Part shown: piece by piece, positions 1-64,000 of the stretch
Layout: every line of letters starts with the position of its first letter
How positions within the stretch are numbered: position 1 is the stretch's first letter
Assembly: GCF_013177315.1 (NCBI RefSeq)
Contig: NZ_CP053661.1
Span: 434,001-498,000, forward strand
Source: Thermoleptolyngbya sichuanensis A183
GTDB taxonomy: Bacteria; Cyanobacteriota; Cyanobacteriia; Elainellales; Elainellaceae
Reading direction: 5' to 3'
Length of the DNA: 64,000 nt
The notes under the pieces: generated by a model
Told to the model about the DNA's origin: nothing
Database searches by the model: none
What the model saw: only the letters and a program-made list of their open reading frames with translations
Translations under genes and position numbers: made by a program

Positions 1-477
1 GTATTTGCAATTGAAACTCCAATTGGGGTTCGTCGGAAGCATGGTGAAAATCTTTGGGCTGCGTCTAGTCAGGAAATCGACGTTTCTCGCTTTCGGAAAT
101 CATTGCGGCATGACCGCTTGAGATATCAGGCGATCGCTCGAACGGCAAAGAGTCTGGGGCGATCGCTCGATGGTGATCCCGGCTTGAAGGACACCCTGCA
201 TTTGACCGATCGAATGGTTTCGCTCAAGGTCGATCCCCAGGGGCATCTATATCCAACAGATTCCTGCGTGATGCTTGCCTGGAAGGGATTTTGGGCGGTT
301 TGGAAATATTCCACCTATTCCAAGAAACGAAAGCTGATTCTGAGCCTGTGGTTTCTATGGGTAGGCTATCTGCCTGTGGCGTTGGCAAAGCCTGCGATCG
401 CCTGGTTCCTATTAGGAAAATCTCGCCCTCGATTTGTAGACAAGCTTGTAAAGCAGATCAGAGCAGCCACCAGCTAG
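1..477 (+). CDS. C-terminal part of a glycosyltransferase-like protein (5' end outside window)
   Basis: Frame 1 is open from the first base to the TAG at 475-477, so only the last ~158 codons are present. A TTG at 103 could be read as a start, but the frame continues upstream without a stop, so I treat it as truncated by the window. The visible part is basic, with one hydrophobic stretch near the end (LSLWFLWVGYLPVALAKP) and a basic tail. The family is not clear from this tail alone. Its place 18 bp ahead of two GT2 genes and the rest of an exopolysaccharide locus makes a glycosyltransferase C-terminus the best guess. Confidence 0.55.
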   Translation, partial: VFAIETPIGVRRKHGENLWAASSQEIDVSRFRKSLRHDRLRYQAIARTAKSLGRSLDGDPGLKDTLHLTDRMVSLKVDPQGHLYPTDSCVMLAWKGFWAVWKYSTYSKKRKLILSLWFLWVGYLPVALAKPAIAWFLLGKSRPRFVDKLVKQIRAATS

Positions 478-495
478 GTTTATGAGGAGCCTGTT

Positions 496-1416
496 ATGCG
501 GGTCACTATTTGCGTCATCACGTATCAACGACCTGAAGGCTTAAAACGTCTTTTAGAAGGGCTGAGAAAACTGGAGTTTAAGCAGCTTCAGCCTAAGATT
601 CATGTCGTGGTAGTGGACAACGATGAATCTGGACAGGCGTTTCGCTTTTGCAATCAGTTATCCCCAGATTATCCCTGGAGGTTAACAGCTTGCATGGAGC
701 CGCGTCGCGGAATTTCCTATGCTCGAAACCGGGCGATCGCCACTGCTCCTCTAGACAGCGATTTCATTGCCTTTATTGACGATGATGAAGTGCCCGAATC
801 GGACTGGCTAGAGCAACTTTTATTGACTCAAATCCAGTATCAAGCAGATGTGGTGCATGGGCCGGTTCTCCCCCATTTTCAGCCTGACGCACCGACCTGG
901 GCAATCCAAGGTCGATTTTTTGAAAATCGACGCTATCCAACGGGGCATCTTTTGGAAGCGGCTTACACCAACAATGTCCTGATGCGAGCAGAGTTGGTCA
1001 AGGATCAGAAAAACATTTTCCAAGAGCGATTTGCATTGACGGGTGGAGAAGACTCCTACTTTTTCAGGTGTCTTCATCAGTCAGGAAAAAAGCTGGTTTG
1101 GGCCGATGAAGCGATTGTTTATGAGTGGATTCCCGACAGCCGTACTACAGTGCAGTGGATTTTGCGGCGGGGCTATCGCAGTTGTTTAAGCTACTCTATC
1201 TGGGAAAAAGAAGCGAAGCCATCGGCTCGAGTTCGTCTGTTATCTAGCGCTAAGGCATTGCTCCAAATGATTTATGGACTGATGACCATTCCGTTGGGGC
1301 TGATTCAAAAGCGTTTGGCGATCGCATCGCTGCTGAGAATCTTTCGGGGTGCTGGTCGCTTGGCTGGGCTTTTAGGCTTCACTTATCAGGAATATAAGAC
1401 CATTCACAAGGTGTAG
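496..1416 (+). CDS. Glycosyltransferase family 2
   Basis: This 306-residue protein has a GT-A fold of the GT2 family and transfers a sugar from a nucleotide-sugar onto a growing glycan, probably at the inner face of the plasma membrane. The N-terminal nucleotide-binding strand reads VTICVITYQRPEG. The metal-binding acidic cluster is FIDDDEVPESDW (about residues 93-104). A GGED motif followed by a Trp-rich acceptor region (about 183-212) matches the catalytic-base region of the family. The C-terminus has a hydrophobic segment that may hold it at the membrane. It starts with ATG 18 bp after the preceding gene, with AGGAG just upstream, and is probably cotranscribed with its neighbours. Sugar specificity cannot be read from the sequence. 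Confidence 0.88.
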   Translation: MRVTICVITYQRPEGLKRLLEGLRKLEFKQLQPKIHVVVVDNDESGQAFRFCNQLSPDYPWRLTACMEPRRGISYARNRAIATAPLDSDFIAFIDDDEVPESDWLEQLLLTQIQYQADVVHGPVLPHFQPDAPTWAIQGRFFENRRYPTGHLLEAAYTNNVLMRAELVKDQKNIFQERFALTGGEDSYFFRCLHQSGKKLVWADEAIVYEWIPDSRTTVQWILRRGYRSCLSYSIWEKEAKPSARVRLLSSAKALLQMIYGLMTIPLGLIQKRLAIASLLRIFRGAGRLAGLLGFTYQEYKTIHKV

Positions 1417-1436
1417 AAACGGGCTTTGGAGCAGCT

Positions 1437-2372
1437 TTGAACTTGGAAAATCATCATCAAGACAGCTTGTGGCAGTCTGTGGACGCAAAAACTATGAATC
1501 CTCAAATTTCTGTTGTCATCCCACATTTCAATGACTTGGAAAATCTGAAAATTTGTCTGAGCTGCTTGATGAATCAAACGCTACCACTAGATCAATTTGA
1601 AATTATTGTGGCTGATAATAATTCGAGTCTGGGTTTGGATGCTGTACGCAGCGTCGTTGCAGAGATAACCAATCGCAAAGCAAAAGTAATTTCTGCCCCG
1701 ATTCAAGGTGCAGCAGAAGCAAGAAACGCAGGGGTTTTAGTATCCCAATCTGAAATTTTGGCATTCATAGACTCTGACTGTCAGCCCTCAGAGGACTGGC
1801 TCGAAAATGGATTGAGAGCGATGAAGCAAGCCAAGCTTGTAGGGGGTCGCGTCCGGGTTCTTTTGAATAATCCGGATGATCCTCATCCTGTGGAAGCTTT
1901 CGAGTCTGTTTTTGCATTTAATAATCAGTCCTATGTTCTGAAAAAGCAATTTTCTGTAACCGCAAATCTGTGGGTTTCCAGAGAGATTTTCAATGTAGTG
2001 GGTGGGTTTCGTCAGGGTGTATCCGAAGATATGGACTGGTGCCATCGGGCGATCGCCGCTGGCTATTCTCTTGTTTATCAAGACGATGTCTGTGTCGGAC
2101 ATCCAGCACGACGAACTTGGGCCGAACTGGCTCGAAAATGGCAGCGATTGACTCGTGAGAGCTATCATCTTATTCGCGAGCGTCGATTGGGATATATCTT
2201 GTGGATGATGCGGAACTGGGTTGTCCTTCTCTCTGCTTTGCCGCATACTCTGGTGATTCTCAACTCTAAAAAACTCAGCCGACTGGAAGATCGATTGAGA
2301 GCGATTTTAATCCTATTTCGGCTTCGTCTTTATCGCTTTTTTGAAGCCCATCGATTGATGCTGTCTGACTAG
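1437..2372 (+). CDS. Glycosyltransferase family 2
   Basis: A second GT2 enzyme of 311 residues. The donor-binding start is ISVVIPHFNDLENL, followed by a VADNNSS segment and the metal site AFIDSDCQPSEDW. The SEDMDWCHRA motif is the usual (E/D)D catalytic region. The listed start is TTG at 1437, supported by GGAG a few bases upstream. An ATG at 1494 begins right at the conserved domain and is an alternative that would shorten the protein by 19 residues. It lies 20 bp after the first GT2 gene, so the two are likely in one operon and add successive sugars to the same repeat unit. Specificity is unknown. Confidence 0.87.
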   Translation: MNLENHHQDSLWQSVDAKTMNPQISVVIPHFNDLENLKICLSCLMNQTLPLDQFEIIVADNNSSLGLDAVRSVVAEITNRKAKVISAPIQGAAEARNAGVLVSQSEILAFIDSDCQPSEDWLENGLRAMKQAKLVGGRVRVLLNNPDDPHPVEAFESVFAFNNQSYVLKKQFSVTANLWVSREIFNVVGGFRQGVSEDMDWCHRAIAAGYSLVYQDDVCVGHPARRTWAELARKWQRLTRESYHLIRERRLGYILWMMRNWVVLLSALPHTLVILNSKKLSRLEDRLRAILILFRLRLYRFFEAHRLMLSD

Positions 2373-2758
2373 TGATTGGCAGCCCATAAGTTTATCAAGT
2401 CTTGATGATTGGCAGAAGCTAGTGTGAAGGCAGATGCGGCTCGTTGCCTGAGCCGTCTAGACTAGAGATGTAAATCAAAGAGTGGTCGTCCGCTGTTAGA
2501 TTGAGCCTCGCTTAGCAAGGCTGAAGATTTTAAGAGAACTTAGGAAAAGCGCATAGAAGAAGTCTTTGAGGTGGCAGCGATCGACCGTTTTGATGACAGA
2601 ACTTAGTTTCGAGAACCCGGGGTGCTAATGCGAATGACTGATAGGCTGCGTTCCGTTGAATTGCTCTAGAGCCTGCGTAATTCCACGGTTGCAGTCTTGA
2701 GGTTTGGAGCGTTTTTTCAGTTAGTGCGCCGCTGGCTGTGTTGCTCTTTGGGAGTCTC
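2373..2758 (+). other. Intergenic region ahead of the polysaccharide export genes
   Basis: About 390 bp with no convincing gene. It holds a small hairpin GGCTC-N7-GAGCC at 2438-2454, which could be a weak terminator or attenuator after the glycosyltransferase genes, but no T-run follows. GGGAG at 2750-2754 is the ribosome binding site that fixes the start of the next gene. A promoter for the export genes probably lies here, but I cannot point to clear -35/-10 boxes. Confidence 0.4.
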
Positions 2759-5017
2759 ATGAGTACTCAATCTTTTCGAGAAGAAGTTGATATCGATCTG
2801 CAACGCTATGCACAGGTTTTGAAGCGGCGATGGCTGCCTGCGGTCGGAGTGTTTAGCACGGTTGCGGTGCTGTCAACCCTGGCGGCCCTGTCGCAACAGC
2901 CTAGCTATGTCGCCGCTGGCAGGGTTCTTGTTAAGATTGACCGCACCTCTTCCTTGACGGGGCTGGATGCAGCAGGGGCCGCTGCGATTGGTCGGCAAGG
3001 TGCTGTTGGTTCGGATACTGACCCCATTGCCACCCAAGTCGAAACAATTCGGTCGTTGCCAATTGCCGAAGCGACCATCACGGCTCTCAGACTCGCCGAT
3101 GATGAAGGACAACCCCTCAGCCCGGTGGGGTTTCTGGAGGTGTTAACGGTTAAGCCAATTCCTGGCACCGATATGATCGAGATCGGCTATCAGGACGAAG
3201 ACCCTGAGCGGGCGGCAGCCGTAGTGAACAAGGTGATTCAGGCTTACCGCAACAATAATATTGCGACCAACCAAGCCGATGCTGCTGCCGCTCGCAAGTT
3301 CATCACAGAGCAACTGCCTAGAACCGAAGCCACGGTGCGGGAAGCTGAAGTCGCGCTGCAACGCTTCAAAGAGCAGAACCAGGTAATTTTGCTGGATGAA
3401 GAATCCCGCGAGACGGTCAAAGCCATGAAGCGCCTGGATGATGAAATTGCGAGGGTCAGGACGCAGTTTGTGAATGCGACAACCCGCTCTCGCGAATTGC
3501 AGCAGCAGTTAAGAATGTCTCCAGAACAGGCCGTGAGTGCAACGGCGCTGAGCCAGTCTCCGGCGATTCAGGAGGTCTTTTCCCAGCTTCAACAAATTCA
3601 GGGGCAGCTTGATCTGGAGCGGGCCCGCTATCGGCCAACTCACCCTACCATTGCCACGCTGGAGCAGCAAGAAGCTCTGTTGCAGCAACGACTCCAGGGG
3701 CGAGTCGCTCAGCTAGTGGGGCAAAGTCGGGTGTCGGAGCGGGATATCCAACTGGGGGCGCTGGCTCAAGATTTGACAGCGAACTTGGTGCAGTCAGAGG
3801 TGGAGCGCGTCGCGCTGGGCAGTCAGATTGCCGAGTTGGCTCGGCTACAGGCAGAGCAGCGCAGCCGAGCGGTAACGATTCCTCGGCTAGAGGCGACCCA
3901 GCGCGAACTGGAGCGGCGACTGGCCGCAGCGCAAGGCACGTATGAATCGCTGCTCCAGCGGTTGCAAGAAGTACAGGTGGCAGAGGATCAGACGATTGAC
4001 AACGTGCGAGTGATCTCAGCGGCGGTGGCACCTGAGAAGCCTGCTGCTTCTAGCAAAAAGCTGATTCTGCTGGGTGGGCTGGTGCTGGGATCGGCGATGG
4101 GTGTGGTGACGGCGTTTCTGCTGGATCTGTGCGATCGCTCGGTTAAAACAATTCCCAACGCTCAGCAGTTGCTCCATTACCCACTGCTGGGGGTTGTGCC
4201 GAGTTGGAAACGATCTGGCAGGCGGCAAGATCTTCTACCCATGCAGCAGAGCGACGGCTCGCTATTTGCTGGAGTGCATCATGCCTATCGCGTATTGCAG
4301 TCGAACTTGGGGCTGCTGGATTCGGAGTTTAGTCTGAAAACGCTGGTGGTTACCAGTTCCGTACCGCAGGAAGGCAAGTCGCAAGTGGCTGCAAATCTGG
4401 CAATGGCGATCGCCCAGTCTGGGCAAACCGTGCTGCTGGTGGATGCAAACTTTCACCATTCGACCCAGCACCAGATGTGGAATGCTAATGGAGCCATTGG
4501 ACTGGCAGAGGTGCTGGAGGGTCGGGCCGAGTTGGCCGACACAATCCAGACAGTAGCGCCAAGTCTGGAACTTCTGGCGGCAGGCAATCTGGCATCTTCC
4601 ACGCCAACTTCGCTCACCCCTCAAAAGCTGCTTCCTGTGATTGCGGCGATGGGTCAGCGATACGACGTGGTGATCTTTGACACGCCAGCCCTTTCCGGTG
4701 CGGCGGATGCGTCCACCTTGGGCAAGCTGACGGATGGGATGCTGCTGGTCGTGCGACCGACGACGGATGTAGAGGATTTGAAAGCGACTCGCAGTTTGCT
4801 CAATCTCGCCAGACCCCATGTACTGGGGATTGTGGCTAATGGCGTTGCTCCGATTCGCAACCCCAACCGCTATTTTGCCCTGACCCAGGAAGTCGCCTTT
4901 GCCAAACCTGTCAAGCCTGTGTCCAGCTTTGAGCAACTCTTTCCCATTGAGCAGCACAGCCAAAATGGGCAGTCTGCCGAATCTCAAGAATCGTCTAACC
5001 TGGAGGTCGCATCGTGA
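2759..5017 (+). CDS. Polysaccharide co-polymerase / BY-kinase-like protein (Wzz-Wzc type)
   Basis: This 752-residue inner-membrane protein controls chain length and export in Wzx/Wzy pathways. Order: Wzz-type domain with a first membrane span near residues 25-44, a long coiled-coil periplasmic part (about 170-410), a second span near 434-456, then a cytoplasmic P-loop kinase domain. The Walker A region is SSVPQEGKS (about 533-541), A' is VLLVDANF and Walker B is YDVVIFDTP. The ATG at 2759 is preferred over TTG 2738 because GGGAG sits 4 bases ahead of it. The C-terminal tail has almost no tyrosines, unlike the Tyr cluster of classical BY-kinases, so autophosphorylation is uncertain. It overlaps the next gene by 4 bp. 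Confidence 0.9.
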   Translation: MSTQSFREEVDIDLQRYAQVLKRRWLPAVGVFSTVAVLSTLAALSQQPSYVAAGRVLVKIDRTSSLTGLDAAGAAAIGRQGAVGSDTDPIATQVETIRSLPIAEATITALRLADDEGQPLSPVGFLEVLTVKPIPGTDMIEIGYQDEDPERAAAVVNKVIQAYRNNNIATNQADAAAARKFITEQLPRTEATVREAEVALQRFKEQNQVILLDEESRETVKAMKRLDDEIARVRTQFVNATTRSRELQQQLRMSPEQAVSATALSQSPAIQEVFSQLQQIQGQLDLERARYRPTHPTIATLEQQEALLQQRLQGRVAQLVGQSRVSERDIQLGALAQDLTANLVQSEVERVALGSQIAELARLQAEQRSRAVTIPRLEATQRELERRLAAAQGTYESLLQRLQEVQVAEDQTIDNVRVISAAVAPEKPAASSKKLILLGGLVLGSAMGVVTAFLLDLCDRSVKTIPNAQQLLHYPLLGVVPSWKRSGRRQDLLPMQQSDGSLFAGVHHAYRVLQSNLGLLDSEFSLKTLVVTSSVPQEGKSQVAANLAMAIAQSGQTVLLVDANFHHSTQHQMWNANGAIGLAEVLEGRAELADTIQTVAPSLELLAAGNLASSTPTSLTPQKLLPVIAAMGQRYDVVIFDTPALSGAADASTLGKLTDGMLLVVRPTTDVEDLKATRSLLNLARPHVLGIVANGVAPIRNPNRYFALTQEVAFAKPVKPVSSFEQLFPIEQHSQNGQSAESQESSNLEVAS

Positions 5018-6099
5018 CACATTCAGCGGCATCTTTAGCAGCATCTATCTCCAAAGCCGTTGTTTCTAAAGCGGTTGTGCGCGGTTCGGCGATCGCCCTG
5101 AGCCTGTCCCTCAGCGGGTTGGCGGCCCCGGCTGCCGTTCTCGCTCAAAACTCCCTCGCAGCTAGCCCTGCGTCCCCCTTCCTGGCACTGCCTTCAGACT
5201 ATATTCTTGGCCCCGGTGATGAACTGGCAATTACGGTGCTGGGCTTTGATGAATATACCGGAACGCGGGTCATTGCCCCCAATGGCACGATTACCCTGCC
5301 CGTGATCGGGGTGGTGCCAGTGGCAGGGCAAACCATCGACTCGCTCACTCGCGACCTCACCACTCGGCTGAACTATTACTTGGTCAACCCGTCTGTGGCG
5401 GTGAGCCTGACGACCCTACGCCCTGTGTTCGTAACGGTGACGGGTGAGGTACAGCGACCTGGCCCGATTCAGCTTGACAATCCGCGCAATGGCACAAATG
5501 GCAACAATCCCCAGCAGAGCCTGCCGACCCTGAGTGCGGCGCTAGTCGCTGCGGGCGGCATTACGACCCACGCAGATTTGCGGCAAGTGCTGGTGCGGCG
5601 ATCGCTCCCCAGCGGCAGCACTACAACGCTCACAGTAAACCTGTGGGATGGTATTTGGGCCGAGTCCAACGCCAACAACCCCCCCCTGCAAGACGGCGAT
5701 ATTGTACTGGTGCCCAAGCTGGCGGCTGATGCCACCCTCGACCGCCGCCAGATTGCTCAGTCCAGCCTGGCTCCGGCAACGGTGCGGGTGCGGGTGGTGG
5801 GCGAGGTGACACGCCCCGGCGAAGTGCAGGTGCCGCCCAACAGCTCCCTGTCGAGCGCAGTGGCGATCGCTGGCGGCCCCACCGAAGACGCTCGCCTCAG
5901 CCAAGTGAACTTTATCCGCATGAATGATCAGGGACAGATTGAGCGCCAGGAAATCGATCTCCGCAACCTGACCGATAGCTATCAGGTGCAAGAGGGCGAT
6001 GTGATTGTGGTGCCCAAGCAAACGGCTGCATCGGTTGCCGATTTTGCCGGACGAATTTTCAATCCGCTTGGCGTGCTGCTTCGGGTGTTTGGGCTGTAA
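5014..6099 (+). CDS. Polysaccharide export protein with SLBB domains (Wza-like)
   Basis: A 361-residue exported protein expected to form the periplasmic/outer-membrane exit channel for polysaccharide. The N-terminal signal peptide ends near AAPAAVLAQ (about residue 45) and has no lipobox Cys, unlike Wza. A Poly_export domain starts at SDYILGPGDELAITVLG (about 61-78), followed by an SLBB domain around 140-240 and a second near 255-340. The GTG start at 5014 overlaps the stop of the kinase gene (GTGA), with GGAGG at 5002-5006 as ribosome binding site, so translation is likely coupled and the two products probably work as a pair. Confidence 0.92.
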   Translation: MTHSAASLAASISKAVVSKAVVRGSAIALSLSLSGLAAPAAVLAQNSLAASPASPFLALPSDYILGPGDELAITVLGFDEYTGTRVIAPNGTITLPVIGVVPVAGQTIDSLTRDLTTRLNYYLVNPSVAVSLTTLRPVFVTVTGEVQRPGPIQLDNPRNGTNGNNPQQSLPTLSAALVAAGGITTHADLRQVLVRRSLPSGSTTTLTVNLWDGIWAESNANNPPLQDGDIVLVPKLAADATLDRRQIAQSSLAPATVRVRVVGEVTRPGEVQVPPNSSLSSAVAIAGGPTEDARLSQVNFIRMNDQGQIERQEIDLRNLTDSYQVQEGDVIVVPKQTAASVADFAGRIFNPLGVLLRVFGL

Positions 6100-6215
6100 A
6101 GGGTTCCAGATTGGGTAACGTCTAGTTTCACGTTCTATTCTTGACCATCCTAGCGAAGGCACTCAACAACTTGAGCTGATTGTTTGTCATGACTGAGTGA
6201 TTTTGAGGAAAGCGC

Positions 6216-7880
6216 ATGAAAAACCCGGTAATTGGTATTGGATTAGAAGGCTGTGACCCTGTGCTTCTGGAAGAGTGGATGGCACAGGGGCATCTGAAAA
6301 ACTTGAAGAAAGTGCGCGATCGCGGCGCTTACGGTCGCCTCAGCAATAAGTTCCCATACTCAGGCGGTCATGCTGACTGTTTTGCAACGGAGCCGCTTTG
6401 GGGTATGGCACTCACGGGCTGCTATCCCACCAAAACAGGATTTTGGGATGCCGTCCGATTTCATCCCGAAACCTACACCGTTTCCCCCGACAAAATCTAT
6501 CATCAGCCTGATTATCCCCATGTCCATGAACTGGGCGAAAACTACCGCGTTATCACCTTTGATGTACCGGTGACGCGAATTTCCGACAAGGTGAATGGAT
6601 GGCAGATTCAGGGCTGGGGCGGGCACTTCCCCTGGCCGCCGAGCCTGTCTAAACCGGAGGGATTGCTCACCGAAATTAACCAGAAATACGGCAGCGATCC
6701 ATTACTCTACAAAGACGATGGGAAGTGGTGGAATAAGCAATATGTAAAGTGGGTGCCAGGTGCAATTCAGCAAAGCGCCAATCTCCGCGCCCGCATCTGC
6801 TGCGACTTGATGCAGCGTCAACCCTGGGACTTGTTCTTGACAGTCTTTGGAGATATTCATGCTGCTGGGCACGACCTGTATGACCAGAGCTTACCCGACC
6901 ATCCGCTGTATCCCCTTAGAAAGAAAGAAGCTGCTGTCCCAAATCCTTTGCTCCAGTCTTATCAAGAAATTGATGAGGCAGTAGGCAAAATCATTGACAA
7001 CCTACCAGAAAACGCTTACCTACTGTTTTTCTCGGTACATGGTATGGCTCCGAACCATACTGATGTGCTGAGTATGTTCACCATTGCAGAGTTACTATAT
7101 CGTTTTAGCTTTCCAGGGCAGGTAGCAATGGGTGCAGGCAAAGCGGGCGCTACGCCACCGCCCTACGTGTCGAAGCCCATTCGCAAAGGATGGGGCGGCG
7201 AAATTTGGCGAACCATGCAGGCAAACCCAATTCAGAAACTTATCAATACTTGGGCCCCTAAGCGATGGATTCGCTCTCCCAAAAAAGGACTACTGTCGCC
7301 CTACGAGCTGAAGCGAAACGAAGTGGCAATGGATTGGTCACCGACAATGCTTTACTCTGGTGCATGGCCTGAAATGAAAGCGTTTGCGATTCCTGCCTTT
7401 GCCAATGGGCATGTGCGGATCAACCTCCAGGGTCGAGAACGTGACGGCATTGTTCCACCCTCTGAGTACGATGCGCTGTGTGAAGAGCTGACGCAGGTGT
7501 TCTATCGGCTGAGGGATGCCAGAACGGGACAGCCGATGGTGAAACAGGTGGTGCGGACGCGCCAATTGCCACGGGAGGATCAGGAAAATTCTCGATTGCC
7601 GATGGCAGATCTGGTGGTGGTATGGCATGAAATTCCGACTGATGTGGTAGATAGCCCAGACTTTGGGCGGATTGGCCCGGTGACGATGAATCGTCCGGGG
7701 GGACATCGGCCTAGAGGATTCCTGCTGGCGCAGGGGCCTGGCATTGAACCTGGTTCTGATCTACCGGAGGGCGAAGCAGTGGATTTGGCACCTACCATTT
7801 TGAGTTTGCTGGAGGCTCCTATTCCGGGGCACTACGACGGCAAACCGCTGATTCAGATTTCGACTGCGCCACTAGTGTAG
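6216..7880 (+). CDS. Alkaline-phosphatase-superfamily phosphohydrolase/phosphodiesterase
   Basis: A 554-residue protein of the type I phosphodiesterase / nucleotide pyrophosphatase branch of the alkaline phosphatase superfamily. Signatures are an N-terminal GLEGCDP metal region, a nucleophile region around ALTGCYPTKTGFWD, the metal pair in FGDIHAAGHD, and GGHRPRGFLLAQGPGI near the C-terminus. The usual SDHG block is SVHGM here, with the Asp replaced by Val, so metal coordination may differ from classical members. No signal peptide is visible. GAGGA precedes the ATG. Its position between export and polymerase genes suggests removal or transfer of a phosphate-containing group on the polysaccharide or its lipid carrier, which is inference. 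Confidence 0.8.
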   Translation: MKNPVIGIGLEGCDPVLLEEWMAQGHLKNLKKVRDRGAYGRLSNKFPYSGGHADCFATEPLWGMALTGCYPTKTGFWDAVRFHPETYTVSPDKIYHQPDYPHVHELGENYRVITFDVPVTRISDKVNGWQIQGWGGHFPWPPSLSKPEGLLTEINQKYGSDPLLYKDDGKWWNKQYVKWVPGAIQQSANLRARICCDLMQRQPWDLFLTVFGDIHAAGHDLYDQSLPDHPLYPLRKKEAAVPNPLLQSYQEIDEAVGKIIDNLPENAYLLFFSVHGMAPNHTDVLSMFTIAELLYRFSFPGQVAMGAGKAGATPPPYVSKPIRKGWGGEIWRTMQANPIQKLINTWAPKRWIRSPKKGLLSPYELKRNEVAMDWSPTMLYSGAWPEMKAFAIPAFANGHVRINLQGRERDGIVPPSEYDALCEELTQVFYRLRDARTGQPMVKQVVRTRQLPREDQENSRLPMADLVVVWHEIPTDVVDSPDFGRIGPVTMNRPGGHRPRGFLLAQGPGIEPGSDLPEGEAVDLAPTILSLLEAPIPGHYDGKPLIQISTAPLV

Positions 7881-7953
7881 GGCGATCGCCTATCCACCTC
7901 ACTCTGGCAGTTCAAGCATGAGCATTGCTTGGCGCTCTTCAAAAGCCCAGAAG

Positions 7954-8013
7954 GCTGGCTTTTCCAGTTCAAACGCGGGTTCAGGTATTGAGTTTGGAAG
8001 GCCAGCTTTTTTT
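7954..8013 (+). terminator. Probable intrinsic terminator after the phosphohydrolase gene
   Basis: GCTGGC at 7954-7959 pairs with GCCAGC at 8001-8006, extended by TTTCC/GGAAG with a bulge, and is followed at once by seven T. A second smaller hairpin AAAAGCC-N9-GGCTTTT lies at 7941-7963. The loop is long (about 30 nt), so the strength is uncertain. Confidence 0.5.
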
Positions 8014-8102
8014 CAAATGAGTTCCGTTCTAGACGATCGCCTAAACGATGCACTTGAACGATGAAGCTAAGGATCTAAACCCTCTGCATTCGCATATCTC
8101 TC

Positions 8103-9422
8103 ATGATGAAAAAGCCTCTCGTCTTTGTAGAGCAAGCATTTACCGCGATCGCTCTCCTGTTGCACACGGGTGGGCCGCTAAACGTGATCCTATCGGGGGG
8201 ATATAGCCAGGGTGATAGGCAAATTGCTGAGCCAGATTTTGGGCTGACTAGAAATCTATATCTCCTAACTTATCTAGTTGTCTTTTGCTTGCTGGCAATT
8301 CGCTGGAGAAAAGTGCTTTATGTGCTTCAGCGGGATCGCTATATTTGGGTAATTTTAGCTTTAGTTATCCTTTCATTCTTCTGGTCAGAAATTCCAGGAA
8401 GAACACTTTCCCGCTCTTTTTCCTTCACAGGGTCAACTCTGCTAGGGGTCTACTTTGCAACTCGGTATACCCTGAAGCAGCAATTACAGCTTTTGGGTTG
8501 GACGTTTGGGTTAGTGGTGGGGCTGAGTTTGGTTTATGCATTGCTCTTGCCTAAATATGGAATCATGGGTGGCGTTCATGCTGGAGCTTGGCGCGGTATC
8601 TACACCCATAAAAATAACTTCGGCAAAATGATGACTCTGAGCAGTATCGTCTTCACGTTGCTGTTAACTAGTGGGCAGAAGCAGAGGCTTTGGTTCTCTT
8701 TAGGTTTAGGGTTGTCGGTCATGCTGCTACTGCTTTCAACCTCCAAAGGAGCGCTGGTAAACGTAGTGGCAATGTGGTTGGTGATTGCCGTTTGTCGCCT
8801 TTTTCGACTGCAATATCATCTCTTAGTCGTTTTTCTTGGGTCGATTGCCATTGTTTCAGGTGCGGTATCCCTGTGGTTTGTGGAGAATCTAGAATCTATT
8901 GTTGTTGATGTCTTAGGCAAAGATTTAACGCTGACTGGGCGAATCGATCTATGGATGACCGTTTTAGAAATGATCAGACAGCGTCCTTGGTTCGGCTATG
9001 GCTATCAAGCTTTTTGGAATGGATTGAACGGGCCTTCAGCAGTTGTTTGGCGAGCGGAAGCCTGGCAGGTTCCAGATGCTCATAACGGATTCCTGGATTT
9101 GCTTCTACAGCTAGGAATTGTGGGCATGGCTGTCTTTTTGATTGGCTATTTTGCGAATTTAATTAATAGCATTATCCGTCTCAGAAGCATGTTAGGCGTA
9201 GAGTTTGTCTGGCCGCTTCCATTTCTGATTTTTATGATTCTCTCAAATCTGCCGGAGACTTCACTGATGCGGGCAAATGATATTTTTTGGGTGTTGTATG
9301 TGGCGATCGCCCTTTCTCCCCTAATGCCCCATGAGGATCAGTCTCAAGACCTTGATTTTGCTCAGATTTCCAGTTCTCATAAAGCTCCCGAATTGCTGAG
9401 ACAACCTTTATCGACGCGTTAA
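8103..9422 (+). CDS. O-antigen ligase / polymerase family membrane protein (Wzy/WaaL type)
   Basis: A 439-residue polytopic membrane protein with about ten to twelve hydrophobic segments. The diagnostic region is WRGIYTHKNNFGKMM (about 161-175) in the central domain, then the periplasmic loop with GRIDLWMTVLEMIRQRPWFGYGY and the conserved DAHNGFLDLLLQLG near 323-336, where His is functionally important in the family. It either polymerises repeat units at the outer face of the plasma membrane or ligates glycan to an acceptor. With a flippase directly downstream (9 bp) and Wzz/Wza-like genes upstream, a Wzy polymerase role is the better guess. The start could be either of two adjacent ATGs (8103 or 8106). 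Confidence 0.85.
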   Translation: MMKKPLVFVEQAFTAIALLLHTGGPLNVILSGGYSQGDRQIAEPDFGLTRNLYLLTYLVVFCLLAIRWRKVLYVLQRDRYIWVILALVILSFFWSEIPGRTLSRSFSFTGSTLLGVYFATRYTLKQQLQLLGWTFGLVVGLSLVYALLLPKYGIMGGVHAGAWRGIYTHKNNFGKMMTLSSIVFTLLLTSGQKQRLWFSLGLGLSVMLLLLSTSKGALVNVVAMWLVIAVCRLFRLQYHLLVVFLGSIAIVSGAVSLWFVENLESIVVDVLGKDLTLTGRIDLWMTVLEMIRQRPWFGYGYQAFWNGLNGPSAVVWRAEAWQVPDAHNGFLDLLLQLGIVGMAVFLIGYFANLINSIIRLRSMLGVEFVWPLPFLIFMILSNLPETSLMRANDIFWVLYVAIALSPLMPHEDQSQDLDFAQISSSHKAPELLRQPLSTR

Positions 9423-9431
9423 CCACAGCTA

Positions 9432-10715
9432 ATGATTTATCTAAACTCGCTGCGATCGCGTCTTACGAATTCTCTCCAAAATACGGTCATCCGGGGTACG
9501 CTTTGGAAGCTTACAGCCCGGATTTCCAGTCTTGTACTTCAGTCGGCCTACTTCTTTATCATTGCTCGATCGCTGGGGACTGAGCAATATGGTTTGTTTG
9601 TCGGAGTAATGGCGTTGGTGAAGATGGTCGTTCCCTTTGCCAACTGGGGAACACCGCACATCTTGGTTAAGCATGTCTCACGCAACAAAAGCCTAATTCA
9701 GGCATACTTTGGCAATGCGCTATGGATTACTACGGCTCTTGGGCTTACTGTTTTAGCAGCGCTTTTGGTGCTTAATCAGTTTGTTTTATCGACTCGGTTT
9801 CCCTTTGTTCTGCTGTTGGCAATTGGGCTGGCTGAACTCATCTTTGCTCGATTTCATGATGCTTCATTAAAATCATTTATTGCTACTGACTTGTTCGGGC
9901 GTGATGCTCAGCTAAATATTCTTCTTAGTATTAATGGATTAATTGCCGCGGCCTGTTTGCTGCTATTTGTGCAAGCGCCCAATGCATTAATTTGGGGACT
10001 TCTCTATCTCGCAAGTCGCGTGATGACAGCAATCATTAGCATTAGCTTGGTCTCTCGGATATTGGGAAAGCCGAAACCCCATCTCAGCCTGATGAAATCG
10101 GAGATTCGGGATGGATTTTACTTTTCAGTTGATCTGTCTTCCCAGACCATTTATAACGATATTGACAAAGCTATGCTGGCTTCCATGTCTACGTTGACTG
10201 CAACTGGGATTTACGGCGCGGCCTATCGCATTATTGAAGTTGGATTAATTCCGCTGATTGCTGTCATGGGTGCGAGCTACGCGCAGTTCTTTCGCAAAGG
10301 TGCAAGCGGCATCCAAGGGAGCCTTAAGCTTGCCCGTCGCATTGTGCCCTTCGCGGGAGGCTATGGAGCGCTGTCGAGTCTGGGATTATGGGTTTGTGCG
10401 CCAATAGTGCCTTACATCCTGGGCGAAGACTATGCCCAAGCAGTGAGCGCTCTCCGCTGGCTGTCTCCGCTAATTTTTCTAAAGTCTATGCAATTTTTTG
10501 CAGCAAACACTCTGACGGGGGCGGGGTTGCAGGGTTGGCGCAGCGCCTTACAAGCGGGAATTGCGTTACTCAACGCCTTGCTCAACTTTATGCTGATTCC
10601 AGCTTATTCCTGGCAGGGCGCAGCGTTGGCTTCGCTGATTGCGGATGGATTGCTGGCGGCGTTGCTTTGGGGATTGGTGTTGCGGTTTGCTCGCCAGCAG
10701 GTATCAGAGTCGTAA
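9432..10715 (+). CDS. Oligosaccharide flippase (Wzx-like, MOP superfamily)
   Basis: A 427-residue membrane protein with about twelve predicted spans and the typical start of a Wzx-type flippase: a short basic N-terminus, then GTLWKLTARISSLVLQSAYFFIIARSLGTEQYGLF. It is expected to move undecaprenyl-linked repeat units across the plasma membrane for polymerisation. It lies 9 bp after the polymerase/ligase gene on the same strand and ends 8 bp before the convergent amidohydrolase gene, so it closes the polysaccharide locus. Confidence 0.88.
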   Translation: MIYLNSLRSRLTNSLQNTVIRGTLWKLTARISSLVLQSAYFFIIARSLGTEQYGLFVGVMALVKMVVPFANWGTPHILVKHVSRNKSLIQAYFGNALWITTALGLTVLAALLVLNQFVLSTRFPFVLLLAIGLAELIFARFHDASLKSFIATDLFGRDAQLNILLSINGLIAAACLLLFVQAPNALIWGLLYLASRVMTAIISISLVSRILGKPKPHLSLMKSEIRDGFYFSVDLSSQTIYNDIDKAMLASMSTLTATGIYGAAYRIIEVGLIPLIAVMGASYAQFFRKGASGIQGSLKLARRIVPFAGGYGALSSLGLWVCAPIVPYILGEDYAQAVSALRWLSPLIFLKSMQFFAANTLTGAGLQGWRSALQAGIALLNALLNFMLIPAYSWQGAALASLIADGLLAALLWGLVLRFARQQVSES

Positions 10716-10723
10716 ATTGGGCT

Positions 10724-12106
10724 TTAGCCGAGCGATGCATCGGTGAGCTGGCAGGCGATTTGGTTCGTTTTTTCTGCCAGGGTTTCTAGATCCACCGGAA
10801 CAAGTCTTCCCCGATCGACGACCTTTTTGCCATTGATAAAGCTGTAATCCACGCGATCGCACTGACAGAAAACCAGCGCCGAAACTGGGTCATGCAGCGC
10901 TCCGGCAAACTGGGGCCGATCCAGATTAATTGCAATAAAATCGGCGGCCATGCCAGGGGCGATCGCCCCAATATCGGCGCGACCTAAAACCCTTGCGCCT
11001 CCAAGCGTTGCTACTTCCAGTATTTCGCGGGCGGTCATGTCTGCCGCCAGGTTGCCCCGCACCCGCGCCAGCAAAAAGGCGAGGCGGGCTTCTTGCAGCA
11101 GGTTTCCAGTATCGTTTGAGGCGGAACCATCCACTCCCAGGCTGACGGGCACGCCCTGATCCAGCATGGCGCGGATGGGGGCGATGCCGCTGGCGAGGCG
11201 AGTGTTGCTGCTGGGGCAGTGGGAAACGCCCGTCCCGGTTTCGGCGAATTGGGCGATCGCCCGCTCATCAAGCTGCACACAGTGGGCGTGCCACACGTCG
11301 CTGCCCAGCCAGCCCACCGATTCAGCATAGTCCCCCGGCAGCATCCCAAAGGTGTTGAGGCTGTAGTCTACGTCCGACTTATTCTCTGCCAGATGCGTGT
11401 GCAGCCGCACGCCAGCATAGCTGCGGGCCAGCGCTGCCGACTCGCGCATCAGGTCGGGCGACACAGAAAAGGGTGAACAAGGAGCCAGCACAATTCGCAG
11501 CATGGCGTAGCGCTCGTTGTCGTGATACTGCTCGATGAGGCGCTGGGAATCTTGCAAAATTGCCGCCTCCGACTCTACCACCGAGTCTGGCGGCAGCCCG
11601 CCCTGGCTTTTGCCGACACTCATGCTGCCTCGGCAGGGATGAAACCGCAGCCCCATCTCCTGCGCGGCGCGAATTTCGTCGTCCAGCGTGCAGCCGTTAG
11701 GAAAGATATACAGGTGGTCGCTGGCAGTGGTACAGCCCGACAGCATCAGTTCGGCGATCGCCATCTGGGTGCTGATATGAATCGCTTCCGGTGTCAGGTT
11801 GGCCCAAATCGGATACAGCGTCGTCAGCCAGTCAAACAGCGTGCCGTTTTGGGCACCGGGAATCACTCGCGTCAGGCATTGGTAGAAGTGGTGGTGGGTG
11901 TTGACCAGACCGGGCAAGACAATGTGGCGATCGCCTAAGTCCAGCACCTCGTCCGCCATCAGCATCGGATTGCCTACCAGTTCAGCCGTCGTGCCGACCT
12001 GCTCGATCACGCCGTCCTGCGCCAGCAGCGCCCCGTTGCGAATCTCGCGCCGCTCTGCATCGTGAGTTACCAGCGTGTGAATGTTTTTGACTAAAAGGCT
12101 TGGCAT
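10724..12106 (-). CDS. Amidohydrolase, AtzB / 8-oxoguanine deaminase-like
   Basis: A 460-residue metal-dependent hydrolase of the amidohydrolase superfamily (TIM barrel, cytosolic) related to 8-oxoguanine deaminase and chlorohydrolases of the AtzB/TrzN group. Metal ligands visible: NTHHHFYQ (HxH), RLHTHLAEN, WHAHCVQLD and LGVDGSASND. The start is put at the ATG at 12104-12106 because the protein begins there with the usual MPSLLVKNIHTLVTHD strand. The open frame extends 33 codons further but has no family similarity. The substrate is probably an aminated purine or related heterocycle, which cannot be settled by reading. It is monocistronic and convergent with the flippase gene. Confidence 0.82.
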   Translation of the reverse strand: MPSLLVKNIHTLVTHDAERREIRNGALLAQDGVIEQVGTTAELVGNPMLMADEVLDLGDRHIVLPGLVNTHHHFYQCLTRVIPGAQNGTLFDWLTTLYPIWANLTPEAIHISTQMAIAELMLSGCTTASDHLYIFPNGCTLDDEIRAAQEMGLRFHPCRGSMSVGKSQGGLPPDSVVESEAAILQDSQRLIEQYHDNERYAMLRIVLAPCSPFSVSPDLMRESAALARSYAGVRLHTHLAENKSDVDYSLNTFGMLPGDYAESVGWLGSDVWHAHCVQLDERAIAQFAETGTGVSHCPSSNTRLASGIAPIRAMLDQGVPVSLGVDGSASNDTGNLLQEARLAFLLARVRGNLAADMTAREILEVATLGGARVLGRADIGAIAPGMAADFIAINLDRPQFAGALHDPVSALVFCQCDRVDYSFINGKKVVDRGRLVPVDLETLAEKTNQIACQLTDASLG

Positions 12107-12326
12107 CGTGCAGCGGGGATTGGAGTGTGGGGGGAGGCGAATTTGTAGGAAAGCCCTATAGAATTTGGGCTGAATTTTTCCGCAGTCTAGGGCACTGCTC
12201 ATCAAAATCTTTTAGATATCACAAATTCTTTTGAATCCTGCTGACCTTGATTCCTGCAACAACTTGCATCGGTCTTCTAAACTCACCTGTGGCGGCTTGA
12301 CAGTTCCGGCTGCTGCCGATTATGTA

Positions 12327-13193
12327 ATGTCCAAAGAGATGTTTTCGGCAATCCGCCCCACCATGCAAGATCGGTTTCTGCGAGCGCTAATTCTCTATCT
12401 GGTTTTGACCGTTTTGTTTGGTGTTTTAGAACGCTATTTTGCTAGCATTCCCGACCAACCCCGATTTCGGCGGGGCTACTGGCTAGATAGCTTTTACTGG
12501 TTCTTGACACCGATGGTGATTCAGATTCTTAGCATGGGGGCGATCGCCCTCGTTTTGCTCCCCGTGTATCTGCTGCTGGGGCGATCGCTCGACTGGCAAA
12601 GCGTGCTGACGGGCTATGGCTGGGCAGCGCAACTGCCGCTCTGGGTGCAGGGGCTGATCATGATTGTCGTCGGCGACGGCATCGGCTACTGGACACACCG
12701 CCTGCAACACGCCGAGCCGCTGTGGGACTATCACGCCGTCCACCACAGCGCGGAAACAATGGACTGGCTGACGGCGGTGCGGCTGCATCCGGTGAATGAC
12801 ATTATCTCGCGGGTGTGTCAGGCTTCGCCGCTGCTGATTCTGGGCTTTTCGCCAGTTGCCGTAGAAATGTACACGGCTTTTTTGTCGAGCTACGTCGCCT
12901 TTATCCATGCCAATGTCCGCTGGACTTACGGACCGCTGGGCTATGTGCTGGCTAGCCCCGCCTTCCACCGCTGGCACCATACGCGAGAAGAGGCAGGTCT
13001 CGGCTGCAACTTTGCTGGACTATTCCCCGTCTACGATTTGATGTTTGGCACGTTTTATCTGCCGCAGGGTCAGCAGCCCCACAATTTTGGCATCTGTGGC
13101 GAGCCAATTCCCGAAAACCTGGGAGCGCATTTGCTCTACCCGCTGCGGCGGTGGCTGGGCAGCTCGAATCGCAGTCAGCCGAACGAGGTCTAG
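12327..13193 (+). CDS. Sterol desaturase / fatty acid hydroxylase family protein
   Basis: A 288-residue integral membrane protein of the fatty acid hydroxylase superfamily, which uses a di-iron centre held by His clusters. These are visible as THRLQH, YHAVHH and FHRWHH, in the right order and spacing, plus a further His in RLHPVND. At least four hydrophobic segments precede or flank them. I chose ATG 12327. A TTG at 12231 extends the frame by 32 residues without recognisable content. The substrate (carotenoid, fatty acid or sterol-like lipid) cannot be told from sequence. It lies divergent to the amidohydrolase, with about 220 bp between them that should hold both promoters. Confidence 0.85.
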   Translation: MSKEMFSAIRPTMQDRFLRALILYLVLTVLFGVLERYFASIPDQPRFRRGYWLDSFYWFLTPMVIQILSMGAIALVLLPVYLLLGRSLDWQSVLTGYGWAAQLPLWVQGLIMIVVGDGIGYWTHRLQHAEPLWDYHAVHHSAETMDWLTAVRLHPVNDIISRVCQASPLLILGFSPVAVEMYTAFLSSYVAFIHANVRWTYGPLGYVLASPAFHRWHHTREEAGLGCNFAGLFPVYDLMFGTFYLPQGQQPHNFGICGEPIPENLGAHLLYPLRRWLGSSNRSQPNEV

Positions 13194-13194
13194 G

Positions 13195-13230
13195 ATTGAT
13201 TTTGGAGTTTAGATTGGCGATTTTGGATTG
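13195..13230 (+). repeat. 14-bp spacer repeat, degenerate
   Basis: A short stretch with the motif ATTGGCGATTTTGG and partial copies. It is the reverse complement of the 14-bp unit found in tandem at 30851-30906 and 59172-59213. It sits between two convergent genes. Confidence 0.5.
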
Positions 13231-13273
13231 TCAGACCGTGGGCTTGCGAGGCGTTTAGCAATCTCTCGCAGCG

Positions 13274-13984
13274 CTACAGGGTGTCTGGGTCGATGCCCAG
13301 TTCTCGGAGCTTTGTGGCGAGGCGATCGCCCCGCTCTTGTTCTGCATCAGCCCGCTGTTGTTCTATCCGCGCTGCTTCTTCGGGCGTGGGCACTAGGCTG
13401 CCGTCAGGTCGGAAAAACCGAAGCTGTTCGTCATGAATCCCCAAGAAAAGCTGAAGCTGGTCGCTCCATCGCCGCCCTTGGTCGTTGGGCGCAATCGGCT
13501 CATAGCGCCCGCGCACCAGCGAAAATCCTTCAAATTCCAGGCTGACAGGATCAAACCAGAAATATTCCAGCGTCCGAAAGGTGTCTTGATAAATCTCCTT
13601 TTTTAGCCCCCGATCCACGCTGGCGGTCAAGTCCGACAGCAGTTCCACAATCACGTTGGGATATTTGCCGTCTTCTTCCCACAGCGTCCAGCTTTTGCGC
13701 GGCCGCCGCTCCGTCCCCAGCACCACAAAAAAGTCTGGCCCGCGAAAATCCTCAGACTTGCGCTGGTTGGGGCTGTAGTAAATCGTCAGGTTGCCTGCGG
13801 CGAAGTAGTCGGTGCGGTCTTGCCACAGCCAGTTGAGGGAAGTCAGCAAGAGAATCAGCTGCTGGAGATGGAGGGAGCTTTCCAAAGGCGGTTCGTGGCT
13901 GGAGAGATTGCCCGGCGGAATGATCAACGGCGGGTCGAGCGGGGGTTGCGCTATGGCTAGCTCGCGATCTTTGGCAACCGACAT
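13274..13984 (-). CDS. Uma2 family protein (DUF820, PD-(D/E)XK fold)
   Basis: A 236-residue member of the Uma2 family, which is greatly expanded in cyanobacteria and carries a restriction-endonuclease-like fold. The core contains GPDFFVVL, then PNVIVELLSDLTASVDRGLKKEIYQ and LEYFWFDPVSLEFEGF, the usual D...ExxS...K pattern. The C-terminus has a charged helix (EEAARIEQQRADAEQERGDR) typical of the family. The ATG at 13984 fits the start of the conserved part, whereas the longer frame adds 47 low-complexity residues. The biological function is unknown. Family members are single genes, often near mobile DNA. Confidence 0.8.
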   Translation of the reverse strand: MSVAKDRELAIAQPPLDPPLIIPPGNLSSHEPPLESSLHLQQLILLLTSLNWLWQDRTDYFAAGNLTIYYSPNQRKSEDFRGPDFFVVLGTERRPRKSWTLWEEDGKYPNVIVELLSDLTASVDRGLKKEIYQDTFRTLEYFWFDPVSLEFEGFSLVRGRYEPIAPNDQGRRWSDQLQLFLGIHDEQLRFFRPDGSLVPTPEEAARIEQQRADAEQERGDRLATKLRELGIDPDTL

Positions 13985-14122
13985 GGCTGGCTGGGTGGAG
14001 GATGATTTTAGTGTAGCGCTGCGGGATGGAGTGATAGGGGTGATGGGGTGGCGAGTCCTGCGGGTAGGTCTTCGAGAATGGCAAACCTTAAAGGAACGTG
14101 TAGGGTCTGTCCTAGGGAGCCG

Positions 14123-14141
14123 CAAAACCCGTATGGTTTTT
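14123..14141 (+). terminator. Small AT-rich hairpin upstream of acs
   Basis: AAAACC-cgtat-GGTTTTT within the 250-bp spacer between the divergent Uma2 and acs genes. It could be a 5'-UTR structure of acs. It is weak, and nothing else distinctive is visible in the spacer. Confidence 0.25.
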
Positions 14142-14233
14142 GAATAGCCTGATTGCTGCTTTGAATAGTCAGCAGTTGATTAAGTTGATTTAATTCAAAG
14201 GCGATAGTCCACTGAGCTGCACCCCAAGACCGT

Positions 14234-16204
14234 ATGTCAAATCCCACGATTGAATCCATCCTGCACGAAGACCGCCAGTTTTTGCCGCCTGCCGCGTTTT
14301 CTCAGCAGGCGCATATCAAGACGCTGGAAGAATACGAGCAGCTTTATGAACGGGCGGCGGCCGACCCGCAAAAGTTTTGGGCGGATCTGGCGCAGAAGGA
14401 ACTGCACTGGTTTGAGAAGTGGCAGACGGTGCTGGATTGGCAGCCGCCCTTTGCCAAATGGTTTGTGGGTGGCAAGATTAATATTTCCTATAACTGCCTC
14501 GATCGCCACTTGACGACCTGGCGCAAGAACAAGGCGGCGCTGATCTGGGAGGGCGAACCGGGCGACTCGCGCACGCTAACTTACGCCCAGCTTCACCGCG
14601 AAGTTTGCCAGTTTGCCAATGTGCTGAAGTCGCTCGGCGCGAAGAAGGGCGATGTGGTGGGCATTTATATGCCGATGATTCCTGAAGCGGCGATCGCCAT
14701 GCTGGCCTGTGCGCGGATTGGGGCGGCTCATACGGTGGTGTTTGGCGGGTTTAGTGCGGAGGCATTGCGCGATCGCCTGAATGATGGCCAAGCCAAGCTG
14801 GTGATCACCGCAGACGGCGGCTGGCGCAAAGATGCGATCGTGCCGCTGAAGGAGCAGGTAGACAAGGCGCTAGAAGGGGGAGCCTGCCCCAGCGTGGACA
14901 ATGTGCTGGTGGTGGAGCGCACAAAGCAAAAGGTGCATATGCAGGCGGGGCGCGACCACTGGTGGCATGACCTGCGCCAGGGCGTGTCGGCGGATTGTCC
15001 GGCGGAACCGATGGACAGCGAAGATCTGCTGTTTATCCTCTACACCTCTGGCAGCACGGGCAAGCCGAAGGGCGTGGTTCACACGACCGCTGGCTACAAC
15101 CTCTATACCCACATGACGACCAAGTGGATCTTTGACCTGCAAGATACTGATGTGTATTGGTGTACCGCTGACGTGGGCTGGATCACAGGACACAGCTATA
15201 TCGTCTACGGGCCACTGTCGAACGGCGCAACGACGGTGATGTATGAGGGTGCGCCCCGTGCATCCAACCCTGGCTGCTTTTGGGATGTGATTGAGAAATA
15301 CGGTGTGACAATTTTCTATACCGCGCCGACGGCGATCCGCGCCTTTATCAAGATGGGCGAACACCATCCCCGCGCCCGCAATCTCTCGTCGCTGCGGCTG
15401 TTGGGCACCGTGGGCGAGCCGATCAACCCGGAAGCGTGGATGTGGTATCACAGCGTCATCGGTGGAGAGCGCTGCCCGATTGTGGATACCTGGTGGCAGA
15501 CGGAGACGGGAGGGATTATGATTACGCCGCTGCCAGGGGCGATCGCCACCAAGCCCGGTTCTGCGACGCGGCCCTTCCCTGGCATTCTGGCAGACGTGGT
15601 GGATTTGGAGGGCAATCCCGTCCCCGCGAACGAAGGCGGCTATCTGGTGGTGAAGCATCCCTGGCCGTCGATGATGCGGACGGTCTATGGCGACGACGAT
15701 CGCTTCCGCCGCACCTACTGGGAGCATATTCCCCCAAAAGATGGGCAATATCTCTACTTCGCAGGCGACGGCGCACGCAAGGATGAGGACGGCTATTTCT
15801 GGGTGATGGGTCGGGTAGACGACGTGATCAGCGTGTCGGGGCATCGCCTGGGCACGATGGAAATCGAGTCGGCGCTGGTGTCCCATCCGGCGGTGGCAGA
15901 AGCCGCCGTCGTAGGCAAACCGGACGAGATCAAGGGCGAAGACATTGTGGCGTTTGTGTCTCTAGAAGGCAACGTTACGCCTAGCGAGGAACTAGTTGCC
16001 GAACTGAAGAAGCACGTTGTGGCGGAAATCGGTGCGCTGGCCCGTCCTGGCGAAATCCGCTTTAGCGATGCCCTGCCCAAGACGCGATCGGGCAAGATTA
16101 TGCGGCGACTGTTGCGATCGCTCGCGGCGGGTCAGGAAATCTCTGGCGACACCTCCACGCTAGAAGACCGCTCGGTGCTGGATAAGCTACGGGAAGGTGC
16201 GTAG
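14234..16204 (+). CDS. acs: Acetyl-CoA synthetase
   Basis: A 656-residue AMP-forming acetate-CoA ligase, full length for the family. It activates acetate to acetyl-AMP and then acetyl-CoA in the cytosol. The ANL-superfamily P-loop is [11 protein letters not shown] (about 271-281). The acetate/CoA pocket region contains WWQTETGG and [24 protein letters not shown]. The C-terminal [14 protein letters not shown] carries the catalytic lysine that is the usual acetylation site. ATG 14234 gives the standard N-terminus. It is monocistronic and followed by a short spacer and then an insertion sequence. Confidence 0.96.
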
Positions 16205-16380
16205 TCTAGAGTTTGGGATTTGATAATCAATCAGCTTCAATTGTCTCGACGCTGGCTAAATCGGGAGATTAGCAGGCTGGGTGTCTTTACAGATGACCCG
16301 ATGCGGAGCCAGAGCGTGCAAGATGCCGCACAGTTGCGGGGCGAGGAGCAGAAACTCGTCCGCGTTTTATGAGCTGATAA
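16205..16380 (+). other. Spacer between acs and the insertion sequence, with a possible 50-codon ORF
   Basis: A TTG-initiated frame at 16220-16372 would encode 50 residues (including FTDDPMRSQSVQDAAQLRGE). It has no ribosome binding site that I can see. It could be a tiny gene or the remnant of one. No other feature was found in this spacer. Confidence 0.2.
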
Positions 16381-16390
16381 GTAGATAGAC
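16381..16390 (+). repeat. Target-site duplication, left copy (10 bp)
   Basis: GTAGATAGAC is identical to 17680-17689, on the other side of the IS4-family element. Confidence 0.93.
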
Positions 16391-17679
16391 CTGCTTGACT
16401 GACAAAACAGGTTAAAGCTGGAACGAAAGCCATGCGGGAAGCAGAGCATGATTTAGGCTGAGAAGTAACCACACAAACCAGTCAAATCAATGTCACCGAC
16501 TTCCCGTCTTTATGATGCGTTGAATGATTTTCTGCGTCAATGCGACATTCAGTGGCAGGATGCTCGCCATCTGCAAACACTGTGCTGGATGATCATTGGC
16601 ATGATTGGAAGCCAAAACGTTCATCTCAATGGATTTGGGGTGTATGTGAGGAGTCGCGCTCAAATGGCTCAATCCCACCAACGCCGGTTTCGCCGCTGGT
16701 TGTCGAATCGGCGGATCAATGTCGCGTCCGCTCATCATGCGCTGATTGGGCAGGCTCTGTCCAACTGGCAGACCCAACGACTCTACTTAAGCCTCGATAC
16801 AACGGTCGTATGGAATTGTTTCTGCATCGTCTGGGTCGCAGTGGTGTACCGAGGAAGAACGGTTCCGGTCGCTTGGAAAGTGGTGGCGCAATCAAGCAGC
16901 ACCGTCAGGTTGTGGACGATTCAACGGGTACTGCGGCAAGCGCAACGGCTGATGCCCGAGGGTGTCGCGATTGTCCTTTTGGCAGACCGAGGGTTTGCCG
17001 ATGGCAAGTTGATGAAATACCTCCGGGAGAATCTGGGTTGGCATTTCCGCATCCGCATCAAACGCTCCTTCCAATTTCAGCACCAAGGGCAGTGGCGCCA
17101 GGTATCGTCGGTTCAATTGCAACCAGGACAAGCTTACTTTACGCCTGCAGTGTCGGTGGGTAGAACAAAGCCCTACGACAATGTTTACCTTGCCTTTGCC
17201 CACGACAAACTCAGCAGCGAGAATTGGACAATTGTGAGTGATGAGCCGACGAACTTGCAGACGTTTGCCCAATATCGACTGAGATTTCAGGTGGAGGAGT
17301 CGTTTTTGGATTTGAAGTCCAACGGGTTTAATCTCGAAGCCTCCAGACTCAGAGACAAGGTTGCCCTTTCCCAGTTGTGTGGGGTAATCGCCTTGACGAT
17401 GCTGTTCTTAGTTCTCCAAGGGGTGCAAGTGGTCGCATCCGGCAAGCGTCGCCAAGTCGATGCTCACTGGAAGCGCGGCATGAGTTATCTCAAGCTGGGC
17501 TGGAATTGGATTCGGCTGGCTATCACTCACCAGTGGAAGATTCACGTTTATCAGTTCCTCTCCTGTTCACCTGACCCTCAACCTGCCATCGCATCAAGGC
17601 GACAACACGATGACTCCCTAAAGCGTGAATTCACTGTCCTCAGCCGTATTCCAGCTTCTTAGTTTTGTCAGTCAAGCAG
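16391..17679 (+). mobile_element. Complete IS4-family insertion sequence (1289 bp)
   Basis: The ends are perfect 18-bp inverted repeats CTGCTTGACTGACAAAAC (16391-16408, and its complement at 17662-17679). They are flanked by an exact 10-bp direct repeat GTAGATAGAC at 16381-16390 and 17680-17689, the target-site duplication expected for IS4. A single transposase gene fills the element, and its stop codon touches the right repeat. The perfect ends and intact gene suggest a recent, potentially active copy. Removing the element with one target copy rejoins the spacer between acs and the cyanophycinase gene. Confidence 0.93.
16490..17662 (+). CDS. IS4 family transposase
   Basis: A 390-residue DDE transposase. 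The catalytic acids are visible as LSLDTT (first D), LLADRGFAD (second D) and the Y-(2)-R-(3)-E-(6)-K signature YRLRFQVEESFLDLK, which defines the IS4 family. The ATG at 16490 lies 80 bp inside the left inverted repeat, and the gene ends on the right one. It reads through without stops or frameshifts, so it could be functional. Confidence 0.92.
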   Translation: MSPTSRLYDALNDFLRQCDIQWQDARHLQTLCWMIIGMIGSQNVHLNGFGVYVRSRAQMAQSHQRRFRRWLSNRRINVASAHHALIGQALSNWQTQRLYLSLDTTVVWNCFCIVWVAVVYRGRTVPVAWKVVAQSSSTVRLWTIQRVLRQAQRLMPEGVAIVLLADRGFADGKLMKYLRENLGWHFRIRIKRSFQFQHQGQWRQVSSVQLQPGQAYFTPAVSVGRTKPYDNVYLAFAHDKLSSENWTIVSDEPTNLQTFAQYRLRFQVEESFLDLKSNGFNLEASRLRDKVALSQLCGVIALTMLFLVLQGVQVVASGKRRQVDAHWKRGMSYLKLGWNWIRLAITHQWKIHVYQFLSCSPDPQPAIASRRQHDDSLKREFTVLSRIPAS

Positions 17680-17689
17680 GTAGATAGAC
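17680..17689 (+). repeat. Target-site duplication, right copy (10 bp)
   Basis: GTAGATAGAC is an exact copy of 16381-16390. Confidence 0.93.
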
Positions 17690-17712
17690 CAGATTAAAAA
17701 ACAGATCCTGAA

Positions 17713-17745
17713 CCCTGCGCCGCCCGCGCCGCGGGCGGCGCAGGG
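17713..17745 (+). repeat. Perfect GC-rich hairpin with 15-bp arms
   Basis: CCCTGCGCCGCCCGC (17713-17727), loop GCC, then its exact complement (17731-17745), followed by a T/G-rich stretch TCTTTGGGTTTTATTT. It lies 33 bp beyond the IS right end and upstream of the cyanophycinase gene. It could be a terminator-like structure or a repetitive palindrome. The T-run is imperfect. Confidence 0.75.
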
Positions 17746-17951
17746 TCTTTGGGTTTTATTTGGGTTTTATGTTTATTAATGTCCACCTACTTAGCTCGCT
17801 GTTGCTCAACCAATCGACAGAATGCTGTGGGATATTGACCCATCCAAAGATAGGGTTGCGGATTGTCTTATCTCTTCCCGCAGAGGGTATCAGCGATCGC
17901 CCGATGTCAGGAAAGATTGATATTACTCGATATGAATTCCCAAGAAAAAGT

Positions 17952-18824
17952 ATGGAAACTCAAGTAGAAGGCTCAACTGCTGCGGCTGATTTGGAAGAGC
18001 GGGTGGCTGATCCAGAAAATGTAGCGCTGCCGGAAACCTATGGACGATTGATTATTATTGGTGGGGCAGAAGATAAGGAAGGCGAATGCAAGATTCTGCG
18101 CGAGTTTGTGCGGGAGGCGGGCGGCTTGCAGGCGCGGGTGGTGGTGATGACCGTGGCCACAGGGTTGCCCGGCGAGGTGGGAGCCATGTACATGGATATC
18201 TTTGAGCGGCTGGGCGTGGAAGATGTGCGCGTTGTGGATACGGGTCGTCGAGAGGATGCCAGCAATCCCAAGGCGATCGCCGATATTCAGCAGGCCACGG
18301 GCGTTTTCTTCACAGGCGGCAACCAGGCCCGCATTACAGAGTGCCTAAAAGACACCGAGCTAGATGTGGCGCTCCACCAGCGATTTGCCGAAGGGGTGGT
18401 GATCGCCGGAACCAGTGCTGGAGCGGCGATGATGCCCGACATGATGATCGTCGAAGGAGAGAGCGAAAGCAATCCCCGTCCCGAATCTGCCAAGATGGAT
18501 CGCGGCATGGGTTTCTTTCCTGGCGTGGTGATCGACCAGCACTTTGCCCAGCGCGGCCGAATTGGTCGCCTGCTCTCGGCTGTGGCTCAGCAGCCCGCCA
18601 TTCTAGGATTTGGCATTGACGAAAACACGGCAATTGTGATCAACGCCCACGAAGTCGAGGTGATTGGCGAAGGATCGGTCACCATTGTTGATGTGTCGGA
18701 GCTAACGCACAACAACGTTGATGATCTGCTGATGGATGAACCGCTTGCCCTCTGCGGTGCAAAGCTGCACATTTTGCCACACGGCTATCGGTTTAATTTG
18801 GATACTCGTTCTTGCATTTGCTAG
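17952..18824 (+). CDS. cphB: Cyanophycinase
   Basis: A 290-residue serine peptidase (family S51) that cuts the storage polymer cyanophycin into beta-Asp-Arg dipeptides in the cytosol. It shows GRLIIIGGAEDKEG at the start of the core, the nucleophile motif GTSAGAAMM, and the FTGGNQARI and PGVVIDQHF regions of the active site. I place the start at ATG 17952 (METQVEG). The frame is open for 64 codons upstream, but those residues do not look like part of the family, and they come close to the IS-adjacent hairpin. The partner synthetase activity may involve the CphA2-like gene at 49333-51252. A standard cphA1 is not in the window. Confidence 0.93.
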   Translation: METQVEGSTAAADLEERVADPENVALPETYGRLIIIGGAEDKEGECKILREFVREAGGLQARVVVMTVATGLPGEVGAMYMDIFERLGVEDVRVVDTGRREDASNPKAIADIQQATGVFFTGGNQARITECLKDTELDVALHQRFAEGVVIAGTSAGAAMMPDMMIVEGESESNPRPESAKMDRGMGFFPGVVIDQHFAQRGRIGRLLSAVAQQPAILGFGIDENTAIVINAHEVEVIGEGSVTIVDVSELTHNNVDDLLMDEPLALCGAKLHILPHGYRFNLDTRSCIC

Positions 18825-18911
18825 GGACGGGGCGATCGCCTCTAGACCACGCATAAGTTCAAGCCCTCGATACTCGACCGCGCCTGCCTCCAGGCGACCT
18901 TTCCCATCGGG

Positions 18912-21900
18912 CTACTTTGCAACTCCAAACCCGCCGCCTCCCGGCGTTTCGATTATCAGCGCATCGTCCGCGTGCATTTGCACCTCAGCGCAACTGGGCA
19001 AGTCTTCGCGGCGGCCGTCTTCGCGATCGACCCAGTTGCGTCCGGTTGCGCCCGGTTCACCGCCGGACAGCCCAAAGGGCGCGACCTGGCGAGAACTGGA
19101 GAGAATCGCGGCCGTCATGGGTTCGCGAAACTCGATCTCGCGAATTACGCCGTTGCCACCGCGATGCCGTCCTGCGCCGCCGCTGTCGGGGCGAATCTCG
19201 AACCGACGCAGCAGCACTGGAAACCGCCATTCCAGCACTTCCGGGTCGGTGAGGCGCGAATTGGTCATGTGGGTTTGCACTGCATCGGTGCCGTCGAAAT
19301 CGGGGCCTGCGCCGGAGCCACCACAGATGGTTTCGTAATACTGGTACTTTTCATTTCCAAAGGTGAGATTGTTCATTGTGCCCTGGCTAGCAGCGAGGAC
19401 ACCCAGCGCACCGTAGAGACTGTTGGCGATCGCCTGCGACGTTTCCACATTTCCTGCCACCACTGCGGCAGGGTATTTGGGATTTAGCAAGCAGCCCTCC
19501 GGCACGATGATTTCCAGAGGTTTCAGGCAGCCTGCATTGAGCGGAATCTCGGCATCGACCAGCGTGCGAAATACATACAGCACGACGGCTTTGCAGATGG
19601 CCAGCGGCGCGTTGAAGTTATTTTCCTGCTGAGGCGAGGTGCCTGTAAAGTCAATGCAAGCGGAGCGTTCTTGAGGATTAAGGGCGATCGCCACTTGAAT
19701 GTGCGCGCCATCATCCAGCAGGTAGGTAAACTGACGGTTCAACACGCTTGCGTCGCTGTTCGGCTGAACCTGCCGACTTAGGTTCACAATTACCTGTCGA
19801 ACAGATTCCTCGGCGTTGTCTTGAACATGCTGCATATAATCCTGCACGATATCTAACCCGTAGTGGGCAACCATGCGGTGAAGTTCCCGCACGCCGCGCT
19901 CATTGGCGGCCACCTGCGCCTGCAAATCTGCCAAATTTTGCGCTAGATTTCGGACTGGATAAGATCCGGTCGTCAGGATTTCTGATATCTCTGCTTCACG
20001 AAATTGTCCGTTTTCCACCAGCAACACGTTATCCAGCAGCACGCCTTCTTGCTCAATGCGGGTGCTGTTGGGCGGCATAGAGCCGGGCGTGATGCCGCCG
20101 ATGTCGGCGTGGTGGCCGCGAGAGGCAACGTAGAAGAGGGGAGTCGAGGAAGCGGCTTCTGCATTCGGGTTCATCGACTGAAACACAGGCGTAATCACCG
20201 TGATATCGGGCAAATGCGTGCCGCCGTTGTAGGGATTGTTGGACACGTACACATCACCGGGTTTAATCGTCTGGCCCTTGGCGGTAATCAGGGCGCGGAC
20301 GTTTTCGCTCATGGAGCCGAGGTGAACTGGGATATGGGGCGCGTTGGCGACGAGCTGACCCTGTTGATCAAAGATGGCGCAGGAAAAATCTAATCGCTCC
20401 TTGATGTTGACCGAGTAGCTGGTGTTTTGCAGAGTAATTCCCATCTCTTCGGCGATCGCCATAAACAAGTTATTGAAGATTTCCAGCATTACCGGATCAG
20501 GCGAGCCAGAGGCAGAATGGGTTGCGAGAGGGAAATCGGCTACAGACTCTTCTTGCGTCCTGCTGTCGTTATCTTTCTTGAGAATTAGCATTCCACCAGA
20601 CGTGAGTTCTGCAATCCATCCAGGCTCAACGACATTCGTGCTGGTAGGTTCGATGATTAGGGCTGGGCCCATCAGGCGATCGCCCTCTTGCAGGTCTTGC
20701 CGCTGATAGACGGGCGTGTTGTAGGTTGTGCCGCCTGTGTGCATGGAAACAGTGGCGATCGCGGTTATGTTTTGAGCAAAATCTGTCTTGAGGTCATTCA
20801 CTTCGTCTGGTTTTGACGGTTCTACCCTTGTAATCTCAGAAGCGTGAATTGCTTCTACGGAAACAGCCTCAACGATTAGCGGTTTGTGTTCCATTGTGAA
20901 TCCATAGCGCTGTCGATAGAGCCGTGAAAATGTATCTCGCATATCGTTGAGACTGGCGTATTCGACAATCAGCGCAGAATCCGTTCCTTCGTACCGCAGG
21001 TGAACCTTAGGACGAATCTCCACCTGCGCGTCTGTGTGCAGGGGGGTGTCTGATTCGGCGGCGATGCCCTGCTGCTGGAGATCTCGGCGGGCGGCGATCG
21101 CCAATTCCTGCAACACGCGCTCTATCTCTGGTCGCTGGGCATCCGTGAGGGGGGCTTCTATCGCCTGCTCGCGAATCGTCGTCACGTCTGCCAGCCCAAT
21201 GCCGTAGGCCGAGAGAACGCCCGCATAGGGGTGCAGAAAAATTTGCGAGATGCCCAGCGATTCGGCGATCCGGCAGGCGTGCTGCCCACCTGCGCCGCCA
21301 AAGCAGCAGAGGGTGTATTCTGTGATGTCGTAACCGCGCTGAATGGAGATTTTTTTGATGGCGCTGGCCATTTTTTCGATGGCGATCGCCAGAAATCCTT
21401 CAGCCACCTGTTCGGGCGATTCGCGAAGCGATCCCTTCGGGAATCGCGCGTTGCCAGTATGGGTTCCAATCTCCGCCGCCAGTGCCGTGAATTTCTCCCG
21501 CACCACGGCGGCATCTAGCGGCAGATTTCCCTCTGGGCCAAAGACCGCTGGAAAAAACTGCGGCTGAATCTTACCCAACATCACGTTGCAATCGGTCACC
21601 GTCAGCGGGCCGCCCTTGCGATAGCAGGCGGGGCCAGGATGCGCCCCCGCAGAATCCGGCCCCACGCGATATCGCGCCCCATCGAACTGGCAGATCGAGC
21701 CACCGCCCGCAGCTACGGTATGAATTGCCATCATCGGGGCCCGCAGCCGCACGCCCGCCACCTCGGTTTCAAAGGTGCGTTCATACTCACCGCTAAAGTG
21801 CGACACGTCCGTAGAGGTGCCTCCCATGTCAAAGCCAATGATCTTGCTAAAACCCGCTTGCTGGCTGGTTTTGACCGCACCCACAATGCCGCCTGCCGGG

Positions 21901-22709
21901 CCGGATAAGATACTGTCTTTCCCCTGAAACAGCGCTGCATCGGTCAGTCCACCATTGGACTGCATAAAAAACAGCTTCGGTCGATCTGAATTACCAGAAC
22001 CCGACGTAACGCCCAACTCGGCGGCCACTCGATCCACATAGTGCCGCAAAATTGGAGATAAATAGGCATCCACAACCGTTGTGTCGCCCCGGCTCATCAG
22101 CTTCATCAGCGGGCTGACCTGGTGAGAAACCGAGACCTGCGTAAAGCCGATTTGTCGCGCCAGTTCCGCCGCCTGCCGCTCGTGGTCGGGATAGCGATAG
22201 CCGTGCAAGAACACAATCGCGCAACTGCGGATGCCCGCTGCATAGGCATCTTGCAACTCTTCCACTAGCTCCGTTTCCATCGGACGGAACGAAATGAGTA
22301 CCTCACCTTGGGCGCTGAGGCGTTCGTCTACCTCGATGACGCGCTCATAGAGCATTTCAGGTAAGATAATTTGTCGTGCAAAAATGTTGGGACGGTTTTG
22401 GTAGCCAATTCGCAGGGCATCTCGAAAGCCTTTGGTGATGAGCAGGAGTGTGCGATCGCCCTTCCGCTCTAGCAGCGCATTTGTTGCCACCGTCGTCCCC
22501 ATTTTCACCGTCGCAATCTGCCCAGCAGGAATCGGCGTATCCGGCGACAAGCTCAGTAAATCGCGAATTCCCTGAATCGGTGCATCGGCGTAGCGCTCTG
22601 GATTCTCTGACAGCAGTTTATGCACGACAAGCTGCCCGTCGGGCCGCCGCGCCACAATGTCGGTAAACGTACCGCCCCGATCAATCCAAAATTGCCAGCC
22701 TTGTGTCAT
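18912..22709 (-). CDS. oplaH: 5-oxoprolinase (ATP-hydrolysing), fused HyuA-HyuB type
   Basis: A 1265-residue protein, the length of eukaryotic-type 5-oxoprolinase, which opens 5-oxoproline to glutamate using ATP. The N-terminal half is a hydantoinase A / ATPase module with [11 protein letters not shown] (about 11-21) and [13 protein letters not shown]. The C-terminal half from about residue 750 is hydantoinase B with [21 protein letters not shown] and a terminal [12 protein letters not shown] dispersed 33-bp palindromic repeat lies inside the coding region at 21415-21447 without breaking the frame. It is convergent with the cyanophycinase gene and likely transcribed alone from the 22710-23065 spacer. 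Related hydantoinases remain possible, but the fusion and length favour 5-oxoprolinase. Confidence 0.9.
21415..21447 (-). repeat. Dispersed palindromic repeat inside the oplaH coding region
   Basis: On the + strand it reads GGCGATTCGCGAAGCG followed by ATCCCTTCGGGAATCGC. It adds the residues [11 protein letters not shown] to the protein. It is the same family as copies at 33807, 36505, 37104, 37201 and 38667. Confidence 0.85.
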
Positions 22710-23065
22710 GATGTCGTACTCCTTCTGGTAATCGATTCAAACTTACTGTGCCAAGCCAATCGCATCTTACTTGGTAAGATGAAGCCAAGATGAATAAAAA
22801 ATTGCAAGCTGCTCTTAACATCGTCTCACCTAGCTCGCTGCCAGTTATGAAAATCGTGGCTTTATGAGCCAAGGCTTTGGCGTGAAATCTTCCTACGGTG
22901 AGGGTTGTAATCTTCTTTACTGTTTCGCCACGAAGGCATGACGCTATTGCCCTCCAGTAGTCATTGGCGGATTCCTTTAGTAGACTATCAATACTGATAA
23001 ACTTCAGTTAGATCTCCATCCGTCTGGGAATTCTGAGATAGTCGCTTTTTCCAATCAATCGTTTT
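22710..23065. other. Divergent spacer upstream of oplaH
   Basis: About 355 bp with no gene. It should hold the promoters for oplaH (minus strand) and the small gene at 23066. The clearest structure is the palindrome at 22763-22781. Confidence 0.5.
22763..22781. promoter_or_regulatory. Candidate operator palindrome upstream of oplaH
   Basis: CATCTTAC-TTG-GTAAGATG is a perfect 8-bp inverted repeat with a 3-bp spacer, 54 bp upstream of the oplaH start. The size and position fit a dimeric repressor site. No regulator gene sits next to it. Confidence 0.4.
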
Positions 23066-23284
23066 ATGGCCTCTGCCTCCGACAGCGAACCCACCCTCAG
23101 AGACTTGTCTAACAAGCTGGATCGGCTTTCCAGCGACGTTGAAACATTTTCAGGTGATCTGAAAAAGTTCGATGAGCGCTTTGCGGATTATCGTCAGGCG
23201 ACGCAGTGGGTCGTTCAGCTTGCCTTCACGCTGATTGCCAGTGCGACGCTCACAGTCATTATTACTTCAGTGTTGCGGAGGTAA
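23066..23284 (+). CDS. Small coiled-coil protein with C-terminal membrane anchor
   Basis: A 72-residue protein. Residues 9-45 form a heptad-rich amphipathic helix (LRDLSNKLDRLSSDVETFSG), and residues 48-69 are one hydrophobic span (VQLAFTLIASATLTVIITSV) ending in two arginines. This is the layout of a tail-anchored coiled-coil membrane protein. I do not recognise a specific family. Similar small hypothetical proteins are common in cyanobacteria. The ATG start directly begins the charged region. It ends 18 bp before the convergent ABC permease gene. Confidence 0.6.
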   Translation: MASASDSEPTLRDLSNKLDRLSSDVETFSGDLKKFDERFADYRQATQWVVQLAFTLIASATLTVIITSVLRR

Positions 23285-23301
23285 AGCCTGCGAATCTCTG
23301 C

Positions 23302-24081
23302 CTAAGCGCCCATCCCAGAATAATGCCGCAGTCCCCGCCGCCACAGCCAGCGGTTCAGCCAAAAGAACAGCACAATCCACGCCAGGGTAATTAGGAATCC
23401 ATGCAGTCGATTTCCTGGCAGCCCCACAAAGATGCTAGCCGGAAAGTAAACCAGGTAAGGCAGCGGTGTCCATTCAACAATCTGCCGGGCCAGCGGGGGA
23501 AAGACTTCCAAAGGTGCAACCACACCCGAAAAGAAAAGGTAAATTAAAAACCAGATCTGCTCAATCGCGCTGGCTTTCTCAATCCAAAACGCCAGCATGG
23601 ACACCGTGTACTGCATCACGTAGCGCAGCACAAACGCCAGCGCCGTCGCCAAAGCACCCAGCAAAAAATCGCCCACGCTCGGCAGCCAGAATGCCTGGGG
23701 ATAGAGCCAGAAAAACAGCTCCACCAGCACAAAGGCAAAGGGCACGCGGGCAAATCGTTCGCCCAGGTGTGATGCAAAATAATGCCAACCCGGATCGAGC
23801 GGTTGCAGCAGCCGCGACGACAGTTTTCCCTCCACCACGTCCCGCTCGAAATCCCACACGACCCAAACAATGGTGAACTGGCGCACCAAAAACACCGCCA
23901 AAAAATATCGCGCAAACTCCACAGGCGACAGCCCAAACTGCCCGCCCTGCGAGGCCTCCATCCACACACCCATGAGAATCAGCGGCAGACTACCCGCCAG
24001 CACCCAGAGGATTAGCTCGGCGCGATATTCCACCATGTAGGCATAGTAGACGGACAGGAGCGTGCGAGCGGTGCGGAGCAT
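23302..24081 (-). CDS. ABC-2 family transporter permease
   Basis: A 259-residue polytopic membrane protein with six hydrophobic segments and the basic loop WDFERDVVEGKLSSRLLQPLDP typical of the ABC-2 / DUF990 permease family. It would form the membrane channel with the ATPase encoded at 26184-27191. It is last in a three-gene minus-strand operon and starts 14 bp after the stop of the large membrane protein. Transporters of this group often have two permease genes, but only one is seen here, so it may act as a homodimer or pair with a protein encoded elsewhere. The substrate is unknown. Confidence 0.83.
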   Translation of the reverse strand: MLRTARTLLSVYYAYMVEYRAELILWVLAGSLPLILMGVWMEASQGGQFGLSPVEFARYFLAVFLVRQFTIVWVVWDFERDVVEGKLSSRLLQPLDPGWHYFASHLGERFARVPFAFVLVELFFWLYPQAFWLPSVGDFLLGALATALAFVLRYVMQYTVSMLAFWIEKASAIEQIWFLIYLFFSGVVAPLEVFPPLARQIVEWTPLPYLVYFPASIFVGLPGNRLHGFLITLAWIVLFFWLNRWLWRRGLRHYSGMGA

Positions 24082-24095
24082 GGGCAGTCACAGAA

Positions 24096-26045
24096 TTAGG
24101 GGCTTGGCGAATCTGGTTGCGCTGGGCTAGAACGGGGAAGGACTGTAATGGTCTGGACGTAGGTCGGGGCAGATTCCGGGTTCAAGGAAGAAATGCCGTC
24201 TGCCACCAGCCAACACTCCAGTTGATAGACCCCCGGTTCGGCTGGAAAGGCAGCCTGTCCGATGGCAATGGTTGCCCCACCGGGCTGCGTTCGACCAGAG
24301 ACAAAAAGTTGATTGCCAATTCGGGGCGTTTTGTCTTTGCCCTTTGCATCATAGAATCTCAGTCGGATTTTCGCTTCCCCCATTTTTTCGATGCCCGTTT
24401 GATAGCCAAACCAGGGCGATGTCCCCGTATTGCGGAGGGCAAGTTTCAAAAGTCTTCGCTGACCCGAGCGAACCCTGGGGCGATCGCCCACAGGCACTTC
24501 ATCTCCATCCAGCTCGATCCAGTGCAGGCTTTCTGCCGTGCCTTGAAATCCTGCTAGATAGGTTTTTCGATCCCGAATCGGTTTGTTGAACTTGGCAAGC
24601 AAATTTCTGGTGTGGCGCTCGATTTTACTATCTTGCAACGCCCACAATCGTCCATTGCGCTCTGTGGCGGGCATTGGGCTGGCTTTCCAGTTTGTTTGAG
24701 TGAATGCCCCAATGGTTTGAATGAGGGTTGAAAGAATCAGGCTGATGAGAAACAGCGCCAAGACAAATCGTGCGCCCTGCCAGTTGCGCCTCAGCTTGGG
24801 GGCGAGATCTGCCAAAAAGTAAGCGATCAAAAAACAAGAAATGGGCAACGTGTCTGCTAAGAAGCGCGGCCCAAAAGAGTCGTTTCCACCCAGCCAAATT
24901 AAGTAGAAGCTATATTGCAAGTAAAGCAGGAAAACGCTGACCATCAGGCACAAAAGCAGCCATTCATCCCGACGGTTTTCCCGCTTCCACCTTTGCAGCA
25001 GGCGATAAGCTCCCGGAATTGCAAACAGCAGCACGGGCGAGAAGACCAGAATCCCGTTACTAGGGCTGAGCAGCAGTCCTAGAGACCCTCTTCTAAATTG
25101 CTCGAACGTCCAAGAATAGGAAGACGGGTGCTTCTCGATGTATGAAATATATCCACCAACGATCAGGTTGCCCCAGCCAAAATAGTAGAGGTTCCAGCCT
25201 AAGTGAAACAATACGCTCGGTAATCCTAGCAAAAAGAAGACAGCTTCTTTGCGATAGGCAATAACTACGTACAGAAAAATAACGGCTGAAAACAAAGCGC
25301 TGGTGATTCGAGCGCTAGGTAGAATGCCGCAAAAAAATCCTGCCAAAAACAGCAGCAGCCTGCGGTTTTTTCCCTCACCATGCTCTACTTTGAGCAAACA
25401 CAGCAGAATCCCCGAAAGCAGCAAGTTAGAAATGGTGTGCTGGCGCAAATCCTGTGAGCAAATGGGCCAGATTCCGGTGGCAAAGGCAAATACAAAGGTA
25501 GAAACTGCTGCCACGCTGGGACTGAATTTGAGGCGGGTGCTGAGATAAAAGAAAACAACCGTCAAAGCAGTGGAAATGGTCGCGGCAAACTTGCTAAATC
25601 CCTGCCGATACGCTGCAAAGTCTTCGCTAGCAACGTCAGGAAACCCGGCTGGAAAAAGGTTGAAAACGCCGCCCGTGATTCCGTCCAAAAAAGCAGCCAG
25701 CTTGAGCGCAAAATAATAGAGAACGGCGAGGGGAAACGTGACCAGTGCTGACCCAATGGGAAACCGAGAAGATAAATGACCCGTTGATGACTCTACAAAG
25801 TAAAACGGGATGCCGCCGCCGCGATATAGATAGCCATCTCGAAACGCATCAAAGTTTAGGCTGTGGTTTTGCAGCCAGTTGAATCCCAAAAGCGTGTTGG
25901 TCACGTTGTCGCTGGAGTTCAAATCCACGCGGCCATTCATGGTGTAGACAAATACGCAGGCCCAGAAGATTGCCAGACTGGTTGCTGCAACCGGACGCTG
26001 TGCAGCGGCCTGTCGGAGGCGATCGCCCACCGTCATCGACTTCAT
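24096..26045 (-). CDS. Large polytopic membrane protein, GT39/PMT-like, with C-terminal beta domain
   Basis: About 650 residues with roughly twelve hydrophobic segments. The layout resembles membrane glycosyltransferases of the PMT/ArnT group: a first span, then an acidic NGRVDLNSSDN loop at the expected catalytic position, then many spans. After the last span (about residue 460) a soluble region of ~170 residues looks like a beta-sandwich. I do not recognise an exact family, so the GT assignment is tentative. The start is uncertain: ATG 26045, ATG 26036 or TTG 26117. It lies between the ATPase and permease genes of one ABC exporter, which suggests that it modifies or supplies the exported glycolipid or glycan. 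Confidence 0.6.
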   Translation of the reverse strand: MKSMTVGDRLRQAAAQRPVAATSLAIFWACVFVYTMNGRVDLNSSDNVTNTLLGFNWLQNHSLNFDAFRDGYLYRGGGIPFYFVESSTGHLSSRFPIGSALVTFPLAVLYYFALKLAAFLDGITGGVFNLFPAGFPDVASEDFAAYRQGFSKFAATISTALTVVFFYLSTRLKFSPSVAAVSTFVFAFATGIWPICSQDLRQHTISNLLLSGILLCLLKVEHGEGKNRRLLLFLAGFFCGILPSARITSALFSAVIFLYVVIAYRKEAVFFLLGLPSVLFHLGWNLYYFGWGNLIVGGYISYIEKHPSSYSWTFEQFRRGSLGLLLSPSNGILVFSPVLLFAIPGAYRLLQRWKRENRRDEWLLLCLMVSVFLLYLQYSFYLIWLGGNDSFGPRFLADTLPISCFLIAYFLADLAPKLRRNWQGARFVLALFLISLILSTLIQTIGAFTQTNWKASPMPATERNGRLWALQDSKIERHTRNLLAKFNKPIRDRKTYLAGFQGTAESLHWIELDGDEVPVGDRPRVRSGQRRLLKLALRNTGTSPWFGYQTGIEKMGEAKIRLRFYDAKGKDKTPRIGNQLFVSGRTQPGGATIAIGQAAFPAEPGVYQLECWLVADGISSLNPESAPTYVQTITVLPRSSPAQPDSPSP

Positions 26046-26183
26046 GACCAGACGCTCGACCAAGGACACTTGCACTTCCTTCCTGACCAGATCGCAACAC
26101 CGAGAGATCCAAACCAAAAATTTAAGTTCAGATTAGCCCAATCTCATACAAGCCAACATTCTAGCGGTACGGGAGCCGTCCCG

Positions 26184-27191
26184 TTAAGCCGATGCGCCGT
26201 CGCCCGTATTGTCCAGACCGCCGCTTTGAAACACGCGCCCAATCACCGCTTCGACGGGCGGATCGGTGACCGTGAGATCGGCAATGTCTAGCTCCGCCAG
26301 CAGCCGCGAGAGGAACTGAGTCAGCGCTTCCTGGGGCACGATGAAATGGGCTACGCGGCCCTCGATCGCCTTCAGGTGTCCGAAGCGTTCTAGAACCTGG
26401 GGCTGTGGGTCTTGCCCCAATTCCACCGTCACCTCGCGGCAGGGGGAAAACTGCTCCAGCAGTCCGTCCAGGCTGCCGTCGTAGATCAGCTTGCCTTGAT
26501 GAATCATCAGCACGCGGCGACAGAGGGCAGTGATGTCGGCCATGTAATGGCTGGTCAGCAGCACAGTGGCCTGAAACTGCTGGTTGTATTTCCGCAAAAA
26601 GTCGCGCACGCTGCTCTGGGCATTCACATCCAGCCCCAGCGTCGGCTCGTCCAGAAATAGCACCTTGGGCTGGTGAATCAGCGCCGCCAGCAGTTCCGCC
26701 TTCATCCGTTCCCCCAGGGAGAGCTTGCGGACGGGCTGGGTTAACTGGCGATCCAGCGATAGCATCTCGCTCAGTTCTCCCAGGCGGCGGCGAAATTCTG
26801 CTTCGGGGATGCCGTAGACGGCGGCGTTGATCCGCAGCGAGTCCAGCGTGGGCAAATCCCAGATTAACTGCTGCTTTTGCCCCATGACCAGCGTAATTTT
26901 TTGCAAAAAGCCCGCTTCGCGCCGATAGGGGACGTGCCCCGCCACCGAGATGCGCCCGCTGGAGGGATGGATTAGCCCAGTCAGCATCTTTAACGTGGTG
27001 GTTTTGCCTGCGCCGTTGGGGCCGAGGAACCCGACAAATTCGCCCGGTTCAATCGAAAAGGACACGTCCTGAACGGCGGGGATGTTGCGGTAGGTGCGCC
27101 GAAAGAAGTGGGTCAGCGTGCCCTTGAGTCCTGGCTCTTTGACCGCGACGGGGTAGAACTTGCTGAGGCGATCGACGGTGATGATAGACAT
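26184..27191 (-). CDS. ABC-2 type transporter ATP-binding protein
   Basis: A 335-residue ATPase of an export-type ABC transporter. Walker A is GPNGAGKTTT (about 56-65), the signature is KLSLGERMKAE, Walker B is VLFLDEPTLGLD and the switch His is in LLTSHYMADI. It has a ~100-residue C-terminal extension (about 230-335). It is the first gene of an operon with the membrane protein and permease downstream. It starts at ATG 27189-27191, and the glycosyltransferase gene at 27478 is transcribed divergently, leaving a shared ~290-bp promoter region. Confidence 0.88.
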   Translation of the reverse strand: MSIITVDRLSKFYPVAVKEPGLKGTLTHFFRRTYRNIPAVQDVSFSIEPGEFVGFLGPNGAGKTTTLKMLTGLIHPSSGRISVAGHVPYRREAGFLQKITLVMGQKQQLIWDLPTLDSLRINAAVYGIPEAEFRRRLGELSEMLSLDRQLTQPVRKLSLGERMKAELLAALIHQPKVLFLDEPTLGLDVNAQSSVRDFLRKYNQQFQATVLLTSHYMADITALCRRVLMIHQGKLIYDGSLDGLLEQFSPCREVTVELGQDPQPQVLERFGHLKAIEGRVAHFIVPQEALTQFLSRLLAELDIADLTVTDPPVEAVIGRVFQSGGLDNTGDGASA

Positions 27192-27477
27192 AGGGTGGGA
27201 CGGGGAGTGGGCAAAGCGGCGGGGAGTCGCGCAAGCTGTTCAAGCAAATGATGGATGGTGCGTCGGTGGCTTCTCTCTACAATACAGGCTCGATAATACA
27301 AGCTTGATTTGGCATCGGGGGCTGTGGGCGAGATTGCAGAGTGACGGACGGTTTTTGGGGAAGGCGCTAGGGCCGCGGTTTTTCAGAGTGGGTTGGAAAA
27401 GTGGTGGGGGCGAGGTTACTGTGGAGGCGAGTTCATCTTTCGTTACTCGTTACCCGACCTTTGAGGAACTTCCTGCC

Positions 27478-28557
27478 ATGTCTCGACCTGTTCTATACGT
27501 TGCGGTTACGAATCACGGGTTTGGGCATGTGACGCGGACGGCGGCCGTGGTGGCAGAGATTCAGCGGCGCAGCCCGGAGATTTTGCCCATCATGGTGACG
27601 ACGGCTCCGCGCTGGCTGCTGGATTCTTACCTGGAGGGCGAGTTTTTGCATCGCCCCAGAGCTTTTGACGTGGGTGTGGTTCAGCCCGACAGCCTGACGA
27701 TGGACTTGCCCGCCACGCTGGCCAAGCTGAAGGAAATCCGCGATCGCGCTTCATCCATCATCGCCAGCGAGGTCAGTTTCATTCGCCAAAATCGCGTGGG
27801 GCTGGTGCTGGGCGATATTCCCCCGCTGGCCGCGCCGATCGCCCGTGCCGCTGGCGTGCCCTGCTGGATGGGCAGCAATTTTGGTTGGGACTATATCTAT
27901 CGCGCCTGGGGCGGCGAGTTTGCGGCTATTGCCGACTGGATTGGCGAGTGCTTTGCCCAGTGCGATCGCCTGTTTCGGATGCCGTTTCATGAACCCATGA
28001 GCGCGTTTCCCGTCGTGCAGGAGGTCGGCCTCACCGGCGGCAGCCCCCGCCATAACCCAGACGACCTGCGGAGCAAGTTCAACCTGACTGCGCCAAAAGA
28101 GAAGACGGCGCTGCTCACCTTTGGCGGGCTGGGGCTGGCAGACATTCCGTATCACAACCTGACGCGCTTCCCCGACTGGCAGTTCATCACCACCGACAAG
28201 CACGCTCCTGACCTGCCCAACCTGGTGAACGTGGGCGGCACTGCCTTTCGCCCGGTGGACTTTATGCCGCTGTGTGGGCGCGTCGTGTCGAAACCAGGCT
28301 ATGGGACTTTTTCGGAAGCCTGCCGCCTGGATGTGCCGATTGTCAGCCTCACCCGCGACGACTTTGCCGAAGCGGCCTGCCTGCTGGCGGGGATTCGTCG
28401 CCACTGCGTTCACAGCATCATCACCCCCGCCGAATTTACCGAAGGCGATTGGGACTTTTTGCGAGCGCCGCTGCACCCGCCAGAAACCGACCTGCCGCTG
28501 GACAAGACCGGCAATGAGGCGATCGCCCAAGCAGTCATAGACTATTTGGGGGGCTAG
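27478..28557 (+). CDS. Glycosyltransferase-like protein, GT-B fold (GT1/GT28 type)
   Basis: A 359-residue protein. The N-terminal glycine-rich loop is VAVTNHGFGHVTRTAAVV and the donor-binding C-terminal region has VSKPGYGTFSEACRLDVPIV, both as in GT1/GT28 GT-B enzymes. The start is ATG 27478 with GAGGA upstream. The open frame reaches back to 27160, but that part is antisense to the ABC ATPase gene and carries no family similarity. The donor and acceptor sugars are not deducible. Being divergent to an ABC exporter with a membrane glycosyltransferase-like protein suggests a shared glycoconjugate pathway, which is inference. Confidence 0.8.
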   Translation: MSRPVLYVAVTNHGFGHVTRTAAVVAEIQRRSPEILPIMVTTAPRWLLDSYLEGEFLHRPRAFDVGVVQPDSLTMDLPATLAKLKEIRDRASSIIASEVSFIRQNRVGLVLGDIPPLAAPIARAAGVPCWMGSNFGWDYIYRAWGGEFAAIADWIGECFAQCDRLFRMPFHEPMSAFPVVQEVGLTGGSPRHNPDDLRSKFNLTAPKEKTALLTFGGLGLADIPYHNLTRFPDWQFITTDKHAPDLPNLVNVGGTAFRPVDFMPLCGRVVSKPGYGTFSEACRLDVPIVSLTRDDFAEAACLLAGIRRHCVHSIITPAEFTEGDWDFLRAPLHPPETDLPLDKTGNEAIAQAVIDYLGG

Positions 28558-28680
28558 TTGGGGAAGGCAGGAGCCGTTGGATAATGGAGAACAGGGAGAT
28601 AACTTCGGGCGATCGCCGATCTCCCGGTTGCCGAATCTTGCTGAATCTTGCTGAAGCTCTGCAATTCCCCTCTACTTCCC

Positions 28681-30045
28681 ATGCATACCCTGCCCCCCGG
28701 CACTTTTGGACTCCCCTTTCTCGGCGAGACGCTCAACTTCTTTACCGATCCCAACTTTGCCCAAAAGCGCCATGAACAGTATGGCGACCTGTTCAAAACG
28801 CGCCTGTTGGGGAAGCCGACGATTTTTATGCGGGGCGTGGAAGCGAATCAGTTTGTGCTGAGCAACGAAAACACGTACTTTAGCGTGGACTGGCCGCCCA
28901 GCACCAAGGCGCTGCTGGGGAAACTGTCTCTGGCGCTGCAAACCGGGCACGAGCACCAGTCTCGCCGCAGGCTGCTGGCTCAGGCTTTTATGCCGCGAGC
29001 GTTGTCGGGCTATATCAGCACAATGGAAGCCATCACGCAGCGCTATACCCAGCGCTGGCAGCAGCAGGGCCAGCTAACGTGGTATCCCGAACTGCGAAAC
29101 TACACGCTGGATATTGCCTGCAAGCTGTTGGTGGGGCTGGACAAGGGTTCCCAAACTCGCCTAGGGCACGTTTTTGAAACCTGGTGTCAGGGTTTATTTT
29201 CAATTCCGCTCAATGTGCCGTGGACGGCATTTGGCAAGGCCAAGCGGGCGCGGCGGCTGCTATTAGAAGAAATGGAGCAAATTATCCGCGATCGCCAGCA
29301 GAGACTCTCTCAGTCCCTCAATTCCTCAGATGGGCCAGAGTCAGACGGGTCAGAGGCTAGCGACGCGCTGGATTTGCTGATTCGCGCCCGCGACGAAGAC
29401 GGGCAGGGCCTCAGCCTGGAAGAGCTAAAGGATCAAGTCTTGCTGCTGTTGTTTGCAGGGCATGAAACCTTGACCTCGGCGATCGCCTCCTTTTGCCTGC
29501 TCACGGCCCAGTCGCCCGACGTGCTAGACAAACTGCGGGCCGAGCAGCGCGGGTTTGACCCAGCCGCGCCGCTGAGCCTCGATTTGCTGAAACAAATGAC
29601 CTATCTAGAGCAAGTGTTGCGAGAGGTGCTGCGGCGTATTCCCCCGGTCGGCGGCGGCTTTCGCACAGTGCTGCAAGACTGTGCTTATGGTGGCTACACC
29701 ATCCCCAAAAACTGGAGCGTGCTGTATCAAATTGGGCCGACGCACCAAGATGCATCCCTCTATCCCCAGCCAGAGCAGTTTGACCCAGAGCGATTTAGTG
29801 CTGCCCAACTGGGCGATCGCTCGGCCGATCAGCAGCGCTACGGATACGTGCCCTTTGGCGGCGGCATCCGCGAGTGTTTGGGCAAGGAATTTGCTCGGCT
29901 AGAAATGAAGATCTTTGCCACCCACCTGCTGCGGCATTGGCAATGGACGCTGCTGCCCGACCAAGACTTGAGCATGGTGATTGTCCCCACGCCCCACCCC
30001 CGCGACGGGCTGCGGGTGGCGTTTGTGGCACGGGAGGCAGGCTGA
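28681..30045 (+). CDS. Cytochrome P450, CYP120-like
   Basis: A 454-residue haem monooxygenase. It has the Pro-rich start LPPGTFGLPFLGETLNFF, the I-helix oxygen motif LFAGHETLTSA, ExxR in EVLRRIPPVGGGFR and the haem ligand loop FGGGIRECLGKEFARLEMK. The N-terminus and the haem region closely resemble the cyanobacterial CYP120 family, whose studied Synechocystis member hydroxylates retinoids. There is no membrane anchor, so it is cytosolic. ATG 28681 is preferred over TTG 28648. Its stop TGA overlaps the ATG of the next gene, so the two are translationally coupled. An electron-donating partner is not encoded nearby. Confidence 0.93.
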   Translation: MHTLPPGTFGLPFLGETLNFFTDPNFAQKRHEQYGDLFKTRLLGKPTIFMRGVEANQFVLSNENTYFSVDWPPSTKALLGKLSLALQTGHEHQSRRRLLAQAFMPRALSGYISTMEAITQRYTQRWQQQGQLTWYPELRNYTLDIACKLLVGLDKGSQTRLGHVFETWCQGLFSIPLNVPWTAFGKAKRARRLLLEEMEQIIRDRQQRLSQSLNSSDGPESDGSEASDALDLLIRARDEDGQGLSLEELKDQVLLLLFAGHETLTSAIASFCLLTAQSPDVLDKLRAEQRGFDPAAPLSLDLLKQMTYLEQVLREVLRRIPPVGGGFRTVLQDCAYGGYTIPKNWSVLYQIGPTHQDASLYPQPEQFDPERFSAAQLGDRSADQQRYGYVPFGGGIRECLGKEFARLEMKIFATHLLRHWQWTLLPDQDLSMVIVPTPHPRDGLRVAFVAREAG

Positions 30046-30818
30046 TGGCGGCTTCTCCCCCGTTTATCGTCATCAACGGCCAGCAGCAGCTTTCTCTTGC
30101 CCAGGCGGTGCGATATTTGCAGGCAGCGGGCAAGCTGGACGAAATGATTGGCGAAATCCTGCGGCAGTTTGTGCTGGATCAGGCATTGGGCGATCGCGCT
30201 GCGGGGCAGCCAACCGGGGCAGCGGTGGAGGCGGCGATCGCCCACTTTCGCCAGCAGGCAGATTTGACCGATCCCCTCGCGTTTCAGACTTGGTTGGAGT
30301 CTCAAGGGCTGGATGCAGAAGCCCTGCAAACCCAGACCCAGCGAGAACTCCAGCTTCGCCAACTGCGCGATCGCCTGACGGAGCCGCACCTGTCGCAGTA
30401 TTTCATTGAGCGCAAGCTGGATTTGGATCAGGTTGTGCTGTCGCGGCTGGCGGTGGGCGATCGCGATCTGGCAGAGGAGCTATATCAACAATTGCTAGAG
30501 GGCGCAAGTTTCGAGACCCTGGCGCAGGACTATTCCCAAACGGGCGATCGCCTGTTCAATGGAATGCTGGGGCTACTCAGCCGGGGCAGCCTGCCCGATG
30601 CCCTCCGCGCTGCCGTGGATGCGGCCACTCCTGGCGATGTGCTGCCGCCGCTGTTTATCGAGCAAGAAAACCTGTGGTGCGTCTTCCGGCTGGATCGCGT
30701 CCTGCCTGCCACACTCGACCACCCCGAAGTGCTGGAAACCCTGCGGAATGAGCTATTCGACCAGTGGATCATGCGGCAGCTCGATGGGCTGGATATTGAG
30801 GTGTTGGTGGGAGAGTGA
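30045..30818 (+). CDS. Parvulin-like peptidyl-prolyl isomerase family protein
   Basis: A 257-residue protein. The N-terminal half is helical and charged (SurA-like, with Gln-rich helices around 80-125). The C-terminal part resembles a PpiC/parvulin domain: AEELYQQLLEGASFETLAQDYS, GMLGLLSRGSLPDALRAAV and GDVLPPLFIEQENLWCVFRLD. No signal peptide is visible, so it is probably cytosolic. The ATG overlaps the P450 stop (TGATG), with GGGAGG upstream. The longer open frame from 29874 runs through the P450 gene in another frame and is discarded. Coupling to a P450 suggests a folding partner or peptide-related substrate. Confidence 0.78.
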   Translation: MAASPPFIVINGQQQLSLAQAVRYLQAAGKLDEMIGEILRQFVLDQALGDRAAGQPTGAAVEAAIAHFRQQADLTDPLAFQTWLESQGLDAEALQTQTQRELQLRQLRDRLTEPHLSQYFIERKLDLDQVVLSRLAVGDRDLAEELYQQLLEGASFETLAQDYSQTGDRLFNGMLGLLSRGSLPDALRAAVDAATPGDVLPPLFIEQENLWCVFRLDRVLPATLDHPEVLETLRNELFDQWIMRQLDGLDIEVLVGE

Positions 30819-30850
30819 GGGGTTTGGATTTTGGATTTTGGGTAGGCGGG

Positions 30851-30906
30851 CAATCTAAAATCGCCAATCTAAAATCCCCAACCTAAAATCGCCAATCTAA
30901 AATCGA
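30851..30906 (+). repeat. Tandem 14-bp repeat, four units
   Basis: Four consecutive 14-bp units of consensus CAATCTAAAATCGC (30851, 30865, 30879, 30893) lie between two convergent genes. Related copies occur at 13195-13230, 54297-54324 and 59172-59213. Confidence 0.85.
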
Positions 30907-30921
30907 GATCGCGATGCAGCT

Positions 30922-31602
30922 TCATCCCGGCTTCTGTCCTGGTCTTTCTTCGGGCATTCCCAGCGTGGCGATCGCCGCGATGCCCAAAATCGACACCAGC
31001 AAGCCTGTTGAACCCAGCGTGGTGCTGCCCAAGGCTAGGATCAGGCTGAGCGCCAGGACAATCCAGCGATTGGGATGGCGAAGCTGGCGAATGGCGTTGA
31101 CGAGTAAGTAAATAAACAGCGCAGGCAGGGCAAAGGTCAGCCAGCGTTCGGGAATCTGGAGACCAACGACGCAGCCGAGCCAGGTTCCTGCCACCCACGC
31201 TCCCCAGCAGCAGCAGTGCATCCCCAAATAATAGGCAAATGGGCGCTGCGGGTCAGACATTTCCAGGGCAAAAACTTCATCCACCAGCCCGTGGCAGAGC
31301 AGCCAGCGCTGCCAGGTGGGGAACTGGGCATAGCGATGACGGGCGATCGCCAGGCTCATGGGCACATGGCGCAGGTTCATCACCAGCACGGTGATCCCGA
31401 TGCTCAGCGCGGCTAGCCCCTGCCGCAAGCCTTCTACGGCCGCAAACTGGGACGCGCCTGCAAAGATCCAGGCCGACATACCCAGGGTCGCTTCCACCGA
31501 TAGCCGGGCCTGGATGGCGATCGCCCCAAAGCTGACAGCCGTGGGCAAAAATCCGGCTACAATTCCCAGCGCCCGCGTCCCGCCGCGCAAAAACTCTCGC
31601 AT
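30922..31602 (-). CDS. AzlC family branched-chain amino acid exporter subunit
   Basis: A 226-residue membrane protein of the AzlC family. It begins FLRGGTRALGIVAGFLPTAVSFG, has SAWIFAGASQFAAVE and the conserved MNLRHVPMSLAIARH, and about six to seven spans. AzlC normally works with a small AzlD subunit, and no azlD is seen on either side, so the system looks incomplete here. The start is ATG 31602, with GGAG about 9 bp upstream. The open frame runs on to 31725, but those codons are made from a miniature repeat element inserted only 22 bp upstream of the ATG, which may have separated the gene from its original promoter. Confidence 0.85.
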   Translation of the reverse strand: MREFLRGGTRALGIVAGFLPTAVSFGAIAIQARLSVEATLGMSAWIFAGASQFAAVEGLRQGLAALSIGITVLVMNLRHVPMSLAIARHRYAQFPTWQRWLLCHGLVDEVFALEMSDPQRPFAYYLGMHCCCWGAWVAGTWLGCVVGLQIPERWLTFALPALFIYLLVNAIRQLRHPNRWIVLALSLILALGSTTLGSTGLLVSILGIAAIATLGMPEERPGQKPG

Positions 31603-31623
31603 GTCTGCTTCTCCGGTTGGTTC

Positions 31624-31713
31624 AGGACTGACGCACTTGCGATAAGTTTTCTGGGTTGTGGAGGATTTTTCGCGGGCGCAGCCCGCGAAAAATCCTCCAA
31701 CTGCGTAAGTCCT
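31624..31713 (-). mobile_element. Miniature hairpin element, copy 1 (90 bp)
   Basis: The outer ends are near-perfect 12-bp inverted repeats (AGGACTGACGCA, and TGCGTAAGTCCT at the far end). Inside is a perfect 19-bp-arm hairpin at 31659-31677 / 31681-31699 with loop GCA. A second copy lies at 35437-35540 in the opposite orientation. No coding capacity. It looks like a non-autonomous, MITE-like element. Target duplications are not clear. Confidence 0.75.
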
Positions 31714-31828
31714 ATGGTTGTTCATTGGCTTAACTTTTGGCTTAACAGCGGCAACGGCGGTGGTGTTGCAGGGGGGCGATCGCTAGACTAAGGCCATCAG
31801 CAATCAGTTCTCGAACCCCCCGAAACTT

Positions 31829-32062
31829 ATGAGAAATACTCATCCTGACTACAGTTGGCTGTTTCGGTTTGCGGTGCGCGTGTTGAAATACTTTCTTCTA
31901 ACGCTGTTTGGAATTTTGGTAGCAATTGTGCTGTCAAAGGTTTTAGTGATTGCCCCTCTCCTGCATCTCCTGGTGAGCATTTTGGATGCCGCCCTGTTTA
32001 AGACGATGGGGTTGGTCTTTTGCCTGATGGCGATCGCCGTGGTGGTGGAGTCGATTCGCTAG
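31829..32062 (+). CDS. Small membrane protein of unknown function
   Basis: A 77-residue protein with two hydrophobic segments, about 21-45 (YFLLTLFGILVAIVLSKVLV) and 58-74 (MGLVFCLMAIAVVVESI), and a basic N-terminus, so likely an inner-membrane protein with both ends inside. I recognise no family. It has a clear ATG, and HIP1 sequence lies just inside the 3' end. Its stop overlaps by 4 bp the end of the convergent STAND gene. Confidence 0.55.
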   Translation: MRNTHPDYSWLFRFAVRVLKYFLLTLFGILVAIVLSKVLVIAPLLHLLVSILDAALFKTMGLVFCLMAIAVVVESIR

Positions 32063-34464
32063 GAGCCGTCTATCGCCCGCTGCACTTTGGCGACCTGCTT
32101 GGGCGCGTCTGTTTTTTGGAAGAGGGCGATTGCCGCCTGAAAGCTTTCTTCGCTGCGGTGGGTGTCGCCCATTGCCCGATAGGTCAGCCCTTGCTGGTAG
32201 TAGGCTTCGGCCAGGTCATACTTTGCGCCCACGTCCCGCAGGTATTGAATCGAAGCCTGATGTTTTGCAACGGCCTGGTCATAGCGTCCCTCTTCGGTGT
32301 CGAGTGCGGCATCTCCATAGAGCGCCTTGGAGGTGGCTTGTCCGTAAGCGCTGCGTTCTCCAAAATCTAGCACGCGATGATAGAGCAGGCGCGACCGCTG
32401 AATTTCGCCCAGTTCCCGGTAGGTCAGCCCCAAGAAAAACAGGCGATATTCCGTCACCCAGCTTGGCAATTGGTGATCGCCCAGTTGTTCGACGGCTGTG
32501 TAGAGGTCATCTGCAATGTTTCGCGCTGCCTTGCGATTCCCCAGCCGCAGGTGGAGATAGGCAATGTAAAACAAGACCGACCTGCGGTAACGGGCATCGG
32601 TCAGCGGTTGGCAAAGCTGCTCGACCTGGCTATGGGCCGCCATGCCCGCTTCGTATTCGCCTAGGGCAATCTGGCAGATGCCAATGGTCAGCAGGGCGTT
32701 GATTTCCACCAGCCGCAGCTTGAAGGCCGTATCGTCGTCTGGGGGCGTTTGCAAGACCGATTGGGCGATCGCCCGCGCTTTTTGGCAGCATCTCACCGCC
32801 TCGTGGATATTATCAGACGAATAGTAGTAGACCGCGCCCAAAATGCCGTAGAGTCTGGCGCGGCGATAGCTGTCGGGGAGCCGATCCACCACCGCCAGGA
32901 TCACCTCCTCCGCCTGACTCAGTAGCCCCCGCTTGTAGAGCGATCGCCCCAGCGATTCGTTTGTGCCCCAGCGGTTGGGTCGCTTTTGAATAATCACGTC
33001 CGCCGCTGCCTCGTGGTCGCCCCGGTCGATGTAGTGATAGTAGGCTTCCAGCGCCGTTTGCACATCGTCTTGCGTGATGATGGTGGTCACCCGCTCGGTC
33101 CAAAATTCTGCGGCGTGGCGGTGGGCCGTGGCATAGTCGGGGGTGCTGGCCAGCCGATCGAGCGCCTGGGCGCGAATCACTGGATGCAGCCAGTAGCGCT
33201 CCTGTTCGCACTCCACCAGCGATCGGTCTTGCAGCGCTCGAACCACGCGGCGATGGCGGCTCTCTGGCACGTCCCACAGCAGGCAAAATAGCCCTTCTAT
33301 CGGCACCGTCGGCACGTCCTGATAGCGATAGCAGCCCATGCGACACAGCAGGTTATAGGCATCGGGCGATAGCTCTTGCAGTCGGTTGAACTGCTGGTTG
33401 ACCTGGTCTTCTAGCTCGCAATGGCTCAGCAGGTTGGTCTGGTTGACCCGCCAATAGGCCGCCACATCCCCCGCAAAATCTTCGGCGATGCTGCTGCCGA
33501 TTAGATCCATGCTTTTGGCATTGCCGCCGTGGGCCCGGTGTAGCGCCTGCATCGCAGGGGTATCGACACAGCGCAGCCCGCGATTTTGAAACACCTTTTC
33601 CCAGGCGGGCAGGGCTAGCCCCCGCAGCGGATAATGCTGCACCGACACCATATATTCGTGCAGGCGTTCGCGGCTGGTGATCAGCGTTGTAGACTGCACC
33701 GACGGGTCGGCCAGCACGTTGAGCAACTCCACATAGCGGCGATGTGGCTCGATAAAGCGTCCGTCCGGGTCGAGGGCGGGTTCCAAGTTGTCGATCAAAA
33801 TGCCGAGGCGATTCCCGTAGGGATCGCTTTGCGAATCGCCCTGGAGCTTGCGCTTGAGCCGATCCAGCGACACGAAAAACTCGCGGCCCGGTTCTTCGCC
33901 CAACTGCCGCAGCTTTTCCTCCAGCAGCGCCTCAACCGGGGCAATGTCCTTGGTGGCCTTGGCAATGGGGAATTCCAGCACTGCGCCAAACTTTTGCTGG
34001 AGATAGTTTCGCGCCAGCGTCGTTTTGCCAATGCCCGCCCGCGCCTGGATCACGATAATCTTGAAGCCCCGGCTCAGGAGTCCGTCTAGGTCGGCGATCG
34101 CCTCTTCCCGCCCGACGAAGTTGGGATCGGTCGCGGCTTCGTCAGCAACTGCCTGGGCCGATTGGTGGTCGTCGGGTTGCAGCGTCAGCCCAAAGGCGCG
34201 AAACAACTGTTCGAGCGATCGCGCATCGACCCCGCGCAGTTGGTCGCGCTGCTGGTCGAGCCAGGGCCGCAGAATGCGAGAAATGGTTTCCGGCGAGAGG
34301 TATTCCGCCGTGTGCCCGTTGGGGTTTCCAGGCTCGGTGCAGCGGGCAATTGCCGCGTAGGTGGGGCGATCGCCCGGAAACCGAAGGCACACAGCCTGCC
34401 AGATGCGGTCAAATCCCGTTTGGGTTAAGATGCGTCCCCGCTCACGCCGTGATAATACAGCCAT
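32059..34464 (-). CDS. HTH - NB-ARC (STAND) NTPase - TPR protein
   Basis: An 801-residue signalling NTPase. Residues 1-100 form a helical N-terminal domain ending RSLEQLFRAFGLTLQPDD, the HTH-like module that caps many cyanobacterial STAND proteins. Residues ~115-340 are the NB-ARC ATPase: FVGREEAIADL, Walker A ARAGIGKTTLA (141-151), Walker B LGILIDNLEP (220-229) and sensor TLITSRER. A winged-helix region follows, then TPR repeats (about 480-800) that probably sense a ligand. Such proteins act as switchable sensors, in some cases in antiviral defence or regulated cell death, but no effector domain is obvious. A dispersed palindromic repeat is embedded at 33807-33840 just before Walker B. Confidence 0.85.
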   Translation of the reverse strand: MAVLSRRERGRILTQTGFDRIWQAVCLRFPGDRPTYAAIARCTEPGNPNGHTAEYLSPETISRILRPWLDQQRDQLRGVDARSLEQLFRAFGLTLQPDDHQSAQAVADEAATDPNFVGREEAIADLDGLLSRGFKIIVIQARAGIGKTTLARNYLQQKFGAVLEFPIAKATKDIAPVEALLEEKLRQLGEEPGREFFVSLDRLKRKLQGDSQSDPYGNRLGILIDNLEPALDPDGRFIEPHRRYVELLNVLADPSVQSTTLITSRERLHEYMVSVQHYPLRGLALPAWEKVFQNRGLRCVDTPAMQALHRAHGGNAKSMDLIGSSIAEDFAGDVAAYWRVNQTNLLSHCELEDQVNQQFNRLQELSPDAYNLLCRMGCYRYQDVPTVPIEGLFCLLWDVPESRHRRVVRALQDRSLVECEQERYWLHPVIRAQALDRLASTPDYATAHRHAAEFWTERVTTIITQDDVQTALEAYYHYIDRGDHEAAADVIIQKRPNRWGTNESLGRSLYKRGLLSQAEEVILAVVDRLPDSYRRARLYGILGAVYYYSSDNIHEAVRCCQKARAIAQSVLQTPPDDDTAFKLRLVEINALLTIGICQIALGEYEAGMAAHSQVEQLCQPLTDARYRRSVLFYIAYLHLRLGNRKAARNIADDLYTAVEQLGDHQLPSWVTEYRLFFLGLTYRELGEIQRSRLLYHRVLDFGERSAYGQATSKALYGDAALDTEEGRYDQAVAKHQASIQYLRDVGAKYDLAEAYYQQGLTYRAMGDTHRSEESFQAAIALFQKTDAPKQVAKVQRAIDGS
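33807..33840 (-). repeat. Dispersed palindromic repeat inside the STAND gene
   Basis: On the minus strand it reads GGCGATTCGCAAAGCGATCC then CTACGGGAATCGCC. It encodes GDSQSDPYGNRL (about residues 209-220), immediately ahead of the Walker B strand. Confidence 0.85.
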
Positions 34465-34719
34465 GCCTGTAGACAGAATCAGCCATCCAACCGACCAAAC
34501 GCTTTAGCAAGTGAACCCTTGGTTCACGGAGCCACCCACACCATTGCGTCAATATTCCCATGCTTTTTGGGAAATACTGAAAACTTCTTCCCTGAATCTT
34601 TATACTCAGGTTCGACCGTCCCCTATGCTGACTAGCAGCAACCCTTCGTCTCAGAGTCTCTGCCGTTAGCCCCGTTAGCCCCTCTAGATCCTCCCAATCT
34701 CCAACGCTTGGTGTTTCTC

Positions 34720-35406
34720 ATGGTGAAGCTGAGCCACGTCGTTCCCTTTGGGCGATCGCTCGCCGAGTATCGCCTGATGTTTAACCTGACCGACCTCGAC
34801 CTGTCCCGCGACATTTTGGACGCGGGCGGCGGCCCGGCCAGCTTCAACGCCGAGATGCACCAGTTGGGGTATCGGGTCATCTCCATCGACCCGATTTATC
34901 AATTCAGCGGCGCGGAAATCGAGCAGCGATTCTACGCCTGCGCCAGCGACATCATTCGCCAGGTGAAAGACACGCCCGATGGCTGGGTATGGGGCTATCA
35001 CCAGTCGCCGGACGACCTGCTGCGGAACCGCGAAACGGCGCTGCGGCGGTTTTTGGCAGACTATGACCAGGGCAAGGCCGAAGGACGCTATCTCGTAGGC
35101 GAGTTGCCCGATCTGCCGCTGAGCGATCGCCCCTACGACCTGATGCTCTGCTCTCACCTGCTGTTTCTCTATTCCAACCATCTCAGCCTGGAGATGCACT
35201 GCCGCTCTATCGCCGCCCTGATGGTGCGGGGGCAAGAACTCCGGATCTTTCCGCTGCTGACCCTGGAACGAGTGCGATCGCCCCACCTCGAACCCGTCTG
35301 CGAAGTCCTCACCGACTTGGGCTATTACGTGGAAATCGTCCCGGTGTGCTACGAACTGCAAAAAGGCGGCAATGAGATGCTGCGGGTAACACGGCTGGCG
35401 GTCTAG
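34720..35406 (+). CDS. SAM-dependent methyltransferase-like protein
   Basis: A 228-residue soluble protein with a class I methyltransferase-like core. The SAM-binding loop is LDAGGGPASFNAEMHQLG (about 29-46), followed by an acidic end of strand 2 in VISIDPIYQ. YDLMLCSHLLFLYSNHLSLEMH corresponds to motif IV/post-motif IV. The substrate is unknown. ATG 34720 is preferred over TTG 34708. The spacer of about 255 bp shared with the divergent STAND gene should contain both promoters. The pair may be unrelated in function. Confidence 0.7.
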   Translation: MVKLSHVVPFGRSLAEYRLMFNLTDLDLSRDILDAGGGPASFNAEMHQLGYRVISIDPIYQFSGAEIEQRFYACASDIIRQVKDTPDGWVWGYHQSPDDLLRNRETALRRFLADYDQGKAEGRYLVGELPDLPLSDRPYDLMLCSHLLFLYSNHLSLEMHCRSIAALMVRGQELRIFPLLTLERVRSPHLEPVCEVLTDLGYYVEIVPVCYELQKGGNEMLRVTRLAV

Positions 35407-35436
35407 TCGGTCGCAAATGATGCGAATGATTGAGAG

Positions 35437-35540
35437 AGGACTTATGCAGTTGGACTTATGCTGTTGGACAATTTCTCGCGGGCCGCGCCCGCGAGAAATT
35501 GTCCAAAATCCAGAGAGCTTATCGCAAGTGCGTCAGTCCT
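35437..35540 (+). mobile_element. Miniature hairpin element, copy 2 (104 bp)
   Basis: It has the same outer ends as copy 1 (AGGACTTATGCA ... TGCGTCAGTCCT) and a perfect 20-bp-arm hairpin at 35464-35483 / 35487-35506 with loop CGC. It carries an extra 14-bp internal duplication near the left end. The last ~35 bp match copy 1 with few changes. No coding capacity. Confidence 0.75.
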
Positions 35541-35648
35541 GTGAGAGATGAACGGAGCATCTGTTAGAGATTACAAAGAGACGACAAGCGTCCTGATGAC
35601 TGATTTCCTTTTTACCTTGAGTGTTTACCTTGAGACAGATTTAGATCC

Positions 35649-36428
35649 ATGCCCGATCCAATCCATCAGTGGTTCTCTACCCAACGCATCACCGATTCTC
35701 TGTACCTCATCACCGAGCCGCATTACTACTGGTTTAACCGGGCAAATTTGTGGCTAATTAAGGGGCGCGATCGCGATTTGCTGATCGACACGGGGCTGGG
35801 CGTACTCAGCCTGCGGGCCTATCTGGCAGATTTGCTGGACAAGCCGCTGCTGGCGATCGCCTCCCACATTCACTTCGACCACGCTGGGGGAATGCACGAG
35901 TTTGACCATCGCGCCATCCATGCGGCCGAGGCCAGCGCCCTGCGGATGGGCGACGACTACGAGGCACTGTGTACGCCGCAGCAGGGCTGGGTGCGGCAGG
36001 AGGATTTTTACCAGTTGCCCTACGAGGGCTTTACGGTGACCACCTACAGGCTGCGGGCCTGCGAGCCAACCCAGATTTTGAATGAGGGCGATGTGCTAGA
36101 TCTGGGCGATCGCGCCCTGGAAGTGCTGCATCTGCCGGGCCACTCTCCGGGCTGCATCGCGCTCTACGACCCCAAAACGCAGGACTTTTTTTCCGGCGAC
36201 GTGATCTACGACGGTGAACTGCTGGACGATCTGCATTGCAGCCATATCCCCACCTACCTGGCCACCTACGATCGGCTGGCGCGGCTGCCTGTGGAGACAG
36301 TCTATCCGGGGCACTACCGGATTTTTGGCAAAGCGGACTATGGGCGCATTGTGGACGAGTATCGGCGATCGCGCCGTAGTCTGGGCTGTCCGGGTGAACG
36401 GGTGCAGTCCTACGGCGGCCGGACTTAG
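35649..36428 (+). CDS. MBL-fold metallo-hydrolase
   Basis: A 259-residue metallo-beta-lactamase-fold enzyme, cytosolic. The metal-binding motif is SHIHFDHAGG (HxHxDH), with the remaining ligands in LHLPGHSPGC, FFSGDVIYDG and VYPGHYRIFG. This set fits a binuclear zinc hydrolase of the glyoxalase II / lactonase-like group rather than an antibiotic-resistance enzyme. The substrate is not deducible. The ATG start lies about 110 bp after the miniature element. It stands alone on the + strand ahead of the DUF1574 gene. Confidence 0.87.
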   Translation: MPDPIHQWFSTQRITDSLYLITEPHYYWFNRANLWLIKGRDRDLLIDTGLGVLSLRAYLADLLDKPLLAIASHIHFDHAGGMHEFDHRAIHAAEASALRMGDDYEALCTPQQGWVRQEDFYQLPYEGFTVTTYRLRACEPTQILNEGDVLDLGDRALEVLHLPGHSPGCIALYDPKTQDFFSGDVIYDGELLDDLHCSHIPTYLATYDRLARLPVETVYPGHYRIFGKADYGRIVDEYRRSRRSLGCPGERVQSYGGRT

Positions 36429-36504
36429 CCATTGGCACCCTCGACAAGACCGATGCGTCACCAGGCAAAATCCGTGCTAAAACGGGGCGATAGAAAGGGG
36501 CGAT

Positions 36505-36540
36505 GGGCAATTCGCGAAGCGATCCCTTCGAGGATCGCCC
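36505..36540 (+). repeat. Dispersed palindromic repeat, intergenic copy
   Basis: GGGCAATTCGCGAAGCGATC then CCTTCGAGGATCGCCC, in the spacer ahead of the DUF1574 gene. It is the only copy of this family in the window outside a gene. Confidence 0.8.
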
Positions 36541-36647
36541 TGGCCGCTAGAATGAAATCGTCGATGGGGTCTTTGAACCTGCGGTTACGGTTGGGCCGGG
36601 TCGCCGTTTTAGCGGCACGCCTGGATTGAAGGGTCACGCAACGTCTG

Positions 36648-39600
36648 ATGTCTGATTTGCAGCAGAAGCATCCGCCGGGAACGTCGCCGCTGGCACTGTG
36701 GTTTCGCGATACCACGGGGCTGACGGAGGAGCGCGTCCAGTTTCGCCTGCGCGGCAATCATCTGCACATTCTCTGTGAGGCGCAGCCCTGCCCCGACCGG
36801 GGGGCGATCGTGGGGCGGCTGCTGCCTGCGCTGCGGAAGGTTGACCTGAATACGCTGGTGCCCGCCGGACAGCCGACGATTTATCAAATTTATCTCTACG
36901 GTCGGCGACCCGGACAGTCGTTGCCGGACTGGTCGTTTTCGATTGATCTGCACCAGTTGGACTATCAGCTCCAGCAGTTTCTTGGGGAACAACTGCTGGC
37001 GGAAGAGTCCCCAGAGTCCTCGTCGCAGCGGGGCGGGCAGTTGGCGACGGTCAGTGCCGGATCTAGGTCTGTTTCAAAGGTTGGCTTTGGTGGGCTGCTG
37101 TCGGGCGATTCGCGTAGCGATCTCTCTGGGAATCGCTCGGTCGAAGGCGATGCGGCGCTCTCTGGGTCAACCCTGGGTCTGGCGCGGCAGGGGCATCCGG
37201 GGGCGATTCGCGAAGCGACCCCTGCGGGAATCGCCCGCTACCTGAGCGACCACCTCAGCAGCTTTGGCATATCCGTGAGGGCAACCGTCAAGCCGCTGCG
37301 CCTCGCCCCAGGGCCCGATCCCGATGCCGCACCGGAACCCCCACCCCAGCGGCTCTGGGTGCTGTGCGAGGCGAATTATTCGCTGGATTCCTCTCTGCTG
37401 GCGGAGCCGCTGGCTCAACATTTGCGCGATCTGCGGCTAGAGGGCTTTCGGGATGCGGTGGTGCGGGTGCAGGTGGCGGGCGAAAGCCAGCCTGACTGGA
37501 TGCTCCAGGTCGATCTGACACCGCCCGATGCCATGCTGCGAGAGTGGGCCCGCTGGGGCGACGTGGGCAGTCTGACGCGCCTGCTCAACCCGGTGCTGGA
37601 GATGCTGGAGGGCGAGGTGTCTACCGCAACGCTGCGGGACTCGACGCTGCACCTGTTTTGTAGCCCCCTGCCCCAAAGCAGCCTTGCGCCCCATCCCCCC
37701 GACCGAGCGGCAGTGAAAGCGGGCGTGGGGGCTGTGTTGCAATCCATCGCGCCCCAGGGCATCCATGCTGCGACGGTCTACGGCCAGGTATTGCATCAGG
37801 AAACGCCGGCCTGGGTGGAATGGCTGGATTTGCCCGCCAGCCAGCAGCCGCACTTGGCAGACTCGACGCTGACCCTGGCCCAGCGGGGCGACTGGGGGGC
37901 GATCGCCTTTCTGCTGAATCGTCTGCTCAACCCCGACCTGACGCAGCAGTTGGCGACGGGCGGCATCCGTGTCCAGCTTTTGCCCAAGCCCGATGGCAGC
38001 GTATCATCGGATGCACCCACCCACGCCCAGCGCTATCTGCTGCATGTGATGAGCGATGCGCCCGTCTGTCCAGACCAGCGGCGGGTTGGCACGACGGTGG
38101 TGCGCTTTCTGCGGGATCTGAATTTGCCGCAACTGGCCGGTGTGCGGGTTTACGGGCGGCGTGCGGGACAAAAGTGGCCGCTGTGGAGCTATGGGGTGGA
38201 TTTTGCGCCGCGATCGCGCGTGGTGCCAGAGCCAGCGCCAGAATTTGCGGCCACCGATGCCTATGTGGGCGACCTGCTGACTCCTGGCGGCGACCTGATC
38301 TTGCGCTCCGACGCAGATCTGCAAACCGTCTGGCAGCGCTGGTGCGATCGCCTCAGCGCGTCGATTCGGCGGGCGTTGGTGAAAACGCACCTGTTTGCTC
38401 CCACGGAGGATGCCCCCGCAGACGACTCCTCGGAAGCCTGGCGCTCGGACGGCCGCAGCTATCGGAATGGGGCCCTAGCAGCGGTGTGGGGGGCGGCAGG
38501 GCTGCTGTTGGCGGTGCAGGCAGACTGGCATCTGGCGCGACTCTTGCAGCAGCCTGAGCAAACGACCCAGCCGGATCGGTTTGTGGCGGTGGATGAGGTG
38601 CCGTCGCTGGCCTTGCCGCCAAGCCGGAACCCCTCGGCGACCGCTGCTGAAGCCGGAGCCGACGACGGGCGATTCCCACCGGGAGCGCTACGCAAATCGC
38701 CCAGCCCAGAGCCGCAGACCGAGGGCGATCGCATCTTTGATTTATCAGGCTTTACTCGCAATGAGGAAGCCGAAGGGGAGTCTAGCACCCCCAACCCGTC
38801 GCCCTCGCCAGAGGTGCAGATCTCGTCGCGATCGCTGCCCTACACGCCCGTCAGCGCGACCGAGCCGCAGACGGTGGCCGAGGTGCTGGCGGCGGGGCTG
38901 CCCTTCCCCACCTTCAATAGTCGCCAGCTCGACGAGAAGCTGATGCTCTACTACGAGCGGCTGCGGCAGACGGGCAACCCGCCCGATGTGCTGATCGTGG
39001 GTAGTTCGCGGGCCCTGCGGGGGGTTGACCCGGTGGCGCTCCAGCGGGAACTGGCGACCCTGGGCTATGCCGATGTGTCGGTGTTCAACTTTGGGGTCAA
39101 CGGCGCAACGGCGCAGGTGGTGGACGCGATTTTGCGGCAGGTGCTAAAGCCCAACCAGTTGCCGAGGCTGATTCTGTGGGCCGACGGGGCGCGGGCCTTC
39201 AACAGCGGCGCGGTGGATGTCACCTACAACGGCATTGCGGTGTCGCCTGCCTATCGGGAGCTATTGGCGGGCACGCTGGCGCGACCCCAGGTGCTACCGG
39301 AGGATTTTGAAACCCCAGCGGAACCCGCAGAACCGACACCGACCCTCAACACCACGCTGCGCGACAGCTATCAAACCCTCGACCGCTGGCTGAGTCGGCA
39401 ACTGGGCGATCGCTCGGCGGTGTTTGGTCAGCGCGATCGCCTTAAGGACGCGCTCCAGCAGCGGGTTCGTCCAGAGTCCCCCAGCGCCGTGTCTGCGGCC
39501 CCCCCGCCGGGCCGCAGCCCGATGCCCTCGCGGTTGCCCGCCGACTCGGCCGAGTCCCTGGTGGAGGCGGGGCGCGACCTGATCGACTTCGACGGCTTTT

Positions 39601-40019
39601 TGCCCCTGGCGCTGCGGTTCAACCCCGCCACCTACTACCAGGAGTATGCCCGCGTGCAGGGCCGCTACGATGGCGACTATACGGATTTTCGGATTGAGGG
39701 CGTGCAGGCGGCGGCGTTTCAGTCGGTGCTGAGGCTGGCGAGCGATCGCAATATTCCCGTCATTTTCATCAACCTGCCGCTGACGGATGAATACCTCGAC
39801 CCGGTGCGCCGCCAGCACGAGCAGACCTTCCGCCAATACCTGCTGCGCGAGGATCTGGACAGCCCCAGCCTGGTTTTCCGCGACCTGGGCGAAATCTGGC
39901 TGGATCAGTACGACTATTTCTCTGACCCCAGCCACCTGAATCGCTACGGCGCGTTTGCGGTTTCTCGGCGCATTGCCCAAGACCCGATGATTCCCTGGAG
40001 CTACGCCAGAGGCAAGTAG
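36648..40019 (+). CDS. DUF1574-type protein: four N-terminal repeats, one span, SGNH-like domain
   Basis: A 1123-residue protein. Residues ~13-103, 194-291, 306-396 and 415-521 look like four diverged copies of one domain. Each has a strand pair ending in a sugar/peptide-like pattern, such as IYLYGRRPGQSLPDWSFSID and VRVYGRRAGQKWPLWSYGVD. A hydrophobic segment follows at about 607-625, then a low-complexity linker. The C-terminal ~370 residues are the DUF1574 region, with an SGNH-hydrolase-like block I VLIVGSSRALRGVDP (about 781-795) and a late DPSHLNRYG (Asp-x-x-His, about 1093-1101). This suggests an esterase or acyltransferase-type fold facing the periplasm, but activity is unproven. Three dispersed palindromic repeats lie in the linkers. 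Confidence 0.8.
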   Translation: MSDLQQKHPPGTSPLALWFRDTTGLTEERVQFRLRGNHLHILCEAQPCPDRGAIVGRLLPALRKVDLNTLVPAGQPTIYQIYLYGRRPGQSLPDWSFSIDLHQLDYQLQQFLGEQLLAEESPESSSQRGGQLATVSAGSRSVSKVGFGGLLSGDSRSDLSGNRSVEGDAALSGSTLGLARQGHPGAIREATPAGIARYLSDHLSSFGISVRATVKPLRLAPGPDPDAAPEPPPQRLWVLCEANYSLDSSLLAEPLAQHLRDLRLEGFRDAVVRVQVAGESQPDWMLQVDLTPPDAMLREWARWGDVGSLTRLLNPVLEMLEGEVSTATLRDSTLHLFCSPLPQSSLAPHPPDRAAVKAGVGAVLQSIAPQGIHAATVYGQVLHQETPAWVEWLDLPASQQPHLADSTLTLAQRGDWGAIAFLLNRLLNPDLTQQLATGGIRVQLLPKPDGSVSSDAPTHAQRYLLHVMSDAPVCPDQRRVGTTVVRFLRDLNLPQLAGVRVYGRRAGQKWPLWSYGVDFAPRSRVVPEPAPEFAATDAYVGDLLTPGGDLILRSDADLQTVWQRWCDRLSASIRRALVKTHLFAPTEDAPADDSSEAWRSDGRSYRNGALAAVWGAAGLLLAVQADWHLARLLQQPEQTTQPDRFVAVDEVPSLALPPSRNPSATAAEAGADDGRFPPGALRKSPSPEPQTEGDRIFDLSGFTRNEEAEGESSTPNPSPSPEVQISSRSLPYTPVSATEPQTVAEVLAAGLPFPTFNSRQLDEKLMLYYERLRQTGNPPDVLIVGSSRALRGVDPVALQRELATLGYADVSVFNFGVNGATAQVVDAILRQVLKPNQLPRLILWADGARAFNSGAVDVTYNGIAVSPAYRELLAGTLARPQVLPEDFETPAEPAEPTPTLNTTLRDSYQTLDRWLSRQLGDRSAVFGQRDRLKDALQQRVRPESPSAVSAAPPPGRSPMPSRLPADSAESLVEAGRDLIDFDGFLPLALRFNPATYYQEYARVQGRYDGDYTDFRIEGVQAAAFQSVLRLASDRNIPVIFINLPLTDEYLDPVRRQHEQTFRQYLLREDLDSPSLVFRDLGEIWLDQYDYFSDPSHLNRYGAFAVSRRIAQDPMIPWSYARGK
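37104..37136 (+). repeat. Dispersed palindromic repeat in DUF1574 gene, copy A
   Basis: GGCGATTCGCGTAGCGATCT then CTCTGGGAATCGC. Read as GDSRSDLSGNR in the linker between the first two domain repeats. Confidence 0.82.
37201..37236 (+). repeat. Dispersed palindromic repeat in DUF1574 gene, copy B
   Basis: GGGCGATTCGCGAAGCGACC then CCTGCGGGAATCGCCC. Same orientation as copy A but read in another frame, giving GAIREATPAGIAR. Confidence 0.85.
38667..38702 (-). repeat. Dispersed palindromic repeat in DUF1574 gene, copy C (inverted)
   Basis: Opposite orientation to copies A and B. It encodes GRFPPGALRKSP in the low-complexity linker before the SGNH-like domain. Confidence 0.82.
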
Positions 40020-40056
40020 CCCAGAAAATTAGCCCAGAAAATTAGCCCAGATATTC
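40018..40056 (+). repeat. Tandem 13-bp repeat at the DUF1574 stop codon
   Basis: AGCCCAGAAAATT occurs twice exactly (40018-40030, 40031-40043), followed by a diverged third unit. The first copy includes the last base pairs of the TAG stop. Confidence 0.7.
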
Positions 40057-40212
40057 GCTAAATTCTTCCGAGAACTTCAATCTCGCCCTGGGGCGTAGCG
40101 CGAACGAGGACGGCTTCGCCCTCGCGGGGCACGAGGGTCGTCAGGGCGGTGATGTTGACCTGGTGGGTAACCAGCACGACCACGCCGGGGGTGTTGCGCT
40201 GATCCAGAATGA

Positions 40213-41729
40213 CTTTAGTTTGGACTAACTGGCATCACAATAATGCTCAACAGGATGCCATAAAGAATCTGCTCAACCGTTCATAACAGTTGAACTTAAG
40301 GAATTGGATACAATCCTGCTCGCAGTTAAGCTGCTGTTGCAACCGGACTGTTCAGGGATTGTTCGGATGTCTTGCGTTTCGAGGCTCGTTTTTTGACCAT
40401 CGGATAGCAGGGACGAGGAGTTGGCTTGTGCCCCTTGCCTCGTCCTGGCGATTTACCACGAGGTTTAGGCGCAGGAGCAGGGGTGCCAATCGCTGCCAAA
40501 ATGCCTGCAAACGCTTGTGCGACCCGACCCGGAGTCAACGTTTCTTGCGGTGCCTGCCAGGGCAAGGGGTGGTCAGTACAGTCCTTTCGCGCTAACCACA
40601 ACTGCCAACTGAGCAACGGCATCAGGCTGCTCCACTGTTCGGTTGCCGATACAGAACTGAACTGGGGATGTGTCCAATATAGCCTCTGCTTGGCAAAGCG
40701 ATACCAGTGTTCAATGGCAAAGCGACGGAGGTAGTGCAACCACAGGGTTTCTAACGGAGGCATCTGCTCACCCAGCCAAACTAACCACAAAGGAGCCAAG
40801 CGTCGCGTGCTGCTCTGTGTCTCCAGCACCTCCACGCGCAACACTTCCATTGCCCGTTTGGGGGATTTGCGGAAATGGTATGCACTCCAACGACTGACCC
40901 GCACTCGTCCCCAGTTGGGATCATCGACTTCAACGGTTTCGACCGGGACACTCCAAGTGTCAGGGTCATTGAGTTTCATCTTATGTCCATGCTTGGCAGG
41001 TGCGCCTCGCCCTCGATACGCTGGGGGCGCGCCATAGACACATCGATTGGATGTAACCCGCAGCAGCAAGTCTGCCTCAATCCCTGCCGTTTGGTTGACA
41101 AAACTGGCATTGCCGTACCCTCGGTCGTAGATCGCCAACGGACGCACCGCTAACTGCCGAGTCACTTGTTTGAGTTGGAATGCCGCTTTACTGGCGGGTG
41201 TTTCAAAGCTGGTGATGCGCTCATGCCGCAATGGTAATGCCCAACTGCCCCTGTCTTCAGCAATCCAGGCTAAGGTACTGTAGTTTTGTCCGGCTATCGG
41301 GGCATGTCCTGTTCTGCCTGATAAGGTGCGGTCTTTCAAACGCCTGGCAGCAGGACGGTTCCACCGACTCGCATCACCTGCCAACAACGGTTGCTGCTGA
41401 GTCGGTATCTGCTGCACCAACAGCTTCAGCACCTTTGATCGGGGTAGGCGGCTATCGCGCAACGCTTCATAGGTGCTCGACCACTGGCGACGAAAGACAG
41501 GACTCTGCGATAGCCTCACAAACGACACGATGCACGCACTCACTAACACGGCATCCATCAGATCAAACAGGGCATCTCTGGCGTTTCCCAAGCTGGCATA
41601 CAACGTTTGGCGAAATTGCTGAAGTTCGTTGAAAATCATGGGGTCAATGTTGGTTGTACTTCATTGACCTTACGGCAGTCGGTGCTTCTCATTGACTGCC
41701 TTCCTCTTCACCATTAGTCCAAACTAAAG
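40213..41729 (-). mobile_element. Complete insertion sequence (1517 bp) with 16-bp ends and 7-bp target duplication
   Basis: The ends are perfect 16-bp inverted repeats CTTTAGTTTGGACTAA (40213-40228, and its complement at 41714-41729). They are flanked by the direct repeat AGAATGA at 40206-40212 and 41730-41736. A single transposase gene lies on the minus strand. The element sits inside the histidine phosphatase gene in the same orientation. The family is uncertain, being DDE-type but not showing the YREK signature of the first IS. Confidence 0.92.
40326..41639 (-). CDS. DDE transposase (family uncertain, IS701/IS4-like)
   Basis: A 437-residue transposase. Candidate catalytic acids are in LLAGDASRWNRPAARR (first D), LAIYDRGYGNASF (second D) and FAIEHWYRFAKQRLYW (E). 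The N-terminus MIFNELQQFRQTLYASLGNARDAL and the C-terminal basic, Pro/Lys-rich tail are typical of a transposase group common in cyanobacteria. The frame is intact, so the copy may be active. The gene starts 75 bp from the right inverted repeat. Confidence 0.88.
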   Translation of the reverse strand: MIFNELQQFRQTLYASLGNARDALFDLMDAVLVSACIVSFVRLSQSPVFRRQWSSTYEALRDSRLPRSKVLKLLVQQIPTQQQPLLAGDASRWNRPAARRLKDRTLSGRTGHAPIAGQNYSTLAWIAEDRGSWALPLRHERITSFETPASKAAFQLKQVTRQLAVRPLAIYDRGYGNASFVNQTAGIEADLLLRVTSNRCVYGAPPAYRGRGAPAKHGHKMKLNDPDTWSVPVETVEVDDPNWGRVRVSRWSAYHFRKSPKRAMEVLRVEVLETQSSTRRLAPLWLVWLGEQMPPLETLWLHYLRRFAIEHWYRFAKQRLYWTHPQFSSVSATEQWSSLMPLLSWQLWLARKDCTDHPLPWQAPQETLTPGRVAQAFAGILAAIGTPAPAPKPRGKSPGRGKGHKPTPRPCYPMVKKRASKRKTSEQSLNSPVATAA

Positions 41730-42392
41730 AGAATGAACTGCTGGAGGGCGCGGGTCTGCTGGGGTTCTGTGGTGCGATCGCCAAAAAATGAGTTCAGCAC
41801 GGGGAACGGCTCCACCGGGGCCAGATCCATCAGCCGCGCTGTGTCTAGGCTGCGACACCACTGGCTCGACAGCACCCGCGCCACCGGAATCTGCCGCTGC
41901 CGAAAGGTCTCACCCAACTGCTGCGACTGCTGCTGCCCCGCTGCGTCCAGGTTGCGCTGGGTCGAGCAATCGTCGATCCGAAAGGCGGGTGGGTCGCCTG
42001 TTCCTGGGGCGCGGGCGTGGCGAAACACGCAACGAACCACGCGGTCTCAGTAAGCTGAAATCCAGAGTCGCCTGTTCCTAGGGCGCGGGCGTGGCGAAAC
42101 AGCACCACGACTCCCGATTCCTGTCGCAGCAGGGCCCACAGTTCCTCGGCAGAGCGGGACGGGGATTGCACCACGAGGGGCGGCGCGGTGGGAGCGGTGG
42201 ACTGGGCGATGGGACTGGGCGGTGCGGCGCTGGGCAGGGCGCTGGGCAGGGCACTGGGTGCGGGTGAACTGGCCATCGGCCCAGAGGCACAGCCCAATAG
42301 GGTGAAGGCGCTCAGCAGGGCGATCGCCCCACTCGTTACGGTCTGAACGCCCGTCGAAAATCGCCTCAGGTCAACCATTGAAATGAAAATGC

Positions 42393-45281
42393 TCATCCGG
42401 TGAAGATATTTAGCTGGCCCGCGGGTTCTCGCAGGCGGGAGCGGCGACTGGCGGTTTTGCTCGGCACCCGCTCGGACGACTCGGCCGGACTGGACTCGCC
42501 CCGCAGCCCTACCGCAATGTGGGAATGGCGCTCGATCTGCCCCATCACCTGCCGCGCCCGCTCGATGACCGAAGCTGGCAGCCCCGCCAGCCGACCCGCT
42601 TCGATGCCGTAGGACTTGTCTGCGCCGCCGGGCCGCACCTGATGCAAAAAGATAATCTGATCGGGCAGTTCTTTGACGACCACCTGGTAGTTGGCTACGT
42701 TAGACAGCAGCGACGCGAGTTCGTTGAGTTCGTGGTAATGGGTGGCAAAGATGGTGCGGGCGCGAATGTCGGTGGCCAGGTGTTCTGCCACAGCCCAGGC
42801 AATGGAAAGGCCATCAAAAGTGGCCGTGCCCCGCCCAATTTCGTCCAGCAGGACGAGCGATCGCGGCGTGGCGTGGTTGAGAATGTTGGCCGTCTCGTTC
42901 ATCTCCACCATAAAGGTGGACTGACCCGTGGCCAGGTCGTCTACTGCACCGACGCGGGTGAAAATGCGATCGCACACTCCCAGGGTTGCCGCCGCCGCAG
43001 GCACAAAGCTGCCCACCTGCGCCATCAGTTGAATCAGCCCCACCTGCCGCAGGTAACAGCTTTTGCCACTGGCGTTGGGCCCGGTCAGAATAATCAGGTC
43101 TGGGGCGCTGTGGGTAGCCGTGGGGGTAGGCGCAGGCGCGTCGGCGGGCGGGCGCGGTGGGGGAGGGGCGATCGTCCCCCGGCTGCCCCCGGTTCCCCTG
43201 TCTGGATCTCCAGACCCTAAGGTTGCCGAATTGGGCACGAAGAACCCGGCGGGCAGGGATTGTTCCACGACGGGATGGCGGCCGTCTACGATCGCAATCT
43301 GGCGAGACTCTGTGATGGCTGGGCGGCAATAGTTTTGATAGACCGCCACTTCGGCTAGGGAACAGAGGGCATCTAGGGCGGCGATCGCCCCCGCCACCTG
43401 GCGAATCGACTCGGATTGCTCGGCCACCTGAAGCCGCAGTGCCGTGAAGATTTCGTACTCCAGCTTATGGACGGCTTCGCGGGTCAGAAAAATCGCCGAT
43501 TCCCGCTGCTTCAGTTCTGGCGTGATGTAGCGCTCTTCGTTGGTGAGGGTCTGCTTGCGGATGTAGTCGTCGGGCAGGTCGGCGCTGGCTTTGGCCCGCG
43601 AAATGCTGAGGTAGTAGCCAAAAGCTTTGGTGTAGCCCACCTTCAGGGTGGCGATGCCGGTGCGCTGGCGCTCGGTGGTTTCAAGCTCGGCGATCCACTG
43701 CTGGTCGGCCTCGATGCTCTGGCGCAGGCGATCGAGCTGGGGATTCACTCCGGGGCGGATCAGGTTGCCCTCGGTTAGGTAGAGGGGCGGCGTTTCGACC
43801 AGATGGGCCCGCAGCGTTTGCCCCAGGGTGTCCATCACGGGGGGCACGGTTTGCAGCGCGATCAGAAAGGGCGATCGCCCCACTGCCACCAGATCAGCAA
43901 TCTCTGGCAGCTTGCCGAGGGAATCTGCCAGGGCCACCAGGTCGCGGGCATTGGCGGTGCCCGATCCGGCCCGCCCCGTCAGCCGCTCTAGGTCGTAGAT
44001 TTGCTTGAGGACCTGCTGAAGCTGCTGGCGCAGAGTCCCCTGGTCGATCAGTTCTTGAATTGTGTCCTGCCGCGCCTGAATCGCGGATCGATCCAGCAGG
44101 GGTTGTAGCAGCCAGCGCCGCAGCGCCCGCCCGCCCATAGCCGTCACTGTGCGGTCCAGGGCCCACAGCAGGGAGCCGTGAAACGTGCCGTCGCGCTGGG
44201 TTTGGGTAATTTCCAGGTTGCGGCGGGTCTGGTGGTCGATCACCAGAAAATCGCTGAGGGTGTAGGTGTAGAGGGGCTGGAGGGGAATGCGGGTGGGGTA
44301 GGCGTGAGCTGCGGGCGGGGCGGGGGACGGGGCAGCGTTAGCTTCGGTGGGGACGGCTTCGAGCTGGCGCTCAGAGGTTTCTTCCAGGTATTGCAGCAGC
44401 CCGCCCGCCGCCCGCACCGCTAGGGGCAAATGTTCACAGCCCATGCCCTCTAGCGATCGCACGCGGAAGCGCTCCAGCAGGCGTTGGCGGGCCTCGGCTG
44501 CCTGAAACGGGGCCTGGGGCCGCAGCGTATAGCAAAACTGGGGCGGCAGTGCCTCTGGTAGGGCGGCGGCTCGGCGCGGATCGGGGATGCCGGCGCGGGG
44601 ATCGGGGCGCAGAAGCCCCACCAGATCGGGGGCGTTGGTGGGCAGCAGAATTTCGGAGGGCTGGAGCCGCAGAATCTCCTGGGTCAGCCGGTCCAGCCCG
44701 CTGGCCTGGGTGGTGAGGAACTCGCCCGTCGATACATCGGCGATCGCCAGCCCCCAGTGCGTCCCAGCTATCACCACCGCTGCCAGGTAGTTGTTGCGGC
44801 GGGCGTTCAGCATTCCTTCCTCCAGCACCGTGCCGGGGGTAATCACCCGCGTTACCTGGCGCTGCACCAGCCGCCCTTGGGCATCGGCGGCATCTTCGGT
44901 CTGGTCGCAAATGGCGACGGCGTAGCCCCGCTCCACCAGTTGGGCACAGTAGCGCTCCATGGCGTGGTGGGGCACACCCGCCAGCGGCACTCGCCCCACG
45001 GTCTTGCCTGCGTCTTTGCTAGTCAGCACCAGCTCTAGCTCCTGGGCGATGGTGATGGCATCCTGAAAAAACGTCTCAAAGAAATCGCCCACCCGATACA
45101 GCAGCAGCGCCTGGGGATATTCGTCTTTCAGATCGGCGTAGTGCCGCATCATCGGCGTGAGCGCGTCGCGGTCTACCGAGCGGTGGTCGGTATAGCGCAC
45201 CGTCTGCTTGATGAGCCGGTCTGGCAGGTCTCCTAGCCGTTGAGGTTCCGGCGCGTTGGGGGCAGGGGGCAGGTCGGTCAT
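42393..45281 (-). CDS. mutS: DNA mismatch repair protein MutS
   Basis: A 962-residue mismatch-recognition ATPase. The N-terminal mismatch-binding motif is GDFFETF (family GxFxE) near residue 65. The core and lever domains follow, then the C-terminal ABC ATPase with Walker [25 protein letters not shown] and [16 protein letters not shown], and the ending contains the usual helix-turn-helix dimer region. A Pro/Ala-rich insert of about 40 residues lies just before the ATPase domain ([20 protein letters not shown]), which is unusual. Its stop overlaps the ATG of the histidine phosphatase gene (ATGA), so the two form an operon. Confidence 0.96.
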
Positions 45282-45332
45282 AGGCAGCGGCGGTAGGGAG
45301 CAGCGATGGGGGTCGGCGGCAGACGGATCAAT

Positions 45333-45384
45333 CGACTGATGAAATCAACTGATGGAACCGACTGATGGAGCCGACTGATTGAAA
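45333..45384 (+). repeat. Tandem 13-bp repeat upstream of mutS, four units
   Basis: Four units of about CGACTGATGGAAC (45333, 45346, 45359, 45372) within the 5' region of mutS. The 45282-45542 spacer otherwise shows nothing distinctive. Confidence 0.75.
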
Positions 45385-45566
45385 ATTTTAATCAGGGCTG
45401 GGGGAACTCGCAGCGCGGTGCGGGCTTCAAAGAGGGCAATCTAGCCTCATCATCTTGCCGGATCTATGCCGGGTTTATAGAGTGCAGATCATAAAGAGTG
45501 CGGATCAAACTGCGAATGGAGGTTCCCTTTTGACTTTATCGTATGGTTTTGCGGTGGGGGCGATCG

Positions 45567-45716
45567 CCCTCCAACGTTTTTACCGCCAACGTGTTTCCTG
45601 CCAAGAGGGTTGCCGCTAAGAGGGTTTCCGCCAACGTGTTTTCTGGCAAAATGGCTCCCTCCGAAATAGTTTCCGCCAACGTGTTTCCTGCCAAGTTTCT
45701 CGCCAACCTGTTTAGC
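45567..45716 (+). repeat. 15-bp tandem repeat array coding for pentapeptides
   Basis: About ten consecutive units near CCGCCAACGTGTTTC, period 15 bp, with the strongest units exactly 45 bp apart (45583, 45628, 45673). In one frame (ATG 45543 to TGA 45719, 58 codons) it reads SNVFT ANVFP AKRVA AKRVS ANVFS ... ANVFP AKFLA NLFS. No ribosome binding site is seen for this ATG. It could be a decayed pentapeptide-repeat gene or a non-coding minisatellite. Confidence 0.65.
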
Positions 45717-45801
45717 TGAGCCGGCCGCGTCTTGCGGAACGCGCCGTCTTCCTGGTGAAGCTACTCAATCTGCAAGCCCCCTACAGACTCGACGGAGCCT
45801 C

Positions 45802-46452
45802 ATGATGAACCCCAACCCCCAGTCTTCCGCTCGCCTGGCCCTGCACCGATTCAGCCTGGGTCTGCTGGTTGTGGCCGCGGTCTCTTGCCAGGTGCAGTCG
45901 CCGCCCGTGCCGCCCCCCGGTGGGACAGGAACGCCGACGGGGCAGCCCTCGCCCATTTCGGCTGCACCAGAATCGGGACTCTATCGCAGCGATCGCTTTG
46001 GGTTCCAGTTTGCCTATCCTGCCGACCAGTTTGTGGCCCACGGCGAAACCGAGTTTCCGCCGGAGGTCGTGGCCCGCGAAGCCGTGCAGATCTGGACGAT
46101 TGACCATGACCGCGCCATCCAAGCAGGCGAATATGAGGGCGGCACGGAGTATCCCGCTAATGTTAGCGTCACCGTCCAGCCCAACCCAGAGGGACTCTCT
46201 GCCACCGACTGGATCGCCCAGAGCGATTGGTTTACAGACGTGCGTGAGGTTCAGGAAGTCACCGTGGCGGGGCAGCAGGCGATCGCCTTTCGCTCCAGCG
46301 GCCTCTATGACATGGAGCAGGTGCTAGTGCCCACGCCCGACGGCAAGAACTGGGTGCTGATCACGCTCAACCAGGTGGGCACGGGCGAATCCGATGCCCA
46401 GTATCGCCAGGCCTACGACCGGGCGATCGCCACCCTCCGCTTCATGCCCTAA
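45802..46452 (+). CDS. Lipoprotein of unknown function
   Basis: A 216-residue secreted lipoprotein. It has a basic start, a hydrophobic segment LALHRFSLGLLVVAAVSC with the lipobox Cys at about 29, then a Pro/Gly-rich linker (PPVPPPGGTGTPTGQP) and a compact soluble domain. SDRFGFQFAYPADQFVA and the C-terminal AYDRAIATLRF pattern recall PsbP/DUF-type single-domain lipoproteins that bind the membrane surface, but I do not recognise the family. Two in-frame ATGs are adjacent (45802, 45805). It ends 4 bp inside the convergent beta-lactamase-like gene. Confidence 0.7.
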   Translation: MMNPNPQSSARLALHRFSLGLLVVAAVSCQVQSPPVPPPGGTGTPTGQPSPISAAPESGLYRSDRFGFQFAYPADQFVAHGETEFPPEVVAREAVQIWTIDHDRAIQAGEYEGGTEYPANVSVTVQPNPEGLSATDWIAQSDWFTDVREVQEVTVAGQQAIAFRSSGLYDMEQVLVPTPDGKNWVLITLNQVGTGESDAQYRQAYDRAIATLRFMP

Positions 46453-47396
46453 CCCCGGACTCCCAACTCCATCATGGCCGCCGCTACCTGCTGGGAAATA
46501 AACGGCAAAATCGCCTCGTTCTGGCTATGGTCGCGCCCTTCGGTGAACACCACCAGCAGGTAGGGCGGCGCATCCGGCAGTTCGATGTAGGCCGCGTCGT
46601 GGCGCACCCGGCTCATCAGCCCCGCCTTCGACCAGAGCCGCGCCGTCTGCGGCAGGCCGCCGCCCAAAAAGCCCGTCACCTGGTTTTCGGGGTCGGCGGC
46701 TAGCTCCGTGGGGTTGAGGCTGCGGTGCAGCAGGCGCATCATGGCCTGCGATCGCTCGCCGCTGACCGCCACGCCGCCCACGATGCTGTGCAGCAGCCGC
46801 GCCACGGCCTCGGTCGTCAGCAGGTTGCGATTTTCCATGAGTTCGCCATAAAAGGCCCGCTCTCGCCCGTAGGGACCATCGCACCAGGTTTTTTGATTCA
46901 CATTAATTGTGTCCAGTTCTTCCCAGCCCAGAGATTTGAAATAGCGGTTCACAATATTGCGCTGATATTTCCAGGTTTCAAACGGCTCGATGGGCAGTTC
47001 GGGGCCGCTGGTGGTGCCCGTCAGCATGTCCACCACCAGCCCCGTCGCGTCGTTGCTGGAGTCCACAATCATGTCGCGGATGGCCCGATCCAGTTCGCTG
47101 GAGGGCGCGATCATGCCCTGCTCTAGCCACTCCTGCACCGCCACCAGATAAAACAGCTTGACCACGCTGGCGGGGTAAATGAGCTCTACGCCACGATAGG
47201 AATAGCCGCTGACGGGATATTGCCAGAACTGCTGGGGCGAAATTGCGCCGCCAGTGTTGACGGGAATGGGCGGTCGATACACCAGCCAGGTGAAAGCAAT
47301 TTGATTGGGCGCGAGGCTGGGGAATTCGGCTCGGGTGGCGGCAAGAATGCGATCGCCCTGTGGGGCAAGCTGGTCGTCGCGCTGAAAAAACGGCAT
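46449..47396 (-). CDS. Class A beta-lactamase-like serine hydrolase
   Basis: A 315-residue protein of the penicillin-binding/class A beta-lactamase fold. The nucleophile motif is SVVK in YPASVVKLFYLV, the second motif is SSND in IVDSSNDATGL, and the third box is SKAGL in place of KTG. There is no clear signal peptide, and the N-terminus PFFQRDDQLAPQGDRIL looks cytosolic or processed. It is probably a peptidoglycan-related hydrolase or a cryptic lactamase. Real antibiotic resistance is not implied. ATG 47396 is preferred over TTG 47432. Confidence 0.8.
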   Translation of the reverse strand: MPFFQRDDQLAPQGDRILAATRAEFPSLAPNQIAFTWLVYRPPIPVNTGGAISPQQFWQYPVSGYSYRGVELIYPASVVKLFYLVAVQEWLEQGMIAPSSELDRAIRDMIVDSSNDATGLVVDMLTGTTSGPELPIEPFETWKYQRNIVNRYFKSLGWEELDTINVNQKTWCDGPYGRERAFYGELMENRNLLTTEAVARLLHSIVGGVAVSGERSQAMMRLLHRSLNPTELAADPENQVTGFLGGGLPQTARLWSKAGLMSRVRHDAAYIELPDAPPYLLVVFTEGRDHSQNEAILPFISQQVAAAMMELGVRG

Positions 47397-47601
47397 GGAG
47401 GCAAGGGGGGAGGATAGGGCAGGCTGTGGCAATTCAAGGCAGCGGACTGTGGGCGGCCTACTACAGCAGCTTATTACTACAGCGACTTAGTATAAGAAGA
47501 GTTGAATCCAAGCAGGGTTGAGTAGGGTTCCTCTGAATTGAGGGTTTCACTGCCGATCGAGTGCTAAAGCAGATTAGCCCTGCCTTATTTCCCGGTACGA
47601 C

Positions 47602-48333
47602 ATGGTTTCCCTTGCGTCTATTCAAGCTGATTTTGCGGGCGATCGCACCTTCGCCTATCAGTGTCTCGAAAATCTCAATCTTTATGACTCGCCCGCGCTC
47701 AAAGATCTGGCGACGCAAGCGGTAGCCGGACGATACCTGCGAATCTTGCCGCCGCTGCCCGATGCCAGCGCCGACCCGACCCGCAGCGCGATCTCTGTAG
47801 TGCTGTGTGAAGATGACTATCCGGGCTGGGTGGCGGTGGAAGACTTAGATCTGCTGACGGTGGCGGAGGCTCCCTATCGGGCGATCGCCCTCAGCACCGA
47901 CGACATCCACGCCTGCCTGCCCCAGGTCATTGCCTTTGCTCGCCAGGCCATGGCCCAGCCCAACCACTACCTCTGGGGCGGCACAGTCGGCCCCAACTAC
48001 GACTGTTCTGGGCTGGTGCAAACGGCTTTTGCCTCGGCGGGCATCTGGCTGCCCCGCGATGCCTACCAGCAGGAAGCATTTGTGCAGCCGATTCCTATGG
48101 CCGACCTCCAGCCCGGCGACCTAGTGTTTTTTGGCCGCCCCGACCGCTGCACCCACGTTGGCCTCTACCTGGGCGACGGGCAATACCTTCACAGTTCTGG
48201 CAAAGACCAAGGGCGAAACGGCATTGGCATTGATGTCCTGTCGGAACAGGGCGATGCCGTCAGCCGCGCCTACTTTAGCCAGTTTCGCGGAGCCGGCCGC
48301 GTGGTCGCCTGCTACACCAGCCGCAGAGATTAA
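47602..48333 (+). CDS. NlpC/P60 peptidoglycan endopeptidase with SH3b domain
   Basis: A 243-residue cysteine peptidase. The N-terminal ~90 residues form an SH3b-like domain (LATQAVAGRYLRI, YPGWVAVEDLD). The catalytic domain shows Cys in YDCSGLVQTAF (C135), His in CTHVGLYLGDG (H185) and a third polar residue in YLHSSG (H197). It closely matches the cyanobacterial gamma-D-glutamyl-diaminopimelate endopeptidases solved from Anabaena/Nostoc, which trim and recycle stem peptides. No signal peptide is visible, in line with a recycling role in the cytosol. Confidence 0.93.
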   Translation: MVSLASIQADFAGDRTFAYQCLENLNLYDSPALKDLATQAVAGRYLRILPPLPDASADPTRSAISVVLCEDDYPGWVAVEDLDLLTVAEAPYRAIALSTDDIHACLPQVIAFARQAMAQPNHYLWGGTVGPNYDCSGLVQTAFASAGIWLPRDAYQQEAFVQPIPMADLQPGDLVFFGRPDRCTHVGLYLGDGQYLHSSGKDQGRNGIGIDVLSEQGDAVSRAYFSQFRGAGRVVACYTSRRD

Positions 48334-48474
48334 GGTTGGGTGGGCGCAATCAGCCGTTAGCAGCTTCAATGGGTTCAATCAATCCTCCGCCCCAGACAAT
48401 CCTCCGCCCCGGACATTTGGCTGCCGTACCATAAAATCATTGTCCGCATTCTGTCACTTCCTTCCTTGTTTCCT

Positions 48475-48783
48475 ATGCGAATCGACTTCCAATCCAGCGG
48501 CGGCTTTGCCAACCTGCGGCTAGCCTACAGTGTGGATACTCGCACGCTGCGACCGGGAGAAGCCTCGGAACTAGAAGCCCTGGTGCAACAGTCTCATGTA
48601 ATGGAGATGCAGCCTAGCCAGTTGGCAGCCACTAGTGCCGGTCCGCCGGATGTCATGACCTACCGTCTGGAGCTTCAGGAGGGCGATCGCCACCAGTCCC
48701 TCACCGTCACTGATCTCACTGCCCCGCCGTCGCTGCAACCGCTGCTGTCTCGCCTCCGCGACCTCGCCCTGGAGCATCGCTAG
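48475..48783 (+). CDS. Protealysin inhibitor emfourin-like protein
   Basis: A 102-residue protein matching the emfourin pattern: RIDFQSSGGFANLRLAYSVD at the start, SELEALVQQSHV, then PPDVMTYRLELQEGDRHQSL and a C-terminal helix. Emfourin family proteins inhibit M4 protealysin-like metalloproteases and are usually encoded beside their protease. No HExxH-containing M4 gene is in this window, so the target is unknown. ATG 48475 is chosen (TTG 48466 is three codons earlier). The downstream lipoprotein gene starts 2 bp after the stop, so the two are likely in one operon. Confidence 0.75.
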   Translation: MRIDFQSSGGFANLRLAYSVDTRTLRPGEASELEALVQQSHVMEMQPSQLAATSAGPPDVMTYRLELQEGDRHQSLTVTDLTAPPSLQPLLSRLRDLALEHR

Positions 48784-48785
48784 CC

Positions 48786-49256
48786 ATGCCCTGTCGCCCC
48801 TTGTCTTCACAAGTGTCTCAGCCCGCCTGGTTGGTGTCGCTGCTCTTTGCCTCGCTGGTTCTGGGCTGTACGCCACTGGTGCCGCCGCCTGTTTCCTCTA
48901 GCCTCCCGCCTGCGCCAACAATCGTCCAGCCAGACAGCCCATTTCAACTGCCCCTGGCCGGCACAGCCACCCTGCCCAATCAGCAGACGCTCACCTTTGT
49001 GCGGGTGGAACAAGATTCGCGATGCCCCAGCGATGTAACCTGCGTGTGGCCGGGGCAGGCGGAAGTCATCGTCACGCTCAGCCAGCCGGGTCAACCGGCC
49101 CAAGACCTCTTGCTGACTCAGCGACCGGGCGACGAGGCCGCCGCTCGGTCAGTGAATGGACTGACGGTGAAGCTGATCGATCTGCTCCCCTACCCTACAA
49201 CCGGCCCATCTTCCCCAGCAGACTACACGGTCACACTGCTGGTCACGCAGCCCTGA
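48786..49256 (+). CDS. Lipoprotein of unknown function with Cys-pair motif
   Basis: A 156-residue lipoprotein: signal segment AWLVSLLFASLVLGC with lipobox VLGC, then a Pro-rich linker and a small beta-rich domain. The motif DSRCPSDVTCVWPGQAEV, with two Cys five residues apart, recurs in many bacterial hypothetical lipoproteins and probably forms a disulfide. It begins 2 bp after the emfourin-like gene, suggesting coexpression. The function is unknown. It might be a periplasmic partner of the inhibitor, which is inference. Confidence 0.75.
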   Translation: MPCRPLSSQVSQPAWLVSLLFASLVLGCTPLVPPPVSSSLPPAPTIVQPDSPFQLPLAGTATLPNQQTLTFVRVEQDSRCPSDVTCVWPGQAEVIVTLSQPGQPAQDLLLTQRPGDEAAARSVNGLTVKLIDLLPYPTTGPSSPADYTVTLLVTQP

Positions 49257-49332
49257 CCCATCCATCGCCTCAAGAATGGGTGTAGACAGACTGAAGCGCT
49301 GCTGCTGCGGTCTTGCCTGGCAACGGGCCGGG

Positions 49333-51252
49333 CTACTTTTCTGACAGGATCGCGGAGATTTCTTTCCAATACACCCGCTGAAAAGGCTCTTCCTCTGCCA
49401 GCTCATAGGTTTCTACCAGCCCTTCTCGCCGCCGAGAAATGGTGTTGCCTTCTTTAATCACCACGGTTGCGCCGTCAGCGACATTGCGGGACAGCACCTT
49501 CTCCGGTTCTGTGGGTGCATCCAGAATCACAATGTTGCTGCTGTCATAAAAGCAGCCCTCTTGCTCCAGCGTCACTTCGTCATATTCTGCAATGAGCAAG
49601 TCCAGCTTAGGATTTCGCAACAGGCTTTGTACCTTCGTGTTATAGGAACCCGTCAGCGCTTTTTGAGAGCGATTGACGAAGGCGGCATCCCGACAAATGG
49701 CCCCAATTGTCCAGTTGGGATAGTTCACCAAAATTTGATCAACTAGCTCTTGCAGTTCCTTAAGCGGCAGATAGTTGAATGTGAAAATGGGAATGCGGGC
49801 AGCTTGCCCCGATTCAAAAAAGGTTTCTAAAATCCGCGAAGCCACATCAATGCTGTTGCCGACGGCTGGACGCAGGTGCATATAAACCCCCGGCGCGGCG
49901 TTGATTTCGATGATGCCGAAGTTGCCCTCTTTCCAGGAGCGCGAAATGTCGGACGTAAGCACATCAATGCCGAGACAGACGAGGCGAAAATGCTGAGCAA
50001 TATCCTGGGCAAGCACAATATTGTCAGGGTGAACCTGCTCGGTTGCGTCGATGCTGACCCCGCCAGACGATAGGTTCGCCACCTTTCGCAAGTAGATGAC
50101 TTCATCTGGATCGAGGATACTGTCGAGGTCAAGCCGCTGCTCCGATAGATAGCGTTCCAGCGACTCGTCCACGATGATCTTGCCCAGGGGCGAGGTAGGC
50201 GTGTCGAGCCGCTCTGGTTTGCGGTTTTCCAGCGCAATTAGCTCGGCAATGGTGGAGCGCCCGTCGCCTGTGACTGAGGCGGGGCGGCGCTGGGTGGCGG
50301 CGACAAACTTGCCATCCACGCACAGCAGCCGATGATCCAGCCCGGAGATGCTCTGTTCAACAATGACCGCAATGGGTTGGCCGTCCTCGTGGGCTTCAAC
50401 CGCTCGGTCAAAGGCAAATTCCAGTTCGCTGTCGTCCTGCACGTCGGCCGTCACCCCAATGCCCTTGTGCCCGACCACAGGCTTGACCGCGACCGGGTAA
50501 CCGATCGACTGCACTGCCTTCAGCGCTTCCTTCAGCGTGGAAACGATCGCCCCTTGGGGCACTGGAAAACCCAGCGTGCTGAGAAAGGCCTTGCAGTCGT
50601 CTTTGCGGGTTGTAAAGTCGGAATCCACATGGCTATCGCAGTCGAAGGTCGTGGCAACCCCCCGCACCAGCTTTTTGCCGTAGCCATACTGCATTAGTCC
50701 CTCATCGGGCAGATAAAAGGCGGGAATGCCCTGGTTATGAGCCGCCCGCAGCAGGGCGTAGATCGTAGGGCCGCCGTAGACCGATCGGCGAAAGCGGGTT
50801 TGCAGCAGCGCAATCTGGTCTTCAAGCTGAAAGGGCTGTCCATTGGAAATCGCCTCGAACCAGTCCCAAACTGCGTAGACCGTGCCATAGCTGGTGGACT
50901 CGTGGATCGACTCGACCGCGATCGTCGTCGGCTCGGTGGGCTGGAGGCTCCACAGCTCACAGTGCAAATCCATGTCCAGCTTGCCGACCTCGACCACGGT
51001 TTGCACAAACAAGTCGGCGTAGGACTGGTATTCGGTGAGCGCCATTTTGGGATATCGCTGGGCGATCGCCTCTACATAATCACCCAACGGCGGCGGCGCT
51101 CGATGTCCCGTCAGCGCCAGCCGAAACACCAAAGCCCCCCGTTCCAGGTAGGGATTTGGCCCAAGGTAATGCTTAAAGCCAAATACGTCGAAAATATCGG
51201 TTTTCCGAGCATTGACCGGACTTGCCTGTCCACTTGATTCGTCGATCACCAT
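49333..51252 (-). CDS. cphA2: Cyanophycin synthetase 2 (CphA2-like)
   Basis: A 639-residue short relative of cyanophycin synthetase. Residues 1-~200 are the N-terminal domain, 215-480 the ATP-grasp domain (VAVKPVVGHKGIGV, VIVEQSISGLDHRLLCVDGK, then the metal-binding EINAAPG), and 486-639 a reduced Mur-ligase-like domain. The last part lacks the Mur P-loop that ordinary CphA uses to add Arg, and its length matches CphA2. CphA2 enzymes join beta-Asp-Arg dipeptides into cyanophycin and thus recycle cyanophycinase products, which fits the cphB gene at 17952. No cphA1 lies in the window. Start ATG 51252. Confidence 0.92.
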   Translation of the reverse strand: MVIDESSGQASPVNARKTDIFDVFGFKHYLGPNPYLERGALVFRLALTGHRAPPPLGDYVEAIAQRYPKMALTEYQSYADLFVQTVVEVGKLDMDLHCELWSLQPTEPTTIAVESIHESTSYGTVYAVWDWFEAISNGQPFQLEDQIALLQTRFRRSVYGGPTIYALLRAAHNQGIPAFYLPDEGLMQYGYGKKLVRGVATTFDCDSHVDSDFTTRKDDCKAFLSTLGFPVPQGAIVSTLKEALKAVQSIGYPVAVKPVVGHKGIGVTADVQDDSELEFAFDRAVEAHEDGQPIAVIVEQSISGLDHRLLCVDGKFVAATQRRPASVTGDGRSTIAELIALENRKPERLDTPTSPLGKIIVDESLERYLSEQRLDLDSILDPDEVIYLRKVANLSSGGVSIDATEQVHPDNIVLAQDIAQHFRLVCLGIDVLTSDISRSWKEGNFGIIEINAAPGVYMHLRPAVGNSIDVASRILETFFESGQAARIPIFTFNYLPLKELQELVDQILVNYPNWTIGAICRDAAFVNRSQKALTGSYNTKVQSLLRNPKLDLLIAEYDEVTLEQEGCFYDSSNIVILDAPTEPEKVLSRNVADGATVVIKEGNTISRRREGLVETYELAEEEPFQRVYWKEISAILSEK

Positions 51253-51786
51253 AATTCTTCAGCCACCCTTGGCTTTAGCCTGGCTGCCAGGACATTACCA
51301 GGACATTACATAGGCGAAGCTAATATACCCTGTTCTGAAACACGCCCGCCGTTACATTTGTAATGCTTTTGAGCCGATTTTTGGAGGCCAGTCCAGGCGG
51401 CTACGGGGGGCAGCCTCAGATTTCGCAAAGCAGCACTTAAAATTACGACTGCTTAGCAATGGGGGCCTATTTGGCTCTGTAAAGGTGAAAATTTAAGACA
51501 AAACCTTCGGGATATACGGGGTTTGTGTCAGTCTAGAGGTATGCTTTTTGAGGCAAAAAATGGCTTGTCTCAGTATTTTCCCCAGTCTGACAGACTCGAT
51601 TAAAGATGCGGTGAAATATGGGTTTACCCCAGAGACGCGAGCGAAATCCTGCGGCTAGCATGGGTAGCTAAGTGGGTGCATATCGAGCGTTCCTCAACAA
51701 GCACGGCGAGGTTCAGAATGCTACCTCTCTGTTCTCTATGCATCGCGACTCGACCTCTCAACCGCAAAAACTACTGGTCAAAGCAA
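51253..51786. other. Divergent spacer between cphA2 and the PEP-CTERM gene
   Basis: About 530 bp with no gene. CCAGGACATTA is tandemly repeated at 51287-51297 and 51298-51308. TTACA-TT-TGTAA at 51352-51363 is a small palindrome about 100 bp upstream of cphA2, and could bind a dimeric regulator, but it does not match the NtcA site GTA-N8-TAC. Promoters are expected here but not located. Confidence 0.4.
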
Positions 51787-52587
51787 ATGATGAACATCAA
51801 GCGTATCCTTACCTGGGCTGGGCTGACCGCTGGTACTGCTCTGGCGCTGTTTGCCTCGCCGGCTGGGGCAGCAGGCATTTCCTTCGCACCTTTTAGCTTC
51901 AGCACCAGCTTCACAGGCAGTGCTCCTAAAGGCGACATTTGGTTGAACTCGGTGACAACCACCGACAGCCTAACGGCCGCCCTAGGAACTACCTATGGCT
52001 CTTTTGAGCTAGTCTCAGGTGCCAATATTATCCATAACGATTCGTGGACGGGTGGTGACACAGGTGCTGCTAGTTCTGACAGGGGCGATAATGCATCGGG
52101 TGTTGTTCTGGAGGCGGCGACCAATGCCAGCATTGTTGCGAGTTTGGGCAACCTTAATCTGAACAACATTATCGATACCGAAGATCGAGGCAGCTTCGTT
52201 ATCGACCTGTTCTTTAACCGGGCGACCGACCGCTTCTTTTTCTGGGAGCGTGGCATGAACAGCAGTTTGCTGGTGCAGGCGCTGGATGATGCGGGCAACA
52301 AGCTGGCTGAGTATCTGCTAGATAGCAGCACCTCTAACTATGCAGGCTACAGCATCGATACTGTTGAAATTAATCACAGTCAACGGGTGGGTGCTCAGGG
52401 TCTGTGGCTGAACGGTGCTAGAACCAATCGCCTGCGCTTGATTGCCAACGGTGCGGCATTCAACGGACCAGACTTCAAGGTGGTTGCGGCATCTGTGCCT
52501 GAGCCTGCCACCATTGCGGGCACGGTGCTAGCTGCGGGTGCTGCGATTGCCGCTCGTCGCAAGCGCAAAGCCCAAGCGGAAGTTTAG
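51787..52587 (+). CDS. PEP-CTERM surface protein (XDP2-like)
   Basis: A 266-residue exported protein. It has a signal peptide (residues 1-~28, KRILTWAGLTAGTALALFAS, cut near AGA), a beta-rich body with LGNLNLNNIIDTEDRGSFV and NRATDRFFFWERGMNSSLLV, and the C-terminal sorting signal VPEPATIAGTVLAAGAA followed by basic residues. This is the PEP-CTERM signal for exosortase/EpsH processing, linked in bacteria to exopolysaccharide production. The body resembles exosortase-dependent surface proteins called XDP2. ATG 51787 or 51790 is the likely start. The upstream extension of the frame to 51676 is not part of it. An exosortase gene is not in the window. Confidence 0.85.
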   Translation: MMNIKRILTWAGLTAGTALALFASPAGAAGISFAPFSFSTSFTGSAPKGDIWLNSVTTTDSLTAALGTTYGSFELVSGANIIHNDSWTGGDTGAASSDRGDNASGVVLEAATNASIVASLGNLNLNNIIDTEDRGSFVIDLFFNRATDRFFFWERGMNSSLLVQALDDAGNKLAEYLLDSSTSNYAGYSIDTVEINHSQRVGAQGLWLNGARTNRLRLIANGAAFNGPDFKVVAASVPEPATIAGTVLAAGAAIAARRKRKAQAEV

Positions 52588-52672
52588 GTTCTGCACCAGA
52601 GCGTCGTCCGCTGGCGACCTCTAGGGATACCTGATTCTCAACTAGGGATTGCTAGTTAGTCCAATCGTCAAG

Positions 52673-52705
52673 GGCGCTCTTCTGCTTTCGGAGGAGCGCC
52701 TTTTT
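52673..52705 (+). terminator. Rho-independent terminator after the PEP-CTERM gene
   Basis: GGCGCTC at 52673-52679 pairs with GAGCGCC at 52694-52700, with a 14-base loop, and is followed by TTTTT. It lies 86 bp beyond the stop codon and just before the convergent argF gene. Confidence 0.85.
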
Positions 52706-52760
52706 GGCAGTGCGGAGCGCACCAAATTCTCGGTTTGAAATTTCTCAAAAATTTCTCAAC

Positions 52761-53681
52761 TCAAGCGGCCCCCAGCAGCAGCGCCATGAGCGCCTTTTGA
52801 GCATGGAGTCGGTTTTCTGCCTGATCCCACACGCGAGACTGGGGACCTTCCATCACGGCAGCGGTAATTTCCTCTTCGCGGTGGGCAGGCAGGCAGTGCA
52901 GCACGATTGCCGATCCGTCAGCCTTGCCCATGAGCGCCTCGTTGACCTGGTAAGGCTGGAAAATAGGGACGCGGCTTTCGGCCAGGTCTTCTTGCCCCAT
53001 GCTGGCCCACACATCGGTGTAGACGACATGGGCCCCCTGAACCGCCTGAACTGGGTCGAGAGTGACTAGGACTTCGGTGCGATCGCCCGCAATGGCCGCC
53101 GCCCGCGCGACGATATCTGGATGGGGTCGATAATCGGCGGGACTGGCTACGCGCACGTTCATCCCCACCAGCGCGGCTCCCAGCATCAGCGAGTGCGCCA
53201 TGTTGTTGCCGTCGCCCACGTAGGCCAGCGTTAGCCCCTCTAGCGTGCCGAATTCTTCTTGCACCGTCTGCAAATCCGCCAATACCTGGCAGGGATGCTC
53301 CCAATCGGTGAGCGCGTTAATCACCGGAATCTGGGCGTAGTGGGCAAAGGTTTCTAGCTCCTTCTGGTCGAAGGTGCGAATGGCCACGATGTCGAGATAG
53401 CGATCCAGCACGCGGGCCGTATCAATCACGGGTTCGCCCCGGCTGACCTGAGTGACGCTGGCATTGAGATCCAGCACCTGTCCCCCCAGTTGAAAAATGC
53501 CCACAGAGAAGCTCACTCGCGTCCGCGTTGAGGCTTTTTGAAACAGCAGCCCCAGGGTCTTTTCGCAGCGGGGTCTGGCGCGACCAGCCTTCATGTCTGC
53601 CGCTAGTTCCAAAATGGCGCTGACTTCGGCAGTATTCAAGTCTGCCATGCTCAACAAATCTCGTCCTTCTAACATGACCAT
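52761..53681 (-). CDS. argF: Ornithine carbamoyltransferase
   Basis: A 306-residue enzyme of arginine biosynthesis that makes citrulline from ornithine and carbamoyl phosphate in the cytosol. The carbamoyl-phosphate motif is STRTR, the second motif is HPCQ and the ornithine-binding motif is HCLPAHR. ATG 53681 gives the usual length, and an ATG two codons later (53675) is nearly as good. The open frame reaches 54092, but that part is antisense to the divergent lipoprotein gene. Arginine supply links it with cyanophycin metabolism in the same window, though it is not co-transcribed with cphA2. Confidence 0.95.
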   Translation of the reverse strand: MVMLEGRDLLSMADLNTAEVSAILELAADMKAGRARPRCEKTLGLLFQKASTRTRVSFSVGIFQLGGQVLDLNASVTQVSRGEPVIDTARVLDRYLDIVAIRTFDQKELETFAHYAQIPVINALTDWEHPCQVLADLQTVQEEFGTLEGLTLAYVGDGNNMAHSLMLGAALVGMNVRVASPADYRPHPDIVARAAAIAGDRTEVLVTLDPVQAVQGAHVVYTDVWASMGQEDLAESRVPIFQPYQVNEALMGKADGSAIVLHCLPAHREEEITAAVMEGPQSRVWDQAENRLHAQKALMALLLGAA

Positions 53682-53819
53682 GCGCCCAACCCCGATGCCT
53701 GAGTGAAAATAAAACCCTACCAGATTTCGGCGGTGGCGTTTGGTTGCCGTCTGACAATCTGCCTGGGTCATCTCTGCGTACAATGATGGGGAAGATTTGG
53801 ATGACGCTGGATACCTCTC

Positions 53820-54293
53820 ATGAAACGAATCTCCTACATCTGCTCTCGGACGGTTCAATTGGCGATCGCCAGCCTTGGTGCCTTGCTGTTTGCTGCGGCG
53901 TGCGATCGGGGTCCCCAAGCGGGTGTTAGGGAAGTGACTGAGGTTCCTGCTGACGCACCCGCGGCCGAAGCCCCCGCCGAAGCGCCCGTCCCTACCGAGT
54001 CGCCGAATCAGTCCATTCCGCCGACGGCCCGCTGCAACACCCCCAACCATCTGGCAGAAGTGGCGCAGCAAAACGGACAGAGCGTGTTGCAAATCGTCAG
54101 AAAACCAAGTGAAGTGATCGCCACCAGCCAGCCGGGAGGGCTGGCCACGCTGGCAAACCCCGACGGCAGCACGACCTACGGCATCGTCAGCGGCTCCACT
54201 TTTTACGTGCGCGTGTTTCCCAACGGCACCTGCTTTATCCAGGTACTCGACACCAACGGCGCAGTGTCTCTAGAAGAGAATGGCGTGAGCTAG
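53820..54293 (+). CDS. Lipoprotein of unknown function
   Basis: A 157-residue lipoprotein: RTVQLAIASLGALLFAAAC with lipobox FAAAC, an Ala/Pro/Glu-rich linker (ADAPAAEAPAEAPVPTES), then a ~85-residue domain with two Cys (TARCNTPN and NGTCFIQV) that could pair in the periplasm. The domain is beta-rich, ending FIQVLDTNGAVSLEE. I do not recognise the family. The ATG is 138 bp from the divergent argF start, so the two share a promoter region. Confidence 0.7.
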   Translation: MKRISYICSRTVQLAIASLGALLFAAACDRGPQAGVREVTEVPADAPAAEAPAEAPVPTESPNQSIPPTARCNTPNHLAEVAQQNGQSVLQIVRKPSEVIATSQPGGLATLANPDGSTTYGIVSGSTFYVRVFPNGTCFIQVLDTNGAVSLEENGVS

Positions 54294-54296
54294 GGA

Positions 54297-54324
54297 TTTG
54301 GGATTTTAGATTTGGGATTTTAGA
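54297..54324 (+). repeat. 14-bp spacer repeat, two units
   Basis: ATTTGGGATTTTAG is repeated twice in tandem, then decays. It is related in sequence and length to the 14-bp arrays at 30851-30906 and 59172-59213 (reverse complement). Confidence 0.6.
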
Positions 54325-54443
54325 GCTTGGATTGGGGGTTGGCACCTGATTGCGGGCATTTACGTCCTGCAACTCGTTCTCCAAAGTCTGAATTCCTAGC
54401 CCACGACCCCTTGATTTCTGCAACCTGGACTCCTGAACCTTAT

Positions 54444-55400
54444 ATGAAAGCATTTGTTACTGGCGCAACGGGCTTTACGGGATCGCACTTGGTCAAGGCG
54501 CTGAAGCAGCGGGGCGATACGGTGGTGGCGCTGGTGCGAAAGAGCAGCGATCTATCGCGGTTGGCGGATTGCGACGTGGAGTATGTCTACGGCGATGTGG
54601 GCGATCGCGCTGCCTTGACCACCGCCATGCAGGGCGCAGACGTGGTGTTTCACACGGCGGCCTATGTGGAACTGGGTATTGTAGACGCAGCGCGGATGGA
54701 GCGGGTGAATGTGGACGGGACGCGGGCGGTGCTGGAAACGGCGCGATCGCTCAATGTGCCCAAGATGGTCTATTGCAGCACCATCGGCATCTACGGCGAC
54801 ACCCAAGGGCGCGTGATTGACGAAACCTTTCAGCGAACGCAGCAAGGATTTTCCTCGGCCTACGACCGAACCAAGTATCTGGCGCAGCAGTTGGTGGATC
54901 GGGCGGCGAGTGAGGGCTTTCACGTCGTTAGCGTGATGCCGTCGGGGATTTTTGGGCCCGACGATCCGCACTTTGGGCCCGTGGTGAAGACGTTTCTCAA
55001 CGGCAAGCTGAAGGTGTGGGCGGGGGGCGATCGCATCACCGGCATCGTCCACGTCGATGACCTGGTGGCGGCGATGCTGCTGGCGGCGGAAAAAGCGCCA
55101 CGCGGCGAACACTACATCATTTCCACGGGCGAAATGACCACCCGCGAGATGTTTGCCCTGCTCAGCGAAACCGCTGGCGTGCCTGCCCCGGCGGAAATTC
55201 CGCCGCCCGTGGTGCGCGTCGTCGGCAACCTGCTCGACCCCATTGGCCGCCTGCTCCAGTGGCAACCCCCAATCAGCCGCGAACGGGTTCACTATCTCTA
55301 CGATCGCTGCGTCCGCGTCGATGGCTCCAAGGCCCGCCGCGACCTCGGCTGGAACCCGCGTCCCATCGAGGCAGTGATTCGAGAGCTAGCCACCGCCTGA
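54444..55400 (+). CDS. NAD-dependent epimerase/dehydratase (extended SDR)
   Basis: A 318-residue extended short-chain dehydrogenase/reductase. It has the cofactor loop GATGFTG (residues 7-13), the active-site YDRTK with preceding STIGIYG, and VMPSGIFGPDD after it. The fold acts on nucleotide-sugars or steroid/hydroxy-acid substrates, but specificity cannot be read. ATG 54444 fits the fold start, and the longer frame from 54327 runs through repeat DNA. It lies 42 bp before the symporter gene on the same strand, so they may be cotranscribed. Confidence 0.85.
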   Translation: MKAFVTGATGFTGSHLVKALKQRGDTVVALVRKSSDLSRLADCDVEYVYGDVGDRAALTTAMQGADVVFHTAAYVELGIVDAARMERVNVDGTRAVLETARSLNVPKMVYCSTIGIYGDTQGRVIDETFQRTQQGFSSAYDRTKYLAQQLVDRAASEGFHVVSVMPSGIFGPDDPHFGPVVKTFLNGKLKVWAGGDRITGIVHVDDLVAAMLLAAEKAPRGEHYIISTGEMTTREMFALLSETAGVPAPAEIPPPVVRVVGNLLDPIGRLLQWQPPISRERVHYLYDRCVRVDGSKARRDLGWNPRPIEAVIRELATA

Positions 55401-55442
55401 TGGTACTTGCCCTGCGCCCTTAGTCCCTGATTCTTTCCCCTC

Positions 55443-57224
55443 ATGCAACTGATCGACTGGCTCATTGTCCTGCTCTACCTCGTCGCCTCGCTAGGGTTGG
55501 GACTCTACCTGACGCGCAAGGGGTCGGGCAGCCTGGTGGATTTCTTTGTGTCGGGGCGATCGCTCCCCTGGTGGCTGGCGGGCACGAGTATGGCCGCCAC
55601 GACGTTTTCCATCGACACACCGCTCTATGTGGCAGGTGTAGTGGGCACTCGCGGCATCGTCGGCAACTGGGAATGGTGGAGCTTCGGCATTTCTCACCTG
55701 ATTCTGATTTACGTGTTTGCGCGGCTGTGGCGACGCTCGGAAATCGTGACCGATGCCCAACTCACGGAGATGCGCTACGGCGGCCGTCCGGCAGCCCTGC
55801 TGCGGGGCATCAAAGCGTTTCTGTTTGCCGTGCCCATCAACTGCATCGGCATCGGCTACGCCATGCTGGCGATGGTGAAGGTGGTGGACGCGCTGCAACT
55901 CTGGCAGAGCGTAGGCATTACGCCGGGAGACAGCGCCAAACTTTGGAGCGTGGTCGGGGTCAGCCTGCTGGTGCTTCTGTATGCGGGCTTCTCCGGGCTG
56001 TGGGGCGTGGTGGCGACGGACTTTTTCCAGTTCATTCTGGCGCTGGTGGGAGCGTTTATCGTGGCGGCCTACGCCATTGGCGAAATGGGTGGCATGGCTC
56101 CGCTGCTGGCCCAAGCTCAGCAGGCAACGGATATCGACGTGCTGGCGTTTTTGCCGTTTGGGTTTAAGGATGGCGGCTTCTGCTGGAGCGATGCGGCGGG
56201 CATTAGCCTGACGACCTTTGCCGCCTATGCCGCGGTGCAGTGGTGGTCGTTTCGGCGCAGCGATGGCGGCGGCGAGTTTATCCAGCGGCTGGCGGCCTCA
56301 AAAGATGAGGCCGAAGCCGAGAAAGCTGCCTGGTTTTTCAACCTGTTGCATTACGTGATTCGCACCTGGCCCTGGGTGGTGGTGGCCCTAGCAGCGATCG
56401 CCCTCTATCCCATGCTGGAAGACCGAGAACTGGGCTATCCCCGGCTGATGCTCGACTTTTTGCCGCCCGTGCTGCTGGGGCTGGTGGTGGCCTCGCTGCT
56501 GGCGGCGTTTATGAGTACCGTGTCCACGCTGATTAACTGGGGCGCGTCTTATCTCACGAATGACCTCTATTTACGGTTCATCCAGCCCGCCGCATCCCAG
56601 GCGGAACTGGTGCTGGTGGGGCGGCTGGCCTCGGTGTTGGTGACGGTGCTGGGTGGGGCAGCAGCGTTTTTCGCGGCCGATGTGACGACGGTATTTCGTC
56701 TGGTCATTGCTATTGGCACTGGGCCGGGGTTGGTGCTGATCTTGCGCTGGTTTTGGTGGCGAATCAATGCCGCAGCGGAACTGGCGGCTATGCTGACGGG
56801 GTTTGTCATTGGGCTGCTGACGAGCGTTGTCCCTGTGCTGCGGATTGAGGATTTTGGCGTGCGGCTGATGGTGACTTCGGCGATTTCGGTGATGGTGTGG
56901 GTCAGCGTGATGTATCTCACGCCACCCGAATCGGACGAAACGCTGGATGCCTTTTATGCCAAGATTCGCCCTGGTGGTCCTGGCTGGGCCCGGCAGCGAT
57001 CGCGCACCGGCCTGGCCCCGGCTCAGGATTTGCGAAAAGACCTGCTGCGGACACTGGCGGCTAGTTTCCTGCTGTTTGGGGCGATGTTCGCCATCGGTGG
57101 CTTTCTGCTGCTGAAGCCGATGACGGGCTGGGTATCGCTGGGGGTTGCGGTGCTGGGCTGGGTAGGGTTAAGACGGCTGAGGGGCGATCGCCCATCGCTA
57201 GACTCTTCCCGCATTGTCTCCTAG
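55443..57224 (+). CDS. Sodium:solute symporter family protein
   Basis: A 593-residue polytopic membrane protein of the SSS family. About thirteen to fourteen hydrophobic segments are visible. The N-terminus IDWLIVLLYLVASLGLGLYL, the FFVSGRSLPWWLAGTSMAATTFSIDTP loop and the GVVATDFFQFILALVGAFIV region match the first Na+-binding part of the family. The C-terminus is a ~90-residue cytosolic tail with two further hydrophobic segments. The substrate is unknown. Confidence 0.88.
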   Translation: MQLIDWLIVLLYLVASLGLGLYLTRKGSGSLVDFFVSGRSLPWWLAGTSMAATTFSIDTPLYVAGVVGTRGIVGNWEWWSFGISHLILIYVFARLWRRSEIVTDAQLTEMRYGGRPAALLRGIKAFLFAVPINCIGIGYAMLAMVKVVDALQLWQSVGITPGDSAKLWSVVGVSLLVLLYAGFSGLWGVVATDFFQFILALVGAFIVAAYAIGEMGGMAPLLAQAQQATDIDVLAFLPFGFKDGGFCWSDAAGISLTTFAAYAAVQWWSFRRSDGGGEFIQRLAASKDEAEAEKAAWFFNLLHYVIRTWPWVVVALAAIALYPMLEDRELGYPRLMLDFLPPVLLGLVVASLLAAFMSTVSTLINWGASYLTNDLYLRFIQPAASQAELVLVGRLASVLVTVLGGAAAFFAADVTTVFRLVIAIGTGPGLVLILRWFWWRINAAAELAAMLTGFVIGLLTSVVPVLRIEDFGVRLMVTSAISVMVWVSVMYLTPPESDETLDAFYAKIRPGGPGWARQRSRTGLAPAQDLRKDLLRTLAASFLLFGAMFAIGGFLLLKPMTGWVSLGVAVLGWVGLRRLRGDRPSLDSSRIVS

Positions 57225-57272
57225 CTCTATCAACGTTCATAATTCTAGAAATCAACCCTCGCTCCTGTGTTC

Positions 57273-57377
57273 GTCACCTCAGTTTTCGCCATTTCCGTCT
57301 TTGCCACCTCAGTTTTCGCCACCTCAGTTTTCGCTATTTCTGTTTTCACCATTTCTGTGTTCGTCACTTGTTGTTGC
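57273..57377 (+). repeat. 15-bp tandem repeat array, seven units
   Basis: Seven consecutive units near GCCACCTCAGTTTTC (57273 to 57377), two of them exact neighbours. The array ends 14 bp before the ATG of the lipoprotein gene. The opposite strand would read AKTEV pentapeptides. Confidence 0.85.
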
Positions 57378-57391
57378 AGTTGCCAAACGCC

Positions 57392-58414
57392 ATGTTCAGA
57401 CTGACCCGCCGGTTCGTCCAGTTTTGTCTGCTTGCCATCGTCACCTTTGGGCTGCTGGTCGCTTGCAATCCCCAGCAATCCGCCACTGATTCGACCACGC
57501 CTGCTGCCTCTGCCCCCTCTGGCAAACCGCTGGTCGTGGGTTCCTCGCCCTGGCCAGGCTTTGCGGGGCACTATGCCGCCGTTGCCAAAGACTTTTTCAA
57601 AGAAGAAGGCATCACGGTCAACGACACCTATTTTCAAGTGGCCACCGATGTCAACACGGCGCTGCTGGCCGATCGCCTGGATCTCGCCTGGACGGGCGGC
57701 CCCGATGCCGTCGTCATGGCGGCCCAAGACCCGTCGCTAAAAATCATCATGATCTCGGACTATTCCGACGGGGCAGACGGCATTCTGGCCCGCGGCGTAA
57801 GCAGCCCTGCCGACCTGAAGGGCAAGACCGTCGCCTGGGAAACCCTGCCCCTGCAAGCGCTGCTGCTGCGGAAATATCTGGAGCAGGGCGGCTTGACCGA
57901 GAAGGACATTCAGCTTCAGGTGATTCCCGCTGCCGAAGCCGCCGCCGCCTTTGCAGCTAACAAAATCGACGTGGCCGTGACCTACGAACCCTGGCTGACC
58001 ACTGCTGCCAAGGAAGGCAATGGTCAGGTGATTTTCTCGTCCAAAGGCAGCAACATTATCCCCGTAGCGCTGGTTGCCAAAGAGTCCGTGATTCAGGAGC
58101 GCAAGGCCGACATTCAAGCCTTTATGCGGGCGATCGACAGGGGCGTGAAGCTGGTGCGCGAGAATCCCGATGAAGCCAACGCCATCGTCGCCGCCAAGCT
58201 GGGCGTGAAACCCGAAGAAGTGCCTGAACAACTGGCCACGGTTCGCATGTTCGATGTCGCCGAAAATAAGGAAATTATCTTCAACCCCAGCCACCCGCTG
58301 AATGTGATGGACAGCCTCGCTTTTGCTGCCAAAACCAGCCAGGAAATTGGGCTAATTTCCAGCCCGCTGGATGCGTCGAAGCTGTACGACGATTCGCTAA
58401 TCAAGGGACTGTGA
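57392..58414 (+). CDS. ABC transporter substrate-binding lipoprotein (sulfonate/nitrate/taurine type)
   Basis: A 340-residue periplasmic binding protein of the SsuA/TauA/NrtA group. A lipobox GLLVAC (Cys about 24) anchors it outside. The ligand-binding domain starts VVGSSPWPGFAGHYAAVAKDFF and includes DLAWTGGPDAVVMA and VTYEPWLTTAAKEG. It probably delivers a small anion or alkylsulfonate-like ligand to an ABC importer. The ATPase of the same type is at 63231 on the opposite strand, and the permease is not in the window. ATG 57392 is preferred over TTG 57368, which would lie in the repeat array. Confidence 0.88.
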   Translation: MFRLTRRFVQFCLLAIVTFGLLVACNPQQSATDSTTPAASAPSGKPLVVGSSPWPGFAGHYAAVAKDFFKEEGITVNDTYFQVATDVNTALLADRLDLAWTGGPDAVVMAAQDPSLKIIMISDYSDGADGILARGVSSPADLKGKTVAWETLPLQALLLRKYLEQGGLTEKDIQLQVIPAAEAAAAFAANKIDVAVTYEPWLTTAAKEGNGQVIFSSKGSNIIPVALVAKESVIQERKADIQAFMRAIDRGVKLVRENPDEANAIVAAKLGVKPEEVPEQLATVRMFDVAENKEIIFNPSHPLNVMDSLAFAAKTSQEIGLISSPLDASKLYDDSLIKGL

Positions 58415-58549
58415 TGGAGTGATGGGGCGAGAGATGGAAAAACGAAACCTCTTCGTTCTTCGTTCTTCTCTCTTCCCTCTTCCCTCACCCCCAACCCCCA
58501 ATCCACCTGCTATACCTGGAAGAGAAACCTCTTTCCTTCCAGAGTCCCT

Positions 58550-58735
58550 ATGCAAAAGCTAAAACCCGAAGACGTGCTGCTGAGCGTGGCGACGGTGCCG
58601 CTGCTGGCGGGGCTGGTGGCGGCGCGAGCAATCGCCCAGGTGATGGTGTCTGTTGGGCAGAGCAGCGAGGAGCTATTTCGGGGCGATCGCCTGCCCACGC
58701 TGCATGTCCATTCTTCCCACAATTCCTCAGTCTGA
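58550..58735 (+). CDS. Small hypothetical protein
   Basis: A 61-residue protein with a central hydrophobic helix (VLLSVATVPLLAGLVAARAI, about residues 9-28) and a soluble tail SEELFRGDRLPTLHVH. It looks like a conserved cyanobacterial type of small membrane-associated protein, but I do not know its function. It starts at an ATG 135 bp after the binding-protein gene. Confidence 0.55.
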   Translation: MQKLKPEDVLLSVATVPLLAGLVAARAIAQVMVSVGQSSEELFRGDRLPTLHVHSSHNSSV

Positions 58736-58981
58736 GCGAGTCCCCAAAAATAAGCCAGAAAGCAAAACGGGAGAGAACTTTGCGTCCTCCCCCGGCTGGT
58801 TATTTCGATTGCCGCGCTGTGGCGGAGTCTGGTTCGACGGGTCGGAGCCCGATTGCTTGAGCTTCTGGCTGAGCGTTTTGAACTGTTTCCGCAGTTGCCG
58901 CTGGCGGGCACTGCCGCCTTTGCCCTTGGCGTTTCGCCCTTCTCGCCGGGGAGATTCCCAGCGCTTGAGTTGTCGTGACAC
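58727..58981 (-). CDS. Small basic protein of unknown function
   Basis: An 84-residue very basic protein (RQLKRWESPRREGRNAKGKG), strongly charged and probably nucleic-acid binding or disordered. I do not recognise it. Its 3' end overlaps the 3' end of the + strand small gene by 9 bp. It could be a real short gene or a chance frame, and codon-use analysis would help. Confidence 0.35.
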   Translation of the reverse strand: MSRQLKRWESPRREGRNAKGKGGSARQRQLRKQFKTLSQKLKQSGSDPSNQTPPQRGNRNNQPGEDAKFSPVLLSGLFLGTRSD

Positions 58982-59093
58982 TTACGTTGTCTCCTCAGGT
59001 TTACAGGTCTATTCTAAAGATTCTCCTGCAGGGCTGGCGATTCCGGATTTCCGCTGAGGTAGATGGGTTTTCCGCTGGGGCAACGAAATCTTC

Positions 59094-59137
59094 TGAACTA
59101 GCGCGAGGCGTGAAATGAACTAGCGCGAGGCATGAAA
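59094..59137 (+). repeat. 22-bp tandem duplication
   Basis: TGAACTAGCGCGAGGCGTGA continuing to AA, then a second copy with one change (59116-59137). It lies in the spacer before the HdrB-like gene. Confidence 0.8.
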
Positions 59138-59171
59138 TTGCCGGAAACCCTGCCCATGCCGGACTTGCTAC

Positions 59172-59213
59172 CCAAAATCGCCAATCCAAAATCGCCAATC
59201 CACAATCCAAAAT
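59172..59213 (+). repeat. 14-bp spacer repeat, three units
   Basis: CCAAAATCGCCAAT occurs twice exactly (59172-59185, 59186-59199), then a diverged third unit. Same family as the array at 30851. Confidence 0.8.
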
Positions 59214-59344
59214 CCACACCTCCTCCCCCGGTTTGCACCCAAAAGCTTGAAAGATCCGGAGAACCAGGACGGGCGATCGCCAAACACGCCATCATAGAAA
59301 AGCTCCCTAAAGAGCGTCCACGCCAACCTTCCAACACCGCCTCA

Positions 59345-60268
59345 ATGACTTCCTCTACCGCTGCTAAACCACTCCGCTACGCCTACTTCCCCGGCTGCGT
59401 TGCCCAGGGAGCCTGCCGAGAACTGTACCAATCCACCCACGCCCTGACCCGCGCCCTCGGTATTGAGCTAGTTGAGCTAAAAAAAGCTGCCTGCTGTGGC
59501 TCTGGCACGTTTAAGGAAGATTCCCAACTGCTGGAAGATGCCGTCAACGCCCGCAATATTGCCCTAGCGGAGGAACTGAACCTGCCCTTGCTGACCCATT
59601 GCAGCACTTGTCAGGGCGTAATTGGGCACGTAGATGAGCGGCTGAAACACGCCAAAGAATCGGATGCCGCCTATTTTGACCAGGTGAACGGGCTGCTGAA
59701 GCAGGAAGGCTGCTCGCCCTACAGAGGCACTAGTGAGGTGAAGCATCTCCTGTGGGCGCTGGTCGGCGACTTTGGGCTGGCAGAATTGCAGCAGCGCGTC
59801 ACCCGCAGGCTGTCGGGGCTGAGGTGCGCGGCGTTTTATGGCTGCTACCTGCTGCGGGCGCAAGATCACCTCGCCTACGATGACCCGTACAATCCCCAGT
59901 CGATGGAAAACGTGTTTCGGGCGGTGGGCGCGGAGCCGGTGCTGTATCGGGGGCGGACGCAGTGCTGCGGCTGGCCGCTGTCGAGCTATGCCACCGAAAC
60001 TTCTTTCAAGATGGCAGGTGGGCACATTTTGGAGGCGATCGCCGCTGGAGCCGATTGCTTCGTCACGCCCTGTCCCCTCTGCCACCTCAACCTGGATTCG
60101 CGCCAGCCAGAGGTGCAGCAGGTAATCGGCGAAACGCTGGGATTGCCCGTGCTGCATCTGCCGCAGTTGGTGGCGCTGGCGCTGGGCATCGGCCCCAAGG
60201 AGTTGGGGTTGGAACGGCATGTGGTTTCGACTCGTCCTGTGCTAGAGAAGCTGGGGATTCGGGGATAG
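59345..60268 (+). CDS. HdrB-like Fe-S protein (CCG domain pair)
   Basis: A 307-residue protein with two Cys-rich CCG domains: ACCGSGTF ... HCSTCQGV in the N-terminal half, and CCGWPLSS ... CPLCHLN in the C-terminal half. This arrangement binds an unusual Fe-S cluster in heterodisulfide reductase subunit B and in SdhE-type proteins. In cyanobacteria it is a redox protein with unknown partner, not methanogenic. ATG 59345 is the likely start, and the open frame from 59132 runs through repeat DNA. It lies 56 bp ahead of the DUF4230 gene. Confidence 0.85.
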   Translation: MTSSTAAKPLRYAYFPGCVAQGACRELYQSTHALTRALGIELVELKKAACCGSGTFKEDSQLLEDAVNARNIALAEELNLPLLTHCSTCQGVIGHVDERLKHAKESDAAYFDQVNGLLKQEGCSPYRGTSEVKHLLWALVGDFGLAELQQRVTRRLSGLRCAAFYGCYLLRAQDHLAYDDPYNPQSMENVFRAVGAEPVLYRGRTQCCGWPLSSYATETSFKMAGGHILEAIAAGADCFVTPCPLCHLNLDSRQPEVQQVIGETLGLPVLHLPQLVALALGIGPKELGLERHVVSTRPVLEKLGIRG

Positions 60269-60324
60269 GGCTTGGGGATTGGGCGAGGGGAAGGCAGCAG
60301 GAGGGCAGCAGGAGGGCAGCCGGA

Positions 60325-61113
60325 ATGACAGAGGCAAATTCGCGGGGGAATGCGGCGGGCAATTTTCTGCATAACCTGTCGCTGCTGCTGAGCGGCGGGG
60401 TGATGGCGGCGGGGCTGGCGGTGGGCGTAGGGCTGTGGCAGGGGGGCGATCGCTTTTTGACGCAGCTTCGGGAGTTTTTCACCGTGCAGCAGCCTGCGCC
60501 CCAGGTGGATGTGCAGTCCCTCGTGGTGCAGCAGGTGCGGACGATGAGCGAACTGACGACGGCAGCGTTTGGGGTGCAGGCGGTGGTGCCTACTAGCCGC
60601 GATCGCACGCTGGGGGGCTATACCATTGGCAGAACGACGCTGCTCTACATTGCCTATGGCGAAGTGCGAGCAGGCGTTGATCTGTCGCAGATTTCGCCGG
60701 CCGACGTGCAGGTGATAGGAGAGACCGTGACCCTGCGCCTGCCGCCGCCTCGCCTGCTGGACAGCAAGATTGACGTAACTCGGTCGCAGGTGTACGACTA
60801 TGATCGCGGCTTTTTGGGGCTGGGGCCAGACGTTGCGCCAGAGCTGCAAGACCTGGCCCAGCGGCAAACCCTCCAGGAAATCATTGCGGCGGCCTGTAGC
60901 CAGGGCATTTTGCAAACGGCGAGCGATCGCGCTCAGATTGCCATCACCCAACTCCTTAGCACTGCGGGCTACCAGGTCACGGTTCAGCCCCAGCCGCCTG
61001 CCCCCGACGCTTGCCCCGCTTCCGCCATGCCCGCAGGGAACCCCACAAGCCAGCCCGTCGGCTCTGCAATAACATCCAGATCGCAAAGCTTGAATGAGTT
61101 GGGCGGGTGGTAA
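60325..61113 (+). CDS. DUF4230 family protein
   Basis: A 262-residue protein with one N-terminal membrane span (LLLSGGVMAAGLAVGVGLW, about residues 19-37) and a soluble domain, the DUF4230 layout. The conserved core includes VRTMSELTTAAFGVQAVV, YIAYGEVRAGVDLSQI and VTLRLPPPRLLDSKID. It probably faces the periplasm and is anchored in the membrane. The function is unknown. ATG 60325 follows a GGAGGGCAGC sequence. It is likely in an operon with the HdrB-like gene. Confidence 0.82.
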   Translation: MTEANSRGNAAGNFLHNLSLLLSGGVMAAGLAVGVGLWQGGDRFLTQLREFFTVQQPAPQVDVQSLVVQQVRTMSELTTAAFGVQAVVPTSRDRTLGGYTIGRTTLLYIAYGEVRAGVDLSQISPADVQVIGETVTLRLPPPRLLDSKIDVTRSQVYDYDRGFLGLGPDVAPELQDLAQRQTLQEIIAAACSQGILQTASDRAQIAITQLLSTAGYQVTVQPQPPAPDACPASAMPAGNPTSQPVGSAITSRSQSLNELGGW

Positions 61114-61165
61114 AAGCGAACGTCCTCAAGCTCCGCAGAATGCATTCCCGCCCACAGTGCCCAGA

Positions 61166-61783
61166 ATGCGAGTGACCATGACCTATACCCCTGCACAAGC
61201 CCTCACCGTCGATCGCTTTATTGCCCAACACGGCGATGACTCCCGCTATGAACTGGCCGATGGAGAATTGATTGACCTGGAACCCACCGGCCCCCATGAA
61301 ACGGTGAGCGGTAAACTCGCGACTCAAATCGGCATTGCCATTACAAACGCCCATTATCTTTAGTTTATTCCTCGCACTTGCCTGATTCAACCCTTTGCAG
61401 AAATTGCCACCGCTCGTCGTCCCGACGTTGTGGTTCTCGATGAAACCTTTTGGGCGAATGAACCCCGCTGGCAGCAAGAACCTGTGATCACCTTAGGACG
61501 CTCGATCAAGCTGGTCGTCGAAGTGGTCAGCACCAACTGGGAAACAGACTATGCCCGTAAGGTTGAGGAATGCGCACTCTTTGGGATTCCGGAGTATTGG
61601 ATTGTTGATTATCGCGGGCTAGGGGGCACGCGCTTCATTGGCAAACCCAAACAGCCGACCTTCACTGTCTGTCAATTGGAGGCTGAGGAGTATCGTCAGC
61701 AGCAATATCGCCTGGGTGAGGCAATCTCGTCAGGAGTGTTGCCCAATCTACAGCTTCGATTAGAGGATGTCTTGCCTCACTAA
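61166..61783 (+). pseudogene. Uma2 family gene interrupted by an in-frame TAG
   Basis: A Uma2 (DUF820) coding region starting at ATG 61166 or 61178 (MTYTPAQALTVDRFI, then RYELADGELIDLEP). It meets a single in-frame TAG at 61361-61363 and then continues in the same frame with FIPRTCLIQPFAE, RRPDVVVLDE and KLVVEVVSTNWETDYARK. The second part holds the PD-(D/E)XK residues. Frame continuity across the TAG argues for a recent nonsense mutation, or less likely a sequencing error. The downstream part has no proper start of its own, so the gene is probably inactive. Confidence 0.82.
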
Positions 61784-61885
61784 ACTTGCCTCGCTAAGAA
61801 TGGCTAAATTTGCTCATCAAATTACTCCCGGCGTTTCCGGATGTCGGGGTCGCCGTGGATTGGAGCCGCGGATTGGATCTGGGGA

Positions 61886-63124
<1,239 letters not shown>

Positions 63125-63230
63125 TGTAGTTAGGGGTTAGAGGTTGGGGGTTAGGGGTTAGGCGCGTCCCTTCACATAATCCATGATTACAAATCTTCTT
63201 AATCTCACCCCATCACCCCATCACTCCCTC

Positions 63231-64000
63231 TCACTCCCGCAGACTGTGCAAAATCTCCCGCTTGAGGCTGAGAAACTCCGGAGACAGCTTCAGATCCAGA
63301 TCGCGCTGTTCAGGCAGATCGATGGGGACTTCTTGCTTGAGGCGGCCGGGGCGGCTGCTCATGACGTGGACGCGCTGGGAGAGGTAGATGGCTTCTTCGA
63401 CATCGTGGGTGATCATGAGTACGGTGATGTGGGTCTGCTGCCAGAGGTCTTGCAGAAATTGCTGCATTTGTTCTTTGGTCTGGGCATCTAGGGCCCCAAA
63501 GGGTTCGTCCATCAGCAGCACTTCGGGTTTGGTGGCCAGGGCGCGGGCGATCGCCACTCGTTGCTTCATACCGCCGGAAAGCTGCTTGGGATAGGCCCCG
63601 GCAAACTGCGTCAGCCCGACGGTGTGGAGGTAGTAGGCAACGCGCTCCTGCTGCTGCGCTTTGGGCATATTTTGCAGTTGCAGCCCAAAGGCGACGTTTT
63701 GCGCCACCGTCAGCCAGGGGTAAAGGGTGTAGCTCTGAAATACCATGCCCCGGTCGGCTCCTGGCCCCGGCACCACCTGCCCATCTACCCGCACTTCTCC
63801 GCTAGAGGGCGGCACCAGCCCTGCCACAATATTCAGCAGGGTAGACTTGCCGCAGCCCGAAGCCCCTACCAGACAGACAAACTCACGCGGAAAAATCTCC
63901 AGGTTAATCTCGTCTAAGACCTGAAGCAGCTTGCCCTGCACCCGATAGGACTTGGACACCTGGCACACTTCGAGCTTGGGCAACGCGGCAGATTTAGCGG
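63231..64000 (-). CDS. ABC importer ATPase (nitrate/sulfonate/taurine type), 5' end at window edge
   Basis: A TTG start at 63983 would give 250 residues, but the frame remains open to the end of the window, so the true start may lie outside. Walker A is GASGCGKSTL, the signature LSGGMKQRVAIARAL, Walker B VLLMDEPFGALD and the switch His ITHDVEEA. It is the NrtD/SsuB/TauB type. It probably works with the binding protein at 57392 and a permease beyond the window, though the distance makes that pairing an inference. Confidence 0.88.
   Translation of the reverse strand, partial: AKSAALPKLEVCQVSKSYRVQGKLLQVLDEINLEIFPREFVCLVGASGCGKSTLLNIVAGLVPPSSGEVRVDGQVVPGPGADRGMVFQSYTLYPWLTVAQNVAFGLQLQNMPKAQQQERVAYYLHTVGLTQFAGAYPKQLSGGMKQRVAIARALATKPEVLLMDEPFGALDAQTKEQMQQFLQDLWQQTHITVLMITHDVEEAIYLSQRVHVMSSRPGRLKQEVPIDLPEQRDLDLKLSPEFLSLKREILHSLRE

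What the first reader, a model, noticed from the sequence alone, without database searches (positions are those of the whole stretch)
36648..40019. Four diverged domain repeats fused to an SGNH-like domain
The N-terminal half of this DUF1574 protein contains four copies of one ~90-100 residue unit, recognised by the recurring strand ending in WxxxVD/SID preceded by YGRR. The C-terminal half has SGNH-like blocks GSSRALRG and DPSHLN. A repeat-bearing cytosolic or membrane part linked by one span to a hydrolase/acyltransferase domain suggests a glycan acyl-transfer machine. The repeat unit is not one I can name.
Basis: partly seen in the sequence, partly recalled or inferred. Interest (0 to 1): 0.52.

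Follow-up and report, generated by a model that had tools for sequence, protein, structure and literature searches.

The report
Cyanobacterial cell-surface acyltransferase with repeat tail
A cyanobacterial membrane protein carries four copies of an undescribed domain, probably on its cytosolic side, and an enzyme domain outside, and its genetic partner suggests that the two together attach acyl groups to the cell's sugar coat.

Summary
The 1123-residue protein has four diverged copies of one unit: all six unit pairs match by profile (E 4e-9 to 7e-18), and the model gives each unit the same helix-strand-strand-helix-strand-strand order. One membrane span and an SGNH domain follow. DltD is the best Foldseek match of that domain (E 0.034); DltD, PatB and many esterases match in VIA-align. 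Ser and DxxH are invariant in 24 of 24 aligned relatives.

(1) A likely partner. In 5 genomes of 3 families an MBOAT gene lies directly downstream, overlapping by 4 bp in two. This genome's only MBOAT is in the same clade and ends in a near-match to the acyl-shuttle motif. In 64 genomes at least 95% complete, SGNH gene and this MBOAT clade never occur apart (46 both, 18 neither); the other MBOAT clade does not track it. (2) The unit recurs at the N-terminus of other cyanobacterial membrane proteins (CapA-like, NB-ARC/HYDIN, PrsW, pilin-like); Pfam and NCBIfam did not recognise it.

Best reading: the SGNH half of a cyanobacterial MBOAT-SGNH envelope acyltransferase with a cytosolic docking array. 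Substrate and array function are unknown.

The parts
36648..40019 (+). whole gene: four N-terminal units, one membrane span, SGNH (DUF1574/DltD-like) domain, 1123 aa
36687..36962 (+). unit 1 (residues 14-105)
37224..37526 (+). unit 2 (residues 193-293)
37554..37841 (+). unit 3 (residues 303-398), best modelled (pLDDT about 90 in most blocks)
37887..38213 (+). unit 4 (residues 414-522)
38469..38525 (+). single predicted membrane span (residues 608-626)
   Evidence: hydropathy scan
38901..40001 (+). SGNH domain (residues 752-1118)
39000..39011 (+). block I GSSR (residues 785-788), presumed nucleophile Ser787 (register with GDS is recalled)
   Evidence: invariant in 24 of 24 aligned relatives
39924..39935 (+). 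block V DPSH (residues 1093-1096), presumed catalytic Asp and His
   Evidence: invariant in 24 of 24 aligned relatives

Best explanation
The protein is the extracytoplasmic half of a two-protein MBOAT-SGNH acyl-transfer machine in the cyanobacterial envelope, working like PatA/PatB or DltB/DltD. The partner is a DltB-like MBOAT, in this genome the single MBOAT at G000:C1:2416357-2417892. It would load an acyl group from a cytosolic donor onto the Tyr of its C-terminal YIYFDF (Tyr509). The acyl-Tyr would swing to the Ser of GSSR (Ser787) in this protein's periplasmic SGNH domain, activated by Asp1093/His1096, which passes the acyl group to an envelope glycan. The four N-terminal units stay in the cytosol as a docking or clustering array for a shared cytosolic partner; the same unit occurs, mostly singly, at the N-terminus of other cyanobacterial membrane proteins. 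Shown here: the repeats, the span, the SGNH-type fold and invariant Ser/DxxH, linkage to and co-occurrence with one MBOAT clade, and its shuttle-like C-terminus. Inferred: the chemistry, the acceptor, the acyl group, the topology, and the role of the array.
For: SGNH fold: DltD chains are the top three Foldseek matches although the model is weak. VIA-align Z 12.2-8.7 over 50 rows, nearly all SGNH esterases or transferases (class from titles and recall), DltD with 225-231 aligned residues and PatB at Z 11.0. Sequence: DltD profile matched by 9 of 24 members and Lipase_GDSL_2 by 7 of 24 at E up to 0.1; DltD above its curated cut-off in two distant relatives. Ser and DxxH invariant in 24 of 24. 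Partner: MBOAT directly downstream on the same strand in 5 genomes, gaps 60, 60, -4, -4 and +3 bp. The own MBOAT is 52-63% identical to these and in their clade, split support 1.000. Its best solved relatives are DltB-type proteins, E 2e-30 and 4e-30. 15 of 15 clade members sampled end in YIYF[DE]F, fitting the FXYXXF shuttle motif except for Tyr at position 1 (PMC12148441, abstract and passages). Co-occurrence 55/5/1/18 over 79 genomes, 46/0/0/18 at 95% completeness or more; control clade B p = 0.11. Six genomes of at least 95% completeness (G043, G053, G056, G059, G068, G073) have one SGNH match only, the fused gene, and still have the MBOAT.
Against: The pair is unlinked in this genome, and I saw direct linkage in only 5 of the 55 genomes that have both (many are drafts, so linkage can be missed). 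Co-occurrence counts are not phylogenetically independent (27 families; 16/1/0/10 by family). The SGNH model has mean pLDDT 50 and no Foldseek match below E 0.001. In VIA-align the top row is a platelet-activating-factor acetylhydrolase-like esterase (Z 12.2), tied with DltD (Z 11.4): the fold alone does not tell transferase from esterase. No block III GxND is plain in the sequence. The window protein itself gives no DltD match. The shuttle motif has Tyr where the published motif has Phe. Many genomes carry a second, repeat-free SGNH paralogue (own genome L034:5633-7276) that could share or be the MBOAT's partner. Nothing shows the acceptor, and positive charges flanking the span are not consistently on the N-terminal side.
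Confidence: 0.72

Rival explanations
1. The SGNH domain is a periplasmic esterase that removes acyl groups from glycans, opposing the MBOAT rather than receiving from it.
For: The fold is shared with many esterases, and the highest VIA Z is an acetylhydrolase-like esterase. An enzyme removing the group would also co-occur with the MBOAT that adds it.
Against: Direct downstream linkage and 4-bp gene overlap with the MBOAT. DltD and PatB transferases rank with the esterases, DltD aligning over more residues (225-231). In six genomes of at least 95% completeness this is the only SGNH match beside an MBOAT whose shuttle Tyr would, by the PatAB model, need an SGNH receiver.
Confidence: 0.13
2. The array is an oligomer-building module like the ring-building motifs of FliF, PrgK and SpoIIIAG, so that the protein forms clusters or rings in the membrane.
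For: FliF chains are the top three Foldseek matches to the N-half (best E 3e-3, prob 0.30). VIA Z 5.9-7.4 for FliF and injectisome-ring rows, mostly against unit 2. Units 2-4 follow one another with short spacers.
Against: No match below E 0.001. OsmC-like, RNA-binding and other folds score equally (Z 6-8), within the range the tool calls common arrangements. The FliF motifs are periplasmic (PMC8092281, passages), these units are probably cytosolic. Single-unit proteins are common.
Confidence: 0.15
3. The unit binds a small ligand or nucleic acid in the cytosol (KH-like fold) and regulates the periplasmic enzyme allosterically.
For: RNA-binding chains among the VIA rows (9lrg Z 7.5, 3gku Z 7.0; that KhpB/EloR is RNA-binding is recalled). 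The same unit precedes NB-ARC signalling ATPases.
Against: Z values are in the unspecific range. The four units are strongly diverged. The only nearly universal residues look structural (Trp, Leu, Pro), so no binding motif is apparent.
Confidence: 0.12
4. The N-terminal units are periplasmic glycan-binding modules and the SGNH domain is on the same side.
For: Conserved aromatic residues. Positive charges around the span do not fix the orientation.
Against: No hydrophobic segment before unit 1 (no signal-peptide tool was available). In L156 the same unit lies on the same side of the only span found as an NB-ARC ATPase, with Ig-type repeats on the other side.
Confidence: 0.05

Closest known systems
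PatA/PatB peptidoglycan O-acetyltransferase pair
   Same: MBOAT with C-terminal Tyr shuttle hexapeptide plus SGNH protein thought to be anchored by one N-terminal span (PMC12148441, passages); PatB among the structural matches (Z 11.0)
   Different: no cytosolic four-unit array in PatB (recalled); acceptor here unknown; the MBOAT here is closest to DltB by sequence among solved structures
DltB/DltD D-alanylation pair
   Same: DltD is the best Foldseek match of the SGNH model and DltB the best solved sequence match of the MBOAT
   Different: the shuttle-like motif is on the MBOAT itself, as in PatA, not on a DltX microprotein; DltA/DltC and teichoic acid are not expected in cyanobacteria (recalled)
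AlgI/AlgJ/AlgX alginate O-acetylation
   Same: MBOAT plus SGNH logic
   Different: AlgJ/AlgX are circularly permuted H-S-G-N (PMC9487903, passages); here Ser precedes DxxH by about 306 residues; no AlgF-like protein was looked for
Pfam DUF1574 (PF07611)
   Same: weak to clear match of the domain (29.6 bits alone, 50-56 bits in two distant relatives)
   Different: a 2022 review table lists the family with no known activity and no structure (PMC9487903, passage); the match covers the SGNH part only, not the array

Membership tests
SGNH hydrolase superfamily | alpha/beta/alpha fold of SGNH type | tested here: met
   Z 12.2-8.7 (rmsd 3.3-4.7, 160-231 aligned), nearly all 50 rows SGNH-type enzymes by title and recall; the model's mean pLDDT is only 50
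SGNH hydrolase superfamily | block I Ser and block V DxxH | tested here: met
   GSSR and DPSH invariant in 24 of 24
SGNH hydrolase superfamily | Ser and His close together in space | not testable with these tools
   no coordinates are returned; residues 53 and 362 of the model sit after strand 47-51 and before helix 365-377
SGNH hydrolase superfamily | block III GxND Asn | tested here: inconclusive
   WADGARAFN is conserved but its register with GxND was not established
DUF1574 (PF07611) | score above curated cut-off 29.1 | tested here: inconclusive
   whole protein 25.2; domain alone 29.6; relatives L169, L170 50.3 and 55.9
DltD (PF04914) | score above curated cut-off 22.7 | tested here: not met
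   no match for the window protein (E up to 1) or its SGNH part alone (E up to 0.1); 9 of 24 members match at E up to 0.1; L169, L170 pass with 29.0 and 35.7
bacterial MBOAT-SGNH acyltransferase pair | SGNH gene paired with an MBOAT gene | tested here: met
   adjacent in 5 genomes, co-occurring 46/0/0/18 in genomes at least 95% complete; unlinked in the window's own genome
bacterial MBOAT-SGNH acyltransferase pair | C-terminal FXYXXF acyl-shuttle motif on the MBOAT | tested here: inconclusive
   YIYF[DE]F in 15 of 15 clade-A proteins sampled: the Tyr and last Phe fit, the first position is Tyr not Phe; Tyr509 and Phe512 invariant in all 25 MBOATs aligned
bacterial MBOAT-SGNH acyltransferase pair | acyl transfer to an envelope polymer | not testable with these tools
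   needs biochemistry
AlgX/AlgJ family | permuted H-S-G-N order | tested here: not met
   Ser787 precedes Asp1093/His1096
ring-building motif (FliF, PrgK, SpoIIIAG) | fold of the unit | tested here: inconclusive
   FliF and injectisome-ring rows Z 5.9-7.4, tied with unrelated folds; no Foldseek E below 0.001

The most novel reading that the evidence does not exclude
The unit is an undescribed cyanobacterial cytosolic address domain. It is shared by an envelope acyltransferase (four copies here), CapA-like proteins, NB-ARC/HYDIN signalling proteins, PrsW-like proteases and pilin-like proteins, and gathers them around one common cytosolic partner, so that envelope modification is coupled to other membrane processes. 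The acyltransferase itself would be the missing polysaccharide O-acylation system of cyanobacteria.
Probability: 0.3. Interest if true: 0.75.

Novelty: new variant of a known kind. Interest (0 to 1): 0.57.

Why it matters
A phylum-wide survey of cyanobacterial exopolysaccharide genes (PMC4594306, passages) set AlgI and other modification proteins aside, noting that no putative AlgI was found in Synechocystis and that the proteins may differ from those of other bacteria. The MBOAT and DUF1574 pair named here is a concrete, testable candidate for such a step, present in 46 of the 64 genomes examined that are at least 95% complete. DUF1574 has no reported activity in the review I read passages of (PMC9487903). 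The N-terminal unit is found in 71 of 79 genomes and was recognised by neither Pfam nor NCBIfam in the 36 copies scanned, so a group of unannotated cyanobacterial membrane proteins could be named from it.

Tried and rejected
A search of solved structures with the unit profile found nothing (best E 0.16). Pfam and NCBIfam scans of 36 units gave only scattered matches of single members, at E 0.018 or worse. A profile search of solved structures with the SGNH alignment put designed pentatricopeptide repeats on top (E 7e-7): an artefact of up to ten repeated weak matches to one helix, rejected; TesA came at E 0.16. Viral contigs: none of 41 pattern matches encoded a relative. Plasmids: no match to the whole protein; the single unit of L090 matched 2 of 72,556 records, both cyanobacterial. 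Other conserved neighbours: an upstream gene on the opposite strand in 14 of 41 loci (one locus counted twice under two ids; the ten rows shown are 1000-1107 aa; it looks like phosphoenolpyruvate carboxylase, recalled), taken as stable gene order, not function. I considered cargo of a mobile element because an IS lies downstream, and rejected it: SGNH relatives occur in 17 of 27 families. The first co-occurrence table mixed both MBOAT clades (54/6/4/15); splitting by clade sharpened it. Literature searches showed no title or abstract opening about this pair in cyanobacteria; PMC12419801 was listed and not opened. I read passages of four papers, and of PMC12148441 the abstract too. One search was an empty script.
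Full report
WHAT IS THERE. Window 36648-40019 (+) encodes 1123 residues. The genome is a single 5.5 Mb contig. The closest named relative is a cyanobacterial MAG (L035), so the organism is taken to be a cyanobacterium; I did not identify the species. The whole protein matches only DUF1574, below the curated cut-off, and no NCBIfam model. Strong relatives of the N-terminal half (best E below 1e-34) occur in 57 of 79 genomes examined, the window's own included; three further genomes give only weak hits.

THE REPEATS ARE REAL. From an alignment of 43 sequences I cut four segments and compared them profile to profile. Six of six pairs gave E 6.7e-18 to 4.3e-9 and probability 96-99%. Of 15 control pairs, 14 gave E 0.035 or worse; one control pair overlapped by my own choice of borders. 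The AlphaFold model of residues 1-545 (mean pLDDT 67; unit 3 mostly 83-93 per block; alignment of only 5 sequences) gives each unit the order helix, strand, strand, helix, strand, strand. YGRR is in units 1 and 4 only. In two distant relatives (L169, L170) the profile finds one unit, and by eye there may be a second, degenerate one before it.

THE UNIT IS A GENERAL CYANOBACTERIAL DOMAIN. The unit profile finds six more proteins in this genome (E 3.8e-10 to 8.3e-4; borders). With a broader profile 71 of 79 genomes have at least one copy at E 1e-4 or better. I fetched 20 hand-picked regions. In them 22 proteins carry the unit, two of these being the SGNH proteins L169 and L170. In the other 20 the first unit begins within residues 17-42, and all 22 have at least one hydrophobic segment of membrane-span strength (starts are the first possible ones). 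Of the 22 non-SGNH unit proteins scanned with Pfam (six of this genome; sixteen others), 8 have a partner domain above its cut-off (NB-ARC in 3, two of them with HYDIN-type Ig repeats; PGA_cap in 2; Pilin_GH with CD225; PrsW; DUF4870), 2 have only weak matches and 12 none. The unit copies of the SGNH proteins match nothing convincing in Pfam, NCBIfam or solved structures; NCBIfam was not run on the single-unit proteins. The fold search of the N-half is indecisive: FliF ring-building motifs lead in Foldseek at E 3e-3, and in VIA-align, where most rows lie on unit 2, an acyl-AMP ligase, OsmC-like, RNA-binding and ring-building rows tie at Z 6-8, the level the tool itself calls common.

THE CATALYTIC DOMAIN. 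The model of residues 735-1123 is poor overall (mean pLDDT 50), yet Foldseek puts three DltD chains first (best E 0.034, prob 0.82). VIA-align returns Z 12.2-8.7 for rows that are nearly all SGNH-type enzymes by title and recall (three are designed scaffolds). The top row is an acetylhydrolase-like esterase (Z 12.2); DltD is tied (Z 11.4) and aligns over more residues (225-231), and PatB has Z 11.0. In sequence, 23 of 24 members match DUF1574, 9 DltD, 7 Lipase_GDSL_2 and 1 ALGX at E 0.1 or better. GSSR and DPSH are invariant in 24 of 24. Ser comes first and DxxH last, not the permuted order of AlgX. I could not measure the Ser-His distance.

THE PARTNER. I asked whether an MBOAT, the known partner of such SGNH proteins, goes with it. 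By comparing coordinates, an MBOAT gene lies directly downstream on the same strand in 5 of the 55 genomes that have both: G059 and G073 (family f25, gap 60 bp), G047 and G066 (f13, overlap 4 bp) and G055 (f21, gap 3 bp). In the listed rows I saw no short, repeat-free SGNH paralogue next to an MBOAT (by eye; the list was cut). This genome has one MBOAT, unlinked, 52-63% identical to the linked ones. In a tree of 25 MBOATs it groups with all five linked ones in clade A, split from clade B with support 1.000. Its best solved relatives are DltB-type proteins at E 2e-30 and 4e-30. All 15 clade-A proteins sampled end in YIYF[DE]F; the 10 others end in F[IL]Y[FY][QE]F. The published shuttle motif is FXYXXF, with the Tyr acylated in PatA (PMC12148441, abstract and passages). 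Tyr509, Phe512, His314 and His354 are invariant in all 25.

CO-OCCURRENCE. Over 79 genomes, SGNH and clade-A MBOAT: both 55, SGNH only 5, MBOAT only 1, neither 18. All six exceptions are genomes 93% complete or less. At 95% completeness or more: 46, 0, 0, 18. At 95% and 4 Mb or more: 44, 0, 0, 5 (p 5e-7). By family: 16, 1, 0, 10 (p 1e-6). The control, clade B against SGNH, is 26, 34, 4, 15 (p 0.11). Relatedness makes these p-values too small, but the contrast between clades stands. In six genomes of at least 95% completeness there is one SGNH match only, the fused gene, and the clade-A MBOAT is present, so the fused form looks like the constant partner.

MECHANISM AND CONFIDENCE. From the PatAB and Dlt work (PMC12148441), a cytosolic acyl donor is used by the MBOAT to acylate a C-terminal Tyr (its own or that of DltX), which hands the group to the SGNH Ser and then to the polymer. 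I expect the same here with confidence 0.72. The acceptor, the acyl group and the array's role are not shown. The array is probably cytosolic: there is no earlier hydrophobic segment, and in L156 the same unit lies on the same side of the only span found as an NB-ARC ATPase. Charges beside the span do not settle it. I read the array as a docking site for a common cytosolic partner; ring-like clustering and ligand sensing remain open.

NOVELTY. MBOAT-SGNH pairs are known; this cyanobacterial pair, its DUF1574 member and its array of an unnamed domain appeared in no title or abstract opening that my searches listed; those searches cover open-licence papers only. I rate it a new variant of a known kind.

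Noticed in passing
window 40213-41729: An insertion sequence with perfect 16-bp inverted ends (40213-40228 and 41714-41729) and a DDE_5 transposase (40326-41639, -) lies just downstream. The sequence on its far side (41730-42040, -) looks like part of a histidine-phosphatase-like gene (label recalled; the overlapping ORF 41845-42396 gave no Pfam match), which the element may interrupt.
   Followed up: partly
L090:5867-9895, L156:2447-6922: Cyanobacterial proteins joining the new unit, an NB-ARC ATPase and several HYDIN/ASH-type Ig repeats (in L156 beyond a span): an odd STAND-like architecture.
   Followed up: no
L034:5633-7276: A second, repeat-free SGNH/DUF1574 paralogue (547 aa) in the same genome, with a hydrophobic stretch near its N-terminus (by eye); shorter ORFs with an SGNH match are listed for many relatives.
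   Followed up: partly
genomes G048, G067: Two 4.7-5.1 Mb genomes of family f14 show no match to the unit (E up to 1e-4), the SGNH domain or a clade-A MBOAT, though most genomes of that size have them.
   Followed up: no
window 29874-30818: A PPIC-type rotamase ORF overlaps the end of a cytochrome P450 ORF (28648-30045) when its first possible start is used; the true start is probably later.
   Followed up: no
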